Source: Vineibacter terrae (lineage in GTDB: Bacteria; Pseudomonadota; Alphaproteobacteria; Reyranellales; Reyranellaceae). From it: a stretch of DNA of 64,000 bases. Where the stretch lies: NCBI RefSeq assembly GCF_008039615.1, contig NZ_VDUZ01000011.1, positions 1-64,000 of the forward strand, read 5' to 3'. The position numbers were made by a program, and so were the translations under genes. Shown here piece by piece: positions 1 through 64,000 of this stretch; position 1 is the stretch's first letter; each line of letters opens with the position of its first letter. The notes beneath the pieces are model-generated. The model saw only the letters and a list, made by a program, of their open reading frames with translations. It ran no database searches and had not been told where the DNA came from.

Positions 1-2
1 AG

Positions 3-1054
<1,052 letters not shown>

Positions 1055-1113
1055 GCGCGAGAAGCTCGATGCCGCATCCGCGGCCATCGGGAGAAGTGAG
1101 ACGGGAGGGACGC

Positions 1114-1731
1114 ATGATCACGCTATACGACTTCGAGCTTTCCGGAAGCTGCTACAAGGTCAGGATGCTGCTGAACATCCTCGACGTTGCGTACGAGAAG
1201 GTGACGGTCGATTTCATCAACAAGGAGCACAAGTCCCCGAAATACACGCAGCTCAATCCGTTCGGCGAGATCCCCATCTTCAAGGATGGCGACCTGCTGC
1301 TGCGTGATGCCCAGGCGATCATGGTCTATATCGCCCGCAAGTACGACACGGCGAACTACTGGTATCCCAACGACGCCGAGGCGATGGGGCGGATCAATCA
1401 GTGGCTGTCGACCGGCGGCAACGAGGTGATGAGCGCGGCCGGCGCCCGCCTGGTCAAGATCCTCAACTACCCGCTCAACCTCGAAGCGCTGCAGGCCCGT
1501 GCCAACGCGACGTTCACGATCCTGAACGATCACCTCGCCGGCCGGCGCTTCCTGGAGCTCGACCACCCGACCATCGGCGACATCGCCTGCTTCCCCTACA
1601 CGGCGATGGCCGGCGAGGGCGGCATCTCGCTCAGCCCCTATCCCAACATCCTGCGCTGGATCGACGGGATGAAACAGATTCCACGCTTCATCCCGATGCC
1701 GGGCATTGCGGCGCTGCCGGCTGCCGCGTGA
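1114..1731 (+). CDS. Glutathione S-transferase family protein
   Basis: A 205-residue two-domain GST. The N-terminal thioredoxin fold starts ITLYDFELSGSCYKVR, where Ser10/Ser12 or Cys13 could activate glutathione. GEIPIF carries the cis-proline (about residue 54), and LLRDAQAIMVYIARKY corresponds to the glutathione gamma-glutamyl binding helix, with Asp-Ala in place of the usual Glu-Ser. The C-terminal half is the helical domain. I chose the ATG at 1114 because GGGAGGGA lies just upstream; an in-frame ATG at 1069 lacks such a site. It follows frmAB in the same direction, so a role in handling glutathione adducts is possible, but the substrate cannot be read from sequence. Confidence 0.85.
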   Translation: MITLYDFELSGSCYKVRMLLNILDVAYEKVTVDFINKEHKSPKYTQLNPFGEIPIFKDGDLLLRDAQAIMVYIARKYDTANYWYPNDAEAMGRINQWLSTGGNEVMSAAGARLVKILNYPLNLEALQARANATFTILNDHLAGRRFLELDHPTIGDIACFPYTAMAGEGGISLSPYPNILRWIDGMKQIPRFIPMPGIAALPAAA

Positions 1732-1767
1732 CGAGGAAAGCATCGTCGGATCGGTCGCTTCGCGAGC

Positions 1768-2604
1768 CTACGGCAACGGATTGTCGCGCGCATCCAGAAG
1801 CGGCACACCGTAGGCGCGCAGGATGTCGTTGATGGCACCCTGGTCGTCCTGGAGCAGCTGGTTGACGGTGTTCTTCCATTCGGCCTCGCCCGGACGCACG
1901 CCCATGGCGATGTGGAAGGACATGCGGGTCGACTTGGGCTCCTTCAGCAACGGCGACACCTGCATCGTGTCGCCGTGCTGGCGCGCAAAATATCCGCCGA
2001 TCGGTCCCCACAGGATCGCCACGTCGAGCTGACCGGCCGCGAGGTCATCGATCATCTGCTTGCCCGGCGCCTCGGCCCGCGTGTCGACCTGCAGGTGGTA
2101 AGGCCGCACCCGTGCCATCAGCCCGCGCTGCGCCACGAGATCGGCCGGCGGCGTGCCGGCCGTGACTCCGATGCGCAAGGCGGCGAGCCTGGGATCGCCG
2201 ATCGAGTCGATGCCGAGCGCGTCGGCGCGGCGCGTGACCATGACATAGCTGGAGCGATAGTAGGGATTGGTGCTCAGCACGAGCTCCGCGCCGCTCACGA
2301 TGCCCGGCACCAGGTCGCAGCGGCGGGCACGCAGCGTGTTGCGCAGGAATCCGACGGAGTTCGGATACCAGGTGTATTGCAGCGGCACGCCCAGCTTGCG
2401 GGCCAGCAGCTCGGCGACCTTGTTCTCGAACCCGTCGCCCTTGTCGTTCGAGAAGGGCAGGCCGCTCGGGTCGGCGCACACCCGCAGCGCCGACCGGTCC
2501 GGCGTTTCAGCCGGCGTCTGCGACGATGCGTGTACGGTCAGGCACGACCATAGCAAGGCCGCGATCACCGGCCGCGCGATGGGGACGAAGATGCATTTCG
2601 CCAC
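1768..2604 (-). CDS. xoxJ: Quinoprotein dehydrogenase-associated periplasmic substrate-binding protein, XoxJ-type
   Basis: A 278-residue exported protein of the bacterial extracellular solute-binding type 3 fold. It opens with a signal peptide (roughly residues 1-28, hydrophobic VIAALLWSCLTV). LRVCADPSGLPFSNDKGDGF is the characteristic start of the family that accompanies PQQ-dependent dehydrogenases. XoxJ/MxaJ proteins are thought to help mature or activate the methanol dehydrogenase rather than to feed an ABC transporter, and no permease is nearby. I chose the GTG at 2604, 7 bp after the xoxG stop; a longer open frame runs back into xoxG and is not needed. It is the last gene of the pqqA-xoxF-xoxG-xoxJ set and lies tail to tail with the GST gene. 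Confidence 0.85.
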   Translation of the reverse strand: MAKCIFVPIARPVIAALLWSCLTVHASSQTPAETPDRSALRVCADPSGLPFSNDKGDGFENKVAELLARKLGVPLQYTWYPNSVGFLRNTLRARRCDLVPGIVSGAELVLSTNPYYRSSYVMVTRRADALGIDSIGDPRLAALRIGVTAGTPPADLVAQRGLMARVRPYHLQVDTRAEAPGKQMIDDLAAGQLDVAILWGPIGGYFARQHGDTMQVSPLLKEPKSTRMSFHIAMGVRPGEAEWKNTVNQLLQDDQGAINDILRAYGVPLLDARDNPLP

Positions 2605-2611
2605 GGAACAC

Positions 2612-3097
2612 CTAGTCGGTTCCCATGCAGTTCGCTTCGGCCTGTGCCGCCTCCTCCGACTTCTTTCCGTACTTGGCGGGCCGGCCGCGCCCGATCGCGC
2701 CATCGGAGCGCGCCTTGAGGTACGCGTAGATATCGTTGATGTAGCACATGACATTGCGGTCGGTGCCCAGCGCCGGCATCTTCTTCTCGCGGTCCTGCTT
2801 GCCGTTGACCACGACCTCCATGAACTGCTCCTGAGGCATGGTCTTCAGCGAGTCGGTCAGGTTGGGGCCGAAGCTGCTGCCCAGCCCGTCCGGCCCGTGG
2901 CAGACATGGCAGGAAGCATGGTAGCGCCGGTAGCCGTTGAACGTGGACCAATCGACCGTGCCGTCGGCGGCGATGCTGTAGGGCTTCTCCTCGTCGGCGG
3001 ATGGCTTGTTTTCGGTCTGGGCGATAACCATCGATGATGTTGCGATCGCGATCAGGCTTGCTGCGACAAACGCAGAGGTGGAACGACGACAACTCAT
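2612..3097 (-). CDS. xoxG: Methanol-metabolism-related c-type cytochrome, XoxG-type
   Basis: A 161-residue periplasmic cytochrome c, the likely electron acceptor of XoxF. After a signal peptide (about 1-26) comes one haem site CHVCH (Cys63, Cys66, His67) in a stretch that continues GPDGLGSSFGPNL. KKMPALG gives the probable sixth ligand Met107. Two further cysteines (Cys118 in VMCYIND and Cys157 in ANCMGTD) make this the four-cysteine methanol-associated subfamily rather than a generic class I cytochrome. The ATG at 3097 has a GAGGA site. An open frame extends upstream into the xoxF 3' end, but that part is a shadow. Gap to xoxF is 83 bp. Confidence 0.9.
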   Translation of the reverse strand: MSCRRSTSAFVAASLIAIATSSMVIAQTENKPSADEEKPYSIAADGTVDWSTFNGYRRYHASCHVCHGPDGLGSSFGPNLTDSLKTMPQEQFMEVVVNGKQDREKKMPALGTDRNVMCYINDIYAYLKARSDGAIGRGRPAKYGKKSEEAAQAEANCMGTD

Positions 3098-3180
3098 CCT
3101 GATCCTCTTTCGAGACAGGCGATCGGGGGGATGGCGCAGGAGCGGGGAGGCGACGCGCGGCCGCCTCCCCATGGCTGAGC

Positions 3181-4983
3181 TCAGTTCGGCAACGCGAACA
3201 CTGTCAGGGCGCCGCCAAGCTGGGTGTACTGCGACAGCGCCTTGTAGGCGCCGACGGCGCCGAGGCCTTCGGTCTCGCCCGTCAACCCCGCGGCCATGCC
3301 GATGCCGGCCCAGCCGCCGATGCCCGACAGCACGGCGACATACTGCTTGCCGCCATGCGTGAAGGTGTTGACGTTGCCGATGATCCCGGACGGGGTCTTG
3401 AACCGGTACAGCTCCTTGCCGGTATCGGCATCGACCGCCTTGAGGTAGCCCTCCAGCGTGCCGTAGAACACCACGCCGCCGGCGGTGGCGAGCGCGCCGC
3501 TCCACACCGAGAACGGCTCGGGGATCGACCACTTGATCTTGCCCGTCGTGGCATCCCAGGCAATGAAGTTGCCGAGGTTGGTCTTGCCTTCCGGCGGGAA
3601 CATGCTCAGCGTCGCGCCGACATAGGGCTGGCCGGCCGTATAGGCGACCTTGAACGGCTCGTAGTCCATGCAGACATGGTTGGTCGGCACGTAGAACAAG
3701 CCTGTCTTGGGCGAGAACGCGGCCGGCTGCTGGTCCTTGCTGCCCAGCGCCGCCGGGCAGATGCCCTTGGTGTTGACGTCCTGGCCGGATGCCTCGGTCG
3801 AGTATTTCTTGACGCGCTCGGGCAGGCCGGTCTTGAGGTCGACCTTCGTGGCCCAGTTGACCGCGGGGTCGAACTTCTCGGCGACAAGAAGCTCGCCGGT
3901 GGCGCGATCGAGCGTGTAGCCGAAGCCGTTGCGGTCGAAATGGACCAGCAGCTTGCGATCCTGGCCGCCGATCTTCTGGTTGGCCAAGATCATCTCGTTG
4001 ACGCCGTCATAATCCCATTCGTCGTGCGGCGTCATCTGGTAGACCCACTTCGCCATGCCGGTGTCGGCATCGCGCGCGAAGATCGTCATCGACCACTTGT
4101 TGTCGCCGGGACGCTGGACCGGGTTCCAGGTGCTGGGATTGCCGGTGCCGTAGTAGACGAGGTTGAGCTCCGGATCATACGAGATCCAGCCCCACGTGGT
4201 GCCGCCGCCGATCTTCCACTGATCGCCTTGCCAGGTCGCGGTGCCGGAGTCCTTGCCCACCGGCTTGCCCAGCGCTGTGGTCTTCTGCGGGTCCATCAAG
4301 GTGTCTGAGTCGGGCCCCATCGACCAGCCGACCCAGGCCGGCTTGCCCGTCTTGATGTCGTAGGCCGTGACCTTGCCGCGCACCCCGAACTCGCCGCCGC
4401 TGTTGCCGATCAGGACCTTGCCCTTCACGACCAGCGGCGCCGACGTGCCCGTCTCGCCCGCGCTTGGATCACCGTCCTTGACCGACCATTCGACCTTGCC
4501 GGTCTTGGCGTCGAGGGCGACCAGGGTTGTGTCGGCCTGGTGCAGGAAGATCTTGCCTTCGCCGTAGGCGACGCCGCGGTTGACGGTGTCGCAGCACATC
4601 ACCGGGATGACGTTGGGATCCTGCTTGGGCTCGTATTTCCAGACGATCTGCCCGCCGTTCTTCAGGTCGAGCGCGAAGACCGTGTTGGGGAACGGCGCGT
4701 GGACATACATCATGTCGCCGATCACCAGGGGGCCGCCTTCGTGGCCGCGCAGGACGCCGGTGGAGAACGTCCAGGCGACCTGCAGGTTCTTGACGTTGGT
4801 CTTGTTGATCTGCTCGAGCGCGCTGTAGCGCGTGTTGGCGTAGTCGCCGGCCGGCATGACCCACTGGTTCGGGTCCTTGGCAAGCTTCATCAGGTCATCG
4901 TTGGCGAAGACAACGGCCGGTTGCGACGTCAGGGCAACAGCCAGGGCACAAGCAGACACCGAAACGCATAGCTGTCTGGGCAT
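3181..4983 (-). CDS. xoxF: PQQ- and lanthanide-dependent methanol dehydrogenase XoxF
   Basis: A 600-residue periplasmic quinoprotein oxidising methanol (and probably other short alcohols or formaldehyde) with pyrroloquinoline quinone. A signal peptide covers about 1-28. The eight-bladed propeller shows the vicinal disulfide VMCCD (Cys130-Cys131) over the cofactor, GTTWGW, and [11 protein letters not shown]. In the last, Asp324 is the catalytic base and Asp326, two residues on, is the extra metal ligand that marks lanthanide-dependent enzymes; calcium-type MxaF has Ala there. GGGAGGAGAGG precedes the ATG at 4983; an upstream in-frame ATG at 5061 has no such site. It follows pqqA by 108 bp and is followed by xoxG and xoxJ. 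No small subunit gene (mxaI) is present. Confidence 0.96.
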
Positions 4984-5041
4984 TGCCTCTCCTCCCATTG
5001 GTTGGTCGTGAGCTGCTGCGGGTTCAACCCGAAATGCGATC

Positions 5042-5079
5042 GCACCTGTCTCGGCGTGCACGCCGCCATCGACAGGCGC
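5042..5079 (-). promoter_or_regulatory. Intercistronic stem-loop between pqqA and xoxF
   Basis: On the minus-strand transcript, arms at 5071-5079 and 5042-5050 (GCGCCTGTC against GACAGGTGC, with one G-U pair) enclose a second hairpin GGCG-TGCA-CGCC at 5053-5064. There is no T-run, so it is not a classical terminator. Its position directly after the pqqA stop suggests partial termination, RNA processing or protection that would make pqqA message more abundant than xoxF message. Confidence 0.45.
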
Positions 5080-5091
5080 TTTGCGGCTCGA

Positions 5092-5172
5092 TCAGAACCC
5101 GGCGCAGGCGTAAGCGTTGATCTCGAGGCCTACTGCGATTTCCTCGATCCTCGGCTTTCTCCATGTTTTCAT
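5092..5172 (-). CDS. pqqA: PqqA, ribosomal precursor peptide of pyrroloquinoline quinone
   Basis: A 26-residue open frame found by reading the gap upstream of xoxF. It begins MKTWRKPRIEEIAVG and ends EINAYACAGF. The conserved pair Glu17 and Tyr21 (E-I-N-A-Y), the two side chains that PqqE, PqqF and PqqC turn into PQQ, is present, with the usual lysine/tryptophan-rich start and short hydrophobic tail. GAGGAG lies seven bases before the ATG. It is the first gene of the minus-strand xoxFGJ set. No pqqB, C, D or E lies in this window, so the other enzymes must be encoded elsewhere, and this could be a second pqqA copy tied to methanol dehydrogenase expression. Confidence 0.93.
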   Translation of the reverse strand: MKTWRKPRIEEIAVGLEINAYACAGF

Positions 5173-5192
5173 CGGAGTCTCCTCAGGGCCCG

Positions 5193-5210
5193 GTTGCACG
5201 CGCGCGCAAC
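5193..5210. promoter_or_regulatory. Short inverted repeat upstream of pqqA
   Basis: GTTGC and GCAAC frame an alternating pyrimidine-purine core (18 bp in all), 20 bp upstream of the pqqA start codon. It could be an operator or a small leader hairpin for the pqqA-xox transcript. I see no convincing -35/-10 pair beside it; a TATAGG-like hexamer sits further upstream near 5262-5267. Confidence 0.25.
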
Positions 5211-5306
5211 GGCCTGCGCCATGATGCCCGTTCCGTCAGCTAGTTGAATTCTACTTTGGGCCTATATCGAGCAGGCGCGGTGCAATCGCGACTGCGCCCG
5301 AAGCGA

Positions 5307-5765
5307 CTAGTCGCTCGCCGCGCCGGCGCGGCACAATGGCAGCGCCGGATGGGGGCCAAGCCTGGTCAGGCTCTCTGACAGACCGCGGACATTGGGCGCC
5401 GTGGCGCGCAGCCACCAGTACTGCACGTCGTAGGCTTCGCGCTCGCGCGCCATCCAGGTTGCGCAGGTGATCGGCGTCGGGCTGGCGCCGCCGGCCTGCT
5501 GCAGGAAATGTGTCAGCTCGTGCACGAGGATGCTGGTGGCCGCGGCATCGACACCGACCTCGAGGCGCATGTCGAGCAGGATCTCTCCGCCCGTGGTGGT
5601 GAAGGCGAGGACCGGGCAGGGGCGCTGGCAGGCGCGTTGATCGAGCACCGCATGCGTCACGAAGCGCACGGTCGGCGGCTCACCGGGAATGGCGTATCCG
5701 GTGTAGCCGGCTATGGTCACGAGGAGCGACGCCACGAGCTGCGCCAGGGCTTGCGCGCCAATCAT
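5307..5765 (-). CDS. Hypothetical exported protein with HExxH putative zinc site
   Basis: A 152-residue protein that I cannot place in a named family. A hydrophobic N-terminus (about 1-28) suggests export. HELTHFLQ (His82, Glu83, His86) is a zincin-type motif preceded by a predicted strand and hydrophobic residues, and Glu108/Glu110 in AREREAY could supply a third ligand, the layout of small gluzincin-like peptidases. Four cysteines (46, 50, 101 and about 145) could form disulfides in the periplasm. It is encoded 134 bp upstream of pqqA on the same strand and diverges from the next gene, which suggests a link to methanol dehydrogenase maturation. That link is inference only. Confidence 0.65.
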   Translation of the reverse strand: MIGAQALAQLVASLLVTIAGYTGYAIPGEPPTVRFVTHAVLDQRACQRPCPVLAFTTTGGEILLDMRLEVGVDAAATSILVHELTHFLQQAGGASPTPITCATWMAREREAYDVQYWWLRATAPNVRGLSESLTRLGPHPALPLCRAGAASD

Positions 5766-5833
5766 GATTGACCTCGCGATATCGGTCTGGTCTCATTAGC
5801 CGATCGAGCACAGTCTGACACGGTGGCATCAGT

Positions 5834-6178
5834 ATGATCGCGTACCGTTTCGCGCTGAGCCTGACGGCTCTGACGATCGTCCTTCCAGTCGGCAGCGCCC
5901 GGGCAGGCGACTACCCGACACCGGTCATCGTCGATTACGTGATCGGCTGCATGGCCAGCAACGGCGAGACGCAGGACATGCTGCGACGCTGCTCCTGCAG
6001 CATCGACGCGATTGCCTCGATCATCCCCTATGAAACCTACGAGCAGGCCGAAACGATCATGCGGATGCAGCAGACCATGGGGGCGCAGGCGACGCTGTTC
6101 CGCAACACCAAGGCGCTGAAGGTGAAGGTGGACGAGCTGCGGCTGGCGCAGGTCGAGGCCGACTTCCGCTGCTTCTGA
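5834..6178 (+). CDS. Small exported four-cysteine protein of unknown function
   Basis: A 114-residue protein not matched to any family I know. A signal peptide ending near VGSARA (about 1-24) is followed by a mature part with Cys39, Cys53, Cys55 and Cys113. The four cysteines would allow two disulfides and the CSC pair could also bind metal. It stands head to head with the HELTH protein gene and 107 bp before the beta-propeller gene, all between xoxF and the next housekeeping block, so a periplasmic accessory role in PQQ-dependent oxidation is likely but unproven. The ATG at 5834 has only a weak ribosome site. Confidence 0.6.
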   Translation: MIAYRFALSLTALTIVLPVGSARAGDYPTPVIVDYVIGCMASNGETQDMLRRCSCSIDAIASIIPYETYEQAETIMRMQQTMGAQATLFRNTKALKVKVDELRLAQVEADFRCF

Positions 6179-6285
6179 TCCGGTGCCGGCTCTTCGACCT
6201 TAGTCGCATTTCCAGCCCAGCCGGCAGCACGGTATCGAGGACATCGCCCGCAGCACGGCGGTCATGGCTACCGGAGGAGTGGAGC

Positions 6286-7251
6286 ATGAGCGTTGTCGCC
6301 AAAGTCGCGCTCGCGACAGCGCTGAGCCTGACCAGCGTCTCGGCGTCGGCATCGACCGCGTATGTCTCCAATGAGAAGAGCAACACGATCAGCGTCGTCG
6401 ACCTTGACCGGCTGGAGGTGATCCAGACCGTGCGCGTCGGCGGGCGTCCGCGCGGCGTCACGCTGAGCAAGGACAAGAAGCTCCTCTATATCTGCACCAG
6501 CGACGCCAACCATGTGGAGGTTCTCGACCTGGCCAGCCTCAAGGTCGTGCGCACGCTGCCCAGCGGGCCTGATCCGGAGCTGTTCGTCCTGTCGCCGGAC
6601 GGCAGGCGGCTCTACGTGGCGAACGAGAACAACAACATGGTGACGGTGCTCGACGTCGAGCGGGGCGCCATGGAGGCCGAGATACCGGTCGGGGTCGAGC
6701 CCGAGGGCATGGGCGTGAGCCCCGACGGCCACTGGCTGGTCAATACATCCGAGACGACCAGCATGGCGCATTTCATCGACACCAAGACGCTGGCGGTGTC
6801 CGGCAGCGTGCTGGTCGACAGCCGGCCACGCTTCGCCGAGTTCACGCCTGACGGCAAGCAGGTCTGGGTGTCGGCCGAGATCGGCGGCACCGTGAGCGTC
6901 ATCGACGTCGCCACGCGCAAGGTCGTCCACAAGATCACGTTCGAGATCCCCGGTGTGCGCAAGCCGGCCATACAGCCGGTCGGCGTTCGCATCACCGCCG
7001 ACGGCAAGACCGCCTTCGTCGCCCTCGGGCCCGCCAACCGTGTCGCCGTGGTCGACACCGCGACCTACAGAGTGGAGAGCTATCTGCTGGTCGGACAACG
7101 TGTCTGGCAGCTCGATTTCACGCCCGACCAGAAGCTGCTGGTGTCGACCAACGGCGCCTCCAACGACATCTCGGTGATCGATGTCGGGAAGCGCAAGGTC
7201 GTCAAGTCGATCACGGTCGGCGAGCTGCCCTGGGGCGTCGCGATCCGCTGA
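6286..7251 (+). CDS. PQQ-dependent catabolism-associated YVTN beta-propeller protein
   Basis: A 321-residue exported protein. After a signal peptide (about 1-22) come repeated blades with the pattern TAYVSNEKSNTISVVDLD, then VKVLDLASLKVV-like and LYVANENNNMVTVLDVE units of roughly 40 residues, giving a seven-bladed propeller. Such proteins are recurrent neighbours of PQQ alcohol dehydrogenases and probably act as a scaffold or binding protein in the periplasm; they lack the PQQ-binding tryptophan motifs. GGAGGAG lies upstream of the ATG. The next gene follows after 15 bp, so the two form an operon. Confidence 0.85.
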   Translation: MSVVAKVALATALSLTSVSASASTAYVSNEKSNTISVVDLDRLEVIQTVRVGGRPRGVTLSKDKKLLYICTSDANHVEVLDLASLKVVRTLPSGPDPELFVLSPDGRRLYVANENNNMVTVLDVERGAMEAEIPVGVEPEGMGVSPDGHWLVNTSETTSMAHFIDTKTLAVSGSVLVDSRPRFAEFTPDGKQVWVSAEIGGTVSVIDVATRKVVHKITFEIPGVRKPAIQPVGVRITADGKTAFVALGPANRVAVVDTATYRVESYLLVGQRVWQLDFTPDQKLLVSTNGASNDISVIDVGKRKVVKSITVGELPWGVAIR

Positions 7252-7266
7252 CATGGAGGGCAGAGC

Positions 7267-7914
7267 ATGATGCCGGTCGCACGTGCCGCCTGGGTTCTGT
7301 GGGTCGCCGGCGCCATGGCGCTTGCCTCTGCCGGTGCGGCGATGGGCCAACCGAAGGAAGCCGACTGGCCCTGCGTGCAGGTCCTGCAGCCGGAGCTCTC
7401 GGTGGGGGCCATGTGGAGCGGCCCCGATCCGGCGCAGGCCGCGACGACGTGGCGGGAGATGCCGGCCGTGATGGTTCTGGTGCAGCGCGTGGCGCCGCGA
7501 CGGATGCCGGTGGACGAGGCGACGGCCGAGATCCGCCGCTTCCTGGCGGCCGTCAAGGATGATCGGCGGGGCACCGCCACACAGATCTTCGCGGGTCTGT
7601 TCGAGAGCCTGAACACGGAGCGCGGCACGATCATTCGCGGCATTCAGCGCTACGGCGCCCGCCAGTCGCTGCTGGCGGAAAGGATCGAGGCGGTGCGACG
7701 TGAGCTCGACGGGCTCGATCCAAAGACGACAGATGCCAAGGTGCGCGAACGGCGTGCCGATCTGGAAGCGCAGATGACATGGCGGGCGCGCATCTTCGAC
7801 GACCGCGAGAAGCTGCTGCCGCTCGTCTGCGAGCAGCCGGCGGTGATCGAGCGCCGGCTGTTCGCGCTGTCGCGTGTCCTGTCAGAGGAGCTCGACAAGG
7901 GCGGTGGAAACTGA
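7267..7914 (+). CDS. Hypothetical exported helical protein, cotranscribed with the beta-propeller gene
   Basis: A 215-residue protein with a signal peptide (about 1-28, ending AGAAMGQ). I do not recognise the family. The mature part has only two cysteines (WPCVQV near the start and LPLVCEQ near the end), which could form one disulfide. The middle (about 110-175) is rich in Glu, Arg and Leu in a heptad-like spacing, suggesting a coiled coil. GGAGGGCAGAGC precedes the ATG. Its tight spacing to the propeller gene implies shared expression and perhaps a complex with it in the periplasm. Confidence 0.65.
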   Translation: MMPVARAAWVLWVAGAMALASAGAAMGQPKEADWPCVQVLQPELSVGAMWSGPDPAQAATTWREMPAVMVLVQRVAPRRMPVDEATAEIRRFLAAVKDDRRGTATQIFAGLFESLNTERGTIIRGIQRYGARQSLLAERIEAVRRELDGLDPKTTDAKVRERRADLEAQMTWRARIFDDREKLLPLVCEQPAVIERRLFALSRVLSEELDKGGGN

Positions 7915-7962
7915 TCCTTGCGCCCTTGCGGGCCGGCGGCGATGATCGCCGGGCGGCATGAC

Positions 7963-8619
7963 ATGCGAGGTGCTTTCGTGGCCACCGTCACCCTCAGCTT
8001 CGACAACGGTCCCGAGCCCGAGGTGACGCCGCAGGTTCTGGACGTGCTGGCGCGGCATCACCTGAAGGCCACCTTCTTCGTCATCGGGGAAAAACTGGCG
8101 GCGCCGGGCCGTCGGGCGCTCAGCGAGCGCGCCGCCATCGAGGGGCATTGGATCGGCAATCACACCTGGACGCATTCGGTTCCCCTGGGCCAGCGCGAGG
8201 ACGGTGACGGCGCGATGGCCGAGATCGGCCGCACGCAGGCCGAGATCGGCGCCTTGTCACATCCCGATCGCTTGTTCCGGCCATTCGGCGGCGGCGGCAA
8301 TATCGGACCGCTGCTGCTGAACCGGCGTGTCGTCGACCATTTGACGCGGGGAGAATTCAGCTGCGTGCTGTGGAACGCCATCCCGCGCGACTTCGCGGAC
8401 CCCGATGGCTGGGTCGAGACCGCGCTCGGCCAGTGCGCCGCTCAGGATTGGACAGTCGTGGTGCTGCACGATCTGCCGAACGGCGCCATGCGCCATCTCG
8501 ATGTGTTCCTGTCGCGGGCCAAGGATGCCGGCCACGATTTCCGGCAGGATTTCCCCGATGCCTGCGTGCCGATCCGACGCGGCGCGATCCGAGCGCCGAT
8601 CGACGCCATCACGGCGTAG
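7963..8619 (+). CDS. Polysaccharide deacetylase family protein
   Basis: A 218-residue NodB-type deacetylase. SFDNGPEPEVT is motif 1 (canonical TFDDGP), with Asn at the position of the second Asp. HTWTH (His67, His71 with this start) is the metal-binding motif 2, and LFRPFGGGGN is motif 3 with the conserved Arg. There is no signal peptide. Several starts are possible: ATG 7942, ATG 7963, or GTG 7978, which has the best ribosome site (GCGAGG). It follows the helical exported protein by under 50 bp. The substrate is unknown; members act on chitin oligosaccharides, peptidoglycan or other acetylated or formylated amides. Loss of the motif 1 Asp may change its metal use. Confidence 0.8.
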   Translation: MRGAFVATVTLSFDNGPEPEVTPQVLDVLARHHLKATFFVIGEKLAAPGRRALSERAAIEGHWIGNHTWTHSVPLGQREDGDGAMAEIGRTQAEIGALSHPDRLFRPFGGGGNIGPLLLNRRVVDHLTRGEFSCVLWNAIPRDFADPDGWVETALGQCAAQDWTVVVLHDLPNGAMRHLDVFLSRAKDAGHDFRQDFPDACVPIRRGAIRAPIDAITA

Positions 8620-8646
8620 CCGAGCCTGTCATCCCTCGCGGCGCCA

Positions 8647-9795
8647 TCATCCCGCGGGCGGCGCGATCCGCGTCAGCCGCGGCGCCAGCAGCGTGCGGAA
8701 CAGGAGGCCGCCGCCCATCACGACCACGAAGATCCGGAACAGATGGTGGGTCGCGACCATGGCGATATCGGCATGGAGCGCCAGGCCCACGAGGCTCATC
8801 TCGGCGAAGCCGCCGGGCGCGTAGCTCAGGATGATGTCGTCGGTCGGCAGGCCGGTAAGCTTATGGCCAAGCCATGCGAAGGCCACGGCGAGCATGATCA
8901 GCAGCAGCGCCGACACCAGGCCGTAGCCGATGTCGCGCAGCACCTTGCGCAGCACGGCGCCGACGAAACGGCAGCCGATCGCCGAGCCGATCACCACCTG
9001 GGCCAGCGCCACCAGCTCGCCGGGCGGCCGCGAGGCTGTGACGCCCGTGAGATGGATGACGCCGCTCAGCAGCATCGGGCCGAACATCATCGCTGCCGGC
9101 ATGCGGGCGCGCCGCGCCGTGAAGGCGCCGACCACGCCACACGCGATCAGGATAGCGACATCACCCAGGGTCAGGTCCGTCGCCCGGCTGCCGGCCTGGA
9201 ACACCGAGCTCATGGTGCCGTACATCAGACGGTACCAGACCGGAATCGTGAGCACGACGGCCAGGATGCGCACGGCGTGCATCAGCGCGATCACCCGCTC
9301 GTTGGCGCCGTAGGCGGTGCCCAGCATGGTCATCTCATTGAGGCCGCCGGGCATGGCGCAGAAATACGCCGTGTTCGCTTCATAGCCGCCGATGCGGCGC
9401 AGCAGCGCATAGATCAGGCTGCCGCTCACGAGCGTGGCCACGATCAGCACGGCCATGGTGACCAGCCAGCGCGGCATCTGCTGCAGCATGTCAGGGGAGA
9501 AGCCGCTGCCCAGCAGCACGCCCAGGACCACCAGCATCACCTGGCGCAGCTTGTTGGGCACGCCGATCCGGGCGCCCGACATCGCCGCGATCGTGCAGGC
9601 GACGCCGGCGCCCATCATCCACGCCAGCGGCATGCGCAGGAGGAAGAAGCTCAGGCCGCCGGCCGCGCCGATCGCCAGCGCCAGCAGGACCGGCCGCCAC
9701 CCGGCATGGCCGATGAAGCCGCGCGTGCCGCCGGTGGCCGCGGGCAGGTCCGGCGGCTCCGATCCGCCCGTGGCCGCGCGTTCGGCCGTGCTCAC
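8647..9795 (-). CDS. AbrB-family membrane protein (putative ammonia-monooxygenase-like regulator)
   Basis: A 382-residue integral membrane protein with about ten hydrophobic helices arranged as two repeats. The repeat signature [14 protein letters not shown] and [14 protein letters not shown] in the first half recurs as [17 protein letters not shown] in the second, as in the AbrB/YvrG duplication family. Despite the family's regulator names in databases, it has no DNA-binding domain, and transport is the more likely role. The GTG start overlaps the nadK stop by four bases, so it is coupled to nadK. The function is not known. Confidence 0.8.
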
Positions 9796-10559
9796 GGCTG
9801 GAACTGCTCCTTGAGGATGCGCTCCTCAAGGTGATGCTCGGGGTCGAACAGCAGGGTCAGGGTGTGGTTGCTGTCCTCCATGACGGTGACCTGCGCCACG
9901 TCCTGCACCTCGGTGAAGTCAGCCACGGCGCTGACCGGCCGGCGGGTCGGTTCCATGACGTCGAACGTGACCTGCACGCTGCGCGGCAGGATGGCGCCGC
10001 GCCAGCGCCGCGGCCGGAACGGGCTGATCGGGGTCAGGGCCAGCAGGCCGGCGCCCAAGGGCAGGATCGGGCCATGGGCCGACAGGTTGTAGGCGGTCGA
10101 CCCGGCTGGCGTGGCGACCAGCACGCCGTCGCAGGCCAGCTCCTCCAGCCGCCGGTTGCCGTCGACCGAGATCGCGATCTTCGCGGTCTGGCGGGTCTGG
10201 CGCAGCAGCGACACCTCGTTGATGGCACGCGCCTCGGCTTTGCGGCCGCCCACCGTGGTCGCCTGCATGATCAGCGGATTGAGCGTCACCTGCTTGGCGT
10301 TGCGCAGGCGCTGCAGCAGGCCGGTTTCGCGATAGGTGTTGAGCAGGAAGCCCACCGTGCCGCGGTTCATGCCGAAGATCGGCGTGCCGTCGCGCATCAG
10401 GCGATGCAGGGTGTGCAGCATCAGCCCGTCGCCGCCCAGCGCGACCACGATGTCGGCACGCGCCACCGGCACGGACGCATAGCGTTGCCGCAGGCGCGTC
10501 AGGGCGGTGCGCGCATCCGGCGTCGGGCCGGCGACGAAAGCGATGCGCGGCGCGCTCAT
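9792..10559 (-). CDS. nadK: NAD kinase
   Basis: A 255-residue cytosolic enzyme that phosphorylates NAD to NADP. The ATP/NAD site motif [12 protein letters not shown] (Gly42-Gly45) and [11 protein letters not shown] are present, followed by the second signature, [18 protein letters not shown]. Length matches short alphaproteobacterial NadK enzymes. The ATG at 10559 ([11 protein letters not shown]) was chosen because it begins the conserved strand; the frame is open further upstream but without conservation. It is followed by the AbrB-type gene with overlapping stop and start. Confidence 0.93.
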
Positions 10560-10747
10560 GGCAGGACCAGCGATGGCGGGAAAGCGGAGAATCGGTTCAT
10601 GACGCGGCGCAGTATATCCGGGGGGCTGTGTCAGGCCAGCCAAGTCTCATTTTCAGGTTTCGTTTCGCAACGCGCACGCGATCGCCGTGCCAAAGGGATA
10701 GCGTCATGGCGCAAGGCACATGCGTGCCATATGCATGAGCGCCGGCG

Positions 10748-12478
10748 TCACAGCCGCGTGATGCGGGCGTGCAGGATGGCGGTGCGGCCGCCGCGCACCT
10801 GTTCCAGGCAGCGCCGGATGGCCGCCTCGACGGCCGCCGGGTCCTCGATGTGCTCGCCGTAGGCGCCGGCAGCTTCGGCCACCTTGGCGAAATCCGTCAT
10901 CGGCGCCAGCTCGGCCTCGAAGTCGTTGGCCGCTTTCGCCTCGCCGTCGGGATACACCCGCAGCGTCGCTTCCTTGACGGCCGACCAGCCGCGGTTGTCG
11001 AGCACGACCGCGAAGATCGGCAGGCCATATTGCCGTGATACCGCCAGCATCGACTGCGGATTGCTGAAATAGAACGTGCCATCGCCCACGACCTGCACGA
11101 TGGTGCGTTCGGGCAGCGCCAGCTTCAGGCCCAGCGCGACGCCGCCGGAGAAACCCAGGCCGCCGCCGGGCAGCCCGATCAGCGAACCGCCGCGTGTGCG
11201 TGGTATCTGCGCGAAGACGGCGGGCGCATTGCGGATCGCCTCGTTCAGCACGATGTCGTCGGCCCCCAGCGCATGGCCGATCGCCGCGCAGAGATAGTGG
11301 GGGTTGATCTGCCCGCTGCTGCCGGGTTCGGCTGCCAGCTTGTCGGCCGCCGCCAGCCGGGCATCGCGCTCTGCCGCGAGGCGCGTCACGCGCGCGGCGG
11401 CTGCCACGCGGAACGCCGCGCCGGCGCGGGCCTTCAGAACCTCGAGGAGCTGCGCCAGGATCCGGTAGCTGTCGCCCTGCACCCGCAGATGGCCGGGGAA
11501 GCCCCACATCGGAAAGCCGCGCTTCTCGGCGTCGACATCGATATGGGCCCACCAGGTCGCCGGATTCTCGGGTGTGTCGCGCGGGATCCAGGGGACATCG
11601 ACATCCACCAGCAGGCCGACATCGGCCTCGGCCACGTGCCGTCCGGGCATGAAGCCGCCGAAGCACGGAGAATCGTGCGCGATGTTGAGATAAACCGGAT
11701 TGAAGGCGATCACCCGGATCCCGGCGAAGCGGGCCAGGGTGTCGATGAGATCGGGCGTCGCCGGATTGCGGCCGGCATAGGCGGTGATCAGCAGCGGGTT
11801 GTGCGCCGCCAGCAGACGATCGGCGATGGCCTCGACGGTCTGCTGATCGACGCCGCGCGCGACCACGGGGCCGGCGCGATCGGCAGCATCGTTGGTGGCC
11901 TCGCTGTCGAGCCAGGTCTCCGCCAGCGTTTCGCGCGCGAACATCAGGTAGACCGGGCCCTTGGGGTCGCTGTGCATGACGGCGTGCGCGCGCCGCAGCG
12001 CCTGCCGTGCGATGACGCCTGACGGCAGGTTGTATTCCCACTTCACATAGGGGCGCACGACGCTCGCCTGGTCGAACGGCTCCTGCACGAAGTTCACATA
12101 GGAATCGCGTGAGCCGGGCAGCTCGCCGCGGGTCGTGTAGGGCGCGCGGCCGGCCATCAGCAGCACCGGCAGGCGGGCGCGGGAGAGGTTGTGCAGGCCC
12201 ATCGCGGCGTTGGCGGTGCCGGCATCGACATGCACCAGCACGCCCTGGCCGCGGCCGGTGGCGACGGCATAGCCGGCCGCCATGTGCACCGCCGTATTCT
12301 CGTGCGGGCAGAGCACGGTCTTGGGCAGCGGCAAGCCGAGCCGCCGCCGCCGCGCCATCTCCTCGATCAGCGGCGCGTGGTCGGTGCCGAGGTTGCAGAA
12401 CAGGTAATCGACGCCGATATCGTTCAGGCCCTCCAGGAGGTGGTGCGCCGTCGTCTGACGGGTTTCATTCGCGCTCAT
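10748..12478 (-). CDS. Thiamine-diphosphate-dependent enzyme, acetolactate-synthase/benzoylformate-decarboxylase-like
   Basis: A 576-residue ThDP enzyme with the usual three domains: pyrimidine-binding (about 1-190), central (about 200-340) and diphosphate-binding (about 390-560). The activating glutamate is Glu60 in CPHENTAVHMAAGYA. The metal/ThDP motif is VVGDGTFYFSNP, where the Asn closes the GDG-N signature. It is not a canonical IlvB: flavin-binding features are not evident and no small subunit gene is near. It lies 15 bp downstream of an amidase gene on the same strand, so the pair may act on an amide-derived 2-oxoacid. The substrate is unknown. Confidence 0.85.
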   Translation of the reverse strand: MSANETRQTTAHHLLEGLNDIGVDYLFCNLGTDHAPLIEEMARRRRLGLPLPKTVLCPHENTAVHMAAGYAVATGRGQGVLVHVDAGTANAAMGLHNLSRARLPVLLMAGRAPYTTRGELPGSRDSYVNFVQEPFDQASVVRPYVKWEYNLPSGVIARQALRRAHAVMHSDPKGPVYLMFARETLAETWLDSEATNDAADRAGPVVARGVDQQTVEAIADRLLAAHNPLLITAYAGRNPATPDLIDTLARFAGIRVIAFNPVYLNIAHDSPCFGGFMPGRHVAEADVGLLVDVDVPWIPRDTPENPATWWAHIDVDAEKRGFPMWGFPGHLRVQGDSYRILAQLLEVLKARAGAAFRVAAAARVTRLAAERDARLAAADKLAAEPGSSGQINPHYLCAAIGHALGADDIVLNEAIRNAPAVFAQIPRTRGGSLIGLPGGGLGFSGGVALGLKLALPERTIVQVVGDGTFYFSNPQSMLAVSRQYGLPIFAVVLDNRGWSAVKEATLRVYPDGEAKAANDFEAELAPMTDFAKVAEAAGAYGEHIEDPAAVEAAIRRCLEQVRGGRTAILHARITRL

Positions 12479-12493
12479 GTCGGGCCATGGCGG

Positions 12494-13900
12494 TCAGGGC
12501 GGCGACGGCCAGGGATGCTGCGCCGGTCGGCGCGCCTCATACCAGCGCGACAGCTGCAGCACGCCCAGGTCGTCGAAGCGGTGGCCCACGATCTGCAGGC
12601 CGATCGGCAGGCCGGCTTTGGTGTAGCCGCAATTGATCGAGGCAGCCGGCTGCTCGGACATGTTCCACAGCACGGTGAAGCCGACATGCTCCAGCGGCCG
12701 CGACGAGTCGTTGGTCGGGCAGGGCAGCTCGGCGGCGAAAGCCGGAATCGGCGCGGTCGGCGAGAGCACGTAGTCGTAAGGCGCGCAGGCGGCGGCAGCG
12801 AGCTTGCGCATCTCCATGACGCGGTTGAAGCCGCGGATCACGTCGACCGACGACAGCTGCAGCGCCTTGCGCGCCCAGCTGGCGATGAAGGGCAGGATCT
12901 TCACCCGTGTCTCGGGCGGCAGGCGCACGATGTCGTCCCAGGCCCGCGCGCGCCAGAAATTGTCCAGCCCGTCGAAGATCTCGCGTGCCAGGATCGGCTT
13001 CATGGCCGTCACCTTGGCGCCGGCCTTGGCGAACTGCTTCGCCGCCGCCTCGACGGCAGCCTGGATCTCGCCGTCCAGCGGCAGCCCGAAGCCGGCGTCG
13101 AGCTGCAGGCCGATCTTGAGGCCTTTGACGTCGCGCTCGAGCTTCGTCCACGCGATCCTGGCCGGCGGCAGGCTCATATGGTCGCGGGCGTCGGGCTGCG
13201 ACAGCACGCTCATCAGCAGCGCCGCATCCTGCACCGTGCGCGTCATCGGGCCGGCGACGCGGCCGACATAGGGCGGGTCGATCGGGATGCGCCCCAGCGA
13301 GGGCTTCAGGCCGAAAATACCGCACCAGCCGGCCGGCAGGCGCACCGACCCGCCGATATCCGTGCCGATATGCAACGGGCCATAGCCGGCTGCCGCCGCG
13401 GCGCCGGCGCCGGAGCTGGAGCCGCCGGGGTTCTTCGACAGGTCCCACGGGTTGCGCGTGAGCGGATGGAAGCTCGAGAGGCCCGACGACAGCATGCCGT
13501 AGTCCGGCATCGTAGTCTTGGCCAGGATGATGGCCCCGGCCTCGCGCACGCGCGCCGTCGGCGGCGCGTCTGCGGCGGCAGGGACCAGCGTCGTGGCCGC
13601 CGTGCCCAGCGGCACCGGCACGCCCTTGCTGGCGATGTTCTCCTTGATGGTGATGGGCACGCCGTCGAGCGCGCCGGCCGGCTTGCCTTTCTTCCACCGC
13701 GCTGCCGATGCCTTGGCCGCTCGCCGCGCGCCCTCGAAATCAGCTGCGTAGAGGGCCTTCAGCGCCGGTTCCCAGGCGTTGATATGGGCAATCACGTCGT
13801 CGACGACGTCGACGGGCGACAATTTCTTCGACTTGTAGGCTTTGAGCAGGTCGAGGGCGGTCAGGTCGTGCGGTGCGGGCATCTGTCGCTGCGATGGCAT
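12494..13900 (-). CDS. Amidase (amidase signature family)
   Basis: A 468-residue amide hydrolase. The Ser-cisSer-Lys triad is visible: Lys86 in VPITIKENIASKG, Ser161 in NPGGSSSGAGAA and Ser185 in IGTDIGGSVRLPAG. Spacing between the two serines (24 residues) is the family norm. No partner of a GatCAB complex is nearby, so it is probably a catabolic amidase or aryl-acylamidase rather than the tRNA amidotransferase. It is followed at 15 bp by the ThDP enzyme. Whether translation starts at 13900 or at the later in-frame Met (MPAPHDL) is unclear. Confidence 0.9.
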   Translation of the reverse strand: MPSQRQMPAPHDLTALDLLKAYKSKKLSPVDVVDDVIAHINAWEPALKALYAADFEGARRAAKASAARWKKGKPAGALDGVPITIKENIASKGVPVPLGTAATTLVPAAADAPPTARVREAGAIILAKTTMPDYGMLSSGLSSFHPLTRNPWDLSKNPGGSSSGAGAAAAAGYGPLHIGTDIGGSVRLPAGWCGIFGLKPSLGRIPIDPPYVGRVAGPMTRTVQDAALLMSVLSQPDARDHMSLPPARIAWTKLERDVKGLKIGLQLDAGFGLPLDGEIQAAVEAAAKQFAKAGAKVTAMKPILAREIFDGLDNFWRARAWDDIVRLPPETRVKILPFIASWARKALQLSSVDVIRGFNRVMEMRKLAAAACAPYDYVLSPTAPIPAFAAELPCPTNDSSRPLEHVGFTVLWNMSEQPAASINCGYTKAGLPIGLQIVGHRFDDLGVLQLSRWYEARRPAQHPWPSPP

Positions 13901-13973
13901 ATCGGGTGGCCAACTCTGGACCCCCGGCTGGGGGCGGTCCAGCGCTATCGGCGGGACAAGGATGTTGCCGTCG

Positions 13974-14957
13974 TCATGGAGTCTCGTTCACGGATGCAGT
14001 CGGCTGTCCGGATCGGCGCGCGATGAGCCAATGGTACATCGGCTGCAGCAGGGTCGGGGTCAGGTAGATCGGGAACTGGATGGCGGCGATGAAGAGGAAA
14101 TAGTCGGGATCGGCGGTGGCCGGCAGCACGGCCAGCAGCAGCGCGTTGTTGCGGCTGCCCGCGCCGTAGCTGGCGGTGCAGGCGCGCTGGGCGCCGAACG
14201 GCCAGAACAGCAGGGTGGTGACGGCGATGAAGGCGAACGTGGCGACGAAGCCCCAGAAGACGAAGCCGGCCACCCGCCAGGGCTCGTTCACGAGATGGGC
14301 CAGCACCCCGTCCATGATCGGGACGGCGACGACCATCAGGGTGACGACCGCCAGACCGTCCAGGCGTGGCGCGGCATGCGGGGCACGCCGGAGCACGCCC
14401 CACCGCAGCAGCACGGCGAGCGCCGTGCCACCCAGCACCACCCCGCCCAAGCGCAGCGCGAACGCCGGAAAGCTGATCTTGAGGTCCATCCCGAACAGCA
14501 ACAGCGCCAGCGGCGGCGCGGTCAGCGGCGTCAGCGCGGTTCCCACCAAGGCCAGGAAAAGCGCGATCGCACGGTCGAGCCCCAGCAGGCCGGCGACCGC
14601 CGGCATGGACGTCAGCGGCGGCAGGCAGGCCATCAACGCCAGGGCCAAGGCCAGGCCGGGGGCGATCGGCAGGTGCCGCAGCACCGGTGCCGCCATTGCC
14701 GGCACCACCACCATGGAGACCACCACCATGGCCAGCGGCAGCCACGGCCGGCGCAGCACGGCCAGGAAGGTGGGCCAGTGGGTGCGTGCCATGGCGATGC
14801 CGAGCAAGACCACCACCAGCGGCGCCACCAGCGGCTTGAGGGTGGCGGCGAGATCCTGCAGCATCAAGCCGAGCGCCAGCGACCACGGCAGGAACAACGT
14901 GGCCCGGCGCGACATCAGCAGCAGGATCCGATCGAGGAGGACAAGAAACGCGTTCAC
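13974..14957 (-). CDS. BASS-family-like transporter (bile acid:sodium symporter type)
   Basis: A 327-residue integral membrane protein with about nine to ten helices. The arrangement LGIAMARTHWPTFLAVLRRPW, then LALALMACLPPLTSMPAVAGL, resembles the core of the bile-acid:sodium symporter superfamily, including a SYGAGSRNNALLLAVLP segment like the conserved GxxxxNN region in the second repeat. It would carry an organic anion with sodium. The start is GTG at 14957. It sits downstream of nothing on its strand and diverges from the M61-like gene across about 150 bp that carry the promoters of both. Confidence 0.65.
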   Translation of the reverse strand: MNAFLVLLDRILLLMSRRATLFLPWSLALGLMLQDLAATLKPLVAPLVVVLLGIAMARTHWPTFLAVLRRPWLPLAMVVVSMVVVPAMAAPVLRHLPIAPGLALALALMACLPPLTSMPAVAGLLGLDRAIALFLALVGTALTPLTAPPLALLLFGMDLKISFPAFALRLGGVVLGGTALAVLLRWGVLRRAPHAAPRLDGLAVVTLMVVAVPIMDGVLAHLVNEPWRVAGFVFWGFVATFAFIAVTTLLFWPFGAQRACTASYGAGSRNNALLLAVLPATADPDYFLFIAAIQFPIYLTPTLLQPMYHWLIARRSGQPTASVNETP

Positions 14958-15106
14958 TGCCTGACGTTAGCATGCCCGTGCGGGAGCGCACGCCCGATGC
15001 GTTGAGGCCTCTTGCCGAGGAGCGCTCGAACGCATGCCGGCCGGCACTGTCCCGCAGGACACCCGGCCGGTCACGGCCGCCGCGCCGGGCCGCGCTACTC
15101 TGCGGC

Positions 15107-16603
15107 ATGCCCGGCCGCCGTGCCCATCTCCTGGCCATTCCCGCGCTCGTCGCGGCGCTGACGCTGAGCGCCATCGGCACCAGTGAAGCGCAGGACGATA
15201 CGGCCCCCGATTGCACGGCCCAGGTCGACGTCGAGATGTCCTCCGGGCGCGAAGACGTGCCCGCGGGACCGGTCCTTGCGGTGGCGGTTGCCTGCCGCTC
15301 GGCCGGCACGGTGCGGTTCTTCGGTGACGGCGCCGGCACTGCGGCGCTGATGAAGGATGTCCGCGACGGTGCCGACCAGGCGGTGACCCGCGACGGGGGT
15401 GCCTGGCAGGTGCCGCCGCGGGAGGGCGTGGCGGAGCTGCGCTATCGCCTGGACCTCGGCATCATCGGGCGCGCGATCAGCAGCGTCGGTGTTGCCGTCG
15501 CCCGTGGCGGGGGGGTGCTGGCCATCGCGTCTGCCTGGCTGGTCGAGCCGCAGCTGGCCGGCGTGGCGGCACCGTCGATCGATATCACGGTAAAGACGCC
15601 GGCCGACACGATCTTCCTGGCTGGCTTGCCGCAACGCGACGGTGTCTGGCGCCTGCGCGGCACGACGGTGCGTGCCGTCGGCTATACGCTGTTCGGTCGC
15701 CTGCAGACAGCGCGCGTGATCGTGCCGCCGCCGGCCGGCACGCCTGCCGGGGAAGAGGCCGTCATCGACGTGGCGATCCTGGACGGCGACATCGCGGTGT
15801 CGCGCCAGGATCTCGTCGAATGGGTGCGGCGCACCGCGCTGGTGGCCGCCGGCTATTGGCAGGGGTTCACCAACCGCTCGATGCTGGTGGTGCTGCTGCC
15901 TTCCGCCGAGCGCCGCGGCGTGGGCTACGGCCGCATCGTCTCTGGAGGCGGCGCCACCGTCCTGGTGCAGGTCGGCGAGCGCTCCAGCCTCGCCGACCTG
16001 CAGAACGACTGGGTGCTGCCGCACGCGCTCGTGCGCTCAGGTATGCCGTTTCTGCTGGGCGACGCCGCCTGGTTCATGGAAGGCGCGGCAACCTATGTCG
16101 AGCCCATCATGCGCGCCCGTGCCGGCTGGAAAGCCGAAGCCGAGGTCTGGCGCGAGTGGATCGAGAAATTGCCCCGCGGCCTGCCGGCGCTCGACTCGGG
16201 CATGGCCGGCGGCAGCGCCTATTGGGGTGGCGCATTGTTCTTCCTGCTGGCCGATATCGAGCTGCGTCGCGCCACGTCAGGCGCGAAGGGGATCGAGGAC
16301 TGCCTGCGCGGCGCGCGCCGTATCGGCGGCCCCGGGACGCCGACCGAACGCTGGACGCTGGACATGTATGTCGAGCGTTGCGACAGGGCGCTGGGTGCGC
16401 CGCTGATGGCCGGGGTCATGGCGCGCTATGTCGGCACGGCCCGGCAGGTCGACCTGGAGGCGTTGTGGCGCGATCTCGGCGTCCGGGTCGACGGCGCGAC
16501 GGTCGCGCTCGATGACACCGCGCCGCTGGCGGCGATCCGCAAGGTGATCGTCAATGGTCCGCCGGGGCAGGCCTCCGTGAAGGTGCCGCCGCTCGCGAAC
16601 TGA
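15107..16603 (+). CDS. M61-like exported protein with a degenerate zinc site
   Basis: A 498-residue exported protein. The ATG at 15107 opens a clear signal peptide (LLAIPALVAALTLSAIGTSEAQ); the frame is open upstream to 14972 but that stretch is Arg-rich and unlike coding. The C-terminal half resembles glycyl aminopeptidase-type M61 gluzincins: a helix before AWFMEGAATYVEP keeps the glutamate ligand (Glu325), and large helical segments follow. However, the place of the HExxH motif reads LPHALVRSG (His306), so the catalytic Glu and second His are missing. It is therefore probably a non-catalytic binding protein. The N-terminal half (about 30-250) is beta-rich and not recognised. Confidence 0.7.
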   Translation: MPGRRAHLLAIPALVAALTLSAIGTSEAQDDTAPDCTAQVDVEMSSGREDVPAGPVLAVAVACRSAGTVRFFGDGAGTAALMKDVRDGADQAVTRDGGAWQVPPREGVAELRYRLDLGIIGRAISSVGVAVARGGGVLAIASAWLVEPQLAGVAAPSIDITVKTPADTIFLAGLPQRDGVWRLRGTTVRAVGYTLFGRLQTARVIVPPPAGTPAGEEAVIDVAILDGDIAVSRQDLVEWVRRTALVAAGYWQGFTNRSMLVVLLPSAERRGVGYGRIVSGGGATVLVQVGERSSLADLQNDWVLPHALVRSGMPFLLGDAAWFMEGAATYVEPIMRARAGWKAEAEVWREWIEKLPRGLPALDSGMAGGSAYWGGALFFLLADIELRRATSGAKGIEDCLRGARRIGGPGTPTERWTLDMYVERCDRALGAPLMAGVMARYVGTARQVDLEALWRDLGVRVDGATVALDDTAPLAAIRKVIVNGPPGQASVKVPPLAN

Positions 16604-16653
16604 GGCGCATCGCTGGTGGCGCGCGGCCGGTGGATTTGCTTTACCGTGGCCGC

Positions 16654-17472
16654 ATGCAGAGCGCGATGCTTGAAGATCTCACATGGGTCGAGGCCAAGGC
16701 GGCCATCGACGCCGGCATGCCGGTGGTGATCCCGATCGGTGCGGGCGCCGAGGCGCACGGCCCGCATCTGCCGTTGCGCACCGACGCCACCATCGCGGCG
16801 GGATTGGCGCGGCGGGTCGCCGAGCGCGTGCCCGTCCTGGTCGCGCCCCTGGTGCCGTTCGGCCACGACCCGGCGTTCGTTCGTTTTGCCGGCAGCCAGA
16901 GCCTCTCGGCTGCCACCTTCGCCGCCCTCATGCGCGAGCTCTGCGCCGGCTTCGTGGCCCAGGGGGCCTCACGCATCGCGCTTCTCAATACAGGCCGCTC
17001 GAGCGAGGCGCCGATCAACGCGGTCCTGGGCGAGCTGCATGCCGCCGGCACCGCGCGGGTCGTGGCCGCCCATCTGAGCTTCCTGGGGTGTGCCGCCGAC
17101 TCGTGGCTCGGCGATCGTGACCGCGGCCATGCCGGCGAGGGTGAGACCTCGATGATGCTGGCTCTGGACAGCCGCGCCGTTCGGCTGGACCGGCTGCCCG
17201 ATCGTGTCGCCAATCGCGATGCCGGCGTCAGGGCCATGCCGCCGGGGCTGGCGCGTCCCGCCGTCCTGTCATGGTCGCCGGGCCTGGGGGACGCCGACGA
17301 GTTCAGTCCCACCGGGGCGTTCGGCGATGCCACGCGTGCCACGGCCTACAAGGGCCAGAAGGTGCTGGAGGCGATCGTCGACGATATCGTGGCCGGCTTG
17401 CGGCACGCCTTCGCCGCCGCGCCCGGCTTCGCACCGCCGGCCGCCGGCGGCGATCAGTCGGCGGCGCGGTAG
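16654..17472 (+). CDS. Creatininase-family hydrolase
   Basis: A 272-residue member of the creatinine amidohydrolase superfamily. GAGAEAHGPHLPLRTD supplies the metal ligands Glu33, His35 and Asp44, and HAGEGETSMML carries the second-site glutamate. The family includes creatininase, formamide hydrolases and the mycofactocin protease MftE; the substrate here is unknown, and no mycofactocin genes are present. A GTG at 16630 would add eight residues; the ATG at 16654 aligns better. It follows the M61-like gene by 50 bp. Its 3' end overlaps the end of the convergent response regulator gene by 19 bp. Confidence 0.85.
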   Translation: MQSAMLEDLTWVEAKAAIDAGMPVVIPIGAGAEAHGPHLPLRTDATIAAGLARRVAERVPVLVAPLVPFGHDPAFVRFAGSQSLSAATFAALMRELCAGFVAQGASRIALLNTGRSSEAPINAVLGELHAAGTARVVAAHLSFLGCAADSWLGDRDRGHAGEGETSMMLALDSRAVRLDRLPDRVANRDAGVRAMPPGLARPAVLSWSPGLGDADEFSPTGAFGDATRATAYKGQKVLEAIVDDIVAGLRHAFAAAPGFAPPAAGGDQSAAR

Positions 17473-17840
17473 CGTTCGACCAGCGCCAGGGCCTCGACGA
17501 TCCGGCGCAGGGACAGCGGCTTCCAGAGGACCGACAACGCGCCCTCGGCCGTGGCGCGCTCGACGTCGCCGTCGTCGGACTGGCCCGTCATGAGCAGGGT
17601 GGTCGGCCGTGGCGGCCGTGTCCGGTTGCAGGCCCGCAGGACATCCAGTCCGCTGCCCTGCGGCATCTTCATGTCGGTCAGCACGACATCGAAGGGCGGG
17701 GCGGTGTCCAGCGTGCGCGCGGCTTCCTCGACGCTGCCGGCTGGTACCGGCTCGTGGCCGCGGCGGCGCAGGAAGTCGCAGACCTCGTCGACAATGCAGG
17801 ACTCGTCGTCGACGATCAGGATGCGCATGGCAGCGCTCAT
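17454..17840 (-). CDS. Single-domain response regulator (CheY-like)
   Basis: A 128-residue receiver domain with no output domain. The acidic pair is Asp11/Asp12 in LIVDDES, the phosphorylation site is Asp56 in LTDMKMP, and Thr85 and Lys107 (LWKPLS) complete the active site. It is the second gene of a two-receiver operon, 10 bp after the other receiver, and lies near a histidine kinase without its own receiver; the kinase probably phosphorylates one or both. The alternative start at 17828 (MRILIVDD) cannot be excluded. The 3' end overlaps the creatininase gene tail to tail. Confidence 0.9.
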   Translation of the reverse strand: MSAAMRILIVDDESCIVDEVCDFLRRRGHEPVPAGSVEEAARTLDTAPPFDVVLTDMKMPQGSGLDVLRACNRTRPPRPTTLLMTGQSDDGDVERATAEGALSVLWKPLSLRRIVEALALVERYRAAD

Positions 17841-17850
17841 GGCCGGCGGG

Positions 17851-18243
17851 TCAGCCGTTGCCGGCAGCTCGAACGGGGCTCGACACGACACGCTCGACAA
17901 AGCTCGCGAGCATCTTCAGCGGCACTGGCTTGTGGATGACCGCGAACGCGCCGGAATGCTGCACGTTGGCGGCGCGCACCATCTCGCTGTCGCCCGACAT
18001 CAGGATGATCTTGGTCGGGGTCCCGTGGGCCGTGGCCGTCTGTGTCATCCGGATGCCGTTGACCTCCGGCATGGAGATATCGGAAATCACCACCCGCGGC
18101 ATGCGGGTCTCCATGATGTGGAGAGCGCTGGCGGCATCATTGGCTTCCACGACATCGAATCCGCGCCGGTGAAGATACTCGGCGATCTCCAGGCATTGTG
18201 AAGGGTCGTCGTCAACGACAAGGACGTCCGGCCGTGATGTCAT
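17851..18243 (-). CDS. Single-domain response regulator (CheY-like)
   Basis: A 130-residue receiver domain. VLVVDDDPSQ holds the acidic cluster, Asp55 in VISDISMPEVNG is the phosphoacceptor, Ser83 in ILMSGDS takes the Thr/Ser switch position and Lys105 (IHKPVPLK) the conserved lysine. There is no DNA-binding or enzymatic domain, so output must come from protein contact. It is the first gene of a pair, divergent from the PAS histidine kinase across a 366 bp AT-rich gap, the usual layout for a shared regulatory unit. Confidence 0.92.
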   Translation of the reverse strand: MTSRPDVLVVDDDPSQCLEIAEYLHRRGFDVVEANDAASALHIMETRMPRVVISDISMPEVNGIRMTQTATAHGTPTKIILMSGDSEMVRAANVQHSGAFAVIHKPVPLKMLASFVERVVSSPVRAAGNG

Positions 18244-18609
18244 GATAATATGACTCCTACCCGCCCAATACGTGCATGGCGGCGAAAAAAATCAATGAAT
18301 TCTATCGTATGCATCTATAATATGAAGTCACCTGTCAGATCAATCGGCTCCATATTGGATTGGTCGGCAACCGGAAGTATATATTTACACTGTATGTGTA
18401 TTTTCTTTCTGATTAGATGTTATGTATGTGGACAAAACGGTATTGAAAACAAGGTCATTACATCGCGCTCTTGCGAGCGGCGCCGCGCGGCCCGCGGCTG
18501 GATCGGTTGACGCTAGGACAAAGGGTATGGCCGCAAGTGTCTGGTACGCCCTGGCTGATCGGATTGCTTCCGGCGGGCTGATGCCGGTGGTGATGGGAGG
18601 CTAGGTCTC
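18244..18609. other. AT-rich divergent intergenic region between receiver genes and histidine kinase
   Basis: The first 240 bases are strikingly AT-rich for this genome (runs such as GAAAAAAATCAATGAATTC and TATATATTTACACTG), while both flanks return to normal GC. No open frame here has the codon bias of the surrounding genes. A 25-codon frame (18528-18604) ends six bases before the kinase start and could be a leader peptide, but nothing else supports it. The region must hold the promoters of both transcription units; the low GC suggests a nucleoid-protein binding site or a piece of foreign DNA. GGGAGG at 18595-18600 is the ribosome site of the kinase. Confidence 0.6.
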
Positions 18610-20802
18610 ATGTCGACCTACACCGGCCTGGACCTGATCCGCCGACGGCTGCCTTCGGTGCGGCGCCTGCGCAGCATCGGCCGCAGCTTGTTCATCGCCT
18701 TCGCCGTCGTGTGCGGCATCGCCGGGCTGCTGGCAGCCGCAGGCCACCTGCCGACTGTTCCCGTCGAGGCGACCACGACCTACGTCGCGGTCCTGCTGTC
18801 GATCTCCATCGCCTGTCTGCTGGTGATGCTGTGGTGGAGCGATCGCCAGGGGCATCGCATGACCGAGCGCGTGATCGAGATCGAAAAGGCGCGCCGCTGG
18901 TCGGACCGGCGGCTGTCGGAGATCATCGAGGCGTCCTCCGAGGGTATTGTCGTCTACGACGCCAACGATCGCCTCGTGCTGTGCAACGCCAAGTTCCGCG
19001 ACACGCTGACCGCGAACGGCGGCGCCCTGCGCTATGGGGCGCTCTACGAGGACAATCTGCGCCAGAGCATGCGGTTGGGGGTGTACACCGGTATTGAGGA
19101 TCCCGACGCCTGGATCGCCCGGCGCAAGGCATCGCTGCGCAAGCCCGGTGTGATCGAGTCCGTGCGCCTGGCAAACGGGACATGGCTGCGCATCTCCAAC
19201 CAGGTCCTGTCGGACGGCAGCGTCGTGGGCATGCGCACCGATGTGACCGACCTCAAGCATCGCGAGCTCGAGCTGGCCAATCGCGAAGCGCGGCTCAGCC
19301 GGTTGTTTGGCTCGCTGGCCGACGTCGTTCTCGAGCTGTCGGCCAACGGCGTGATCACGCAGGCGAGCCCGGCCGCACGGCAGCTGCTGGGGTTCGAGGC
19401 GGCCGATCTGGAAGGCATGCGCCTGGACGATCTGTTCCCAGCCGAGAACCGCGCGCAGCTCAACGAGCTGCGGCGGCGCCTGCACGAAGGGGCCGTGCAG
19501 TCGGAAGCGGTCATCCTCTACACCAAGCCGACCGGCGAGACGATCCACGCCGAGGTCCGTCTTTGGCTTTCCGACCGCTCGACCGGCGAGCAGATCGTCA
19601 CGGGAACGATCCGCGACGTCGACGATCGCGAGAAGGCCGCGGCGCTGGCCCAGCGCGAGGCGGCGCTGGTCAGCGCCATCGCCAATGCGTCCGGCGCCTA
19701 CATGCTGGTGCTCGACAACACTGGCCAGCTCGTCCGTGCCAACGCCGCGTTCGAGGACCTCATCGGCATGGACAACAGCCAGATGAGCGGCAGCCTGCTG
19801 TCGGCCAACCGCAAGACGCGGTCGCTGGCGGCGATCGTCGAGCCGGCGATCCGCGACGGCGGCGTCGAGGATTTTCCGTTCGAGTTCGACGTTGCCCTGG
19901 CCGACCGCCGGGATGCCAAGCACACCGTCAGGTTCGCGGCCAACGCCGTGCCCGAGGCCAACGGCAGCCTGCGCTATGCCGTGCTGGTCGGCATCGACGA
20001 CACGGCGCGCCGCAACGCCGAGACGGCGCTTTTCGAGGCGTCGAAGCTGTCGAAGCTGGGCCAGATGGCCGCGGCGATGGCGCACGAGCTGAACCAGCCG
20101 CTGGCCGTGATCCGCATGGCGGCCGAGAATGCGATCGACGAGCTCGAGCTGGAGCCGCTGCAGGACGCCGGCATGGCCGATTTCCTGCAGTCGAAGCTGA
20201 AGCGCATCGCCGATCAGACCGACCGCGCCTCCAAGGTCATCAACCAGCTGCGCGCGCACGCCCGCAAGGGCGACGACCATCCGGCGCCGTTCGACGTGCC
20301 GGAGGCGGTGCAAAGCGCGCTGGACCTGGTGGGCGAGCAGCTCAAGCTCGACGGTGTGCAGATCGCGGTCAGCAGCCAGCCCTGCCCGCAGGCGCTCGGA
20401 CACCGCTCGCGCTTCGAGCAGGTCGTCATCAACCTCATGACCAACGCGCGCGATGCCATCAAGATGACGCCGCCGGAGCAGCGTGACCACCAGCCCGGCC
20501 GGATCGAGGTGACCATCCTCGCCAGCGAGGACAGGAAGCGAGTTCACATGTCGGTTCGCGACAACGGGCCCGGGATCCCCGAGCACGCGCTCGATCGGCT
20601 GTTCGAGCCGTTCTTCACCACCAAGCCCAAGGGACAGGGCACCGGGCTGGGCCTCTCGATCTGCCACGGCATCGTCGCCGAGATGTCGGGCACCATGTCG
20701 GCGCGCAATCATCCCGACGGCGGGGCCATGTTCGAGATCGACCTGCCGGCATCGGCGGGCCGGCTGTCGGTGAACGAGCGCCAGGTGGCGCCGGCGGCCT
20801 GA
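18610..20802 (+). CDS. Membrane-bound sensor histidine kinase with three PAS domains
   Basis: A 730-residue inner-membrane kinase. Two transmembrane helices (about 26-46 and 58-76) leave only a very short periplasmic loop, so sensing is probably intramembrane or cytosolic. Three PAS-like units follow (about 105-225, 230-345 and 348-465); the first begins [22 protein letters not shown]. The H-box is [12 protein letters not shown] with His492, then N-box [11 protein letters not shown]1 DNGPGIP, F-box FEPFFTTK and G2 GTGLGLSI. There is no receiver domain, consistent with the divergent single-domain receivers being partners. The ligand is unknown. Confidence 0.93.
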
Positions 20803-20816
20803 GGGACGCGCCGCCG

Positions 20817-22073
20817 CTATCGGCCCTCCGGCCTCTGCAGCTGCCAGCACTGGATGAGGCCGACATTGCGGCCGTCGACCGGGTCGATCGGCTTGAAGCC
20901 TTTGCGGCTCTCGCCCGAAAGCGCCTGGTAGAAGCTGTTGCTCACCAGCACGTCGCTGGGGCCTGCCGCCGCCATCAGCCGTGCCGTCATGTTGAGCGCA
21001 TCGCCGATGAAGCCGTGATGCGCCGTGGAGAAGGCCCGCAGCGGCATGAGGCTCACATCGCCCATGGCGATGCCGATATGGACGCCACGCGATTTCTGCA
21101 CCCGGTCGATGCGGCTCTGCCAATGCTCGGAGACCGAGTTGCCGATGTCGATCAGCCGGCGGGCGCAGCGCAGCGCGTCGTCGGCGTACCCTGGCCGACG
21201 GTCGGGGAACCCGAACAGACCGATGGCCTCATCGCCGACGAACTTGTCCAGCATGCCGCCGGTCTCGACGATGGCCTGGCGCGCCTGCGAATAGAAGGCG
21301 GTCAGCGACTGGCGCACCAGGGCCTCATCGCGAGTGTCGCGCACGTAGCTGGAAAAAGCGCAGATATCGGCCATGACCACGGCCACGCCGCGGTAGATGC
21401 CGGCGCGCAGGACATCCTGCGGGCCGCGATCGCGTCCCAGCCGCCGCAGGCTCCAGGAGCTGAAATGCCACAGCAGCGTCGGCGCCAGGTAGTCGTCGGC
21501 GCCGGCGAACGCGGCGCGCCATTCGGCCCGCACGATCGAGTCACGGATGGCGCGGATGTTGCCGCGGCTGAGCGCTGCGATATGCAGGCCGAACGACTCC
21601 TCGATGCGGCGGCACACCTCGGCCTCGCCCCAGATCTCGACCGCCAGAGTCGGGCACAGGCGCTGGCGCAGCGCGGCATCCAGCACCGTGCGCGCCGCGC
21701 CGTCGGCGTGATCGGTGACCACCACCAGCCGCTGGCATTTCCGGTCGGGGTTGGTCGCATACTTTCGCGCCAGGCGCTCGACGGTCTCGTCGGCGTCGTA
21801 CCCCCATTTGACCTCGACGAAATAAGGGGCCTGGGCCGCCGGCGCGACGCGGATGTCAGCGAACAAGCCAGGTGATCCCAGCCGCACCTCCCGGATCGTC
21901 TCGACGCTTTCAGGCGTCAGCCCGTCGCGCTCGACATGGTGGACGCGCACCAGCTCGCAGCAGATCTCCTCGAGGAACAGCCGCAGCTCGCCGGCGCTGG
22001 CTGGCGCGGAAGCGTCGGGTACGGGCGGCGCGGCAACCGCCCGCGCCGGCGGTGCTCCATGCTTGACGGACAT
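20817..22073 (-). CDS. Class III nucleotide cyclase fused to an Mrr-like nuclease-fold domain
   Basis: A 418-residue cytosolic protein. The C-terminal part (about 228-400) is a class III adenylate/guanylate cyclase domain: Asp236 in VVMADICAFSSY and Asp281 in DKFVGDEAIGLFG are the two metal ligands, and FIGDALNMTARLM carries the Asn-Arg transition-state pair. The N-terminal part (about 30-160) has the layout of a PD-(D/E)xK restriction-endonuclease fold: a helix with Glu35/Glu36, Asp73 in LFADIRV, then Glu87-Val-Lys89 in YFVEVKWGY, followed by a hydrophobic strand LVVVTDH and LAVEIWGEAEVCRRI. The two domains are joined by a helical linker. It lies tail to tail with the kinase gene (14 bp gap). 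Confidence 0.85.
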   Translation of the reverse strand: MSVKHGAPPARAVAAPPVPDASAPASAGELRLFLEEICCELVRVHHVERDGLTPESVETIREVRLGSPGLFADIRVAPAAQAPYFVEVKWGYDADETVERLARKYATNPDRKCQRLVVVTDHADGAARTVLDAALRQRLCPTLAVEIWGEAEVCRRIEESFGLHIAALSRGNIRAIRDSIVRAEWRAAFAGADDYLAPTLLWHFSSWSLRRLGRDRGPQDVLRAGIYRGVAVVMADICAFSSYVRDTRDEALVRQSLTAFYSQARQAIVETGGMLDKFVGDEAIGLFGFPDRRPGYADDALRCARRLIDIGNSVSEHWQSRIDRVQKSRGVHIGIAMGDVSLMPLRAFSTAHHGFIGDALNMTARLMAAAGPSDVLVSNSFYQALSGESRKGFKPIDPVDGRNVGLIQCWQLQRPEGR

Positions 22074-22145
22074 GCGGCTCCTGTCTTCGTCCGAGCGAGG
22101 GACGATGGCATAGATGCGCCGCGGTGAGTACCGTCAACCGCTTCT

Positions 22146-22616
22146 CTAGGGGCGCGCCTCCTTCTTCCGGCGCGGCGGGCGCGTGGGCCGGTCGGGCTTG
22201 GAGGGCGTCGAGATCTCCTGCAGGGCCGCCGCAGCCTGGGCCTTGTGCGGCGCCTTGGTCGCGACGTCGCCCAGCGATACGACGCCGACAAGCTGCTTGT
22301 CGCGATCGATCACCATCAGCCGGCGCACCTGGGCCGAGCGCATGCGGTCCAAGGCGTGCTCGACGGGCTCATCCTCGAAGGCGAACAGCGGCTCGGCGCT
22401 CATGCAATCGGCGACCACATCTTCACCGGGCAGCGCGCCGACGGACACTCCACGCACGATGATATCGCGATCGGTGACGACACCGATCAGCTGCGCGCCG
22501 TCGCACACCGGCAGCGCGCCGACATTCAACTCTTCCATTCGCTGCGCCGCCTCCTGCAGGGACGCATCCGGCGCGATGGTCTCGACGTCGCGGGTCATCA
22601 CTTCGGCTAGCTTCAT
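22146..22616 (-). CDS. CBS-domain pair protein
   Basis: A 156-residue protein of two CBS motifs (about 1-60 and 68-125), shown by MTRDVETIAPDASLQEAAQRM with LIGVVTDRDII, and then FAFEDEPVEHALDRM with LVGVVSLGDVA. CBS pairs bind adenine nucleotides or S-adenosylmethionine and sense energy or redox state; the partner is unknown. The tail (about 130-156) is Pro/Arg/Lys-rich and probably disordered. GGAGGGAAGCC precedes the ATG at 22616. The frame is open further upstream, without coding character. Confidence 0.9.
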   Translation of the reverse strand: MKLAEVMTRDVETIAPDASLQEAAQRMEELNVGALPVCDGAQLIGVVTDRDIIVRGVSVGALPGEDVVADCMSAEPLFAFEDEPVEHALDRMRSAQVRRLMVIDRDKQLVGVVSLGDVATKAPHKAQAAAALQEISTPSKPDRPTRPPRRKKEARP

Positions 22617-22872
22617 GGCTTCCCTCCGTGGTCTGCCATCAGACATTGGCGAACCGGGGGTGAAGACGATGGCCGCAGCTTCAAAGTCACGGAAATGACA
22701 CCGCGCGGCGATGGCAGGCCTGCAAGTTTCGGAGGCGCAGGCCCATATGCCGGTCAGTGTTGGATGCGCCTGACATTCGCAGCGTGCCGCAAGGACCTCG
22801 CGTCGCATGGGCACGGCATATGGACGCCCGGAGCGTGTTGATGCTCTGGCCACAGGCAGCAGGGAGCCCAAT

Positions 22873-23451
22873 ATGGTCATGCACGAGCGCGCAGATGGTG
22901 CGATCCGCGAACGCATGGGTCGCATCGCCGGTTGGTCGGCGGCCTTGCTGCTGGCGACGCTTCAACCGGCGTTGTCGCAGGATCTGGCATGGTCCGATGT
23001 CGATTGCAGCGCGTCGCGCCTCGCGGCCGCTGACGGCTTTCGCTGCCGCGCGACGCAGACTTACAGCCCCGGCGGCGGCTCACCCGGGACGTATCGGTTC
23101 TACACGGCCACTGCAACCACGGGCGAGGGGACGACGTATCTGTACCTGATGGAGGGCGTCGACGACCGGTCCTGGGTCCGCCTCAGCCGGCCGCTGACCG
23201 AGCAGCTCAGCCAATCCATACCGCTGGCGCGCGCCGCCACGGGCTGGTCCGAGGTGCGCCTGCACGCAGGCAGCGGCTATGCCTTGTTCACCGGCGAGAG
23301 CGGTGAGCGCTGCGTCGGATTCCGCAAGGCGGGGCCGGATCGTGGCGCCGGCCATGCCTGGGCGATTCTCGGCATTCGCTGTGCGCCCAAGGGACAGACG
23401 CTGGGCGACACCGACATCGCCGCGGCGATCGAATCGGCACGTGCAAAGTAG
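22873..23451 (+). CDS. Hypothetical exported protein
   Basis: A 192-residue protein of unknown family. A basic N-terminus and hydrophobic core (IAGWSAALLLATLQPALSQ) form a signal peptide, cleaved after about residue 36. The mature part is beta-rich with four cysteines (DVDCSASR, FRCRATQ, GERCVGF, IRCAPKG), probably two disulfides. I chose the ATG at 22873, preceded by AGGGAG at good spacing; a longer frame begins at 22807. It stands alone between the CBS gene (divergent) and the OmpA gene. Confidence 0.7.
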   Translation: MVMHERADGAIRERMGRIAGWSAALLLATLQPALSQDLAWSDVDCSASRLAAADGFRCRATQTYSPGGGSPGTYRFYTATATTGEGTTYLYLMEGVDDRSWVRLSRPLTEQLSQSIPLARAATGWSEVRLHAGSGYALFTGESGERCVGFRKAGPDRGAGHAWAILGIRCAPKGQTLGDTDIAAAIESARAK

Positions 23452-23602
23452 GCGCGGACGCCGAGTGTTGCATTTGGGCAACGCTCGCCGGGCATCATCG
23501 TGCGGTCTTGGTGATGCCTGCAACGTGCCGCAATCGCCATCCATCTAAGCCGACGCCGACATAAGCCGCGTGCTTGGTTGGCGGCAGCAATGGAGTAGGC
23601 GA

Positions 23603-24496
23603 ATGAAGAGAGTTTTGGCGGTCCCCCTGATGATGGCAGCAGCCGCGTTGGCGCCGAGCCTTGCCCAGGCGCAGACCAACACCCCCGGGTTCTATGTCGG
23701 CGTCGAGGGCGGCTTGAACTGGCTCGATCTTCCGCGCACGTCGAGCGAGAAGCTGGGCTTCGGCCTCGGTGGCGTGGTGGGCTATGACTTCGTCGGACCG
23801 CGCCTCGAGCTCGAAGGCGTATGGCGCAAGAACAAGGCCGTCGGCCGCAACATCGATCAGTTCGGCGGCTTCGTGAACGGCTTGTACGATTTCACGTTCG
23901 AAGGCTCGCCGCTGTCACCGCATGTCGGCATCGGTGTCGGCGTCAATCACGTCGACAGCCGCGGCACGAAGTTCGCGATGCAGGGCATTGTCGGCGTGCG
24001 CTATCAGTTCGACAACGGCCTCTTCGCCAGCGCCGACTACAAGCTGGTCGATACGTTCGTCTCGGGCCGCGACATCTACGATCACAGCGCCATGCTGACG
24101 CTGGGCTACAAGTTCGGCCAGCCGGCGCGCGTCGAAGCGCCGCCGCCGGCGCCCGTGCCGGCCGCGCGCCAGAGCTACGTCGTGTTCTTCGACTTCGATC
24201 GCGCCGACATCACGCAGCCGGCGATGCAGACCATCCAGCAGGCGGCCGCGTCGGCGAAGGCCGGCAACCGCACGAGCTTGAGCGTCACCGGCCATGCCGA
24301 CCGTTCAGGTGGCGACACCTACAACATGGCCTTGTCGATGCGGCGTGCCAACGCCGTGAAGGACGCGCTGGTGCGCCAGGGCATCTCTCCCGCCGCCATC
24401 CAGGTGCTGGCGCGCGGCGAGAGCGAGCCGCTGGTGCCGACCGCCGACGGCGTGCGCGAGCCGCAGAACCGGCGCGTCGAGATCGTGATCAACTAG
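23603..24496 (+). CDS. OmpA-family outer membrane protein
   Basis: A 297-residue outer-membrane protein. A signal peptide (1-24, ending AQAQ) leads into an eight-strand OmpA-type barrel (about 28-180) with alternating aromatic residues such as GFYVGVEGGLNWLD. A Pro-rich linker (about 184-193) is followed by a C-terminal peptidoglycan-binding domain, VVFFDFDRADIT, with SVTGHADRSGGDTYNMALS and ENRRVEI-like ending (PQNRRVEIVIN). It anchors the outer membrane to the wall. GGAGTAGGC precedes the ATG, and a strong terminator follows the stop codon, so it is monocistronic. Confidence 0.92.
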   Translation: MKRVLAVPLMMAAAALAPSLAQAQTNTPGFYVGVEGGLNWLDLPRTSSEKLGFGLGGVVGYDFVGPRLELEGVWRKNKAVGRNIDQFGGFVNGLYDFTFEGSPLSPHVGIGVGVNHVDSRGTKFAMQGIVGVRYQFDNGLFASADYKLVDTFVSGRDIYDHSAMLTLGYKFGQPARVEAPPPAPVPAARQSYVVFFDFDRADITQPAMQTIQQAAASAKAGNRTSLSVTGHADRSGGDTYNMALSMRRANAVKDALVRQGISPAAIQVLARGESEPLVPTADGVREPQNRRVEIVIN

Positions 24497-24518
24497 CCTC
24501 CGGCTCGCAGCCGGACGA

Positions 24519-24552
24519 GAATGCGGCCGCGTGACGCGGCCGCATTCTTTTT
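24519..24552 (+). terminator. Rho-independent terminator after the OmpA gene
   Basis: A perfect 13-bp stem (arms 24519-24531 and 24535-24547, GAATGCGGCCGCG against CGCGGCCGCATTC) with a three-base TGA loop, followed directly by five T residues. It ends the OmpA transcript 23 bases after the stop codon. The convergent phosphatase gene ends at 24579, so the stem may serve both directions, although the T-run favours the plus strand. Confidence 0.92.
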
Positions 24553-24578
24553 GAGGTCAGCGTGGTCTGCCGTGACGA

Positions 24579-25172
24579 TCAGGCAACCTCCCGGCTCTGC
24601 ACGCCGGAAGGGTCGAGAAGGCCGACGACATCGAATTCCTTGGTCTGGCGCGGCCGGATGATCGCGGCTTGCGCCTCGGCGAGCTCGATGCCCGCCAGCA
24701 CCTTGAACGGCGGCGCATGGCCCACCAGCAGCGTGCAGCGTCCGCCCGGCTCGCGGTTGGATACCAGGATCCGCAGCCGCTCGACCGCGGCGGCCTGCGC
24801 ATTGGGGCTCTGGCTGGCGTGGTATTGCAGCTCGGGCATGATCTGCGCGGGGCGGCCGGTGACGAGCTGCGCGGTGTCGCGGCACCGGCAGAATGGGCTG
24901 CTGCCGATCTGGCCGTAGCGCACGTCGAGCCCTTTCAGGATCTGGCCGATCGCCGTTGCCTGCGTCTTGCCAGCCGGCGTGAGGTTGCTTTGCCACAGGC
25001 AGTCCTTGATGTCGCCCAGCGCCGGCTCAGGCTTGCCGTCGGACTGGGCGTGGCGCAGGTAGATCACATAGCCGCCGCGCCGCATGTCGGCGGCAAGGTC
25101 GCGTGTTGAGGCGCAGGAAGCGATGAACGGTGCGGGCAGCAGGGCGAGGAGCGAACGGCGATGCAGTGTCAT
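24579..25172 (-). CDS. Histidine phosphatase family lipoprotein
   Basis: A 197-residue phosphoglycerate-mutase-fold protein. It has an RHA instead of the usual RHG motif (VIYLRHAQSDG), with the phospho-accepting histidine near residue 41, and the second catalytic His in LLVGHAPPFKV. The N-terminus MTLHRRSLLALLPAPFIASC ends in a lipobox-like Cys, so it is probably an exported lipoprotein (RRS could also signal Tat export). The substrate is unknown. The ATG at 25172 was chosen for the signal sequence; the frame extends upstream without support. Confidence 0.8.
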   Translation of the reverse strand: MTLHRRSLLALLPAPFIASCASTRDLAADMRRGGYVIYLRHAQSDGKPEPALGDIKDCLWQSNLTPAGKTQATAIGQILKGLDVRYGQIGSSPFCRCRDTAQLVTGRPAQIMPELQYHASQSPNAQAAAVERLRILVSNREPGGRCTLLVGHAPPFKVLAGIELAEAQAAIIRPRQTKEFDVVGLLDPSGVQSREVA

Positions 25173-25266
25173 CGTGGCGGTTGTTGGCGAGAGGGCGCGG
25201 CCAGTATGGAGCTTTCGCTGCCAGGACGGAACGGCGAATTCGCCGGCAGCGCCGACGCGCTCTCGA

Positions 25267-25575
25267 TCACCGCTTCGGAGGCTGGCGGCGTGGTGCTGCG
25301 GTCGAGTCCCGCACGGCAAGGCGCGGCTCGAGGACGACAGCTTTCGTGCCGTCCGCCGGAGCGCGATCGCCGATGCGGCCAAGAAGACCGGAGACGGCGG
25401 CTTGCGCGATCGCAGCTGACGGCTGCATCACCACCGTAAGGCTCGGCCGGATGATGGAGGAGAACGGCAGGTCGTCGACGGCGACCACCGACAGGGCGTC
25501 CGGCACCCCAAGCGCGCGGTCCGAAATGGCGCGCAGCAGGCCGAGGGGGGGGGCGGCGACCAATGCCGAATGCGG
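25267..25575 (-). pseudogene. Remnant of a LacI-family transcriptional regulator (C-terminal end only)
   Basis: About 100 codons, starting HSALVAAPPLGLLRAISDRA, continuing GVPDALSVVAVDDLPFSSII and ending LEPRLAVRDST, align with the last third of LacI/GalR proteins (canonical AIVAANDLMALGALRAL, then VPEDVSVVGFDD, then LEPRLVVRESTA). The DNA-binding and most of the sugar-binding domain are absent, and several residues of the NDLMA segment are lost at a run of nine G bases (25545-25553). The frame is open to its natural stop but has no plausible start. The break lies just beside the tRNA-Leu terminator. Confidence 0.7.
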
Positions 25576-25594
25576 GCAGGCCCTCCAAGGAAAT

Positions 25595-25627
25595 CATTCT
25601 GCGACCGGCGAGGCCGGTCGCAGAATG
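25595..25627 (-). terminator. Stem-loop terminator of tRNA-Leu
   Basis: A perfect 15-bp stem (arms 25613-25627 and 25595-25609, loop of three bases) begins at the very 3' end of the tRNA on the minus strand and shares bases with the encoded CCA. It is followed by GATTTCCTT, a weak T-tract. Its place and strength point to termination or 3'-end processing of the tRNA transcript. Confidence 0.7.
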
Positions 25628-25712
25628 GTGCCCGCTGCCGGGGTCGAACCGGCACGGCCTTGCGGCCTCGGGATTTTAAGTCCCGTATGTCTACCAGTTC
25701 CATCAAGCGGGC
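25626..25712 (-). tRNA. tRNA-Leu (anticodon TAA)
   Basis: An 87-nt class II tRNA including an encoded CCA end. The acceptor stem pairs GCCCGCT with AGCGGGC, then discriminator A and CCA. The anticodon arm is CGGGA-CTTAAAA-TCCCG with anticodon TAA. A variable arm (AGGCCGCAAGGCC region) follows, then the T arm with GGTTCGACCC. A strong hairpin follows the 3' end. The region upstream (25713-25926) holds no gene that I can see. Confidence 0.97.
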
Positions 25713-25926
25713 GCCGGCGCGCGCAACCTAGGGGCGCCGCCGTCGCTCTTCAAGAAGAACGGGGATGCATCCATCCACCCCAGGGATGGGCAGCATTCGC
25801 CCACTATCCGCGCGTGGCCGGGCGACCAGGCGCTGTTTCCTGCTCATTCCTGTTCACAAAAATGAGTGAGTGTTTGCATATTTTAGAAGAAGGTGGTAAC
25901 AACGCCTTCCATTAAAGGAGGCGGTG

Positions 25927-26220
25927 ATGATGGTGGAGCGCATGTTGAAGGTGGAAATTACCGGTGCGGTTCTTCCGTCCAACGCGCATGTGCGGGTGCC
26001 GTGCGGGGAATACATGGCAACCGAGATCAAGCAGCCATCGGCCGATGGCGGTGAAAGGCGGGCACGGCTGGACGAGCCGACGCCGCCCTGGCGCCTGCGG
26101 AAGATCGATGCCGAGGGGCGCCCGGTGCCGTCGGGGCCGGCTTTCGTCCTCACGTTCCGCGATCTGGCGGAATACATCGGCGCCAGGCACATGCGGGTGG
26201 TCGAGGGCGATTTCGTGTAA
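25927..26220 (+). CDS. Small hypothetical cytosolic protein
   Basis: A 97-residue protein with no family that I recognise and no signal peptide or membrane segment. A perfect AAAGGAGG site at 25914-25921 precedes the start; ATG at 25927, ATG at 25930 or GTG at 25924 are all possible. The N-terminal part has a strand-like stretch (VEITGAVLPSNAHVRVP) and a charged middle. The upstream 60 bases are AT-rich and include GCATATTTTAG, which may be a promoter. It converges on the acyl-CoA dehydrogenase gene. The unusually good ribosome site suggests high expression. Confidence 0.6.
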   Translation: MMVERMLKVEITGAVLPSNAHVRVPCGEYMATEIKQPSADGGERRARLDEPTPPWRLRKIDAEGRPVPSGPAFVLTFRDLAEYIGARHMRVVEGDFV

Positions 26221-26259
26221 GCGGCAAGGGCGGCCCAGGCAGGCCCCACGGCAGGCATG

Positions 26260-26277
26260 GAGGCCCATTGGGGCCTC
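26260..26277. terminator. Possible stem-loop between convergent genes
   Basis: GAGGCCC and GGGCCTC are separated by ATTG between the ends of the small hypothetical gene and the acyl-CoA dehydrogenase gene. The position fits a bidirectional transcription end, but there is no T-run on either strand. Confidence 0.3.
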
Positions 26278-26288
26278 GCCGCAAGGCC

Positions 26289-27974
26289 TCACGCCGCCAG
26301 CGGATCGGCGCGGCTGACGATGGCGGCGGTGTCGACGCCCGGCGGCAGGGTGCCGAAGGCACGGCCGCTGTCGGCGGCGATGCGCGAGGCCAGGAACGCC
26401 TCGGCGACGGCGGCCGGCGCGTGCTGCACCAGCAGGGCGGCCTGCAGGGCCAGCGCCAAGCGCTCGACGAGGCGCCGGGCGCGGGTCTCGATGTTGGACA
26501 GGTCGGCCAGCTCCGCCTTGAGGGCGCCGACGAAGGCATCGAGGCGCGGGTCGCGGCCCTTGGCCAGCCCGACCTCGGCGAAATAGGTGGCCAGCGTCGC
26601 TGGATCACGGCCGACGGCGCGCAGCAGGTCGAGGCACTGCACGTTGCCGGAGCCCTCCCAGACCGAGTTCACCGGCGAATCGCGGTACAGGCGCGGCATG
26701 ATGCTGTCCTCGACGAAGCCGTTGCCGCCGTGGCATTCCAGCGCTTCGTAGGCCACGGCCGGCGTGCGCTTGCAGATCCAGTACTTGGCGATGGGCGTCA
26801 CGATGCGGGCGAAGCGGGCCTTGTCCTCGTCGCCCTCCTGCTCGTCGAAGGCGCGCGCCACGCGCAGCGACAGCACCGTCGCGGCCTCGGACTCGACCGC
26901 CAGGTCGGCCAGCACGTTGGTCATCAGCGGTTGCGCGATCAGGGCGCGGCCGAAGGCGGTGCGATCGCGGCAATGGTTGATGGCCTGCGCCACGGCGTGG
27001 CGGGTCACGGCGGTCGAGCCCAGGGCGCAATCCAGCCGCGTGTGGCGCACCATCTCGATGATCGTGGGCACGCCGCGGCCTTCCTCGCCCAGCAGCCAGC
27101 CGAAGGCACCGTGCAGCTCCACCTCCGAGGAGGCGTTGGAACGGTTGCCCAGCTTGTTCTTCAGGCGCTGGATGTGGAAGGCGTTGCGCGTGCCGTCGGG
27201 CCGCCAGCGCGGCATCAGGAAGCACGACAGGCCGCCGGGCGCCTGCGCCAGCACCAGGAAGGCATCGCACATCGGGGCCGAGCAGAACCATTTGTGGCCC
27301 ACGATCTCGTAGCCGCTGCCCGGCCCGCGGTTGCCCAGCGGCGTCGCGCGGCTGGTGTTGGCGCGCACGTCGGAGCCGCCCTGCTTTTCAGTCATTGCCA
27401 TGCCGATGGTGGCGGCACGCTTCTGCTCCACGGGCCGCGCCGCCGGATCATAGGCGCTGGCCAGGATGCGCGGCTCCCATGCGCGCGCGATGTCCGGCGT
27501 GCTGCGCAGGGCCGGGATCGACGCGAAGGTCATGGTGAGCGGGCAGGCCGGGCCATCGTTGGTCTGGTTGAAGGGGATGTAGAGGGCGGCGCGCGCGACA
27601 TGGGCGCCGGGGCGCGGCTCGGTCCAGGGCAGGGCATGGATGCCCTCGTCGAACGCCAGGGCCATCAGGGCGTGGTAGCTGGGGTGGAACTCGACCTCGT
27701 CGATGCGCCGGCCGAAGCGGTCATGGGTCTTGAGCTGCGGGCTGAAGCGCTCGGCGAGCTCGGCATCGCGGATGGTGGCGGCGCCGCCGCAGCGAGCGCC
27801 GAAGGCGGTGGCGCGGTCACGGATCCAGCTGCCGCCTTCGCGTTCGACGGCCTCCACTAGCGCCTTGTCGCCCAGGAAGACGTTGTAGTCTTCCAGCGGC
27901 CGTGCCTGGTTGTCGACGCTGTGCGTCTCGAACGGCGCCGGGCTGGCGCTGGCTGGGCTGGCGTTCATGGTCAT
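26289..27974 (-). CDS. aidB: AidB-like acyl-CoA dehydrogenase family protein
   Basis: A 561-residue flavoprotein of the acyl-CoA dehydrogenase superfamily, close in length and motif to E. coli AidB. TIGMAMTEKQGGSDVRANT is the flavin-binding signature, NVWEGSGNVQCLDLLRA-like SVWEGSGNVQCLDLLRAVG and ECHGGNGFVEDS are AidB-type C-terminal motifs. AidB belongs to the adaptive response to alkylating agents, where it is thought to shield DNA; true dehydrogenase activity is weak. No ada gene is nearby. The Met at codon 3 (27968) has the better spaced GGAGAA site. The DNA-binding C-terminal region seen in AidB appears to be present. The symbol rests on similarity only. Confidence 0.8.
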   Translation of the reverse strand: MTMNASPASASPAPFETHSVDNQARPLEDYNVFLGDKALVEAVEREGGSWIRDRATAFGARCGGAATIRDAELAERFSPQLKTHDRFGRRIDEVEFHPSYHALMALAFDEGIHALPWTEPRPGAHVARAALYIPFNQTNDGPACPLTMTFASIPALRSTPDIARAWEPRILASAYDPAARPVEQKRAATIGMAMTEKQGGSDVRANTSRATPLGNRGPGSGYEIVGHKWFCSAPMCDAFLVLAQAPGGLSCFLMPRWRPDGTRNAFHIQRLKNKLGNRSNASSEVELHGAFGWLLGEEGRGVPTIIEMVRHTRLDCALGSTAVTRHAVAQAINHCRDRTAFGRALIAQPLMTNVLADLAVESEAATVLSLRVARAFDEQEGDEDKARFARIVTPIAKYWICKRTPAVAYEALECHGGNGFVEDSIMPRLYRDSPVNSVWEGSGNVQCLDLLRAVGRDPATLATYFAEVGLAKGRDPRLDAFVGALKAELADLSNIETRARRLVERLALALQAALLVQHAPAAVAEAFLASRIAADSGRAFGTLPPGVDTAAIVSRADPLAA

Positions 27975-28033
27975 TTCTCCGATCCGGACAGGTAGGCGAG
28001 TCTACGCCACTCTCGTCGCGATCGGGAGTGTGC

Positions 28034-28051
28034 TTTGAGTATCCGCTCAAA
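28034..28051. promoter_or_regulatory. Inverted repeat in a divergent promoter region
   Basis: TTTGAG-TATCCG-CTCAAA is a perfect 6-bp inverted repeat lying 60 bp from the AidB-like start and 63 bp from the SPFH-protein start. A TATAGG hexamer near 28077 may be the -10 of the plus-strand promoter. It could be an operator for either gene. Confidence 0.35.
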
Positions 28052-28113
28052 TCTGTTAGCGTAAGAGCAATTCTGGTATAGGGCCGACGGGCCGTGGAAA
28101 GAGGGAGACCGCG

Positions 28114-29136
28114 ATGACTGCGGGTGGTGTCGTTCTACTGGTGTTTGCCGTGCTCGCTGTCGTGGTCGCGATCGTGCTGCTGTTCCAGGGCGTGCGCACG
28201 GTGCCGCAGGGCTGGGAGTGGACCATCGAGAAGTTCGGCCAGTACACCCGCGTGCTGCGGCCCGGCCTCAACTTCATGTTCCCGATCGTCGAGCGCGTCG
28301 GCGCCAAGATCAACATGCAGGAGTCGGTGCTCGATATCCCGCAGCAGCAGGTGATCACCAAGGACAACGCCATCGTCAGCGTCGACGCCGTGGCCTTCTA
28401 CCAGGTGATCGATGCACGCGCTGCGGCCTACGAGGTGCGCAACCTGGTGCAGGCGATCACCAACCTGGCGCTGACGAACATCCGCAACGTGATGGGGAGC
28501 CTGGCGCTGGACGACGTGCTGTCCAAGCGCAACGAGATCAACGACCGGCTGCTGTCGGTGATCGACCACGCCACCAATGCCTGGGGCATCAAGGTGCTGC
28601 GCGTCGAGCTCAAGGACATCATCCCGCCGCAGGACATGGTGCAGGCCATGGCGCGGCAGATGAAGGCCGAACGCGACAAGAGGGCCCAGATCCTGGAAGC
28701 CGAGGGCGTGCGCGAGGCGCAAATCAAGCGGGCCGAGGGTGAGAAGCAGGCGGCGATCCTGTCGGCCGAAGGCCGACGCGAGGCGGCGTTCCGCGACGCC
28801 GAAGGGCGCGAGCGCGCGGCCGAAGCCGAAGCCAAGGCGACCCAGGTGGTGACCGCGGCCATCGGCAGCGGCGGCGCCCAGGCCATCAACTACTTCCTCG
28901 GCCAGAAATACGTCGAGGCGCTGCACGCCATGGGCTCGTCCAGCAACAGCAAGGTGTTCTTCCTGCCGATCGAGGCCACCGGCATCATGGGCACCCTGGG
29001 TGGGCTGGCCGAGCTCACCAAGGAGTCCCAGCTGCGTGGCGCTGCCGCGAGCGCCGTCACGGCCGCAACTGCCCTGCCGCCGTCGGCGCCGCCCGGCGGC
29101 GCGCCGGCACCCAGCGGGCCATGGAACCGCGGCTGA
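28114..29136 (+). CDS. qmcA: SPFH/band 7 membrane-anchored protein (QmcA/stomatin type)
   Basis: A 340-residue inner-membrane protein. One N-terminal transmembrane helix (about 5-24) is followed by the SPFH domain, with RTVPQGWEWTIEKFGQYTRVL and the typical DIPQQQVITKDNAIVSVDAVA, then a coiled coil rich in Glu, Ala and Arg (about 175-260), and a Pro/Ala-rich tail. These proteins oligomerise into cages or microdomains and shield membrane proteases. The NfeD-type gene 36 bp downstream is the standard partner. The promoter probably lies in the AT-richer 28020-28085. Confidence 0.92.
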   Translation: MTAGGVVLLVFAVLAVVVAIVLLFQGVRTVPQGWEWTIEKFGQYTRVLRPGLNFMFPIVERVGAKINMQESVLDIPQQQVITKDNAIVSVDAVAFYQVIDARAAAYEVRNLVQAITNLALTNIRNVMGSLALDDVLSKRNEINDRLLSVIDHATNAWGIKVLRVELKDIIPPQDMVQAMARQMKAERDKRAQILEAEGVREAQIKRAEGEKQAAILSAEGRREAAFRDAEGRERAAEAEAKATQVVTAAIGSGGAQAINYFLGQKYVEALHAMGSSSNSKVFFLPIEATGIMGTLGGLAELTKESQLRGAAASAVTAATALPPSAPPGGAPAPSGPWNRG

Positions 29137-29172
29137 GCCGACAACTGGCCTGCCGCTGATGTCGGGGGAAAA

Positions 29173-29607
29173 GTGATGATCGTGTTCTGGTGGTGGTGGG
29201 CGGCCGCGGCGGTGCTGCTGGTCTGCGAGATGGCGCTGCCTGGCGTGATCTTCCTCTTCCTGGCCATCGGCGCCGTCCTGGTCGGCGTCGTCCTGCTGCT
29301 CGCGCCGTCAACCGGACTGGAGATCCAGCTTCTGATCTTTGCCGTCACCAGCGTTGGTGCCGCCCTGGGCCTGCGGCCGATCCTGGCGCAGCGGCTGCAG
29401 ACCAAGGCCCACGCCACGCTCAATGCCCGTGCGGCCGCCCTGATCGGGCAGGTGGTGACCCTGGACGAGCCGATCATCAACGGCCGCGGGCGCGCCCGCG
29501 TCGCCGACGGCAGCTGGAACGTGCGCGGCCCCGACATGGTGGCCGGCGCCGAGGTGCGCATCGTGCGCGTCGAAGGCGCGGAGCTGGTGGTCGAGCCGGC
29601 GCGCTGA
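29173..29607 (+). CDS. NfeD-family membrane protein
   Basis: A 144-residue protein: transmembrane helices in the first 75 residues (WWWAAAAVLLVCEMALPGV onward) and a C-terminal OB-fold domain (about 80-144) with LIGQVVTLDEPIINGRGRAR and GAEVRIVRVEGAELVVEP. NfeD proteins pair with SPFH proteins, here the gene immediately upstream, and act in membrane quality control. This is the short NfeD form without a ClpP-like protease domain. Confidence 0.92.
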   Translation: MMIVFWWWWAAAAVLLVCEMALPGVIFLFLAIGAVLVGVVLLLAPSTGLEIQLLIFAVTSVGAALGLRPILAQRLQTKAHATLNARAAALIGQVVTLDEPIINGRGRARVADGSWNVRGPDMVAGAEVRIVRVEGAELVVEPAR

Positions 29608-29621
29608 CGGACGGGCCGGTT

Positions 29622-30557
29622 CTATCCGCCGATCAATCCTTTCTCGATCATGCAATGGATGCCCTTGTTGCCGTCGACCGTCTGCGTGACATGCAGGTCG
29701 GCGGCGAGGCTGCACAGCATGTAGGCGTCCTCGGCCGACAGCCCGGTCTTGCCGCGGATCAGGCGGATCATGTCGCGCAGCGCTTCCTTGGCGGCATCGT
29801 CGAGGTCGACGTCGAAGCCGTGGGTGATCCAGTGGGTCCTGGTCTCGCCGCGCGGGTTGTTCAGCTTCATGTCCTTGCGCACGGTGAAGCGGAAGGTGCC
29901 GGTGAGGCAGGTCTCCAGCGCCGTCAGGTTGACCTCGCCGTCGCCCTGCACGCCGTGACCATCGCCGGTGGAGAACAGCGCGCCCGGCGCGAACACCGGC
30001 AGGTAGATCGTGCTGCCGACACCCAGCTCCTTGTTGTCGATGTTGCCGCCGAAGGCACGCGGCTCGATCGAGCTGCACTGGCCCCATTCGGGCGGCGGTG
30101 CCACACCCATGATGCCGAAGAAGGGCTTGAGCGGGATCTCGGTGCCCCAGGGCATGGTGCAGACATTGCGGTTGGCCGAGATCGGGATGTGGGTCAGACG
30201 ATAGGAGGGGAAGTCCTCGGGCAGGGTGCCCATCAGCGGCCGCTGCACGTTCCAGCCCCAGTCGGTGCGGAACTTGATGTCGAGCACGTCGACCTGCAGC
30301 GCATCGCCGCGCTCGGCGCCTTCGACGTGGACCGGGCCGGTCAGGATATGCCGGCCGATATGGGGCTTGCACGCGGCATGGATCTCGCGGTGCTCGGGCA
30401 GCACCGTGAAGGGCGGCGCCGGCAGGATGTCGGCCGGCCCCGACACGCACTCGATGGTGACCGTGTCGCCCGACTTCACCGTCACGGCCGGCCTGAGATT
30501 GGCATCGAAGTAGCCCCAATGCACGGTCTGAGGGGTCGTCTTCAGCAGGACGGTCAT
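29622..30557 (-). CDS. Acetamidase/formamidase family protein
   Basis: A 311-residue cytosolic amidase of the FmdA/AmdA family, which hydrolyses formamide or short aliphatic amides to ammonia and the acid. HWGYFDANLRPAVTVKSGDT starts the domain, and the conserved TGPVHVEGAERGDALQVDVL, the GDGHGVQGDGEVNLTALE stretch and the DVDLDDAAKEAL helix are present. ATG at 30557 follows GGAAGG. It is a single gene, convergent with nfeD (14 bp) and divergent from rlmJ. In a C1-using organism formamide would yield formate and nitrogen. Confidence 0.9.
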   Translation of the reverse strand: MTVLLKTTPQTVHWGYFDANLRPAVTVKSGDTVTIECVSGPADILPAPPFTVLPEHREIHAACKPHIGRHILTGPVHVEGAERGDALQVDVLDIKFRTDWGWNVQRPLMGTLPEDFPSYRLTHIPISANRNVCTMPWGTEIPLKPFFGIMGVAPPPEWGQCSSIEPRAFGGNIDNKELGVGSTIYLPVFAPGALFSTGDGHGVQGDGEVNLTALETCLTGTFRFTVRKDMKLNNPRGETRTHWITHGFDVDLDDAAKEALRDMIRLIRGKTGLSAEDAYMLCSLAADLHVTQTVDGNKGIHCMIEKGLIGG

Positions 30558-30630
30558 CGGCACAGCCTTCCGCGATGAAAGCAGCGGCCGATCCAAGCAC
30601 GAAGCGCGCCGGCGTGATATAGGCGGGTCG

Positions 30631-31488
30631 ATGAACTACCGTCACGGGTTTCATGCCGGCAACTTCGCCGACGTGCTCAAGCACGTCGCCTGGCTGGAGC
30701 TGCTGCGGCTGATGACAGCCAAGGACAAGGCCCTGCTGGTGCTGGACACGCATGCCGGCAGCGGCGGCTACGACCTTGGCGGCGAGCAGGCGGCGCGCAC
30801 CGGCGAATGGCAGGACGGCATCGGCCGGCTGCTGGAGGCGCCGGCCGCGCCTGCGGTTGTGCGGCGTTATGTCGAGGCGGTGCGGACCTATGACCGCAAG
30901 TTCGGCCGCCACGCCGGGAAGCTGCGGCACTATCCCGGCTCGCCGCGCATCACCCGGCCGCTGCTGCGCGCCGGCGATCGCTGCGTGCTGTGCGAGGCGC
31001 ATGCTGCCGAGGCGGCGCTGCTGAAGCGCGAGTTCTCGGGCGACAAGGCGATCGAGCTGCGCGCCGCCGACGGCTACGCCGCGCTCAAGGCGCTGCTGCC
31101 GCCGCCGGAACGGCGCGGCTTGGTGCTGATCGATCCGCCGTTCGAGAAGACCGACGAGTTCGAGCGCGTCGCACGGGCGCTGGCGCAGGCGCTGAAGCGC
31201 TTCGCCACCGGCGTCTATGCGCTGTGGTATCCGCTCAAGGACGCGGCTTCCGTCGCGGCGCTGCGGTCGGCTGTGGCCGCGCTCGCGCCGCGGGCGCTGG
31301 ACATCGAGCTGGCCCTGGCCCGGCCGCTGCCGCCGGACGGCCTGCAGGCCAGCGGCATGATCATCGTCAATCCGCCCTGGACCTTCGACGAAGCATTGCA
31401 GCCGGCGGTGTCCTGGCTGGCGCAGGCGCTTGGCCACGATCCGAGCGCGCAGGGGACGCTGCGCTGGCTGGCGGGCGCGCCGTCCTGA
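30631..31488 (+). CDS. rlmJ: 23S rRNA (adenine2030-N6)-methyltransferase
   Basis: A 285-residue SAM-dependent methyltransferase that methylates A2030 of 23S rRNA. MNYRHGFHAGNFADVLKH is the family start, LVLDTHAGSGGYDL the SAM-binding motif I, and VLIDPPFEKTDEF the catalytic DPPF motif. Length is as in E. coli RlmJ. It diverges from the formamidase gene across 73 bp. Confidence 0.95.
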   Translation: MNYRHGFHAGNFADVLKHVAWLELLRLMTAKDKALLVLDTHAGSGGYDLGGEQAARTGEWQDGIGRLLEAPAAPAVVRRYVEAVRTYDRKFGRHAGKLRHYPGSPRITRPLLRAGDRCVLCEAHAAEAALLKREFSGDKAIELRAADGYAALKALLPPPERRGLVLIDPPFEKTDEFERVARALAQALKRFATGVYALWYPLKDAASVAALRSAVAALAPRALDIELALARPLPPDGLQASGMIIVNPPWTFDEALQPAVSWLAQALGHDPSAQGTLRWLAGAPS

Positions 31489-31538
31489 GCCGTCGCCGAC
31501 AGGTGAAGTGGATTTGACGCGTCTGGTGAATCCTGATC

Positions 31539-32441
31539 ATGTCAGGCATGGCACAGCACGCGCCGCTCTCCTTGTTGCGGGCGTTTGAGGCTGCCGGACG
31601 CAGCGCGTCGTTCCGGGCGGCGGCGGCCGAGCTTCACCTGACACCCAGCGCCGTCAGCCATGCCATCCGCAAGCTCGAGCGCAACCTGGGCGCGACACTG
31701 TTCCAGCGCAACGGGCGCGCCGTGCAGCTGAGCCCCGAAGGCGAGACGCTGATGCGCCATATCGGCCGCGCCTTCGACGAGCTGCGCCGCGGCATGGAGA
31801 TGGTCTCGACCCGCAGCCCGCGGCTCCTGCGCCTGCACTCGGCGCCCAGCTTCGCCGCCCAGTGGCTGACGCCGCGCCTGTCGCGTTTCCTGGCAGCCTA
31901 TCCCGGCATCGAGATCCGCCTGTCGGCCGGCACCGACTACACCCGCTTCCTCACCGACGAGTTCGACGCCGATATCGTCTATGGGCCGCCGCGGCAGGAG
32001 GGGCTGGTCGTGCTGGCGCTGGGCGAGGAGACGATGACGCCGCTCTGCACGCCGCGGCTGGCCCGCACGATCCGCAAGCCGGCCGACCTGCTGCGCCACG
32101 TGCTGATCGAAAGCGACAACAAGCAGGTGCGCTGGCCGGCCTGGTTCGCGGCCAACGGCCTGGTGGCGCCGCTGCCGCACGGCACCCGCTTCGACCGCAG
32201 CTTCCTGGCGATCACGGCCGCCGCCGACGGGCTGGGCGTGGCCCTGGAATCGACGCGCCTGGCCGAGCGCGAGATCAAGGCCAAGCGCCTGGTGGCGCCG
32301 CTGGGCGGCCGCGCCGGCGATGTGCGTGATGTCGGGCACTTCCTGGTGTTCCCGCCGGCGGCGCGGCAGCGCCAGACGCTGCGCCTGTTCGTCTCGTGGC
32401 TGGGCGCCGAGCTGGGCCAGCGCTTCCAGCCTCTGGACTGA
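31539..32441 (+). CDS. LysR-family transcriptional regulator (GcvA-like)
   Basis: A 300-residue regulator with an N-terminal winged helix (about 8-65: SLLRAFEAAGRSASFRAAAA, then TPSAVSHAIRKLERNLG) and a periplasmic-binding-like effector domain (about 95-295). RNGRAVQLSPEGETL and the C-terminal LFVSWLGAEL are typical of the GcvA subgroup. Its target is not adjacent in the usual divergent way; the nearest genes are rlmJ upstream and the ferritin-like protein downstream, both on the same strand. Confidence 0.92.
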   Translation: MSGMAQHAPLSLLRAFEAAGRSASFRAAAAELHLTPSAVSHAIRKLERNLGATLFQRNGRAVQLSPEGETLMRHIGRAFDELRRGMEMVSTRSPRLLRLHSAPSFAAQWLTPRLSRFLAAYPGIEIRLSAGTDYTRFLTDEFDADIVYGPPRQEGLVVLALGEETMTPLCTPRLARTIRKPADLLRHVLIESDNKQVRWPAWFAANGLVAPLPHGTRFDRSFLAITAAADGLGVALESTRLAEREIKAKRLVAPLGGRAGDVRDVGHFLVFPPAARQRQTLRLFVSWLGAELGQRFQPLD

Positions 32442-32533
32442 CGACGTCGGCAGAACAGGGCGATACGCCCGCCGTCCGCATCCAGATGCACGGCCGGCTT
32501 CACATCGCGATCACTTTCTTCCCGCGCGCTCGT

Positions 32534-32563
32534 GATGCGCCGCGGTCATCCCGGCGGCGCATC
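32534..32563. repeat. GC-rich hairpin upstream of the ferritin-like gene
   Basis: A perfect 10-bp inverted repeat (GATGCGCCGC and GCGGCGCATC) with a 10-base loop in the 189 bp between the LysR gene and the ferritin-like gene. It has no T-run. It could end the LysR transcript or act in the 5' leader of the next gene. The rest of the gap holds no open frame with coding character. Confidence 0.45.
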
Positions 32564-32630
32564 GCCGCGTAGTGGGCACAGAGGCCGCGCCTGCAGCGGT
32601 CTCGTGCCTCGACGCAAGGGAGACCCGTTC

Positions 32631-33212
32631 ATGTCCTCCATCATCGATACCGGCCGTCGCTCGCTGTTGCGGGCTTCTGGCACCGCTGTCCTGTCGGCCG
32701 CCGCCGTCGCGCTGCTGGCCGGCAGCGAACGCATGGCCGCGCAGGCCCAGGGCACGTCGCAGGCCAGCGACGTGCAGATCCTCAATGTTGCCCTCGGCCT
32801 GGAGCACGAGGCGATCAGCGCCTATGCGATCGCGGCCGGCAGCGGCCTGGTCAGCAAGGCGGTCCTGCCGGTGGCGGTGCAGTTCCAGGGCCACCACAAG
32901 GAGCATCGCGACGCCCTCATCGCCACGATCCGCAAGCTGGGCGGCATGCCGGTCGCGGCCAGGCCGGACGCCGAGGTCGCCACGGCGCTGAACGCCAAGG
33001 CGCTCAAGAGCCAGACCGACGTGCTGCGCCTGGCGCAGCGGCTAGAGCGTGGCGCCGCCAACGCCTATATCGGCGTCATCCCGTCGTTCAGCGACCGGGC
33101 GCTGGCGCAGGTCTCGGCCCGGCTGGCCAGCGACGAGACCATGCACTGGGTGGTGCTGAGCCAGGCGCTGGGCGACTCGCTGCCGCCCAAGGCGCTGTTC
33201 TTCGGCGCCTGA
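32631..33212 (+). CDS. Exported ferritin-like domain protein
   Basis: A 193-residue four-helix protein. GRRSLLRASGTAVLSAAAVALLAGS is a Tat-like signal (short n-region with RR). The mature helices carry a metal-binding pattern: GLEHEAISAY, QGHHKEHRDAL, RLERGAANAY and LASDETMHWVVL, so Glu and His ligands for a di-iron site are present in the usual helix positions. I chose the ATG at 32631, after AAGGGAGACC. The role may be periplasmic iron storage or oxygen/peroxide handling. It lies just upstream of a small cytochrome c gene, separated by a palindromic repeat. Confidence 0.8.
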   Translation: MSSIIDTGRRSLLRASGTAVLSAAAVALLAGSERMAAQAQGTSQASDVQILNVALGLEHEAISAYAIAAGSGLVSKAVLPVAVQFQGHHKEHRDALIATIRKLGGMPVAARPDAEVATALNAKALKSQTDVLRLAQRLERGAANAYIGVIPSFSDRALAQVSARLASDETMHWVVLSQALGDSLPPKALFFGA

Positions 33213-33220
33213 CGTCCGGG

Positions 33221-33287
33221 GAGCGCCGGCTTCCAGCCGGCTCATGATCCGGCGCTTCGCGCCGATGCCGGCAGGATGCCGGCGCTC
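33221..33287. repeat. 67-bp imperfect palindrome (REP-like)
   Basis: Outer arms GAGCGCCGGC (33221-33230) and GCCGGCGCTC (33278-33287), inner arms GCCGGC on each side and a central GGCGC-TTC-GCGCC hairpin give one long, nearly continuous stem. It fills the gap between the ferritin-like gene and the cytochrome gene. Its design, with paired GCCGGC blocks and GAGCGC ends, recalls the repeats between rnr and topA in this window. Confidence 0.7.
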
Positions 33288-33301
33288 TCAGGGAAGACAT
33301 C

Positions 33302-33664
33302 ATGGACACGCTGCTCGCCTGCGCCGTCGTGGCGGTCTGTATGGGGCCGCAGCTTGCCGCCGTCGATGCCGATCGCGGCAAGGCGCTGTGGGAGGCCAAG
33401 TGCATCGGCTGCCACGCGCTCGACGCCAACCGCGTGGGACCGCTGCATCGCGGGGTGTTCGGCCGCAAGGCCGGCACCGCGCCCGGGTTCACCTATTCGG
33501 TCGCGGTCAGGAATGCGGGCTTCGTCTGGGACGAGACGCGGCTGGAGAAATGGCTGGCTGGCCCGGCGCAGTTCCTGCCGGGCAGCCGCATGGGCTTCTC
33601 GGTTGCCGACCCGGCCGACCGCGCCGATATCATCGCCTATCTGAAGAGCCTGTCGGGAGGCTGA
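33302..33664 (+). CDS. Small class I cytochrome c
   Basis: A 120-residue periplasmic cytochrome. A signal peptide (about 1-20) precedes CIGCH (Cys34, Cys37, His38). GPLHRGVFGRKAGTAPGFTY and GSRMGFSV (Met97 as sixth ligand) mark it as a cytochrome c2-like carrier, and RADIIAYLKSL closes the fold. It follows the ferritin-like gene in the same direction after a palindrome. The electron partners cannot be told from context, though a periplasmic carrier would also be useful to the XoxF chain. Confidence 0.92.
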   Translation: MDTLLACAVVAVCMGPQLAAVDADRGKALWEAKCIGCHALDANRVGPLHRGVFGRKAGTAPGFTYSVAVRNAGFVWDETRLEKWLAGPAQFLPGSRMGFSVADPADRADIIAYLKSLSGG

Positions 33665-33668
33665 GGGG

Positions 33669-34016
33669 TCAGAAGCTCACCAGCGCCAGCATCACCAGCG
33701 CGACCAGGGTGAGCACGACCAGCAGCGGCAGGCTGGCCAGCCAGCGGGTGCCCAGTGGCAGGGTGTCCCAATGGCGGAACGCCACGACGAAGGCCCAGAC
33801 GGCGGCGACGAAGCCGGATAGCCAGAACAACAACGCCAGCAGGCTGCCGGTCTGGGCCTCGCTGGCGTTGCCAAGGCTGGCGCTGACGAACGCCACCGGA
33901 ACGGCGGCGACGAAGAGGGCGACCGACCAGACCGCAATGCTGCGGACCCGCCGGGCGCGCCGGACCGTGTCGCCGCCGGCTGCGCCGCCCGGGGGCGGCG
34001 CAGCGGCTTCAGCCAC
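33669..34016 (-). CDS. Hypothetical three-helix membrane protein
   Basis: A 115-residue protein of unknown function with three transmembrane helices (roughly 28-47, 56-78 and 92-112), after an Ala/Pro/Gly-rich start. I chose the GTG at 34016, whose first bases overlap the stop of the upstream aminotransferase gene (GTGGCTGA), which implies translational coupling. A longer frame reaches 34055 inside the aminotransferase. It ends four bases from the cytochrome gene, tail to tail. Confidence 0.65.
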   Translation of the reverse strand: MAEAAAPPPGGAAGGDTVRRARRVRSIAVWSVALFVAAVPVAFVSASLGNASEAQTGSLLALLFWLSGFVAAVWAFVVAFRHWDTLPLGTRWLASLPLLVVLTLVALVMLALVSF

Positions 34017-35412
34017 CGAACTTGCCGGCGGCGCGCAGTTCCTCGGCGCCGGCATCGAGCGCAGCGCGCAGGCGGCTGAACAGCTCGTCGATCTCAGCCG
34101 GCTGGATGATCAGCGGCGGGCAGATCGCGATGCGGTCACCCATGTTGCGCACGATCAGGCCGCGCTCCTGCGCATGCCTGGCGACGGTCGCGCCAGCGCT
34201 GGTCACCGGCTCGATGACCGCCTTGGTCTTCTTGTCGCCGACCAGCTCGACGGCCCCGACCATGCCCACGCCCATCGCCTCGCCGACCAGCGGATGATCG
34301 GCCAGCGCCTTGAGGTGGCGCTGGAACGGCTCCGACATGCGCCTTGCATGGCCGAAGAGATCCATCTCGTCGTAGATCTTCTGGGTCTCCAGCGCCACGG
34401 CCGCCGCCACCGGATGGCCGGAATAGGTGAAGCCGTGGCCAAAGGTGCCGATCTTGTCGCTTTCGGTCTTCAGCGCCTGGTAGACGCGTTCGTTCACCAT
34501 CACGGCCGAGATCGGCAGGAACGACGCCGACAGCGCCTTGGCGCAGCTCAGGATGTCGGGCTCGATGCCCAGGGTCTGGCAGCCCCAGACATTGCCGGTG
34601 CGGCCGAAGCCGCAGATCACCTCGTCGGCGACGAACAGCACGTCATACTTCTTCAGCACCGCCTGGATCTTGGCGTAGTAGGTGCGCGGCGGCACGATGA
34701 CGCCGCCGGCGCCCAGCACCGGCTCGCAGAACATCGCCGCGACGGTGTCGGGGCCTTCCTTGAGGATGAGCTGCTCAAGCTCCTCGGCGCAGCGCGTCGC
34801 GAACTGCTCCTCGGTCTCGCCGTCCTGCGCGAAGCGGTAGTGATGCGGACAGCTGGTGTGCAGGATGTTCGCGATCGGCAGGTCGAAGGAGCGATGGTTG
34901 GCGGGCAGGCCGGTGAGGCTGGCGGCGGCGACGGTGACGCCGTGATAGCCCTTGATGCGGCTGATGATCTTCTTCTTCGCCGGCCGGCCCAGCGCGTTGT
35001 TCATGTACCACACCATCTTCACGACGGTGTCGTTGGCCTCGGAGCCTGAGTTGGCGAAGAACACCTTCGACATCGGCACCGGCGCCATCGCCAGCAGCTT
35101 CTCGGCGAGGTTGATGGCCGGCTCGTGGCTGCGGTGGTTGAACGAGTGGTAGAAGGGCAGCTGCCGCATCTGCTCGTAGGCGACGCGGGCCAGCCGCTCG
35201 TTGTCGAAGCCCAGCGCCGCCGACCACAGGCCGGCCAGGCCCTCGATATACTCCTTGCCGTCGTCGTCGGTGACGTACACGCCCTTGCCGCGAACGATCG
35301 TGAGCGGTCCCTCCGACTCGTGCTTCTTCAAGTTCGTGTAGGGATGCAGATGCGCAGCGATGTCGCGCGCCGCGTTGGAGTTGCCACGCAGCGAGCGGGT
35401 GATTTCGTTCAT
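34009..35412 (-). CDS. Class III pyridoxal-phosphate aminotransferase
   Basis: A 467-residue omega-amino-acid:pyruvate or diamine-type transaminase. VFFANSGSEANDTVVKM is the cofactor phosphate-binding region, VLFVADEVICGFGRTG carries the Asp263 that holds the pyridine nitrogen, and Lys292 in CAKALSASFLP forms the Schiff base. IKGYHGVTVAAASLTG is typical of the taurine/beta-alanine/putrescine-pyruvate group. The substrate is not fixed by sequence. It is divergent from the ABC operon that follows, so an amino compound imported by that operon is a possible substrate. Confidence 0.92.
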   Translation of the reverse strand: MNEITRSLRGNSNAARDIAAHLHPYTNLKKHESEGPLTIVRGKGVYVTDDDGKEYIEGLAGLWSAALGFDNERLARVAYEQMRQLPFYHSFNHRSHEPAINLAEKLLAMAPVPMSKVFFANSGSEANDTVVKMVWYMNNALGRPAKKKIISRIKGYHGVTVAAASLTGLPANHRSFDLPIANILHTSCPHHYRFAQDGETEEQFATRCAEELEQLILKEGPDTVAAMFCEPVLGAGGVIVPPRTYYAKIQAVLKKYDVLFVADEVICGFGRTGNVWGCQTLGIEPDILSCAKALSASFLPISAVMVNERVYQALKTESDKIGTFGHGFTYSGHPVAAAVALETQKIYDEMDLFGHARRMSEPFQRHLKALADHPLVGEAMGVGMVGAVELVGDKKTKAVIEPVTSAGATVARHAQERGLIVRNMGDRIAICPPLIIQPAEIDELFSRLRAALDAGAEELRAAGKFGG

Positions 35413-35859
35413 GACGCCTGGTCCTTTCTCGCGATGCTCCCGGCGTGCGGTTGCCGGGACCGGCCGGCCGCGCGCACTCGAATGCCGCAGTCGATGCTAC
35501 CGTCGCCATGCTCGCCGTGTCCACCGGCACCGGCTCATGGTTGATCCGCGCTGCCCGAGCGTTTGGCCGGCCCGGAAACCCGGGATGGGCGGCCTGTAGC
35601 GGCGTTGGCCGGCGGTTTGCAATGCAAACGGCGTGACGTGGCGGCGACGCGGCGTGGGTGGCAGTGGAGACGGCAGTGTTGTGCAGGAATCGGTTGTTCA
35701 CTTATCGGGTGGGGGCGTTTTCGATGGGAATTTCAACAGCTTGCCGGGGCACGTCCGCGTGCCGGCCGGCCGTCTCTCATTGACGGCCGTGGTCGAGCAA
35801 TGCTCTTATGATGAAAATGCGTTTCGACGCAGAGAGTTGTGTTGGGAGGGAGATCAAGA
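35413..35859. promoter_or_regulatory. 447-bp divergent intergenic region before the ABC operon
   Basis: No open frame here shows the codon use of neighbouring genes. The part next to the ABC operon (about 35680-35860) is less GC-rich and contains TCTTATGATGAAAATGCG and GGGAGGGA (35844-35851), the ribosome site of the binding-protein gene. The aminotransferase promoter must lie near 35420-35480. The symmetric GCCGGCGGTTTGCAATGCAA stretch near 35605 may be a regulator site; I cannot name the regulator. Confidence 0.4.
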
Positions 35860-37476
35860 ATGAAGGCCGATATCCGTCGTTGGGCCCTGGCTGGGGTTGC
35901 AGCGCTGGCGCTGAGCCTGGGGGCGGCGCCTGCCGTCGATGCCAAGACGTTCAAATGGGCCAACGCGGGCGATGTCAGCTCGATGGACCCGTACTATCGC
36001 AACGAGACGTTCCTGCTGGCGTTCCTGGAGAACATCTACGAGCCGCTGATGCGGCGTGACGAGAGCCTGGGCCTCGAGCCGGCGCTGGCCATGAAGTGGG
36101 GCCAGATTTCGCCCACCACGTGGTTCTTCGACCTGCGGTCGGGCGTGAAGTTCCACGACGGCTCGCCCTTCACCGCCGCCGACGTGGTGTTCTCGCTGAA
36201 CCGCGCCAGCAGCGGCGGCTCGAACATGAAGGGCTACTTCACCTCGGTGAAGGCGATCCGCAAGGTGAACGACCTGCGCGTCGAGGTCGACACCGCCTAT
36301 CCCGACCCGCTGCTCGCATCGAAATGGGCGCAGATCCTGATCATGTCCAAGGCCTGGGCGGAGAAGAACAACGCCACCGTGGCCGCCGACGCCACCAAGA
36401 ACGAGGAGACCTTCGCCACCCGCAACGCCATGGGCACCGGGCCCTTCATGCTGAAGGAGCGCCGCGCCGGCGAGAAGACGATCCTCGTGCCCAACCCCAG
36501 CTGGTGGGACAAGCCGAAGCACAACCTCACCGAGGTGATCTTCACGCCAGTGACCAATCCGGCGACCCGGGTGGCGGCGCTGAAGGCCGGCGACATCGAC
36601 ATGATGTACGAGGTGCCGCCGCAGGACACCGACAACCTGAAGAAGGACCCCAACATCAAGGTGATCGAGGGGCCCGAGACCCGCATCGTCTATCTGGGCT
36701 TCGACCACGAGCGCAAGGAGCTGCTGGAATCCAACATCAAGGGCAAGAACCCGTTCCAGGACAAGCGGGTGCGCGAGGCGTTCTACCGCTCCATCGACGT
36801 CGAGGCCATCAAGCGCACGGTCATGCGCGGCCAGTCCTTCCCGACCGCCCTGATGGTGGCGCCGGGCATCAACGGCTACGTCAAGGATCTCGACAAGCGC
36901 CCATCGCTGCTGAAGCCTGAGGAGGCCAAGAAGCTGCTGGCCGAGGCCGGCTATCCCAACGGCTTCGAGGTCGGCATGGATTGCCCCAACGACCGCTACG
37001 TCAACGACGAGAAGATATGCCAGGCGGTCGTGGCGATGCTGGCGCGCATCGGCGTCAAGGTGAACCTGCTGGCCCAGACCCGCAGCAAGTACTTCACCAA
37101 GATCCTGCGCAAGGCCGATTTCGGCCCGGGTGACACCAGCTTCTACATGCTGGGCTGGTCGCCGGCGGCCACATATGACGTGCACAACGTCTTCGAGTCG
37201 CTGCTGCAGACGCCCAACAAGGATACCAAGAAGGGCTCCTTCAACGTCAGCGGCTATTCCAACAAGAAGCTCGACGAGCTGGCCGACAAGATGGAGGGCG
37301 AGTCCGACAAGGCCAAGCGGGATGCCATGATCCGCGAGGCGACCAAGCTCTATACCGAGGACTACGCCTATATCCCGCTGCACCAGCAGGCGGTGATCTG
37401 GGCGGCGCGCAAGAACATCACCCTGCACCAGCCGGCCGACAACCGCTTCCCGCTGCGCTTCGTGCAGGTGAAGTGA
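35860..37476 (+). CDS. Oligopeptide-type ABC transporter substrate-binding protein (family 5)
   Basis: A 538-residue periplasmic binding protein. After a signal peptide (about 1-27, ending AVDAK), KTFKWANAGDVSSMDPYYRN begins the mature fold, and WFFDLRSGVKFHDGSPFTAADVVFS is the family 5 signature. It feeds peptides, opines or related compounds to the permease encoded downstream. The ATG at 35860 follows GGGAGGGA. A hairpin separates it from the permease genes, in keeping with the higher expression normal for binding proteins. It is a paralogue of the protein encoded at 60350-61927. Confidence 0.93.
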   Translation: MKADIRRWALAGVAALALSLGAAPAVDAKTFKWANAGDVSSMDPYYRNETFLLAFLENIYEPLMRRDESLGLEPALAMKWGQISPTTWFFDLRSGVKFHDGSPFTAADVVFSLNRASSGGSNMKGYFTSVKAIRKVNDLRVEVDTAYPDPLLASKWAQILIMSKAWAEKNNATVAADATKNEETFATRNAMGTGPFMLKERRAGEKTILVPNPSWWDKPKHNLTEVIFTPVTNPATRVAALKAGDIDMMYEVPPQDTDNLKKDPNIKVIEGPETRIVYLGFDHERKELLESNIKGKNPFQDKRVREAFYRSIDVEAIKRTVMRGQSFPTALMVAPGINGYVKDLDKRPSLLKPEEAKKLLAEAGYPNGFEVGMDCPNDRYVNDEKICQAVVAMLARIGVKVNLLAQTRSKYFTKILRKADFGPGDTSFYMLGWSPAATYDVHNVFESLLQTPNKDTKKGSFNVSGYSNKKLDELADKMEGESDKAKRDAMIREATKLYTEDYAYIPLHQQAVIWAARKNITLHQPADNRFPLRFVQVK

Positions 37477-37484
37477 TCCGGTTT

Positions 37485-37511
37485 CCGGGCCCTTCCCGTG
37501 GAGGGGCCCGG
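37485..37511 (+). other. Intercistronic stem-loop after the binding-protein gene
   Basis: CCGGGCCC (37485-37492) and GGGCCCGG (37504-37511) form an 8-bp stem eight bases after the stop codon, without a T-run. Such stems commonly protect binding-protein mRNA from 3' decay or cause partial termination ahead of permease genes. Confidence 0.6.
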
Positions 37512-37636
37512 CGTGCCGATGCGCCTTCCGGCCGCGCGTCGCAGCGGCTGTCCCTGGCGCGTTTCCTGCTAGTCCCGTGCGCGTCCGGCGTGGTTAACTC
37601 CGGCATGCTCACGGGCACACGAGTCCAAAGCCCTCG

Positions 37637-38629
37637 ATGCTGATCTTCATTCTCCGCCGCCTGGCTCAATCGGTCGCCGTGCTGCTCGCGGTCGGGCTGG
37701 TGGCGTTCACGCTGTTCCGCTATGTCGGCGATCCGATCAACGCCATGGTCGGCCAGGATACGTCGATCCAGGAGCGCGAGGAGCTGCGCGAGCGGTTGGG
37801 ATTGAACGACCCGGCGCCGGTGCAGTTCGCCCATTTCATCATCAACAGCGTGCAGGGCAAGTTCGGGCTGAGCTACCGCACCTCGGAGCCGGTCGGCCGC
37901 ATGATCCTGGAGCGTCTGCCGGCGACCATGGAGCTGGCCTTTGTCGCGGCGCTGTTCTCGCTATGCGTCGGCGTGCCGATGGGGGTCTGGACCGGCCTCT
38001 ATCCGCGACATTGGAGCAGCCGCGTCCTGCAGGCTGCATCGTTGATCGGTGTGTCGCTGCCCACCTTCCTGATCGGCATCCTGCTGATCCTGGTCTTCGC
38101 CGTCATACTGGGCGTGCTGCCCTCGTTCGGACGCGGCGACACCGTGGCGTTCGGCTGGTGGACCTCGGGCTTCTTCACCTTCTCCGGCCTGAAGGCGCTG
38201 ATCCTGCCCTCCATCACGCTGGGCCTCTTCCAGCTGACCCTGATCATGCGCCTGGTGCGCTCGGAGATGCTGGAGGTGATGCGCACCGACTACATCAAGT
38301 TCGCGCGGGCCCGCGGGCTGACCAACCGGGCCGTCAACTTCGGCCACGCGCTCAAGAACACCCTGGTGCCGGTGATCACCATCGCCGGCCTGCAGCTGGG
38401 TGGGATCATCGCCTTCGCCATCGTCACCGAGACCGTCTTCAGCTGGCCCGGCATGGGCCAGCTCTTCGTGCAGTCGGTGCAGTTCGCCGACATCCCCGTG
38501 ATGGCCGCCTACCTGCTGCTGGTGGCGTTCTTCTTCGTCGCCATCAACCTGGCCGTCGACCTGCTGTACTACGCCGTCGACCCGCGGCTGCGCGGCGGCA
38601 TGGCGACACAGGCCGCGCGGGGGCATTGA
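37637..38629 (+). CDS. ABC transporter permease, DppB/OppB type
   Basis: A 330-residue inner-membrane permease with six helices. LIFILRRLAQSVAVLLAVGLV is the standard start, and EMLEVMRTDYIKFARARGLT the cytoplasmic EAA loop that contacts the ATPase. GDPINAMVGQDTSIQEREEL matches the periplasmic insert of the paralogue at 59235-60263 closely. It pairs with the next permease, whose GTG start follows two bases after its stop. Confidence 0.95.
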   Translation: MLIFILRRLAQSVAVLLAVGLVAFTLFRYVGDPINAMVGQDTSIQEREELRERLGLNDPAPVQFAHFIINSVQGKFGLSYRTSEPVGRMILERLPATMELAFVAALFSLCVGVPMGVWTGLYPRHWSSRVLQAASLIGVSLPTFLIGILLILVFAVILGVLPSFGRGDTVAFGWWTSGFFTFSGLKALILPSITLGLFQLTLIMRLVRSEMLEVMRTDYIKFARARGLTNRAVNFGHALKNTLVPVITIAGLQLGGIIAFAIVTETVFSWPGMGQLFVQSVQFADIPVMAAYLLLVAFFFVAINLAVDLLYYAVDPRLRGGMATQAARGH

Positions 38630-38631
38630 CC

Positions 38632-39555
38632 GTGGCCGTTGCCGATTTCATGCGGCGCGTCGCCGACAGCGACATCTGGTACAGCTTCAAGTCGTCGCGG
38701 GTGGTGGTGGGCGCCACGGTGGTGACGGTCTTCATCATCCTGGCGGCTTTCCTGTCGCCGATCCTGGCGCCGCACACACCGTTCGATCCGGCCACGCTCA
38801 ACCTGTCCGACGCGCTCAAGCCGCCGGTGATGTTCGGCGACGACGCCGACTGGAGCTTCCTGCTGGGCACCGACGAGCAGGGGCGTGACGTGCTGTCCTC
38901 AATCATGTACGGCACGCGGCTGTCGCTGGTCGTGGGCATCGCCGCCACCGCCTTCGCGATGGTGCTGGGCATCGCGCTGGGCCTGATCAGCGGCTATGTC
39001 GGCGGCGCCGTCGATGCCTTCATCATGCGCCTGGCCGATGTGCAGCTCACCTTTCCGGCCCTGCTGGTGGCGCTGCTGATCGACGGGGTAGTGCGCGGCC
39101 TGATCTCGGTGCAGCGCCACGACGAGATCGCGCTTTACGTCATCGTCGGCGCCATCGGGCTGAGCTTCTGGGTGCAGTACGCGCGCACCGTGCGCGGCTC
39201 GGTGCTGGTCGAGAAGGGCAAGGAATACGTGCAGGCGGCGCGCGTGATCGGCCTGTCGCCGGTCCTGATCATGGTGCGCCACGTGCTGCCCAACGTCATG
39301 GGGCCGGTGCTGGTGATCGCCACCATCAACCTGGGCCTGGCGATCCTGACCGAGGCGACGCTGTCGTTCCTGGGTGTCGGCCTGCCGTCGACCCAGCCGT
39401 CGCTGGGCACGCTGATCCGCCTGGGCAACGACGTGCTGCTGTCGGGGACGTGGTGGATCGTGATCTTCCCCGGCGTCACGCTCGCCGCCCTGGTGCTGGC
39501 CGTGAACCTGCTGGGCGACTGGCTGCGCGATGCGCTGAACCCGAAGCTGCGATGA
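38632..39555 (+). CDS. ABC transporter permease, DppC/OppC type
   Basis: A 307-residue inner-membrane permease. The GTG at 38632 (translated MAVADFMRRVAD) lies two bases past the previous stop. LLGTDEQGRDVLSSIMYGTR is the DppC signature, EKGKEYVQAARVIGLSPV the EAA loop and LLGDWLRDALNPKLR the typical C-terminus. The open frame extends upstream inside dppB, but that is a shadow. The two ATPase genes follow. Confidence 0.95.
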   Translation: MAVADFMRRVADSDIWYSFKSSRVVVGATVVTVFIILAAFLSPILAPHTPFDPATLNLSDALKPPVMFGDDADWSFLLGTDEQGRDVLSSIMYGTRLSLVVGIAATAFAMVLGIALGLISGYVGGAVDAFIMRLADVQLTFPALLVALLIDGVVRGLISVQRHDEIALYVIVGAIGLSFWVQYARTVRGSVLVEKGKEYVQAARVIGLSPVLIMVRHVLPNVMGPVLVIATINLGLAILTEATLSFLGVGLPSTQPSLGTLIRLGNDVLLSGTWWIVIFPGVTLAALVLAVNLLGDWLRDALNPKLR

Positions 39556-39565
39556 GGATGGGTGC

Positions 39566-40585
39566 ATGACGACGGGGCCCAACGCACCGCTGCTGGAGGT
39601 ACGCAACCTGAGGGTCGAGTTTCCGACCCGGCGCGGTACGCTGGTCGCCGTCGACGACGTATCCTTCGATATCGCCCCGGGCGAGGTGCTGGGGGTGGTG
39701 GGCGAGTCGGGAGCCGGCAAGTCGCTGACCGGCGCCGCCATCATCGGCCTGCTGGAGCCGCCCGGCCGCATCGCATCCGGCGAGATCCGCCTCGGCGGCG
39801 AGCGCATCGACAACCTGCCCTATGAGAAGATGCGGCGTATCCGCGGCGCCAAGATCGGTGCCATCTTCCAGGATCCGCTGACCAGCCTCAATCCGCTGTA
39901 CACCGTCGGCCGGCAGATCGTGGAGACGATTCAGACGCATCTGCCGATGTCGGGCGCCGCGGCGCGGGCCCGCGCCATCGAGCTGCTGAAGGAGGTCGGC
40001 ATCCCGGGGGCGGAGCTGCGCATCGACCACTACCCGCACCAGTTCTCGGGCGGGATGCGCCAGCGGGTGGTGATCGCGCTGGCCCTGTGCGCCAACCCGC
40101 GGCTGATCGTGGCCGACGAGCCCACGACGGCGCTGGACGTGTCGATCCAGGCCCAGATCATCGCGCTGCTGAAGAAGCTGTGCCGCGAGCACCGCACGGC
40201 GGTGATGCTGGTGACCCACGACATGGGCGTCATCGCCGAGACCGCCGACCGCGTCGCGGTGATGTATGCCGGCCGCCTGGCCGAGATCGGCCCGGTGCGC
40301 GACGTGGTCAAGAACGCGGCCCATCCCTATACCAGCGGCCTGATGGGCTCGATCCCGGCGATCGGCGAGCGCGGCCATCGCCTGACGCAGATCGAAGGCG
40401 CCATGCCGCGGCTCACAGAGATCCCGCCGGGCTGCGCCTTCAATCCGCGCTGCCCGAGGGTGGGCCAGCGCTGCCTGCGCGAGCGGCCCGAGCTGATGGC
40501 GGCCCGCGCCACGCGGGCGGCGTGCTGGCTCTACGATCCGGCCGGCGTCGGGTCGGCGTTGCAGCGGGAGGCGGCCCATGCCTGA
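39566..40585 (+). CDS. ABC transporter ATP-binding protein, DppD/OppD type
   Basis: A 339-residue ATPase. Walker A GESGAGKS (46-53), ABC signature FSGGMRQRVVIAL, Walker B LIVADEPTTALD and the C-terminal oligopeptide-transporter extension with the Cys-rich iron-sulfur motif CAFNPRCPRVGQRCLRE are all present. It energises the two upstream permeases with its partner. Its stop overlaps the next start by eight bases. Confidence 0.95.
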   Translation: MTTGPNAPLLEVRNLRVEFPTRRGTLVAVDDVSFDIAPGEVLGVVGESGAGKSLTGAAIIGLLEPPGRIASGEIRLGGERIDNLPYEKMRRIRGAKIGAIFQDPLTSLNPLYTVGRQIVETIQTHLPMSGAAARARAIELLKEVGIPGAELRIDHYPHQFSGGMRQRVVIALALCANPRLIVADEPTTALDVSIQAQIIALLKKLCREHRTAVMLVTHDMGVIAETADRVAVMYAGRLAEIGPVRDVVKNAAHPYTSGLMGSIPAIGERGHRLTQIEGAMPRLTEIPPGCAFNPRCPRVGQRCLRERPELMAARATRAACWLYDPAGVGSALQREAAHA

Positions 40586-41648
40586 ATCGGCCGTGCCGGT
40601 GACGCGGCCCGCCGCCCGGGGCGCGGCGCAGCCGCTGGTGCGGCTCAGCGGCCTGAAGCGCCACTTCGACGTCTCGCCGCCATGGTTGGCGCGGGTGCTG
40701 GAGGGCAAGCCGCGCGCCGTCGTGCAGGCGGTGGAGGGCATCGACATCGAGATCGCGCCTGGCGAGACCTTCTCCCTCGTCGGCGAATCGGGCTGCGGCA
40801 AGTCGACGGTGGCGCGGCTGGTGGTGGGGCTCTACCCGCCGACCGCCGGCCATATCGAGTTCGACGGCGCCGACATGGGCGCGCGGCGCAGCGGATCGGA
40901 CATGTCGGCAATCCGCCGCCGCATGCAGATGATCTTCCAGGATCCCTACGCCAGCCTGAACCCGCGCTGGCGGGTGTTCGACATCATCGCCGAGCCGATC
41001 CGCGCCTTCCGCCTGGCCTCGTCCAGCGACGAGATCCGCCAGCGCGTCGAGGGGCTGCTGCGACAGGTGCGGCTGACGCCGGCCGATGGCGTGAAGTTCC
41101 CGCACGAGTTCTCCGGTGGCCAGCGTCAGCGCATCTCGATCGCGCGGGCCTTGGCCAGCCGGCCCGAGTTCCTGGTGTGCGACGAGCCGACCTCGGCGCT
41201 CGACGTCTCGGTCCAGGCGCAGATCCTCAACCTGATGATGGAGCTGCAGCGCGACTTCGGGCTGACCTATCTCTTCATCTCGCACAACCTTGCGGTGGTC
41301 TATCACATCAGCACGCGGGTGGGCGTGATGTACCTGGGCCGCCTGGTCGAGGTGGCGCCGACCGATGCGCTGTTCCGCCGGCCCCGGCATCCCTATACGC
41401 GCATGCTGCTGGACACCATCCCCGACCTCGAGATGACCGGTCGACAGCGCATGCCGGTGGCGGGCGAGGTGCCGAGCCCGATCAACCCGCCCAGCGGTTG
41501 CGCCTTCCATCCGCGCTGCCCGTTCGCCAACGAGCGCTGCAAGCGCGAGCGCCCCGACCTGCTCGAGGCCGAAGGCACGCGCGTCGCCTGCCACGCGGTG
41601 GCGGAGGGCCGCCTGCCGGCCGAGGAGCGCAGCTACGCCGCGCGGTGA
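40578..41648 (+). CDS. ABC transporter ATP-binding protein, DppF/OppF type
   Basis: A 356-residue ATPase. Walker A GESGCGKS (69-76), signature [13 protein letters not shown], Walker [15 protein letters not shown] and the C-terminal [17 protein letters not shown] cysteine cluster are intact. It is the last gene of a complete five-gene operon. These two ATPases are the only oligopeptide-type ones in the window, so they may also serve the ATPase-less permease pair at 54.9-60.3 kb. Confidence 0.95.
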
Positions 41649-41696
41649 GGGGTGATTTTTATCAACGAAGACTTTCTTGCTTCGATCGCAGGGTAC

Positions 41697-42101
41697 CTAC
41701 GCCAAATCCCACGGATTGACTATCGACGCGCCGCTGTCGTCGAAGTCGGCGACGTTGCGAGTCACGACGATGAGGTCGTGCACAATGGCCGTCGCCGCGA
41801 TCAGGCCGTCGGCGTCGCCACGCGGCCGCCGGGCTGTGAGGCGGCCCCATTCAACGGCGATCTGATCGGTGATCGGCAGGATGCGGTCGCCGTGATCATG
41901 GCGCAGCTTGCGCAGCCACTCGGCGAGATGGGCGGCGGTTCGCGGGTCTGATTTCTGCTTCAGCGCGATGCCGCGTGATATCTCGCCCAGCGTGATGACG
42001 CTGAGATGCACGCTCTGCGGGTCGACGGATCGCAGCCACGAGACGGCTTTGCGCGTGCCGCGCCGGGCCTCGGAGACGACGTTGGTGTCGACGAGGTACA
42101 T
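41697..42101 (-). CDS. vapC: PIN-domain ribonuclease toxin, VapC/FitB type
   Basis: A 134-residue PIN-domain toxin. The acidic residues that bind magnesium are in place: Asp5 in MYLVDTNVVSE, Glu40 in ITLGEISRG, Asp96/Asp98 in GDADGLIAATA and Asp119 near VADFDDSG. It would cleave tRNA or other RNA when free. The ATG overlaps the antitoxin stop codon by one base (TGATG), the usual type II toxin-antitoxin layout. The frame is open into the antitoxin gene, which is a shadow. Confidence 0.92.
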   Translation of the reverse strand: MYLVDTNVVSEARRGTRKAVSWLRSVDPQSVHLSVITLGEISRGIALKQKSDPRTAAHLAEWLRKLRHDHGDRILPITDQIAVEWGRLTARRPRGDADGLIAATAIVHDLIVVTRNVADFDDSGASIVNPWDLA

Positions 42102-42355
42102 CAGAAGGCAGGATCGCGGCTGGGGGCCTTGACGCGCGCTGTAACCGCTTCGACGAAATCGTCGTCCCACCGTGGCCCGTCGAGGAGCGCATCGACGAGG
42201 GTCGGTCGGGCGGCTCGCAGGGAATCGTAGTCTTCTGCCGACAGGACGACGACCGCGCGCTCGCCGCGCACGGTGACGACCTGCGGTCCTTGGGTGCGCG
42301 CCTGCTGCACCACCTTGGAGAATTTGTTCTTGGCATCCTGGAGCTGCCAAGCCAT
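42101..42355 (-). CDS. vapB: Phd/YefM-type antitoxin of the VapBC pair
   Basis: An 84-residue antitoxin. The N-terminal MAWQLQDAKNKFSKVVQQA is the Phd/YefM DNA-binding fold, with VTVRGERAVVVLSAEDYDSL as its second half; the C-terminal tail (about 50-84) would bind and block the toxin. The ATG at 42355 follows TAGGAG. The gene is 23 bp downstream of trpEG in the same direction and has a perfect palindrome directly upstream, its probable autoregulatory operator. Confidence 0.92.
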   Translation of the reverse strand: MAWQLQDAKNKFSKVVQQARTQGPQVVTVRGERAVVVLSAEDYDSLRAARPTLVDALLDGPRWDDDFVEAVTARVKAPSRDPAF

Positions 42356-42365
42356 GAGAGGGCTC

Positions 42366-42386
42366 CTAGCTAGACGGTCTAGCTAG
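42366..42386. promoter_or_regulatory. Palindromic operator of the toxin-antitoxin operon
   Basis: A perfect 10-bp inverted repeat, CTAGCTAGAC and GTCTAGCTAG around a single central base, 10 bp upstream of the antitoxin start codon. Phd/YefM-type antitoxins bind such palindromes to repress their own operon. The repeat also contains the trpEG stop codon, so read-through transcription from trpEG enters the operon. Confidence 0.8.
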
Positions 42387-44592
42387 ATTGGGTGCACACG
42401 TCCCGCATGTCAATGGGCCTTGTGTCCCCGGAACCCGCTGCCGCGGGGACGCGCGTCAGCAGCCGCACGGCGTTCTCGATCAGCCGGTGGCCGATGTCCG
42501 GCGACGTCATCACCGACTCGGGATGGAACTGCACCGCCGCCATCGGCAGGCGGGTATGCTCGATTGCCATGACGACGCCGTCCGATGTCTCCGCTGTCAC
42601 GACCAGATCCTTCGGCATCGCCGCGCGGTGCGCGTGGATGGAATGATAGCGGCCGACGGTGAAGCGGCGCGGCAATCCTTCAAAGAGCCTGCCGCCCAGC
42701 ACGCGCACCTCGGACGGCTTGCCGTGCATGGGCGTGGCCAGCAGGTCCAGGACGCCGCCGCAGTATTCGACCATGCCCTGCAGGCCCAGGCAGACGCCGA
42801 ACACCGGCAGCCCGCGTCTCGTCGCCAGAGCCAGCGTCTCGTTCATCGCGAAGTCGGCGGGCCTGCCCGGTCCGGGCGACAGCAGCACGATATCGACCGG
42901 CTGGTTGCCCGCCAGGGTCTCGCGGGCAAATTCCGGCCGCTGCGTGATCACGTCGGCGCCGGTTGCCCGGATGTAGTTGCCCAGCGTGTGGACGAAGCTG
43001 TCCTCGTGGTCGATCAGCAGCACGCGGATGCCGCGCGCCGCGGGCGCGCGCGCCGGGGCGGGCGCGGCCCCGTTGGCGCCGGCGTTGATCGCCGCGAACA
43101 TCGCCGACGCCTTCAGCCGGGTCTCGGCCTCCTCCTCGTGCGGGTCGCTGTCGTGCAGCAGCGTGGCGCCGGCGCGCACCTCCGCGATGCCGTTCTTCAT
43201 GCGCACCGTTCGCAGCGTCAGGCCGGTGTTCATGCTGCCGTTGAACATCGTTGCGCCGATGGCGCCGCCATACCAGCGGCGCGCGCTCTTTTCCTCGGCC
43301 TCGACAAAGCGGATGGCCCATGGCTTCGGCGCGCCCGTGACGGTGACGGCCCAGGCGTGGGAGAGGAAGGCGTCGAGGGCATCGAACTCGGGACGGAGAA
43401 TGCCTTCCACATGATCGACGGTGTGGATAAGCCTCGAATACATCTCGATCTGGCGCCGCCCGATGACACGCACGCTGCCCGCTTCGCACACCCGCGACTT
43501 GTCGTTGCGGTCGACATCCGTGCACATCGTCAGCTCGGCTTCGTCCTTGGCGGAGTTCAGCAGTTCGCGAATGCGCTCGGCATCCTCGATGGCGTCGCTG
43601 CCGCGGCGGATGGTGCCTGAGATGGGGCAGGTCTCGACACGATTGCCCTCGACGCGAACGAACATCTCGGGCGAAGCGGCGACCAGGAACTCGCCGTCGC
43701 CCAGGTTCATCAACGCCCCGTACGGTGCCGGATTGGTCTGCCTCAGGCGCTCGAAGATCTCACTGGGCTGATCGCGGCAGGGAGCGCAGAGCAGCTGGCC
43801 GAGCACGACCTCGAACAGGTCGCCACGGGCGAAGGCTTCGCGCGCACGCTCCACCATGGCGGCGTACTCGCCCGGTGCGTGGTCGCTCTCGGCGGGAGCA
43901 TCGCCGACGATTTCCGTCATGTAGGGATCGTCGCCACCGGCGCGCGCCAGCCCCGTCGTCGAGCGCGTGGCGGCCGTGAAGTCGTAGCGGCAGCGCGTCG
44001 AAACCTGGCGCATGTGATCGACGATCAGCAGCTCGTCCGGCAGGAACAGCACGAGGTCGCGCTGATCGGCCGCGCGCGGCAGGCGCAGCGCCATCGGCTC
44101 GAACTGGAACACGAGGTCGTAGCCGAAGGCGCCATAAAGTCCGAGGTGACTGTCCTGCGCGGCCCCGAACAGTTCCGTGATCGCCCGCAGGATCGAGAAC
44201 ACACTCGGCTGGCGGCTGCGCGCCTCTTCGGCGAAGCGGCCTGCCGGAGTACGAATGGAGCCCTCGATCCAGCCGGTCCGCACGTCGAGGGTCGCGATCG
44301 CGTCCAGTCCATGCAGATGGTCTGCCACGACCTGCACCAGGACCTCGCCCCGCCGGTTCAGTCCCCGGATGGAGAAGTCGCGGCCCTTGGCTTCCAGCAC
44401 CAGGGGTGGATCGACGAAGCCGATGTCCCAGCGGGTGTAGCGCCCGGGGAACTCGAAGCTGGAGGACAGCAGCGCGCCGCGGCGGCGGTCCAATGCCCGC
44501 GCCAGCGCATCGGTGCCGCCGGGATAGGGCAGCGCCTGGACGTCGCGGTGGACCAGGATGCCGCCACGGGTTTGGTATTGATCACCGGCCAT
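42379..44592 (-). CDS. trpEG: Anthranilate synthase, fused TrpE-TrpG
   Basis: A 737-residue bifunctional enzyme for the first step of tryptophan synthesis, chorismate plus glutamine to anthranilate. The TrpE part (about 1-510) has the chorismate-binding core with CPISGTIRRG and RWYGGAIGATMFNGSMNTGL. The TrpG glutaminase (about 525-720) has the nucleophile Cys601 in VFGVCLGLQGM and AVQFHPESVM with the catalytic His-Glu. The fused form is typical of rhizobia and Azospirillum relatives. GAGGAG is the ribosome site for the ATG at 44592. A Trp-Trp leader peptide and competing stems lie upstream. Confidence 0.95.
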   Translation of the reverse strand: MAGDQYQTRGGILVHRDVQALPYPGGTDALARALDRRRGALLSSSFEFPGRYTRWDIGFVDPPLVLEAKGRDFSIRGLNRRGEVLVQVVADHLHGLDAIATLDVRTGWIEGSIRTPAGRFAEEARSRQPSVFSILRAITELFGAAQDSHLGLYGAFGYDLVFQFEPMALRLPRAADQRDLVLFLPDELLIVDHMRQVSTRCRYDFTAATRSTTGLARAGGDDPYMTEIVGDAPAESDHAPGEYAAMVERAREAFARGDLFEVVLGQLLCAPCRDQPSEIFERLRQTNPAPYGALMNLGDGEFLVAASPEMFVRVEGNRVETCPISGTIRRGSDAIEDAERIRELLNSAKDEAELTMCTDVDRNDKSRVCEAGSVRVIGRRQIEMYSRLIHTVDHVEGILRPEFDALDAFLSHAWAVTVTGAPKPWAIRFVEAEEKSARRWYGGAIGATMFNGSMNTGLTLRTVRMKNGIAEVRAGATLLHDSDPHEEEAETRLKASAMFAAINAGANGAAPAPARAPAARGIRVLLIDHEDSFVHTLGNYIRATGADVITQRPEFARETLAGNQPVDIVLLSPGPGRPADFAMNETLALATRRGLPVFGVCLGLQGMVEYCGGVLDLLATPMHGKPSEVRVLGGRLFEGLPRRFTVGRYHSIHAHRAAMPKDLVVTAETSDGVVMAIEHTRLPMAAVQFHPESVMTSPDIGHRLIENAVRLLTRVPAAAGSGDTRPIDMRDVCTQSS

Positions 44593-44602
44593 CGAGCCAA
44601 CT

Positions 44603-44717
44603 CCTCGGGTTCGGCCGTCCCGAGGTCGGATGCATGTTCGCCGGAAATACGAAGCCGCCCCGATCCCGGGACGGCCTGTTGAAAGATGCGCAAATCGGCC
44701 GTCCCTTACTGGATCGG
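44603..44717 (-). promoter_or_regulatory. Competing RNA stems (attenuator) between trpL and trpEG
   Basis: On the transcript, 44705-44697 (GGGACGGCC) pairs perfectly with 44675-44667 (GGCCGTCCC), extended by CCGATCC (44717-44711) with GGATCGG (44666-44660). The same central strand, 44676-44667, can instead pair with 44622-44613 (CGGGACGGCC). That last strand also forms a local hairpin CCTCGGG/CCCGAGG (44625-44619 with 44609-44603) covering the trpEG ribosome site GAGGAG. The pairings exclude each other, the mark of an attenuator. No T-run follows any stem, so control may be at translation or by another factor. Confidence 0.75.
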
Positions 44718-44753
44718 CCGCCACCAACGTGCAGTGAGAGCGGAATTGCGCAT
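44706..44753 (-). CDS. trpL: Trp leader peptide
   Basis: A 15-codon frame, MRNSALTARWWRPIQ, ends 114 bases before the trpEG start. Two adjacent Trp codons (44726-44721) are placed just before the first strand of the competing stems, as in ribosome-mediated trp attenuation known from rhizobial and Azospirillum trpE(G). The stop codon lies between the two halves of the first stem. I see only a weak ribosome site before the ATG. The frame is far too short for normal gene calling. Confidence 0.82.
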   Translation of the reverse strand: MRNSALTARWWRPIQ

Positions 44754-44862
44754 GCGCGGAAGCTACAGGACCGCGTCGCTGGCGGCAAGCGGGTTGCCGG
44801 AGAGGGGGCGGCAAATTCGCAGTTGCCGGTACCTCACGGTGCCAGGAATGCGTGTGCTCCGC

Positions 44863-44890
44863 TTGACGCCGGGAGGTGGCCGGCTACACG
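44863..44890 (+). promoter_or_regulatory. Sigma-70-type promoter of the M20 amidohydrolase gene
   Basis: TTGACG (44863-44868) and TACACG (44885-44890) are separated by 16 bp, close to the housekeeping consensus. Transcription from it would give a leader of about 35 bases before the ATG at 44931, with CCGGAGA as ribosome site. Confidence 0.55.
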
Positions 44891-44930
44891 ATCCGACCGC
44901 GCCTGTTCAACCGCTCCGGAGACGCCGTTC

Positions 44931-46124
44931 ATGCCCGTGATCAACCGCATTGCCGACTTCCACGACGAGATGACGGCATGGCGACACGATATCCACATGC
45001 ATCCCGAGACCGCCTTCGAGGAGCACCGCACCGCCGATGTCGTGGCCAAGAAGCTGGAATCGTTCGGCATCGAGGTGCATCGCGGCCTGGCCAAGACCGG
45101 TGTCGTGGGCGTGCTGCGCGCCGGCACGGGAACGCGCGCCATCGGCCTGCGTGCCGACATGGACGCGCTGGACGTGCAGGAGACCAACACCTTCGCCCAC
45201 GCCTCGACGCTCCACGGCAAGATGCATGCCTGCGGCCATGACGGCCACACCTGCATGCTGCTGGGCGCCGCCAAGCACCTGGCCGAGACGCGCAACTTCG
45301 ACGGCACCGTCTACTTCATCTTCCAGCCGGCCGAGGAGAACGAGGGCGGCGGCCGCGTGATGGTCGAGGAGGGGCTGTTCGACAAGTTCCCATGCTCGGA
45401 CGTCTACGGCATGCACAACATGCCCGGGTTCCCTGTCGGCAAGTTCGCCATCCGCCCGGGGCCGATGATGGCTGCATACGACGTCTTCGAGGTGATCGTC
45501 GAAGGCAAGGGGGCCCACGGCGCCATGCCGCACCACGGCATCGACCCGGTGGTGGTGGCCTCGCATATCGTGACGGCGCTGCAGTCGATCGTGGCGCGCA
45601 ATGTCGATCCCATGGACACCGCCGTGGTGTCGACCACGCAGATCCACGCCGGCGACACCTGGAACGTGATCCCGCAGACCGCGATGCTGCGCGGCACGGT
45701 GCGCACCTTCAAGACCCACGTGCAGGACTTCATCGAGAAGCGCATCCAGGAGATCGCGCGCAACGTGGCGGCCGCGTTCGGCGCCTCGATCAAGTTCCGC
45801 TACGAGCGGCGCTACCCGGCCACCGTCAACACCGAGGCCGAGACCGAGAACGCGGCGCGCGCCGCCGCGGCGCTGGTCGGCGAAGCCAACGTCAACCGCA
45901 ATCCGACGCCGGCCATGGGCTCGGAGGATTTCGCCTGGATGCTGCGCGCCAAGCCCGGTGCCTATATCTGGATCGGCAACGGCGACGGCGAAGGCAGCTG
46001 CATGGTCCACAACCCCGGCTACGACTTCAACGACGAGGTCCTGCCGCTGGGCGCGTCCTACTGGGTGACCCTGGTCGAGCAGCAACTGGCGCGGCAGGCG
46101 CCGGTACGCCAGGCCGCGGAGTAG
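44931..46124 (+). CDS. M20-family amidohydrolase (hippurate/N-acyl amino acid hydrolase type)
   Basis: A 397-residue metallopeptidase-fold amidase. DIHMHPETAFEEHRT begins the catalytic domain, MHACGHDGHTCMLLGAAKHL gives two metal ligands and FIFQPAEENEGGGRVM the catalytic glutamates. The dimerisation/lid domain starts near GKGAHGAMPHHGIDPV and MGSEDFAWML supplies the last ligand region. Such enzymes cleave N-acyl amino acids, including indole-3-acetyl conjugates. The ATG at 44931 is preferred; the frame is open far upstream without coding character. It is divergent from trpL-trpEG. Confidence 0.93.
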   Translation: MPVINRIADFHDEMTAWRHDIHMHPETAFEEHRTADVVAKKLESFGIEVHRGLAKTGVVGVLRAGTGTRAIGLRADMDALDVQETNTFAHASTLHGKMHACGHDGHTCMLLGAAKHLAETRNFDGTVYFIFQPAEENEGGGRVMVEEGLFDKFPCSDVYGMHNMPGFPVGKFAIRPGPMMAAYDVFEVIVEGKGAHGAMPHHGIDPVVVASHIVTALQSIVARNVDPMDTAVVSTTQIHAGDTWNVIPQTAMLRGTVRTFKTHVQDFIEKRIQEIARNVAAAFGASIKFRYERRYPATVNTEAETENAARAAAALVGEANVNRNPTPAMGSEDFAWMLRAKPGAYIWIGNGDGEGSCMVHNPGYDFNDEVLPLGASYWVTLVEQQLARQAPVRQAAE

Positions 46125-46131
46125 GGCTGCC

Positions 46132-46160
46132 GGGCGCGCGCCAGGGAGTGGCGCGCGCCC
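46132..46160. terminator. Hairpin between convergent genes
   Basis: A perfect 12-bp stem (GGGCGCGCGCCA and TGGCGCGCGCCC) with a five-base loop lies between the stops of the M20 hydrolase and the S41 protease genes. No T-run follows on either strand; a bidirectional end or Rho-linked stop is plausible. Confidence 0.55.
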
Positions 46161-46169
46161 CCGGCGGCG

Positions 46170-47816
46170 TTACCGGCTGCCGTCGCCGGTCTGCGGCGGC
46201 CACGGCGCCGGCGTGGCGGGCCGCTCGGCGATGGCGCTGGAGGCGTAGCCGATGGCGCGGGCATAGAGCGTGTGGTCGTGCAGGATGCGCTCGGCCAGCT
46301 CGATGTCCTTGGCGGGCGACTGGTCCGACGGCGGGCACAGCGCACGCAGCGCGCTCACCCGCTCGGGTGTCGGATCGCGCACCATATGCCACTCAGCCAT
46401 GGTGCGCCGCACTTCCTGGGCGCGGTGCTCGAGCTCGCCGGCCAGCGTGCCTGAATGGCTGAACTTGGCGCTGCAGACCGTGGGCAGCACGCCGATCTCG
46501 GCCCAGGCATAGCCCGACGGCGCCAGCATGCGTGACCAGGTCAGGGTCAGCTCGCCGTCGTTGGGCAGCGGCACCACAGTCTGCACGGTGCCCTTGCCGT
46601 AGGACGTACTGCCGACCACGACGGCGCGGCCGCGATCCTGCAGCGCCGCGGCCAGGATCTCGGCGGCCGAGGCCGACCGGCCGTTCATCACCGCCACCAT
46701 CGGCACCCGCGGCATCAGGGCGCCGCTGCCGGAGCGGAAGGTCATGCGGCTGTCGGGATGGCGGCCTTCGGTCGTCAGCACCGTGCCCGAATCGAGCAGC
46801 AATCCGGCGGTGGTGATCGAGCGGTCGAGCAGGCCGCCGGGATTGTCGCGCATGTCGAGGATGACGCCGGCCATTGCCGGGCCGATCTCGGCGGCGGCCT
46901 TCTCCAGCGCCGCCTTCAGCGCCTCGGGCGTGCCCTTGTTGAAGCCGGTCAGCTTGACCAGGGCGATATCGCCGCGGCGCTCATAGGTCACCGTGGTGGG
47001 AATGACGTAGGCGCGACGGATCTCGAACACCACCTCGCGGCTTTCGGCGGGACGGAACACGCCCATCGCGACGGTGCTGCCGACCCGGCCGCGCAGCAGC
47101 CGCACGATCTCGCGCATCGGCTTGCCGGCGACGCCATGGCTGTCCACCGAGACGATGCGGTCGCCGGCGCGCACGCCGGCGGCCTCCGCGGGCGCGCCGG
47201 CCTGCACCATGCGCACCACGGTCTGGTCGTTCTCGGCCTCGACCGTGACGCCGATGCCGCCGTCGCCTTCGCGGTTGAAGCGGTTGTCGCGCGACTCGGC
47301 GGGATCGGAATAGCGCGAGTTGCGGTCGAGCTTGCGCGTGGTGCCGTCCAGCGCCGCGCGCAGCACCCGGTCACGGCCGGCGGTGCGCAGCGGCTGCGAG
47401 GCGTCCATCGCCGAGCGCAGCAGCAGGGCGGTCGTCTCGCCCCAGGCCGGGCCGTCGTCACGCTCGGCCGGCACCGGCCGCTGGGCGACGATCCGGTCTC
47501 CCTGGAACAGCACCAGCGCGCCGTCGCGCTCCTCGAGGCGGATCTGGCTGTCGAGGGCCGAGACGCTCTTGATCGCCTCGGCGGTGAGCGGGCCGTAGTC
47601 CTTGATCGCGGTGATGTAGCGGTCGCCGATGGCGGCGTAGCCGCGCACGAGGACCCGCTCGATGGAGCTGTCGCGCAGCGCCGCCGTCGGCGCCGGGCCG
47701 TCGTCAGCAGCCAGGCAGGATGCCACGCCCATGGCGGCGACAAGCACCAGCGCCGCACGCCGAACTGCATTTTTGGCGGACATCGCACCACGGCCGCCGA
47801 CCGTCATGAAACCCAT
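46170..47816 (-). CDS. S41-family C-terminal processing protease
   Basis: A 548-residue exported protease. The N-terminus (RRAALVLVAAMGVASC) has a lipobox-like Cys near residue 34, so it may be a lipoprotein. A PDZ domain (about 185-265, GIGVTVEAENDQTVVRMVQ) precedes the catalytic core: NGRSASAAEI carries the nucleophile Ser and SYGKGTVQTVVPL the general-base Lys. It resembles CtpA proteases that trim periplasmic proteins. Starts at 47816, 47807 and 47783 are possible; AGGG favours the first. It ends the long minus-strand run from plsY and dprA. Confidence 0.9.
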   Translation of the reverse strand: MGFMTVGGRGAMSAKNAVRRAALVLVAAMGVASCLAADDGPAPTAALRDSSIERVLVRGYAAIGDRYITAIKDYGPLTAEAIKSVSALDSQIRLEERDGALVLFQGDRIVAQRPVPAERDDGPAWGETTALLLRSAMDASQPLRTAGRDRVLRAALDGTTRKLDRNSRYSDPAESRDNRFNREGDGGIGVTVEAENDQTVVRMVQAGAPAEAAGVRAGDRIVSVDSHGVAGKPMREIVRLLRGRVGSTVAMGVFRPAESREVVFEIRRAYVIPTTVTYERRGDIALVKLTGFNKGTPEALKAALEKAAAEIGPAMAGVILDMRDNPGGLLDRSITTAGLLLDSGTVLTTEGRHPDSRMTFRSGSGALMPRVPMVAVMNGRSASAAEILAAALQDRGRAVVVGSTSYGKGTVQTVVPLPNDGELTLTWSRMLAPSGYAWAEIGVLPTVCSAKFSHSGTLAGELEHRAQEVRRTMAEWHMVRDPTPERVSALRALCPPSDQSPAKDIELAERILHDHTLYARAIGYASSAIAERPATPAPWPPQTGDGSR

Positions 47817-47935
47817 GCGACCCTACATTCTTGTGCGCCGGCAGCGAGCGGCCAGCATGTCCCGAAGCCCTCGTGGCAGTTTAGCATAGCCGCGCCAACC
47901 GGACAGAGCCGATCGGCGTATTGTGAACAACCCGC

Positions 47936-48319
47936 TCAATCGTCTTGCGGCCTGCCCTGCAACGCCCAGAGCACGCCGATCACCGCACCCTTGACCCGCG
48001 GCAGCAGCCACAGGCTGAGCCCGATGCTGAGCGGCAGCCACAGCACGGCGTGCACCCACAGGGCGGGCTCGTACAGCTTCTCCAGCAGCAGCACCAGCGG
48101 CACGACGATGTGGCCGACGATGAAGATCACGAAATAGGCCGGGGCGTCGTCGGCCCGGAAGCGCTGCAGGTCGATGCCGCAGGCCGTGCAGGCCGGCGCC
48201 ATCTTCAGGAAGGCCGTGAACAGCGTGCGGCTGCCGCAGGACGGGCATCGGGCGGCCCAACCGCGCATCAGTGCCGGCACCCAGTCGCGGTCCGCCGCAG
48301 GAGGCGTCTGGCCGCTCAT
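47936..48319 (-). CDS. DUF983 family membrane protein
   Basis: A 127-residue protein. A zinc-ribbon-like start (CPSCGSRTLFTAFLKMAPACTACGID, in two parts) precedes two transmembrane helices (about 60-80 and 88-108), the pattern of the DUF983 family. Function is unknown, but alphaproteobacteria often carry it next to rnr, as here (88 bp). The ATG at 48319 was preferred to upstream starts inside an Arg-rich stretch. Confidence 0.88.
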   Translation of the reverse strand: MSGQTPPAADRDWVPALMRGWAARCPSCGSRTLFTAFLKMAPACTACGIDLQRFRADDAPAYFVIFIVGHIVVPLVLLLEKLYEPALWVHAVLWLPLSIGLSLWLLPRVKGAVIGVLWALQGRPQDD

Positions 48320-48407
48320 GCCACCCGCTCTAGCGGGTCGCGCAGTCGCCGTAAACCGGCACACCATGCGACCCGATCGCGCGGACCTTCCGGCGAATCG
48401 CGTCTCA

Positions 48408-50696
48408 TCAGCGTCGGCGCTTGGCGGCGCGGCGGGGCGCAGCCCGGTCCTGATGCCGGGCTGTCTTGCCCGGGGCGCGCACGCGCCGGCCTGCCGTTGG
48501 CCTGGCGGTGGCGGCCTCGACCTGCTCCAGCATCTCGAACAGCAGGCCGCCGGTGGCGACGTCGGCTTCGCGCAGGCGCACCCGCACCCGATCGCCCAGC
48601 CGCCAGGTCATGCCGGTGCGGCGGCCCACCAGCGCCTGGCCGGGCTCGTCGTGGTCGAAATACTCCTCGCCCAGGGTCTTGATCGGCACCAGGCCGTTGG
48701 CGCCGCTCTCGTCGAGCTCGACGAACAGGCCGAAGCGGGTGACGCCGGCGACCCGGCCGCCGAACTCGGCCCCGACGCGCTCGGCCATGTAAGCTGCCAT
48801 GTAGCGGTCCATGGCGGCACGCTCGGCCGCCACGGCGCGCCGCTCGCACAGCGATATGCCGTCGCCGATCGCCGCGAATTCGGCGCCGGCATCCGGCGGC
48901 AGGCCGCCGGCGCCCAGCCCCAGGCCGGTGATCAGGGCACGATGCACCAGCAGGTCGGCATAGCGCCGGATGGGCGAGGTGAAGTGCGCGTAGCGCCGCA
49001 GCGCCAGGCCGAAATGGCCGACATTCTCGGGACTGTAGCTGGCCTGGCTCTGGCTGCGCAGGATGGTCTCGTGCACCAGCCGCTCGTAGGGCTGGCCCGC
49101 AGCCTTGCGCAGCACGCCCTCGAAGTCGCGGGGCCGCAGGTTCAGGCCGGGCGGCAGGCTGATGCCCAGCGTGGCCAGGAACTCGCGCAGCGCCTCGATC
49201 TTGGCGGCGTCGGGCGGCGCATGCACGCGGTACATGCAGGGCTGATGCCGCCGCTCGAGGGTCTCGGCCGCCGCCACATTGGCCAGGATCATGAACTCCT
49301 CGATCAGGCGGTGGCTGTCGAAGCGCTCGCGCAGGCGGATGGTGGCGATCCGGCCTTCCTGGTCGAGGCTCACCAGGCGCTCCGGCAGGTCGAGGTCGAT
49401 CGTGCCGCGCGCCTGGCGGGCCTGCAGCAGCACGGCATAGGCGCCGTACAGCGGCTCGATCGCCTCGCGCATCAGCGGCGCGATCTCGCGGTCGGGATGG
49501 CCGTCGCGCGCCTGCTGCACGCGGGTGTAGGTGAGGCGCGCCGCCGAGCGGATCAGCGCACGGTGGAAACGATGGCGCAGCAGGCGCCCATGCGCGTCGA
49601 TCCACATCTCGGCCACCAGCGTCGGGCGGTCCTCGTGCGGTCGCAGCGAGCACCAGCCGTTGCTGAGCTCCTCGGGCAGCATGGGCACGACGCGGTCGGG
49701 GAAGTAGACGGAATTGCCGCGCTTCAGCGCCGCCCGGTCAAGCGCATCGTCCGGGTGCACGTACCAGGCGACGTCGGCGATGGCCACCGACAGATGCCAG
49801 CCTGCCGGGTTGGCGGGATCGGGGTCCGCTTCGGCCCAGACGGCGTCGTCGAAATCGCGCGCGTCCTCGCCGTCGATGGTGACGAACGGCACGCCGCGCA
49901 TGTCGACGCGATCGCCCAGCGGCGCCGGCCCTGCCTTGCGCGCCTGCGCCAGCGCCGGCTCGGGGAACTCGACCGGGATGTCGTTGGCGGCGATGGCGAT
50001 CAGGCTGACGGCGCGCGGATCGCGCAGGGTGCCGACCTTGTCCAGCACCCGGCCGCGGCGCGCCAGCGGCCCGCCCAGCGGCTCGACCCAGACGACGTCG
50101 CCGTCGATGGCGCCGTCGAGGTCGCGCGGCGCGACCTCGATCTCGTAGCGCAGCTTGCGGTCGGTCGGGCGCACGATGGCGTTGAGCGCTCCGCGCTGTG
50201 GCGCGTTGCGCGCGCCGCGCGGCGTTTCCACCACGCCCAGCACACGGCGCGGGCCGTGGCCCACCTTGCGCACGATCTGGGCGTCGTAGCGGCTCTTGCC
50301 GCGCTTGCGCAGCCGCGCCAGCAGGCGATCACCGGGGCCGGGCGCGGCATGCTCGCGCGCCGGTTGCACGATGATCTGGGGCGGGGCGGCGCCATCGTCG
50401 GGGTTCCAGTGCACCGGACGCGCCAGGAGGTCGCCGTCGGCATCGGGGCCGATCACCTCGATCACCAGGTATTCGGGCAGCGCGCCCGGATCCATCAGCT
50501 CGCGGCGCGTGCCGCGGGCGACGGCGCCTTCGGCGCGCAGGTCGCGCAGCAGCTCCTTCAGGCCGACACGATCGGCGCCCTTGATGTTGAATGCCTTGGC
50601 GATCTCGCGCTTGCCGACCGGCACCGGACTCTCGCGGATGAAGGCGAGGACCTGGTCGCGGGTGGGGAGGGGGGATGTTTGCTTCTTCTGTTTCAT
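48408..50696 (-). CDS. rnr: Ribonuclease R
   Basis: A 762-residue 3'-5' exoribonuclease that degrades structured RNA. Order: helix-turn-helix (about 1-70), cold-shock OB domains (about 70-230), RNB catalytic domain with FVTIDGEDARDFDDAVWAE (the Asp cluster that binds Mg), S1 domain (about 640-725) and a Lys/Arg-rich tail. Length and order match RNase R and not RNase II. ATG at 50696 is chosen because KQKKQTSPLPTRDQVLAFI fits the family start. It is 187 bp downstream of topA, across a palindrome cluster. Confidence 0.95.
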   Translation of the reverse strand: MKQKKQTSPLPTRDQVLAFIRESPVPVGKREIAKAFNIKGADRVGLKELLRDLRAEGAVARGTRRELMDPGALPEYLVIEVIGPDADGDLLARPVHWNPDDGAAPPQIIVQPAREHAAPGPGDRLLARLRKRGKSRYDAQIVRKVGHGPRRVLGVVETPRGARNAPQRGALNAIVRPTDRKLRYEIEVAPRDLDGAIDGDVVWVEPLGGPLARRGRVLDKVGTLRDPRAVSLIAIAANDIPVEFPEPALAQARKAGPAPLGDRVDMRGVPFVTIDGEDARDFDDAVWAEADPDPANPAGWHLSVAIADVAWYVHPDDALDRAALKRGNSVYFPDRVVPMLPEELSNGWCSLRPHEDRPTLVAEMWIDAHGRLLRHRFHRALIRSAARLTYTRVQQARDGHPDREIAPLMREAIEPLYGAYAVLLQARQARGTIDLDLPERLVSLDQEGRIATIRLRERFDSHRLIEEFMILANVAAAETLERRHQPCMYRVHAPPDAAKIEALREFLATLGISLPPGLNLRPRDFEGVLRKAAGQPYERLVHETILRSQSQASYSPENVGHFGLALRRYAHFTSPIRRYADLLVHRALITGLGLGAGGLPPDAGAEFAAIGDGISLCERRAVAAERAAMDRYMAAYMAERVGAEFGGRVAGVTRFGLFVELDESGANGLVPIKTLGEEYFDHDEPGQALVGRRTGMTWRLGDRVRVRLREADVATGGLLFEMLEQVEAATARPTAGRRVRAPGKTARHQDRAAPRRAAKRRR

Positions 50697-50719
50697 CGAT
50701 GATTGACTGAGGGGACGTG

Positions 50720-50816
50720 ATGGCTTGAGCCGGACCGCGCGGCTCCCGCCGCGCTCGTCATTTCCGGCCATGCAACCATGAGCGCGCCGGGAGCCGCGCG
50801 GTCCGGCTCAAGCCAT
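50720..50816. repeat. Long inverted repeat between rnr and topA
   Basis: Two 37-base arms, 50720-50756 and 50780-50816, are reverse complements with a single mismatch (the outer 29 bases match perfectly) and enclose a 23-base loop. The arm carries the blocks GAGCCGGACCGCGCGGCTCC. It could extrude as a cruciform or fold into a strong RNA hairpin. It is not flanked by a transposase gene or obvious target duplication. Confidence 0.9.
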
Positions 50817-50841
50817 AGGACGTCAACGTTAGCGCCCATGG

Positions 50842-50863
50842 GCGCGCCACTCCAGTGGCGCGC
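50842..50863. repeat. Second palindrome in the rnr-topA gap
   Basis: GCGCGCCACT and AGTGGCGCGC form a perfect 10-bp inverted repeat with a two-base loop, 26 bases from the long inverted repeat. CTCCCGGCGCGC follows and resembles the inner part of the long repeat arm in reverse. Together they form a REP/BIME-like cluster just after the topA stop codon. Confidence 0.8.
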
Positions 50864-50883
50864 TCCCGGCGCGCGACCCATGC

Positions 50884-53559
50884 CTATGCCGCCGCTTTCT
50901 TGCCGGCTGCCTTCTTCTTCTTCGCGGCGGGCTTCTTCGCGGCAGGCTTCTTGGTTCCCGCGGGTTTGTCCGCCGCCTTCGGTGCGGCGGCCTTCTTCGA
51001 CGCTGCCCGGCGATTGCCGCGCCGGCCGCCACCGCCATTGGCGGCGCGCGCCGCCAGCAGCGGCAGGGCCTGCTCCAGGGTCACGGCTTCCGGCGCGAGG
51101 CCGTTGGTGAGGGTGGCATTGACCTTGCCGTGCTTCACATAGGGGCCATAGCGGCCGCTATAGACCTCGACCGGCTGGCCGTCGTCTGGGTGCGGGCCCA
51201 AGGTGCGCAGCGCCTTCACCGGGGCACGGGAGCCGCGTCCGGCCTTGGGCTCGGCCAGCAGCGCCACGGCGCGGTTCATGCCGATGCTCAGCACGTCCTC
51301 ATCGGCCGGGATCGAGCGGTAATTCGAGCCGTGCCGGACATAGGGGCCGAAGCGGCCGATGCCGGCGACGATCGGTTGGCCGTCCTCGGGGTGCTTGCCC
51401 AGCTCGCGCGGCAGCGCCAGGATCGCCAGCGCCTGCTCGAGCGTGACCTCGGTGGCGCTGTAGCCCTTGGGCAGCGAAGCCCGCTTGGGCTTCTCCTTGC
51501 CCTCGGCCTCGCCCAGCTGGGCATAGGCACCGTAGGGGCCCTGGCGCACCGTCACCGTCTTGCCGGTATCGGGGTCGATACCCAGCTCACGCGGGCCGTC
51601 GAGCGCGCCGTTGCCGTTGGCGTCGCCGTTGTCGTTGGCCGGCGGCACCGTCAGCTTGCGGGTGTAGCGGCACTCCGGATAGTTCGAGCAGCCGATGAAG
51701 CCGCCGAACTTGCCCAGCTTCAGCGACAGGCGGCCCTTCTCGCAGGCCGGGCAGCCGCGCGGGTCCTTGCCGTCGGTGCGTTCCGGGAAGAAGTGCGGCC
51801 CCAGCTCGGCGTCGATGGCGTCGAGCACGTCCTTGACGCGCAGCTCCGAGGTGCCGTCGACCGCACCCTTGAAGTCGCGCCAGAAGTCGCGCAGCACGGC
51901 GCGCCAATCGACGCGGCCGCCGGAGATGTCGTCGAGCTGCTCCTCGAGGCCGGCGGTGAAGTCGTACTCGACGTATCTCGGGAAGTACGTCACCAGGAAC
52001 GAGGTCACGATGCGGCCGCGGTCCTCGGGCACGAAGCGCTTGCGCTCCAGGATCACGTAGCCGCGGGTTTGCAGCACCTCGATGATGCTGGCATAGGTCG
52101 AGGGTCGGCCGATGCCGAGCTCCTCCAGCTTCTTCACCAGACTGGCCTCGGAGTAGCGCGGCGGTGGCTCGGTGAAGTGCTGCTCCGGCTTGACCTCGCC
52201 GCGCTGCAGCGCCTCCTGCGGCTGCACGTCCGGCAGCCGGGTGCCGTTCTCGCTCTCCTCGTCGTCCTTGCCTTCCTCGTAAAGCTTGAGGAAGCCGTCG
52301 AACTTCATCACCGAGCCGGTGGCGCGCAGCCGCACGTTGTGATCGCCCGACTCGATGTCGACCGTGACCTGGTCGAGCACGGCGCTTTCCATCTGACAGG
52401 CCACGGTGCGCTTCCAGATCAGCTCGTAGAGCCGCAGCTGGTCGCGGTCGAGATGGCGGGCCAGGCTTTCGGGCGTGCGGAACAGGTCGGTGGGGCGGAT
52501 CGCCTCGTGCGCTTCCTGCGCGTTCTTCTGCTTGGATGTATAGAAGCGCGGCTGGTCGGGCAGATAGTCCTTGCCGTACCTGCTCTCGATCAGGCGGCGC
52601 GTCTGGGCGCGCGCCTCGGGCGCCATGTCGACGCCGTCGGTGCGCATGTAGGTGATCAGGCCCACCGTCTCGCCGTCGACGTCGACGCCTTCATACAGGC
52701 GCTGCGCCACGCGCATGGTCTGGGCTGCGCCCAGGCCGAGCTTGCGCGAGGCTTCCATCTGCAGGGTCGAGGTGATGAAAGGCGGTGGCGGGTTGCGCTT
52801 TACCTGGCGGCGGTCGACGCCGGCGACGGAAAAGGCTCGGCTTTCGATCTGCGCCTTGGCCGCCATCGCTTCGGCCTCGGTCGGCAGGTCGAACTTGTCG
52901 AGCTTCTGGCCGTTGAGGTGGGTCAGGCGGGCGCTGAAGATCTGGCCGCGTGGCGTCGTGAACAGCGTGTCGATGGTCCAGTATTCGCGGGAGCGGAACG
53001 CCTCGATCTCGGCCTCGCGCTCGCAGATCAGGCGCAGCGCCACCGACTGCACCCGGCCTGCCGACCGGCTGCCGGGCAGCTTGCGCCACAGCACCGGCGA
53101 GAGGGTGAAGCCCACGAGATAGTCCAGCGCCCGGCGCGCGAGATAGGCCTCGACCAGGGGCTGGTCGATGTCGCGGGGATGGGCGACGGCGTCCTGCACC
53201 GCCTGCTTGGTGATGGCGTTGAAGGCCACACGCTTCACCGCCACACCCTTGAGCGCGTTCTTGCGCGCCAGGATATCCATGACATGCCAGGAGATCGCCT
53301 CGCCTTCGCGATCAGGGTCGGTGGCGAGATACAGCGTCTTGGCGCCCTTCACGGCGCGCGCGATGTCGTTGACCCGCTGCTGCGACCGGGCATCGACCTC
53401 CCAGTCCATGGCGAAATCTTCATCCGGGCGCACGGAGCCGTCCTTGGCCGGCAGATCGCGCACATGGCCGAAGCTCGCCAGCACCGTGTAGCCGGGGCCG
53501 AGATACTTGCTGATGGTCTTGGCCTTGGCCGGCGACTCGACGACGAGGACGTTGGGCAT
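50884..53559 (-). CDS. topA: DNA topoisomerase I
   Basis: An 891-residue type IA topoisomerase that relaxes negative supercoils. The TOPRIM domain starts NVLVVESPAKAKTISKYLG and has the TDPDREGEAISWH metal motif. The active-site Tyr304 is in GLITYMRTDGVDM. After the core come one C4 zinc finger (CPACEKG with CSNYPEC), then three repeated GRFGPYVRHG-type units, and a Lys/Ala-rich tail of about 50 residues typical of alphaproteobacteria. ATG at 53559 is the family start. It follows dprA by 67 bp. Confidence 0.96.
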   Translation of the reverse strand: MPNVLVVESPAKAKTISKYLGPGYTVLASFGHVRDLPAKDGSVRPDEDFAMDWEVDARSQQRVNDIARAVKGAKTLYLATDPDREGEAISWHVMDILARKNALKGVAVKRVAFNAITKQAVQDAVAHPRDIDQPLVEAYLARRALDYLVGFTLSPVLWRKLPGSRSAGRVQSVALRLICEREAEIEAFRSREYWTIDTLFTTPRGQIFSARLTHLNGQKLDKFDLPTEAEAMAAKAQIESRAFSVAGVDRRQVKRNPPPPFITSTLQMEASRKLGLGAAQTMRVAQRLYEGVDVDGETVGLITYMRTDGVDMAPEARAQTRRLIESRYGKDYLPDQPRFYTSKQKNAQEAHEAIRPTDLFRTPESLARHLDRDQLRLYELIWKRTVACQMESAVLDQVTVDIESGDHNVRLRATGSVMKFDGFLKLYEEGKDDEESENGTRLPDVQPQEALQRGEVKPEQHFTEPPPRYSEASLVKKLEELGIGRPSTYASIIEVLQTRGYVILERKRFVPEDRGRIVTSFLVTYFPRYVEYDFTAGLEEQLDDISGGRVDWRAVLRDFWRDFKGAVDGTSELRVKDVLDAIDAELGPHFFPERTDGKDPRGCPACEKGRLSLKLGKFGGFIGCSNYPECRYTRKLTVPPANDNGDANGNGALDGPRELGIDPDTGKTVTVRQGPYGAYAQLGEAEGKEKPKRASLPKGYSATEVTLEQALAILALPRELGKHPEDGQPIVAGIGRFGPYVRHGSNYRSIPADEDVLSIGMNRAVALLAEPKAGRGSRAPVKALRTLGPHPDDGQPVEVYSGRYGPYVKHGKVNATLTNGLAPEAVTLEQALPLLAARAANGGGGRRGNRRAASKKAAAPKAADKPAGTKKPAAKKPAAKKKKAAGKKAAA

Positions 53560-53626
53560 AAAATCGTTCGCCGGCGAGGGTTCGCCGCTCCGCGATTGCG
53601 CCCAAATCGCCAGCGGTATCAACGCC

Positions 53627-54874
53627 TTAGATCAGGGCGACCATGTTTCCTTGCAGCCGCTCCACCCTCCCTGAGAGCTCCAGATCGAGCAGGGCGGCCG
53701 TGACGAGGGCCGGCGACACATGGCACTCGCGGATCACTTCGTCAACCGGGGTGGGGCTGTGGCCAAGGCAGGCCAGTAGGCGTTCAGGTATGGAATCTCC
53801 TTGTTTTTCAATGGATTGAGGTGCGGCATCAAGTGCCGTCGCGGCGCCTCCGCCGGTCCTGTCCCGGCGGTGCGCCGCGCGGTCACTTTTGGTGACGGTA
53901 GGGGATGCGGCAACAACAGGGGCTGTCGACGCCGCCGGCGTCGGCTCGGGCCGCAGATGGGCCCGCACGTCGGCGGCGGTCTCGACCAGGTGTGCGCCGT
54001 CGCGCAGCAGCTGGTTGCTGCCGCGGCAGCGTGGGTCGAGCGGTGAGCCAGGAACAGCAAAGACGTCGCGGCCCTGGTCTGCCGCCTGCCGGGCGGTGAT
54101 CAGGGAGCCGGACTGCAGCGCCGCCTCGACCACCAGCACGCCCTGCGCCAGGCCCGAGACGATACGGTTGCGGCGTGGGAAATGGCGGGCCTGCGGCACG
54201 GCGCCCAGCGGCGCCTCCGAGAGCACCAGCCCCTGCGCCGCCAGGGCGCGGTAGAGGTCGGCGTTCTCGGGCGGATAGATCACGTCGACGCCGCCGGCCA
54301 GCACCGCGATCGTGCCGGTGCCCAGCGATGCTTGGTGTGCCGCCGTGTCGATGCCGCGCGCCAGGCCAGACACGATGGCGAAGCCGCCGGCGCCGAGATC
54401 GTGCGCCAGGGTCGCGGCCACACGTCGGCCGTTGGTCGAGGCGTTGCGCGCGCCCACCACGGCCAGCAGCGGCCGCTTCAGCAGTGCGGGATCGCCGATC
54501 GCCGACAGCAAGGGCGGCGCATCGGCGATCTGCGCCAAGCCGGCCGGGTAGTCGGCATCGCCATGGACGATGAAACGGCCACCCCGGGCTGCCAGCGCTT
54601 CGGCCTCGCGGTGCAGCGCCGTGGCTGGCGGCGCCACGGGCGCCTGCGCGAAGCCGGCGCGGCGTGCCAGCGACGGCAGGGCGTCCAGAGCCGCCGCGGC
54701 CGTGCCGTAGTGGCCCAGCATCTCATGGAAGGTCACCGGCCCGATGCGCGGCGTGCGCGCCAGGCGGGCGCGGGCCAGGCGTTCGCCGGCGAGGGTTGCC
54801 GCCGGTGGCGGCGTGCGGCCGGTGGCGATGTCCGCCAGGCGGGCCAGCAGGGGAAGCGGCATGACGGCGTTCAT
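53627..54874 (-). CDS. dprA: DNA-processing protein DprA
   Basis: A 415-residue protein that loads RecA on incoming single-stranded DNA in transformation. The Rossmann-like core has VVGARNASTNGRRVAATLAH, SGLARGIDTAAHQASLGTGT and EAPLGAVPQARHFPRRNRIV, the DprA/Smf signatures. A C-terminal winged helix (about 355-412) is present after a low-complexity linker. Upstream is a palindrome (54884-54922). plsY, which usually precedes dprA, is 7.8 kb away here. Confidence 0.95.
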   Translation of the reverse strand: MNAVMPLPLLARLADIATGRTPPPAATLAGERLARARLARTPRIGPVTFHEMLGHYGTAAAALDALPSLARRAGFAQAPVAPPATALHREAEALAARGGRFIVHGDADYPAGLAQIADAPPLLSAIGDPALLKRPLLAVVGARNASTNGRRVAATLAHDLGAGGFAIVSGLARGIDTAAHQASLGTGTIAVLAGGVDVIYPPENADLYRALAAQGLVLSEAPLGAVPQARHFPRRNRIVSGLAQGVLVVEAALQSGSLITARQAADQGRDVFAVPGSPLDPRCRGSNQLLRDGAHLVETAADVRAHLRPEPTPAASTAPVVAASPTVTKSDRAAHRRDRTGGGAATALDAAPQSIEKQGDSIPERLLACLGHSPTPVDEVIRECHVSPALVTAALLDLELSGRVERLQGNMVALI

Positions 54875-54883
54875 GGCTTGTTC

Positions 54884-54922
54884 CTATAACGCGATTATGG
54901 CGTCGTGTAAATCGTGCTATAG
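54884..54922. promoter_or_regulatory. Imperfect inverted repeat with a putative dprA promoter
   Basis: CTATAACGCGATT (54884-54896) and AATCGTGCTATAG (54910-54922) pair in 11 of 13 positions around a 13-base spacer, in an AT-rich stretch just upstream of dprA. On the minus strand TTTACA and TATAGG are spaced 17 bp apart inside it, so the site may be both promoter and operator. Confidence 0.5.
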
Positions 54923-54933
54923 TTGTACGAACG

Positions 54934-55854
54934 TCACCGCAGCTTGGGATTCAGCGCATCGCGCAGCCAGTCGCCCAGCAAGTTCACCGCCAGCGAGAGA
55001 ACCATCAGCGCCAGCGCCGGGAAGATCACGATCCACCATTCGCCTGAGAACAGGAAGGCGTTGCCGATGCGGATCAGGGTGCCCAGCGACGGCTGGGTCG
55101 GCGGCATGCCGACGCCCAGGAAGGACAGCGACGCCTCGGCGATGATGGCCAGCGCCAGGCCGATGGTGGCGATCACCAGCACAGGTCCCAGCGCGTTGGG
55201 CAGCACGTGCTTGAGCGCGATCTTGGGGCCGGAGATGCCGATGATGCGCGCGGCGCTGACATAGTCCTTGCTGCGCTCGGCCAGCGTGGTGGCCCGAGTC
55301 ACGCGCGCGAATTGCGGCCAGTTGGCGAAGCCGATCGACAGCACCAGCACCCATACCGCGAACTGGTCGTGCACGGTGCTGGGCAACGCCACGCGCGCCA
55401 CGCCGTCCAGGGTCAGGGCGATCAGGATCGCCGGCACCGTGAGCTGGATGTCGGCGATGCGCATGATCAGGGTGTCGACCCAGCCGCCGTGGAAGCCGGC
55501 GGCCAGGCCCAGCCCGACGCCGAACGTCACCGACAGCGCGATCGCCGCCAGGCTGACCAGCAGCGAGATGCGGCCGCCATACATGATCGCCGACAGCACG
55601 TCGCGGCCCTGGTTGTCGGTGCCCAGCACATAGGTGGGCCTGCCGTCGGCGGTCCAGGCCGGCGGCGTGAAGGCATCGAGCAGCTTCAGGGTGCGCGGGT
55701 CGAACGGGTCATGCGGCGCAAGCCAGGGCGCGAACAGGGCGCCGACCACGAACAGCAGCGTCACCAGCGCCGCCGCCACGGTCAGCGGCGAGCGGCTGAA
55801 GCTCCACCACAGGTCCGAATCGCGCAGCCGCGCGATGAGGCTCGTGTCCGTCAT
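54934..55854 (-). CDS. ABC transporter permease, DppC/OppC type
   Basis: A 306-residue inner-membrane permease. VLGTDNQGRDVLSAIMYGGR is the DppC signature, ERSKDYVSAARIIGISGPK the EAA loop and LLGDWLRDALNPKLR the C-terminus, nearly identical in its last residues to the paralogue at 38632-39555. It is separated from its DppB partner (59235-60263) by three unrelated genes on the same strand, and no ATPase gene lies in the cluster. Confidence 0.93.
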   Translation of the reverse strand: MTDTSLIARLRDSDLWWSFSRSPLTVAAALVTLLFVVGALFAPWLAPHDPFDPRTLKLLDAFTPPAWTADGRPTYVLGTDNQGRDVLSAIMYGGRISLLVSLAAIALSVTFGVGLGLAAGFHGGWVDTLIMRIADIQLTVPAILIALTLDGVARVALPSTVHDQFAVWVLVLSIGFANWPQFARVTRATTLAERSKDYVSAARIIGISGPKIALKHVLPNALGPVLVIATIGLALAIIAEASLSFLGVGMPPTQPSLGTLIRIGNAFLFSGEWWIVIFPALALMVLSLAVNLLGDWLRDALNPKLR

Positions 55855-55896
55855 CGGCGGCGATCATGCGGGCAAGACGCGACGGAAGGGAAGGCC

Positions 55897-57087
55897 TCAG
55901 AAGCGCCGCTGCGCGAAGGCCATCGCCGCGCCCAGCACGGCGAGCACCGCCGACAGCGGACCGAAGCCCGCGAAGCCCCATGTGGCCAGCATCCAGCCGC
56001 CCAGCGCCGCGGCCCCGACCCAGCCGACGCTGGCACAGGTGCCGTTCAGGCCCATCACCGTGCCGCGCACATCCTCGGGCACCTCGGCCAGCGCCGCCAT
56101 CAGCGACGGCCGTCCCAGCGCATTGATGAAGACATAGGCGAAGCCCAGCATCACCGACACGGTGATGTCGGGACGCCAGGCGAACAGCGCCAGCCCGGCC
56201 ACCGCGGTCGCCGCCATGCAGATCGCGAACAGGCCGAGCCGGTCGCGCAAGCGGTCGGCGAGCTGGCCGCCGATCGCCGTGCCGATCACGTTGCCGATGG
56301 CCACCAGCGCCAGCGGCACGGCCACCGCCTCGAGGCCGACCTTGTACTGCTCCAGCAGGAAGGTCGCGAAATAGACCACGACCAGGCCGTAGCACACCCG
56401 CTCGGCGATGCTGATGCCCAGCAGGGCGATCACCGGCAGCGACAGGCGGCCGCGTTCGCCCTCGGCGCGACGCGCGGCGGCGGATGCTTTCCCTTGCACC
56501 GTGGCGGCCCACAGGCTGAGCGCGCCGGCTGCGGCCAGCCCGGCCAGCACCACGTGCCAGCCGCGCCATTGGATGGTGGCGCCGATCCAGGCCGCCAGCG
56601 GCACGCCCACGACCAGGGTCAGGGACTGGCCGCTCATCACCCAGCTCAGCGCCCGGCCGCGATGGCTTGACGCGACACGGGCCGCGACCTCAGCAAAGAT
56701 CACGCCCATGAACAGGCCGCTGCAGCCGCCGCCCAGCGTGGCCCAGAACGCGACATGCGTGAAGCCGTCGGCCTGCGACACGGCCAGCATGCACAGCGAC
56801 AACCCCAGCGGTCCGCCGATCAGGAACGGCCGCCGTCCCCAGCGATCCGAGGCCATGCCGGCAAGGAACGAGGTGATGCCCCAGGCCGTCGCCGTCATCG
56901 ACACCAGGTTGGCGACCAGCACCAGGTTCACGGACAGATCGCGCGCCATGTCGAGCAGGAACGGCGCGCGCGTCGTGCCGCTGGCCGTGGCGGCGAACGA
57001 TCCCAGGCACGCGGCGGCCAGCAGCAGCCACGGCATCGCGGGCGACGCGGCGTCACGCGCCGGTGCGACTTCGGACTCAACAGCCAT
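55897..57087 (-). CDS. Major facilitator superfamily transporter
   Basis: A 396-residue inner-membrane transporter with 12 predicted helices. The loop 2-3 motif GMASDRWGRRPFLIGGPLG and its second-half copy GGQLADRLRDRLGLFAI are the MFS signature. The substrate cannot be told. ATG at 57087 is chosen because the segment upstream is not hydrophobic or conserved. It lies between the Bug-type binding protein and the DppC-type permease, 42 bp from the latter, so the gene seems to belong to one transcript. Confidence 0.88.
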   Translation of the reverse strand: MAVESEVAPARDAASPAMPWLLLAAACLGSFAATASGTTRAPFLLDMARDLSVNLVLVANLVSMTATAWGITSFLAGMASDRWGRRPFLIGGPLGLSLCMLAVSQADGFTHVAFWATLGGGCSGLFMGVIFAEVAARVASSHRGRALSWVMSGQSLTLVVGVPLAAWIGATIQWRGWHVVLAGLAAAGALSLWAATVQGKASAAARRAEGERGRLSLPVIALLGISIAERVCYGLVVVYFATFLLEQYKVGLEAVAVPLALVAIGNVIGTAIGGQLADRLRDRLGLFAICMAATAVAGLALFAWRPDITVSVMLGFAYVFINALGRPSLMAALAEVPEDVRGTVMGLNGTCASVGWVGAAALGGWMLATWGFAGFGPLSAVLAVLGAAMAFAQRRF

Positions 57088-57162
57088 GCAGGCGCGGTTG
57101 TAGCGGCCGGCGCGCGTCATCGCGACCGCCATTGCCGCAACGCCGCCGTGCGCGCCCGAGGC

Positions 57163-58143
57163 TCAGTCCACCTTGGCGCCGGACTGCCGCACGGCCTCTG
57201 CCCAGCGCGATGCATCCTTGCGGATCAGTGCATTGAAGGCGTCGACGCTCATCGGGTTGGCGTCGACCCCCATGTCCGCCAGGCGATTGCGCAGCTCAGG
57301 CTCGCCCAGCATGGCGTTGATCTCGGCATTGAGCCGGGCGACGACCGGCGCCGGCGTCGCGGCCGGCGCGGCGATCGACTGCCACGCCACGAAGTCGATG
57401 TCGGGATGCGTCTCGGTCAGCGCCGCCACGTCGGGAAAGGCGCGCGCGCGGCGCGCGCCGGTGACGGCCAGCGGCCGCACGCGGCGGGCATGGATATGCT
57501 GCACCACCACGGTGGCGTCGATCCACATGAAGTCGACGCGGCCGGACATCACGTCGGTCAGGGCCGGGCCGCTGCCCTGGTACGGCACGTGCTGGGCGCG
57601 TGCGTTCTCCTGGCGGCAGAGCATCTCCATCACCAGGTGGTGGATCGTGCCGTTGCCGGGCGAGGCGTAGGTATAGGAGTCGGGCTTGGCGCGCAGCGCC
57701 GCCATCAGGGTCGGCACGTCGGTGGCCGGCACGGCCGGATGCGAGACCAGGAACAGAGTCACCGCGCCGATCATGGCGACACCGGTAAGGTCCGTGATGC
57801 TGAAGGCGGGGTTGCTGAACAGCGCCGGCGCGATGCCCAGCGTGGTGCTGGTGGCTACCATCAGGGTGTAGCCGTCGGGTGTTGCCTTGGCGACCTGGGT
57901 GGCGCCCAGCAGGGTGCTGGCGCCGGGCCGGTTGTCGACCACCACCGGCTGCTGGAAGCGCTCGCGCAGGCGGTCGGCGACGACCCGCCCCAGCGCGTCG
58001 GTGAGCGCGCCGGGCGGGAACGGCACCACCAACCGGATGGGCCGGTCGGGATAGGCGCCTTGCGCCGCGGCGCCGCCGCCTTGCGCTGCGGCCCAGGCGC
58101 CGGCAAGCCCGACCAGCCGGCGGCGCTGCAGGGCGCTGGACAT
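57163..58143 (-). CDS. Bug/TctC-family periplasmic substrate-binding protein
   Basis: A 326-residue exported binding protein. A signal peptide (about 1-28) is followed by YPDRPIRLVVPFPPGALTDA, the standard Bug-family start, with GYTLMVATSTTLGI, APALF and YASPGNGTIHHLVMEM in the pocket. Such proteins bind carboxylic acids for tripartite tricarboxylate transporters or sensing, but no TctA/TctB genes are nearby. It follows the dioxygenase gene by 13 bp and may deliver the same carboxylate. Confidence 0.92.
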   Translation of the reverse strand: MSSALQRRRLVGLAGAWAAAQGGGAAAQGAYPDRPIRLVVPFPPGALTDALGRVVADRLRERFQQPVVVDNRPGASTLLGATQVAKATPDGYTLMVATSTTLGIAPALFSNPAFSITDLTGVAMIGAVTLFLVSHPAVPATDVPTLMAALRAKPDSYTYASPGNGTIHHLVMEMLCRQENARAQHVPYQGSGPALTDVMSGRVDFMWIDATVVVQHIHARRVRPLAVTGARRARAFPDVAALTETHPDIDFVAWQSIAAPAATPAPVVARLNAEINAMLGEPELRNRLADMGVDANPMSVDAFNALIRKDASRWAEAVRQSGAKVD

Positions 58144-58156
58144 GGCGCGGCCCAGG

Positions 58157-59140
58157 TCAGTACAGGCCGCGCTCGAACTCGCGGATCGGCCGCTGGCCCG
58201 GCGGCGCGATCGTGGCGCCCTTGCCGTCGGGCAGCGGGCCGACGCCTTCCTCCGGCGCGTAGGCGCCGCTGACGCCGATCACCGGATCGCCGGCCACCGT
58301 GACGCGCTCCATGGTGCGGCGCTGCGGGTAGTAGTCGTGCGGCGCGTAGTGCTGCACGGCGCGATTGTCCCACATCACGACGGTGTGCGGCTGCCACTTC
58401 ACGCGCAGCTGGTACTCGGGGATGGCGGCGCGGCCGTAGAGATAGCGCAGGATCATGCCGCTCTCGTCATCCTTCAGGCCCTTGATGCGCACGCAGAACT
58501 GCGCGTTGACATTGAGGATGCGGCGGCCCGACACGGGATGCACGCGCACCACGGGATGCCACGGGTTGGGGAAGCGCGCCTCGATCTCGCGCAGCTTCTT
58601 CTGATGCGCCTCGGCGCTGGTGAACAGCGGCCGCCACGGCTTGAAGTCGTGCAGCGCCTCCAGGCCGTGGATGTACTGCTTCATGCGCTCCGACAGGCCG
58701 GTGTAGGCCGCCGTCATGCTCGAGAACAGCGTGTCGCCGCCGACCTCGGGCACGACCCGGGCGCGCAGGATCGTGCCCAGCGGCGGCGCCTCGCGGAACG
58801 TCTCGTCGGCATGCCACTGGTCGGTGAGGTGCGGCGGGTTGTCCTTGCCGTAGTCGAGCACGATCACCTCGCGCTTGTCGTCGAGGTTGGGCGAGAAGGG
58901 ATGGATGGAGAGATCGCCGAACAGGCGACCGAAATCCATCTGCTGGTCGAGCGTGATGTCCTGGTCGCGCAGCACGATCACCTCGTGCCGTACCAGGGCA
59001 TCATGGATCACCTTGAACTCGGCAGGCGTGAGCTTGCGGCGCAGGTCGGCGCCGCGGATCTCGGCGCCGATGTTGCCGTTGATCGGCACGACCTGGATGT
59101 GCGTGGCCGCGGCGTCCGCGGGCGTGACGTGCGTGTCCAT
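58157..59140 (-). CDS. TauD/TfdA-family Fe(II)/2-oxoglutarate dioxygenase
   Basis: A 327-residue non-haem iron dioxygenase. The facial triad is His110-Asp112 in DQWHADETF and His264 in NRAVQHYAPHDYYP, and an Arg in RRTMERVTVAGD binds 2-oxoglutarate. Members cleave taurine, aryloxyalkanoates or alkyl sulfates by hydroxylation. The substrate here is unknown; its place inside an uptake gene cluster points to a sulfonate, aryloxy or opine-like organic acid. ATG at 59140 follows GGAGGA. Upstream open frame to 59218 is discounted. Confidence 0.92.
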   Translation of the reverse strand: MDTHVTPADAAATHIQVVPINGNIGAEIRGADLRRKLTPAEFKVIHDALVRHEVIVLRDQDITLDQQMDFGRLFGDLSIHPFSPNLDDKREVIVLDYGKDNPPHLTDQWHADETFREAPPLGTILRARVVPEVGGDTLFSSMTAAYTGLSERMKQYIHGLEALHDFKPWRPLFTSAEAHQKKLREIEARFPNPWHPVVRVHPVSGRRILNVNAQFCVRIKGLKDDESGMILRYLYGRAAIPEYQLRVKWQPHTVVMWDNRAVQHYAPHDYYPQRRTMERVTVAGDPVIGVSGAYAPEEGVGPLPDGKGATIAPPGQRPIREFERGLY

Positions 59141-59234
59141 GGCGCTTCCTCCGGCGGGCGGACCGGTTGTTCTGTTTCGGCGGATTGTCGTCTCGGGCGG
59201 GCCGCGAGTCACGTGCAAAGCGCGGCCGCCCGGC

Positions 59235-60263
59235 CTACGCCGCGTTGCCAGCCGCCCGCGCCCGGTCGACCCGCAGGCGCGGGTCGATCACGGCATAGGT
59301 GAGGTCGACGATCAGGTTAATGGTGACGAAGAAGAACGACACCATCACCAGATAGGCGGCCATCACCGGGATGTCGGCGAACTGGACCGACTGGATGAAG
59401 AGCTGGCCCATGCCCGGCCACTGGAACACCGTCTCGGTGATGATGGAGAAGGCGATCAGGCCACCGACCTGCAGGCCGATCACGGTGATCACCGGCAGCA
59501 GCGTGTTCTTGAGCGCGTGGCGGAAATGCACGGTGCGGTTGGTGAGCCCGCGGGCGCGCGCGAACTTGATGTAGTCGGTGCGCAGCACCTCCAGCATCTC
59601 CGATCGCACCAGCCGCAGCACCAGTGTCATCTGGAACAGCGCCAGGGTCACCGAGGGCAGGATGATGGCCTTGAGCCCGCCGCCGGTGAGCAGGCCCGAG
59701 CTCCACCAGCCGATCTGGACGGTGTCGCCGCGTCCGAACGAGGGCAGGCAGAGGCTGGTCGGCAGGCCCAGCCACGCCACCCAGCCCGTGCATTCGACCG
59801 AGAAGATGTAGATCAGCAGGATGCCGCTGACGAAGGTCGGCATGGCGACCCCGGCCAGCGAGAAGGTCATCACGGCGCGGGTGTCCCAGGTGTCGCGCCG
59901 CAGCGCCGTCAGCACCCCCAGCGGGAGGCCCAGCAGCAGGGCCAGCAGCGCGCCGCAGAACACCAGCTCCAGGGTCGCCGGCAGGCGCTCGACGATCAGC
60001 TGCTCGACCGGCCGTGCCATGCGGTAGCTCTTGCCGAAGTTGCCCACCGCGGCGTTGCCGAGGAAGCGCAGGAACTGCACCGGCACCGGGTCGTCGAGCC
60101 CGAGGGCGTGGCGCAGCTCGGCGCGCTCCTGCGGCGTCGCCTCCTGGCCGACCATGTTGTTGATCGGGTCGCCCACGAAGTTGAACAGCACGAAGCAGAG
60201 GAACGACACGGCCGTCATCACCGCCGCGGCCTGCAGCAGCCGGGAGACCAGGAACGACAGCAT
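59235..60263 (-). CDS. ABC transporter permease, DppB/OppB type
   Basis: A 342-residue inner-membrane permease with six helices. It shares with the paralogue at 37637-38629 the insert GDPINNMVGQEATPQERAEL and the EAA loop EMLEVLRTDYIKFARARGLT. One external loop has an extra segment with two Cys (VECTGWVAWLGLPTSLCLP). It follows the binding-protein gene by 86 bp. Its DppC partner lies 3.4 kb downstream after three other genes. Confidence 0.93.
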   Translation of the reverse strand: MLSFLVSRLLQAAAVMTAVSFLCFVLFNFVGDPINNMVGQEATPQERAELRHALGLDDPVPVQFLRFLGNAAVGNFGKSYRMARPVEQLIVERLPATLELVFCGALLALLLGLPLGVLTALRRDTWDTRAVMTFSLAGVAMPTFVSGILLIYIFSVECTGWVAWLGLPTSLCLPSFGRGDTVQIGWWSSGLLTGGGLKAIILPSVTLALFQMTLVLRLVRSEMLEVLRTDYIKFARARGLTNRTVHFRHALKNTLLPVITVIGLQVGGLIAFSIITETVFQWPGMGQLFIQSVQFADIPVMAAYLVMVSFFFVTINLIVDLTYAVIDPRLRVDRARAAGNAA

Positions 60264-60349
60264 GTCAGGCGCTCCGGCGGCGTGCCGCGGGCGGAGGATG
60301 TGATGGGCTGCGCTCGCTCATCCCGTCCTCCGCCGCTTGCGTTGCCGGA

Positions 60350-61927
60350 TCACTTCATCTTGGCGTAGCGGAAGTTCGGCGAATCGGTGGCGAAGATCGG
60401 CGTGTCGACCTTGTCGCTCATCGACCAGACGATCACCTGGTGGTGCAGCGGCAGGTAGATGCTGGAGTCGCGCGCGATCTTCCAGGCTTCGGCGATCTCG
60501 CCGTCGCGCTTCTCGATGTCGGTCTCCTGCGCCATCTTCCCGATCAGGCCGTCGAGCTTGGGATCGCTGTAGCCGGTGAAGTTCCAGGCACCGTTCTTCT
60601 TGCCGTCGTTGGTCTGGTACATGAACGAGAAGACATAGTGCGAATCGAGCGTCGGCACGCCCCAGCCCAGCAGGTAGAAGCTGCTGTCCTTCTTCTGCAG
60701 CTTCGGGAAGTGCAGCGTCTTGGACCGCGCCTGCAGGTCGATCTGGATGCCGATCTGCGCCAGCATCCCCACCACCGCCTGGCAGATCGCCTCGTCGTTG
60801 TTGTAGCGGTCGTTGGGGCAGTCGAGCGTCACCCTGAAGCCGTTGCCGTAGCCTGCCTCGGCCATCAGCTTCTTGGCCCCGGCCACGTCATAGGGCTGGC
60901 GTGCGTCCAGCTCCTTGGTCCAGCCGCTGACGCCCTTGGGCGTGATCAGGCCGGCCGGCGCCGAGAAGTTGCGCATCACCTTGGTCTTGATGGCGTTGAT
61001 GTCGATCGCCTTGTACATCGCCTCGCGCACGCGCTTGTCGGCGAACGGGTTCTTGCCCTTCACGTCGCTGTATTTCAGCTCCGGCGAGCCGACGTCCAGG
61101 CCCAGGAAGATCGAGCGGATCTGCGCCGTCTCGAGCGTCTTCAGCCCCGGCGTCTGCTTGACGCGCGCCACGTCCTGCAGCTGCACGTCGAGCACGAAGT
61201 CGAGCTGGCCCGAGATCAGCGCCGCCACGCGCGTGGCCGGCTCCTTGATCGGGGTGTAGACCAGCTCGTCCGGGTAGTCCTTGAACTCGTCCTTGCCCCA
61301 GTAGGCGGGGTTCTTCACCAGCACGGTCTTGATGTCGGGATCGCGCTGCTTGACCATGAACGGCCCGGTGCCCATGGCGTTGCGCACCGCGAAGGTCTCC
61401 TCCTTGTCCTTGTAGCTCTGCGGCTTGGCGACGTTGTGCTTCTCGCACCACGCCTTGGACATGATGAAGATGTTGGTGAGCTGGTCGGGCAGGATCGGGT
61501 TCGGCCCGTCGGTGACCATGTGCACCGTCAGCGGATCGATCGCCTTGGCCTCCTTCACCGACGCCAGATAGGTCTTGAAGTCGGACGTCGGCGACAGCAC
61601 GCGGTTGATGCTGAAGACCACGTCGTCGGCCGTGAACGGCGAGCCGTCGGAGAACGTCACGCCCGGTCGCAGCTTGAACTCCCACACCGTGGGCGCGATC
61701 GGCTTCCACGACAGCGCCAGGTTGGGGATCTTCTTCAGGCTGGGATCGCGCTGGATCAGCGGGTCGTAGATATGCTGCGCCATGGCCGAGGTCGGCCCTT
61801 CGTTCTGCGCATGTGGATCGAGTGTCAGCGCGTCGCCGACGCTGGCCCAGCGCAGCGTCTTGGCCGACAGAGGCGACGCCAGCGACAGCGCGACGGCGGT
61901 GGCGATAAGCAGGCGGGAGAGGCGCAT
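60350..61927 (-). CDS. Oligopeptide-type ABC transporter substrate-binding protein (family 5)
   Basis: A 525-residue periplasmic binding protein. A signal peptide (1-22, ending PLSAK) precedes KTLRWASVGDALTLDPHAQN, and WEFKLRPGVTFSDGSPFTADDVVFS is the family signature. It is a paralogue of the protein at 35860-37476. Two starts compete: GTG at 61936 and ATG at 61927; the ATG has better spacing to GGGGGTG. It is the first gene of the second ABC cluster, divergent from the DUF3828-like gene across 163 bp. Confidence 0.93.
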   Translation of the reverse strand: MRLSRLLIATAVALSLASPLSAKTLRWASVGDALTLDPHAQNEGPTSAMAQHIYDPLIQRDPSLKKIPNLALSWKPIAPTVWEFKLRPGVTFSDGSPFTADDVVFSINRVLSPTSDFKTYLASVKEAKAIDPLTVHMVTDGPNPILPDQLTNIFIMSKAWCEKHNVAKPQSYKDKEETFAVRNAMGTGPFMVKQRDPDIKTVLVKNPAYWGKDEFKDYPDELVYTPIKEPATRVAALISGQLDFVLDVQLQDVARVKQTPGLKTLETAQIRSIFLGLDVGSPELKYSDVKGKNPFADKRVREAMYKAIDINAIKTKVMRNFSAPAGLITPKGVSGWTKELDARQPYDVAGAKKLMAEAGYGNGFRVTLDCPNDRYNNDEAICQAVVGMLAQIGIQIDLQARSKTLHFPKLQKKDSSFYLLGWGVPTLDSHYVFSFMYQTNDGKKNGAWNFTGYSDPKLDGLIGKMAQETDIEKRDGEIAEAWKIARDSSIYLPLHHQVIVWSMSDKVDTPIFATDSPNFRYAKMK

Positions 61928-62090
61928 GATGAACACCCCCTGTGTTCGTTGCGACGTCGATTAGGCGATGACGCGTGGCGCGGAGTCAACCGATGCGCGT
62001 CCGCGGCGCCGGTCCGGCGAGCGGCGGCTCGACTTGGCCCGCGCGGCGGGCGATGCTGGCGCCGGCCGTTGGGTGGACGGCAGGGGGAGC

Positions 62091-62633
62091 ATGGGCATGC
62101 ATCGCATGATCGGGATGGCATGGGCATTCATGGCCGCGACGTTCGCGACGGCGCTGGCGGCGCCTCCCGGCGCGCCCGCCGATTCGGCACGGGCCTTCTA
62201 TGCCGCCTACGAGGCGCTGCGGCCGTCCGGCGTGCCCAACGCCGACCAGCGCGGCAAGCTGCGGTCCCATGTCTCGCCGGCCCTGGACGGGCTCTTGGCG
62301 GCAGCGGCCGCAGCCGAGGCGCGCCACGCCAGGCGCACCAGGAACGAGGTTCCGCCGCTGGTCGAAGGCGACCTGTTCACCTCGCTGTTCGAGGGCGCGA
62401 CCCGCTTCACGGTGACGTCCTGCACCAACGACGACAAGGCGGCGGTCTGCCAGGTCGCGCTGAGCTACAAGGACGGGCGCTCGGAGACGGCCTGGCTGGA
62501 CCGCGTGCACCTCGTGCCCGTGGCCGGACGCTGGGTGGTGGACGATATCGAGTATGCCGGCGGCTGGGATTTCGCGCGCCGCGGGCGCCTGAGCGACGTG
62601 CTCAAGGCCGTGGCGCGCGAGGCCGACCGCTAG
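62091..62633 (+). CDS. Exported protein, DUF3828-like
   Basis: A 180-residue protein with a signal peptide (about 1-24, ending ATALAAP). SARAFYAAYEALRPSG, then LRSHVSPALDGLLAAA, matches the general pattern of DUF3828/NTF2-like exported proteins, with a beta-rich second half ending LVPVAGRWVVDDIEYAGG. The function is unknown. Several in-frame ATGs exist (62091, 62097); GGGGGAG lies close upstream. It ends nine bases from the plsY stop, tail to tail. Confidence 0.7.
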   Translation: MGMHRMIGMAWAFMAATFATALAAPPGAPADSARAFYAAYEALRPSGVPNADQRGKLRSHVSPALDGLLAAAAAAEARHARRTRNEVPPLVEGDLFTSLFEGATRFTVTSCTNDDKAAVCQVALSYKDGRSETAWLDRVHLVPVAGRWVVDDIEYAGGWDFARRGRLSDVLKAVAREADR

Positions 62634-62642
62634 GGGCCGGCA

Positions 62643-63299
62643 TCACGTCTTCTTCGACTGGCCGATCCTGGGCTCGGTGCCGGCCAGCAGCCGGGCGATG
62701 TTCTGATGGTGCATGGCCCATACCAGCGCCACGGTGATCGTCACCACCACGGCCAGCGGCAGCGATGACAAGGCATGGCCCCAGGGCGGCGCGATCGCCA
62801 GCAGCCAGGCCAGCGCCGCCGTCAGCGCCAACCCCAGCAGCGCCGATAGCGAGGAGATGCGGAACAGCACCGCCAGCAGCAGCCATAGCAGGCAGGCGGC
62901 GATGCCCAGCGGCCAGGACCACGCCGCCAGGCAGCCCAGCGTCGTGGCGACGCCCTTGCCGCCCTTGAAGCGCAGCCACACCGGGAAGCAGTGGCCCAGC
63001 ACGGCGCCCAGGCCGGCGGCCAGCGACGCCGGCTCACCGGCCATGGCGCCGGCTGCCAGGACCGCCACAGCGCCCTTGGCGGCGTCGGCGAGCAGGGTCG
63101 CGGCGGCGATGCCCTTGCGTCCTGTGCGCAGCACGTTGGTGGCGCCGATATTGCCGGAGCCGACCTGGCGGATGTCGCCGGCGCCGGCAAGGCGGGTGAA
63201 GATCAGTCCGAACGGGATCGAGCCCAGGACGTAGCCGAACGCCAGCGCGGCCAGCAGCCACGGCCACACGGCCGCGATGGCATAGGGAGAGGCGGGCAT
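62643..63299 (-). CDS. plsY: Glycerol-3-phosphate acyltransferase PlsY
   Basis: A 218-residue inner-membrane enzyme that acylates glycerol-3-phosphate from acyl-phosphate, the first step of phospholipid synthesis. Seven helices are predicted. [17 protein letters not shown], then [18 protein letters not shown] (phosphate-binding) and [21 protein letters not shown] are the three conserved PlsY motifs. In most alphaproteobacteria it sits next to dprA. Confidence 0.96.
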
Positions 63300-63327
63300 T
63301 GCCGGTCGGGTGCCGCGTCGCCGGCGG

Positions 63328-63990
63328 CTATTTCAGGGCCGCGGCCAGGAACGGCAGCATGCGCTCCCAGGCCAGGTTGGCGCATTTGATGTCGTAGGCC
63401 TCGCTGCGCTCGTTGGCGAACGCGTGCGCGGCGTCGTAGCGGTGGATATCGGGCTTGAGGCCGGCCTTCTTCATGGCCGCTTCCAGCGCATCGACCGCGG
63501 CGGGCGTGCACCAGTCGTCCTTGTTCGCGAAGTGGCCCTGGAACGGCCCGCGGATCTTCGCCGGGTCGGCGAATTCGGCGGGCGGGATGCCGTAGAAGCA
63601 GACGCCGGCATCGGCTTCCGGCACATGCACGCCGGCCGCCACGGTGAGCGCGCCGCCCATGCAGAACCCCATCACCGCCACCTTGCCGCCCAGACCCTTG
63701 AGGTGCTGCGCCGCGCCGCGGATGTCCTGGTGCGTGGCGCCGGGAAAGTCGAGGCCCTCCATCAGGTGATTGGCCTCGTCGGGCGTCGTGGTCACGCGCC
63801 CCTTGTACAGATCGGGCGCGATGGCGTTGTAGCCGGCGCGCGCGAAGCGGTCGGCCACACCCATGATCTGGTCGTTCAATCCCCACCATTCCTGGATCAC
63901 GACGATCCCCGGCTTGCCGCGGCCCGCCTCGGCAAGATAGCCACGCACTGTGCCGCCGTCCGGCCGCTTGATGTCGATCATCGAGCCCAT
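63328..63990 (-). CDS. Dienelactone hydrolase family protein
   Basis: A 220-residue alpha/beta hydrolase. The nucleophile is Cys110 in [15 protein letters not shown], the acid lies near [12 protein letters not shown] and the His in [12 protein letters not shown], the Cys-Asp-His triad of the family. [21 protein letters not shown] is the typical oxyanion and first-helix segment. It hydrolyses dienelactones or other cyclic esters. It lies upstream of plsY on the same strand (28 bp). The upstream region is cut by the window edge. Confidence 0.92.
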
Positions 63991-64000
63991 CGCTTCCCTC

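Follow-up and report, generated by a model that had tools for sequence, protein, structure and literature searches.

Restriction-endonuclease (REase) folds and cyclic nucleotide synthesis have already been found in a single polypeptide. The nearest described case is that of the vWA-MoxR (VMAP ternary) conflict systems, for which the available text of Kaur et al. (2020; PMC7159879) gives a "NaeI REase domain" and a cNMP cyclase, both as effectors carried by the vWA component in a system of several genes. A combination of these two domain types has in this sense been published, and what we rate as new at the locus described here is a putative class III cyclase of the receptor type whose input domain is new. 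Among the best matches listed from the open-licence literature, no report of a stand-alone nuclease-fold/cyclase fusion was found nearer than Kaur et al., and the accessible portions of PMC8195603 and PMC4886424 name no such fusion. Two further families bear comparison: the Pycsar cyclases, which have the class III cyclase core in common with the present protein as far as the excerpted text of PMC11224242 goes, and pPIWI_RE_REase (PF18154), for which the excerpt of PMC3702460 describes a DinG helicase and pPIWI as partners.

The gene is located on the minus strand at 20817..22073 of the window, i.e. the whole stretch of 64,000 nt of Vineibacter terrae DNA that was analysed; its ATG lies at 22073, its stop codon ends at 20817 and, like all features given below for it, its parts lie on that strand. 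According to an AlphaFold2 model of the full-length 418-aa protein (pLDDT 83.6, pTM 0.82), the product is composed of four parts. A leader (residues 1-27; 21993..22073), predicted to be disordered (pLDDT <50 for residues 1-25) and poorly conserved in the alignment, is followed by a predicted PD-(D/E)XK (restriction-endonuclease) fold domain (residues 28-165; 21579..21992), a helical linker (residues 166-224; 21402..21578) and a class III nucleotidyl cyclase catalytic domain (residues 225-412; 20838..21401). The linker, in which the model places helices at 170-189, 194-203 and 206-215, carries a conserved LLWHF motif with an L-x-W-H core whose L200, W202 and H203 are invariant in the 18 aligned members. 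Like the vWA-MoxR systems as excerpted, the locus thus unites a REase-fold domain and a cNMP cyclase domain in one polypeptide but, unlike them, it does so in a 418-aa protein without vWA: Pfam gave no vWA match in the window protein, whose two folded parts are accounted for as nuclease fold and cyclase, and no match to NaeI models in this protein or in 12 members of the family. No MoxR or VMAP gene turned up in the four window neighbours scanned or in the 25 families, out of 56, that were listed for 68 neighbour ORFs.

Residues 28-165 are confidently predicted to adopt the PD-(D/E)XK restriction-endonuclease fold, and D73 and E87-x-K89 fall where this fold would have them. Modelled alone (AlphaFold2, 14 sequences), these residues reached a pLDDT of 92.8 and a pTM of 0.88, and the predicted order a-b-b-b-a-b-a-b-a contains the abbbab core topology of the fold. 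In the full-length model, D73 (21855..21857), the candidate metal-binding Asp, falls on the second strand (71-78), E87 of the E87-V88-K89 motif (21807..21815) on the third (84-88) with K89 just past it, and K104 (21762..21764) in the helix that follows, while E35-E36 (21966..21971) belong to the first helix. The top VIA-align row was AF1548 (1y88; Z 11.2, rmsd 3.2 A, 118 aligned), with further rows for the BspD6I small subunit (Z 9.0), Cdn1 (Z 8.9), Can2 (Z 8.8) and Card1 (Z 8.1), and VC1899 also near the top; by the tool's own warning a Z of 7-8 can reflect a common arrangement, and 19/997 chains reach Z 8. The top Foldseek matches in the PDB were SfsA (E 3.8e-4, the sole one below 0.001), SPO1766, NucS, EndoMS, EcoT38I and Can2, and its viral matches include an Mrr-domain protein (E 1.5e-3) and an MmcB-like protein (5.6e-3). 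The window domain has the fold in common with AF1548, BspD6I, SfsA (4dap), NucS/EndoMS, Can2, Card1 and Cdn1, but these entries carry no cyclase in their titles and are 7-14% identical to it in the rows quoted.

Pfam gave no match for residues 28-165 of the window copy. Across 12 members, weak matches below threshold were obtained to pPIWI_RE_REase in 4/12 (best E 0.014) and to PDDEXK_10 in 1/12 (0.021), four further weak families being probably due to chance, and PADLOC weakly matched pPIWI_RE_REase in 3/12 (best E 0.0033). The DinG helicase and pPIWI given as partners of this family in the excerpted source were not seen with the fusion family. A search for PF18154 itself found it in 0/289 alphaproteobacteria and not in the window genome at E<=0.001, a result that is uninformative about absence as 14 controls were also silent. 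A PDB sequence profile of the N-terminal part had an acyl carrier protein as its best match (E 0.042), which was taken as chance. The initial annotation had described this part as an Mrr-like nuclease fold with a D73 ... E87-x-K89 pattern: the fold is borne out by the AlphaFold2 model and by the Foldseek and VIA-align matches, the pattern is found on the expected strands, and "Mrr-like" holds at the level of the fold and fails at that of the family, no Mrr sequence model having matched the window protein or any of the 12 members in Pfam scans at E<=10.

Conservation was assessed on 18 full-length members, the window copy included, from Reyranellaceae, other Alphaproteobacteria, Myxococcota and the phylum of a Lentisphaerae MAG. 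Locus L050, which runs off its contig, the broken L067, a remnant in genome G003 and L011-L015 (the same genes as L040-L044) were left out, and L051 was kept though its start is unsure, no in-frame ATG, GTG or TTG being found before the first helix. E35, E36, D73, E87, K104 and W148 are identical in 18/18 members and K89 in 17/18. Across residues 39-165, seven of the 127 columns are invariant, D73, E87 and K104 among them, and 17 reach 17/18; the chance that three given columns all fall in the latter set is ca. 0.002, a value that ignores the relatedness of the sequences. Part of the family was found by a contig scan with the peptides YFVEVKW and RLFLEEIC, which in part predetermines the conservation of residues 31-38, and these residues were not counted; E35-E36, inside the second peptide, are also kept in the five members found by profile. 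Residues 73, 87 and 89 are free of this bias in L045-L052, which lack YFVEVKW, and in the profile-found L060, L062, L063, L065 and L066. The variability of E87 or K89 among orthologues that had been named beforehand as a ground for rejection was not borne out, E87 being identical in 18/18 and K89 in 17/18. The single exception at K89 is the Asn of the distant member L066, in which the cyclase Asp, Asn and Arg all remain. Outside Reyranellaceae, identity to the window copy over the nuclease domain is 37-44%, and dN/dS (Nei-Gojobori) of this domain is 0.07-0.32 in 9/9 close pairs, some of which share a sequence so that not all are independent. Purifying selection thus acts on the nuclease domain.

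The C-terminal part was initially annotated as an apparently intact class III cyclase, and this call is upheld. Residues 227-391 match PF00211 (Guanylate_cyc; E 1.3e-6, 28.5 bits for a curated cut-off of 21.9), NCBIfam gave the cyclase part only a sub-threshold match (TIGR03903), and VIA-align of the full-length model yielded Z 22.1 to CyaB (3r5g) and 21.2 to CyaC (1wc1). The metal Asp residues D236 (21366..21368) and D281 (in K277 to D281, 21231..21245) are identical in 18/18, as is R365, and N361 is found in 17/18 (Lys in L051); we take N361 and R365 (20979..20993) to be the transition-state pair of class III cyclases. The catalytic fold, the Asp pair and the Asn/Arg pair are common to CyaB, CyaC and the fusion family which, unlike them, has a nuclease fold as its input domain, G or S where CyaC has T, and K or Q at the Lys position.

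These last two positions are those that select the base, adenylate cyclases pairing Lys with Asp or Thr and guanylate cyclases Glu with Cys. In the fusion family, residue 277 and residue 354 (21012..21014; G in 17/18, S once), the latter opposite the Thr of CyaC in a phmmer alignment, occur as K with G in 6/18 members, Q with G in 11/18 and Q with S in 1/18. None of these fits either pattern, and failing the adenylate rule leaves ATP possible as substrate. Nine paralogue cyclases of the same genome have K with T (6), R with S (2) or R with D (1). To judge from the alignment, position 277 switches cleanly between K (the six Reyranellaceae) and Q (the remaining 12 members), and a different product could go with it. 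The base-selecting pair is unusual.

Both domains are present in all 18 aligned members. Trees built on each of them recover the same three groups with strong support, namely a Reyranella trio, a second-genus trio and six Myxococcales; the trees do not resolve the deepest forks, differ in how the trios branch and disagree on L045, which groups with the Myxococcales in the cyclase and full-length trees but not in that of the nuclease domain. When 385 alphaproteobacterial genomes were searched with a profile of the cyclase alone (E<=1e-25), three strong matches were obtained, all with the nuclease domain. One far weaker match (L071 1459-2148 in genome G666, E 1.9e-29) is a stand-alone 229-aa cyclase without the nuclease domain, and has FVRET where the fusion family has Y/F-V-R-D-T. 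Free-standing relatives of the nuclease domain were not found at E<=0.001 in the 385 alphaproteobacteria, in an order of 18 genomes or in two phyla of 240 and 329 genomes, at most 8-13 candidates per genome being scored in the 385-, 240- and 329-genome sets. As far as comparison of sequences goes, the two domains have been kept together, which says nothing on what they do.

The same fusion recurs in other genomes. Among the matches listed for 146 genomes searched as relatives, a set that includes the own genome, six covered both domains: those of the window's genome, of two others of its genus and of three of another Reyranellaceae genus. A peptide scan of genome contigs gave 13 loci, of which five were Reyranellaceae already known and the other eight came from a deltaproteobacterial MAG (Myxococcota according to the tree tool), five Myxococcales MAGs, one Lentisphaerae MAG and one further alphaproteobacterium; both domains occur in the 12 loci not cut by a contig end, L050 leaving its contig inside the cyclase. 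Profile searches found the fusion in 3/385 alphaproteobacterial genomes (own included; two already known, L060 new), in 7/18 genomes of one order (five already known, L062 and L063 new), in 4/240 genomes of the phylum of the Lentisphaerae MAG (one already known, L065, L066 and the broken L067 new) and in 1/329 genomes of the phylum of L045, namely its own. A single copy was counted in each of the eight genomes examined for copy number. Members of the family are thus few but scattered over a wide range of bacteria, with one copy per genome wherever copy number was counted.

In G003, a fourth member of the window's genus, only a C-terminal remnant was detected, a 60-residue open frame (L018 1501-1683) in the syntenic place between a histidine kinase and an OmpA-like gene and with no match to the N-terminal profile, which points to loss of the gene within the genus. 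L067 (1215-2031 in genome G921) is without the core of both domains and has the cyclase end in another frame, as a result of either decay or an assembly error. Such remnant or broken copies in G003 and G921 indicate that the gene is dispensable in places. A pattern scan of viral contigs found no copies and, on plasmids, there was neither a match to the N-terminal domain at E<=0.1 nor any place covering 80% of the whole protein. Phages, searched with the cyclase domain only, gave two records of one Pelagibacter phage; in HTVC008M (KC465899.1), the gene at 13229-13747, annotated as adenylate/guanylyl cyclase, is 19% identical to the cyclase domain.

Neighbours differ between groups. In the window, a CBS-domain gene of the same strand precedes the cyclase gene with a gap of 72 bp, and the latter converges with a PAS-histidine kinase, beyond which are two response-regulator ORFs; over 17454-20802, these two ORFs overlap each other on the minus strand and the kinase is on the plus strand. 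The CBS protein and the kinase recur in L040, L041 has the kinase but two other upstream genes, and the kinase adjoins the G003 remnant. Elsewhere, our own assignments from ORF sequences place an enolase-like gene upstream in L043, FolB in L049 and a type VI secretion gene in L048. The start codon of the L043 cyclase overlaps the end of the ORF (4835-5977) resembling an enolase-superfamily gene, an arrangement which suggests that the two form one operon in the second genus. The wider neighbour set of 68 ORFs from 12 loci was picked by a crude GC3 rule and surely includes some that are not genes; in the loci read, with 25 of 56 families listed, no neighbour is common to different groups, and the families listed look metabolic or structural rather than defensive. 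PADLOC matched mad3 in 3/68 of these ORFs and mad2, AriA and mad8 in one each, the mad3, AriA and mad8 matches being ABC-transporter-like ORFs of L042 and L044, and the L040 orthologues of three window neighbours had no PADLOC match. The link to defence proposed in the initial annotation is not sustained, there being no partner common to the groups, no effector among the neighbours scanned and only unspecific matches to Pycsar models (see below).

The reading that we put forward, tentatively and as the likeliest of those considered, is that of a soluble, single-chain, receptor-type class III cyclase whose input is a PD-(D/E)XK fold with a preserved candidate active site, binding and perhaps cutting a phosphodiester ligand. 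Both folds, their residues and their joint conservation come from prediction and comparison. The combination of a preserved active-site set of the metal-dependent phosphodiesterase type, a position at which bacterial cyclases have their sensors and a helical linker suggests a cyclase gated by such a ligand. Two chains would pair through their cyclase halves, as we infer because each chain carries the two metal Asp residues together with the Asn/Arg pair, the arrangement of homodimeric cyclases. Metal would then be bound by the nuclease-fold domains along with a phosphodiester ligand, for which the ends of nucleic acids or some specific structure in them are the likeliest candidates and which might also be cleaved; binding would be relayed through the linker (166-224) and alter the activity of the cyclase. 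Receptors encoded elsewhere in the genome, in which nine PF00027 cNMP-binding domains were counted, could sense the cyclic mononucleotide in trans.

Nucleic acid is here the natural guess for the ligand. The stronger version, in which a catalytically competent REase fold is the receptor and bound or cut nucleic acid (ends, damage, foreign DNA or RNA) directly switches 3',5'-cNMP synthesis in one protein without partner genes, is possible if doubtful. To our knowledge, no case has been described in which nucleic acid directly gates the classical synthesis of 3',5'-cyclic mononucleotides, and the occurrence across several phyla of a one-gene, 418-aa protein that retains a candidate nuclease active site next to a cyclase makes such gating testable with one purified protein. 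Several findings count against the receptor reading: the nuclease domain is net acidic in 16/18 members (-1 to -9; one is 0 and one +1), which disfavours nucleic-acid binding, K89 is Asn in L066, the base-selecting residues are a misfit, N361 is replaced by Lys in L051, and the gene is dispensable in places, as the G003 and G921 copies show. In the window copy, though, the linker is basic.

Acidity and the L066 Asn are also what speaks for a degenerate nuclease fold that would act as a sensor by binding a small molecule, a nucleotide or a protein instead of nucleic acid, as does the lack of a nucleic-acid-processing partner common to the groups in the loci read. We regard this alternative, of which a ligand-binding form had been raised in the initial annotation, as rather unlikely: it is weakened by the six charged candidate residues (E35, E36, D73, E87, K89 and K104), which are invariant or nearly so, such near-complete invariance of a whole candidate active site being needless in a pocket without metal chemistry.

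The same preserved set (D73, E87, K89, K104) would be expected if the nuclease were instead the active output and the cyclase half an NTP- or product-sensing regulator, in a self-contained abortive-infection-like enzyme; moreover, Cdn1, Can2 and Card1, recovered by VIA-align as given above, are nucleases crystallised with cyclic oligoadenylate. This arrangement is unlikely in our view. It is K89 that has been lost once while the cyclase residues stay, and outside the genus it is the cyclase half that is better conserved (46-65% identity to the window, versus 37-55% for the nuclease part), as expected for an output; the metabolic or structural look of the neighbour families listed (25 of 56) does not favour it either.

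A Pycsar-like antiphage cyclase that would make cUMP or cCMP and sense phages through its nuclease fold is more improbable still. PADLOC PycC models do match the window protein (E 3.6e-8) and 12/12 members (best 3.8e-12), and VIA-align gave Z 19.8 to BcPycC (7r65). The same models, however, match more strongly (best E 2.9e-33 to 2.6e-15) each of nine other cyclases of the own genome, which to judge from their other parts are probably ordinary ones; these were nine of its 19 other cyclase matches, taken as stop-to-stop frames of which two are cut at the locus end and one is open at the start. BcPycC stands at row 31 among the 50 VIA-align rows listed, below entries that are adenylate or guanylate cyclases by title. 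No PycTM or PycTIR effector was found among the four window neighbours by Pfam or in the PADLOC matches of the 68 neighbour ORFs from 12 loci, so that the fusion family, unlike the Pycsar cyclases in the excerpt of PMC11224242, has no effector seen beside it. Since the PycC matches are unspecific and no effector was seen next to the gene, the data do not support membership in Pycsar, and this reading was set aside. In that excerpt, the second residue ahead of the first metal Asp is F in both EaPycC and AnPycC (PMC11224242). The fusion family has M, I or L there. An F at this position is common in ordinary cyclases too, so that it gives no clear separation from Pycsar.

Least probable of all is a bifunctional enzyme whose PD-(D/E)XK site would break down the cyclic nucleotide produced by the adjoining cyclase: two candidate active sites in one chain, one of them in a metal-dependent phosphodiesterase fold, and the analogy of GGDEF-EAL proteins, which make and hydrolyse c-di-GMP in one chain, would allow it, but no PD-(D/E)XK enzyme with 3',5'-cNMP as its substrate is known to us.

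Finally, the own genome contains two very similar receiver-domain cyclases (L004 and L005), the receiver parts of which match the PADLOC model SduA (E 1e-9 and 6e-9) in what looks like a false positive.
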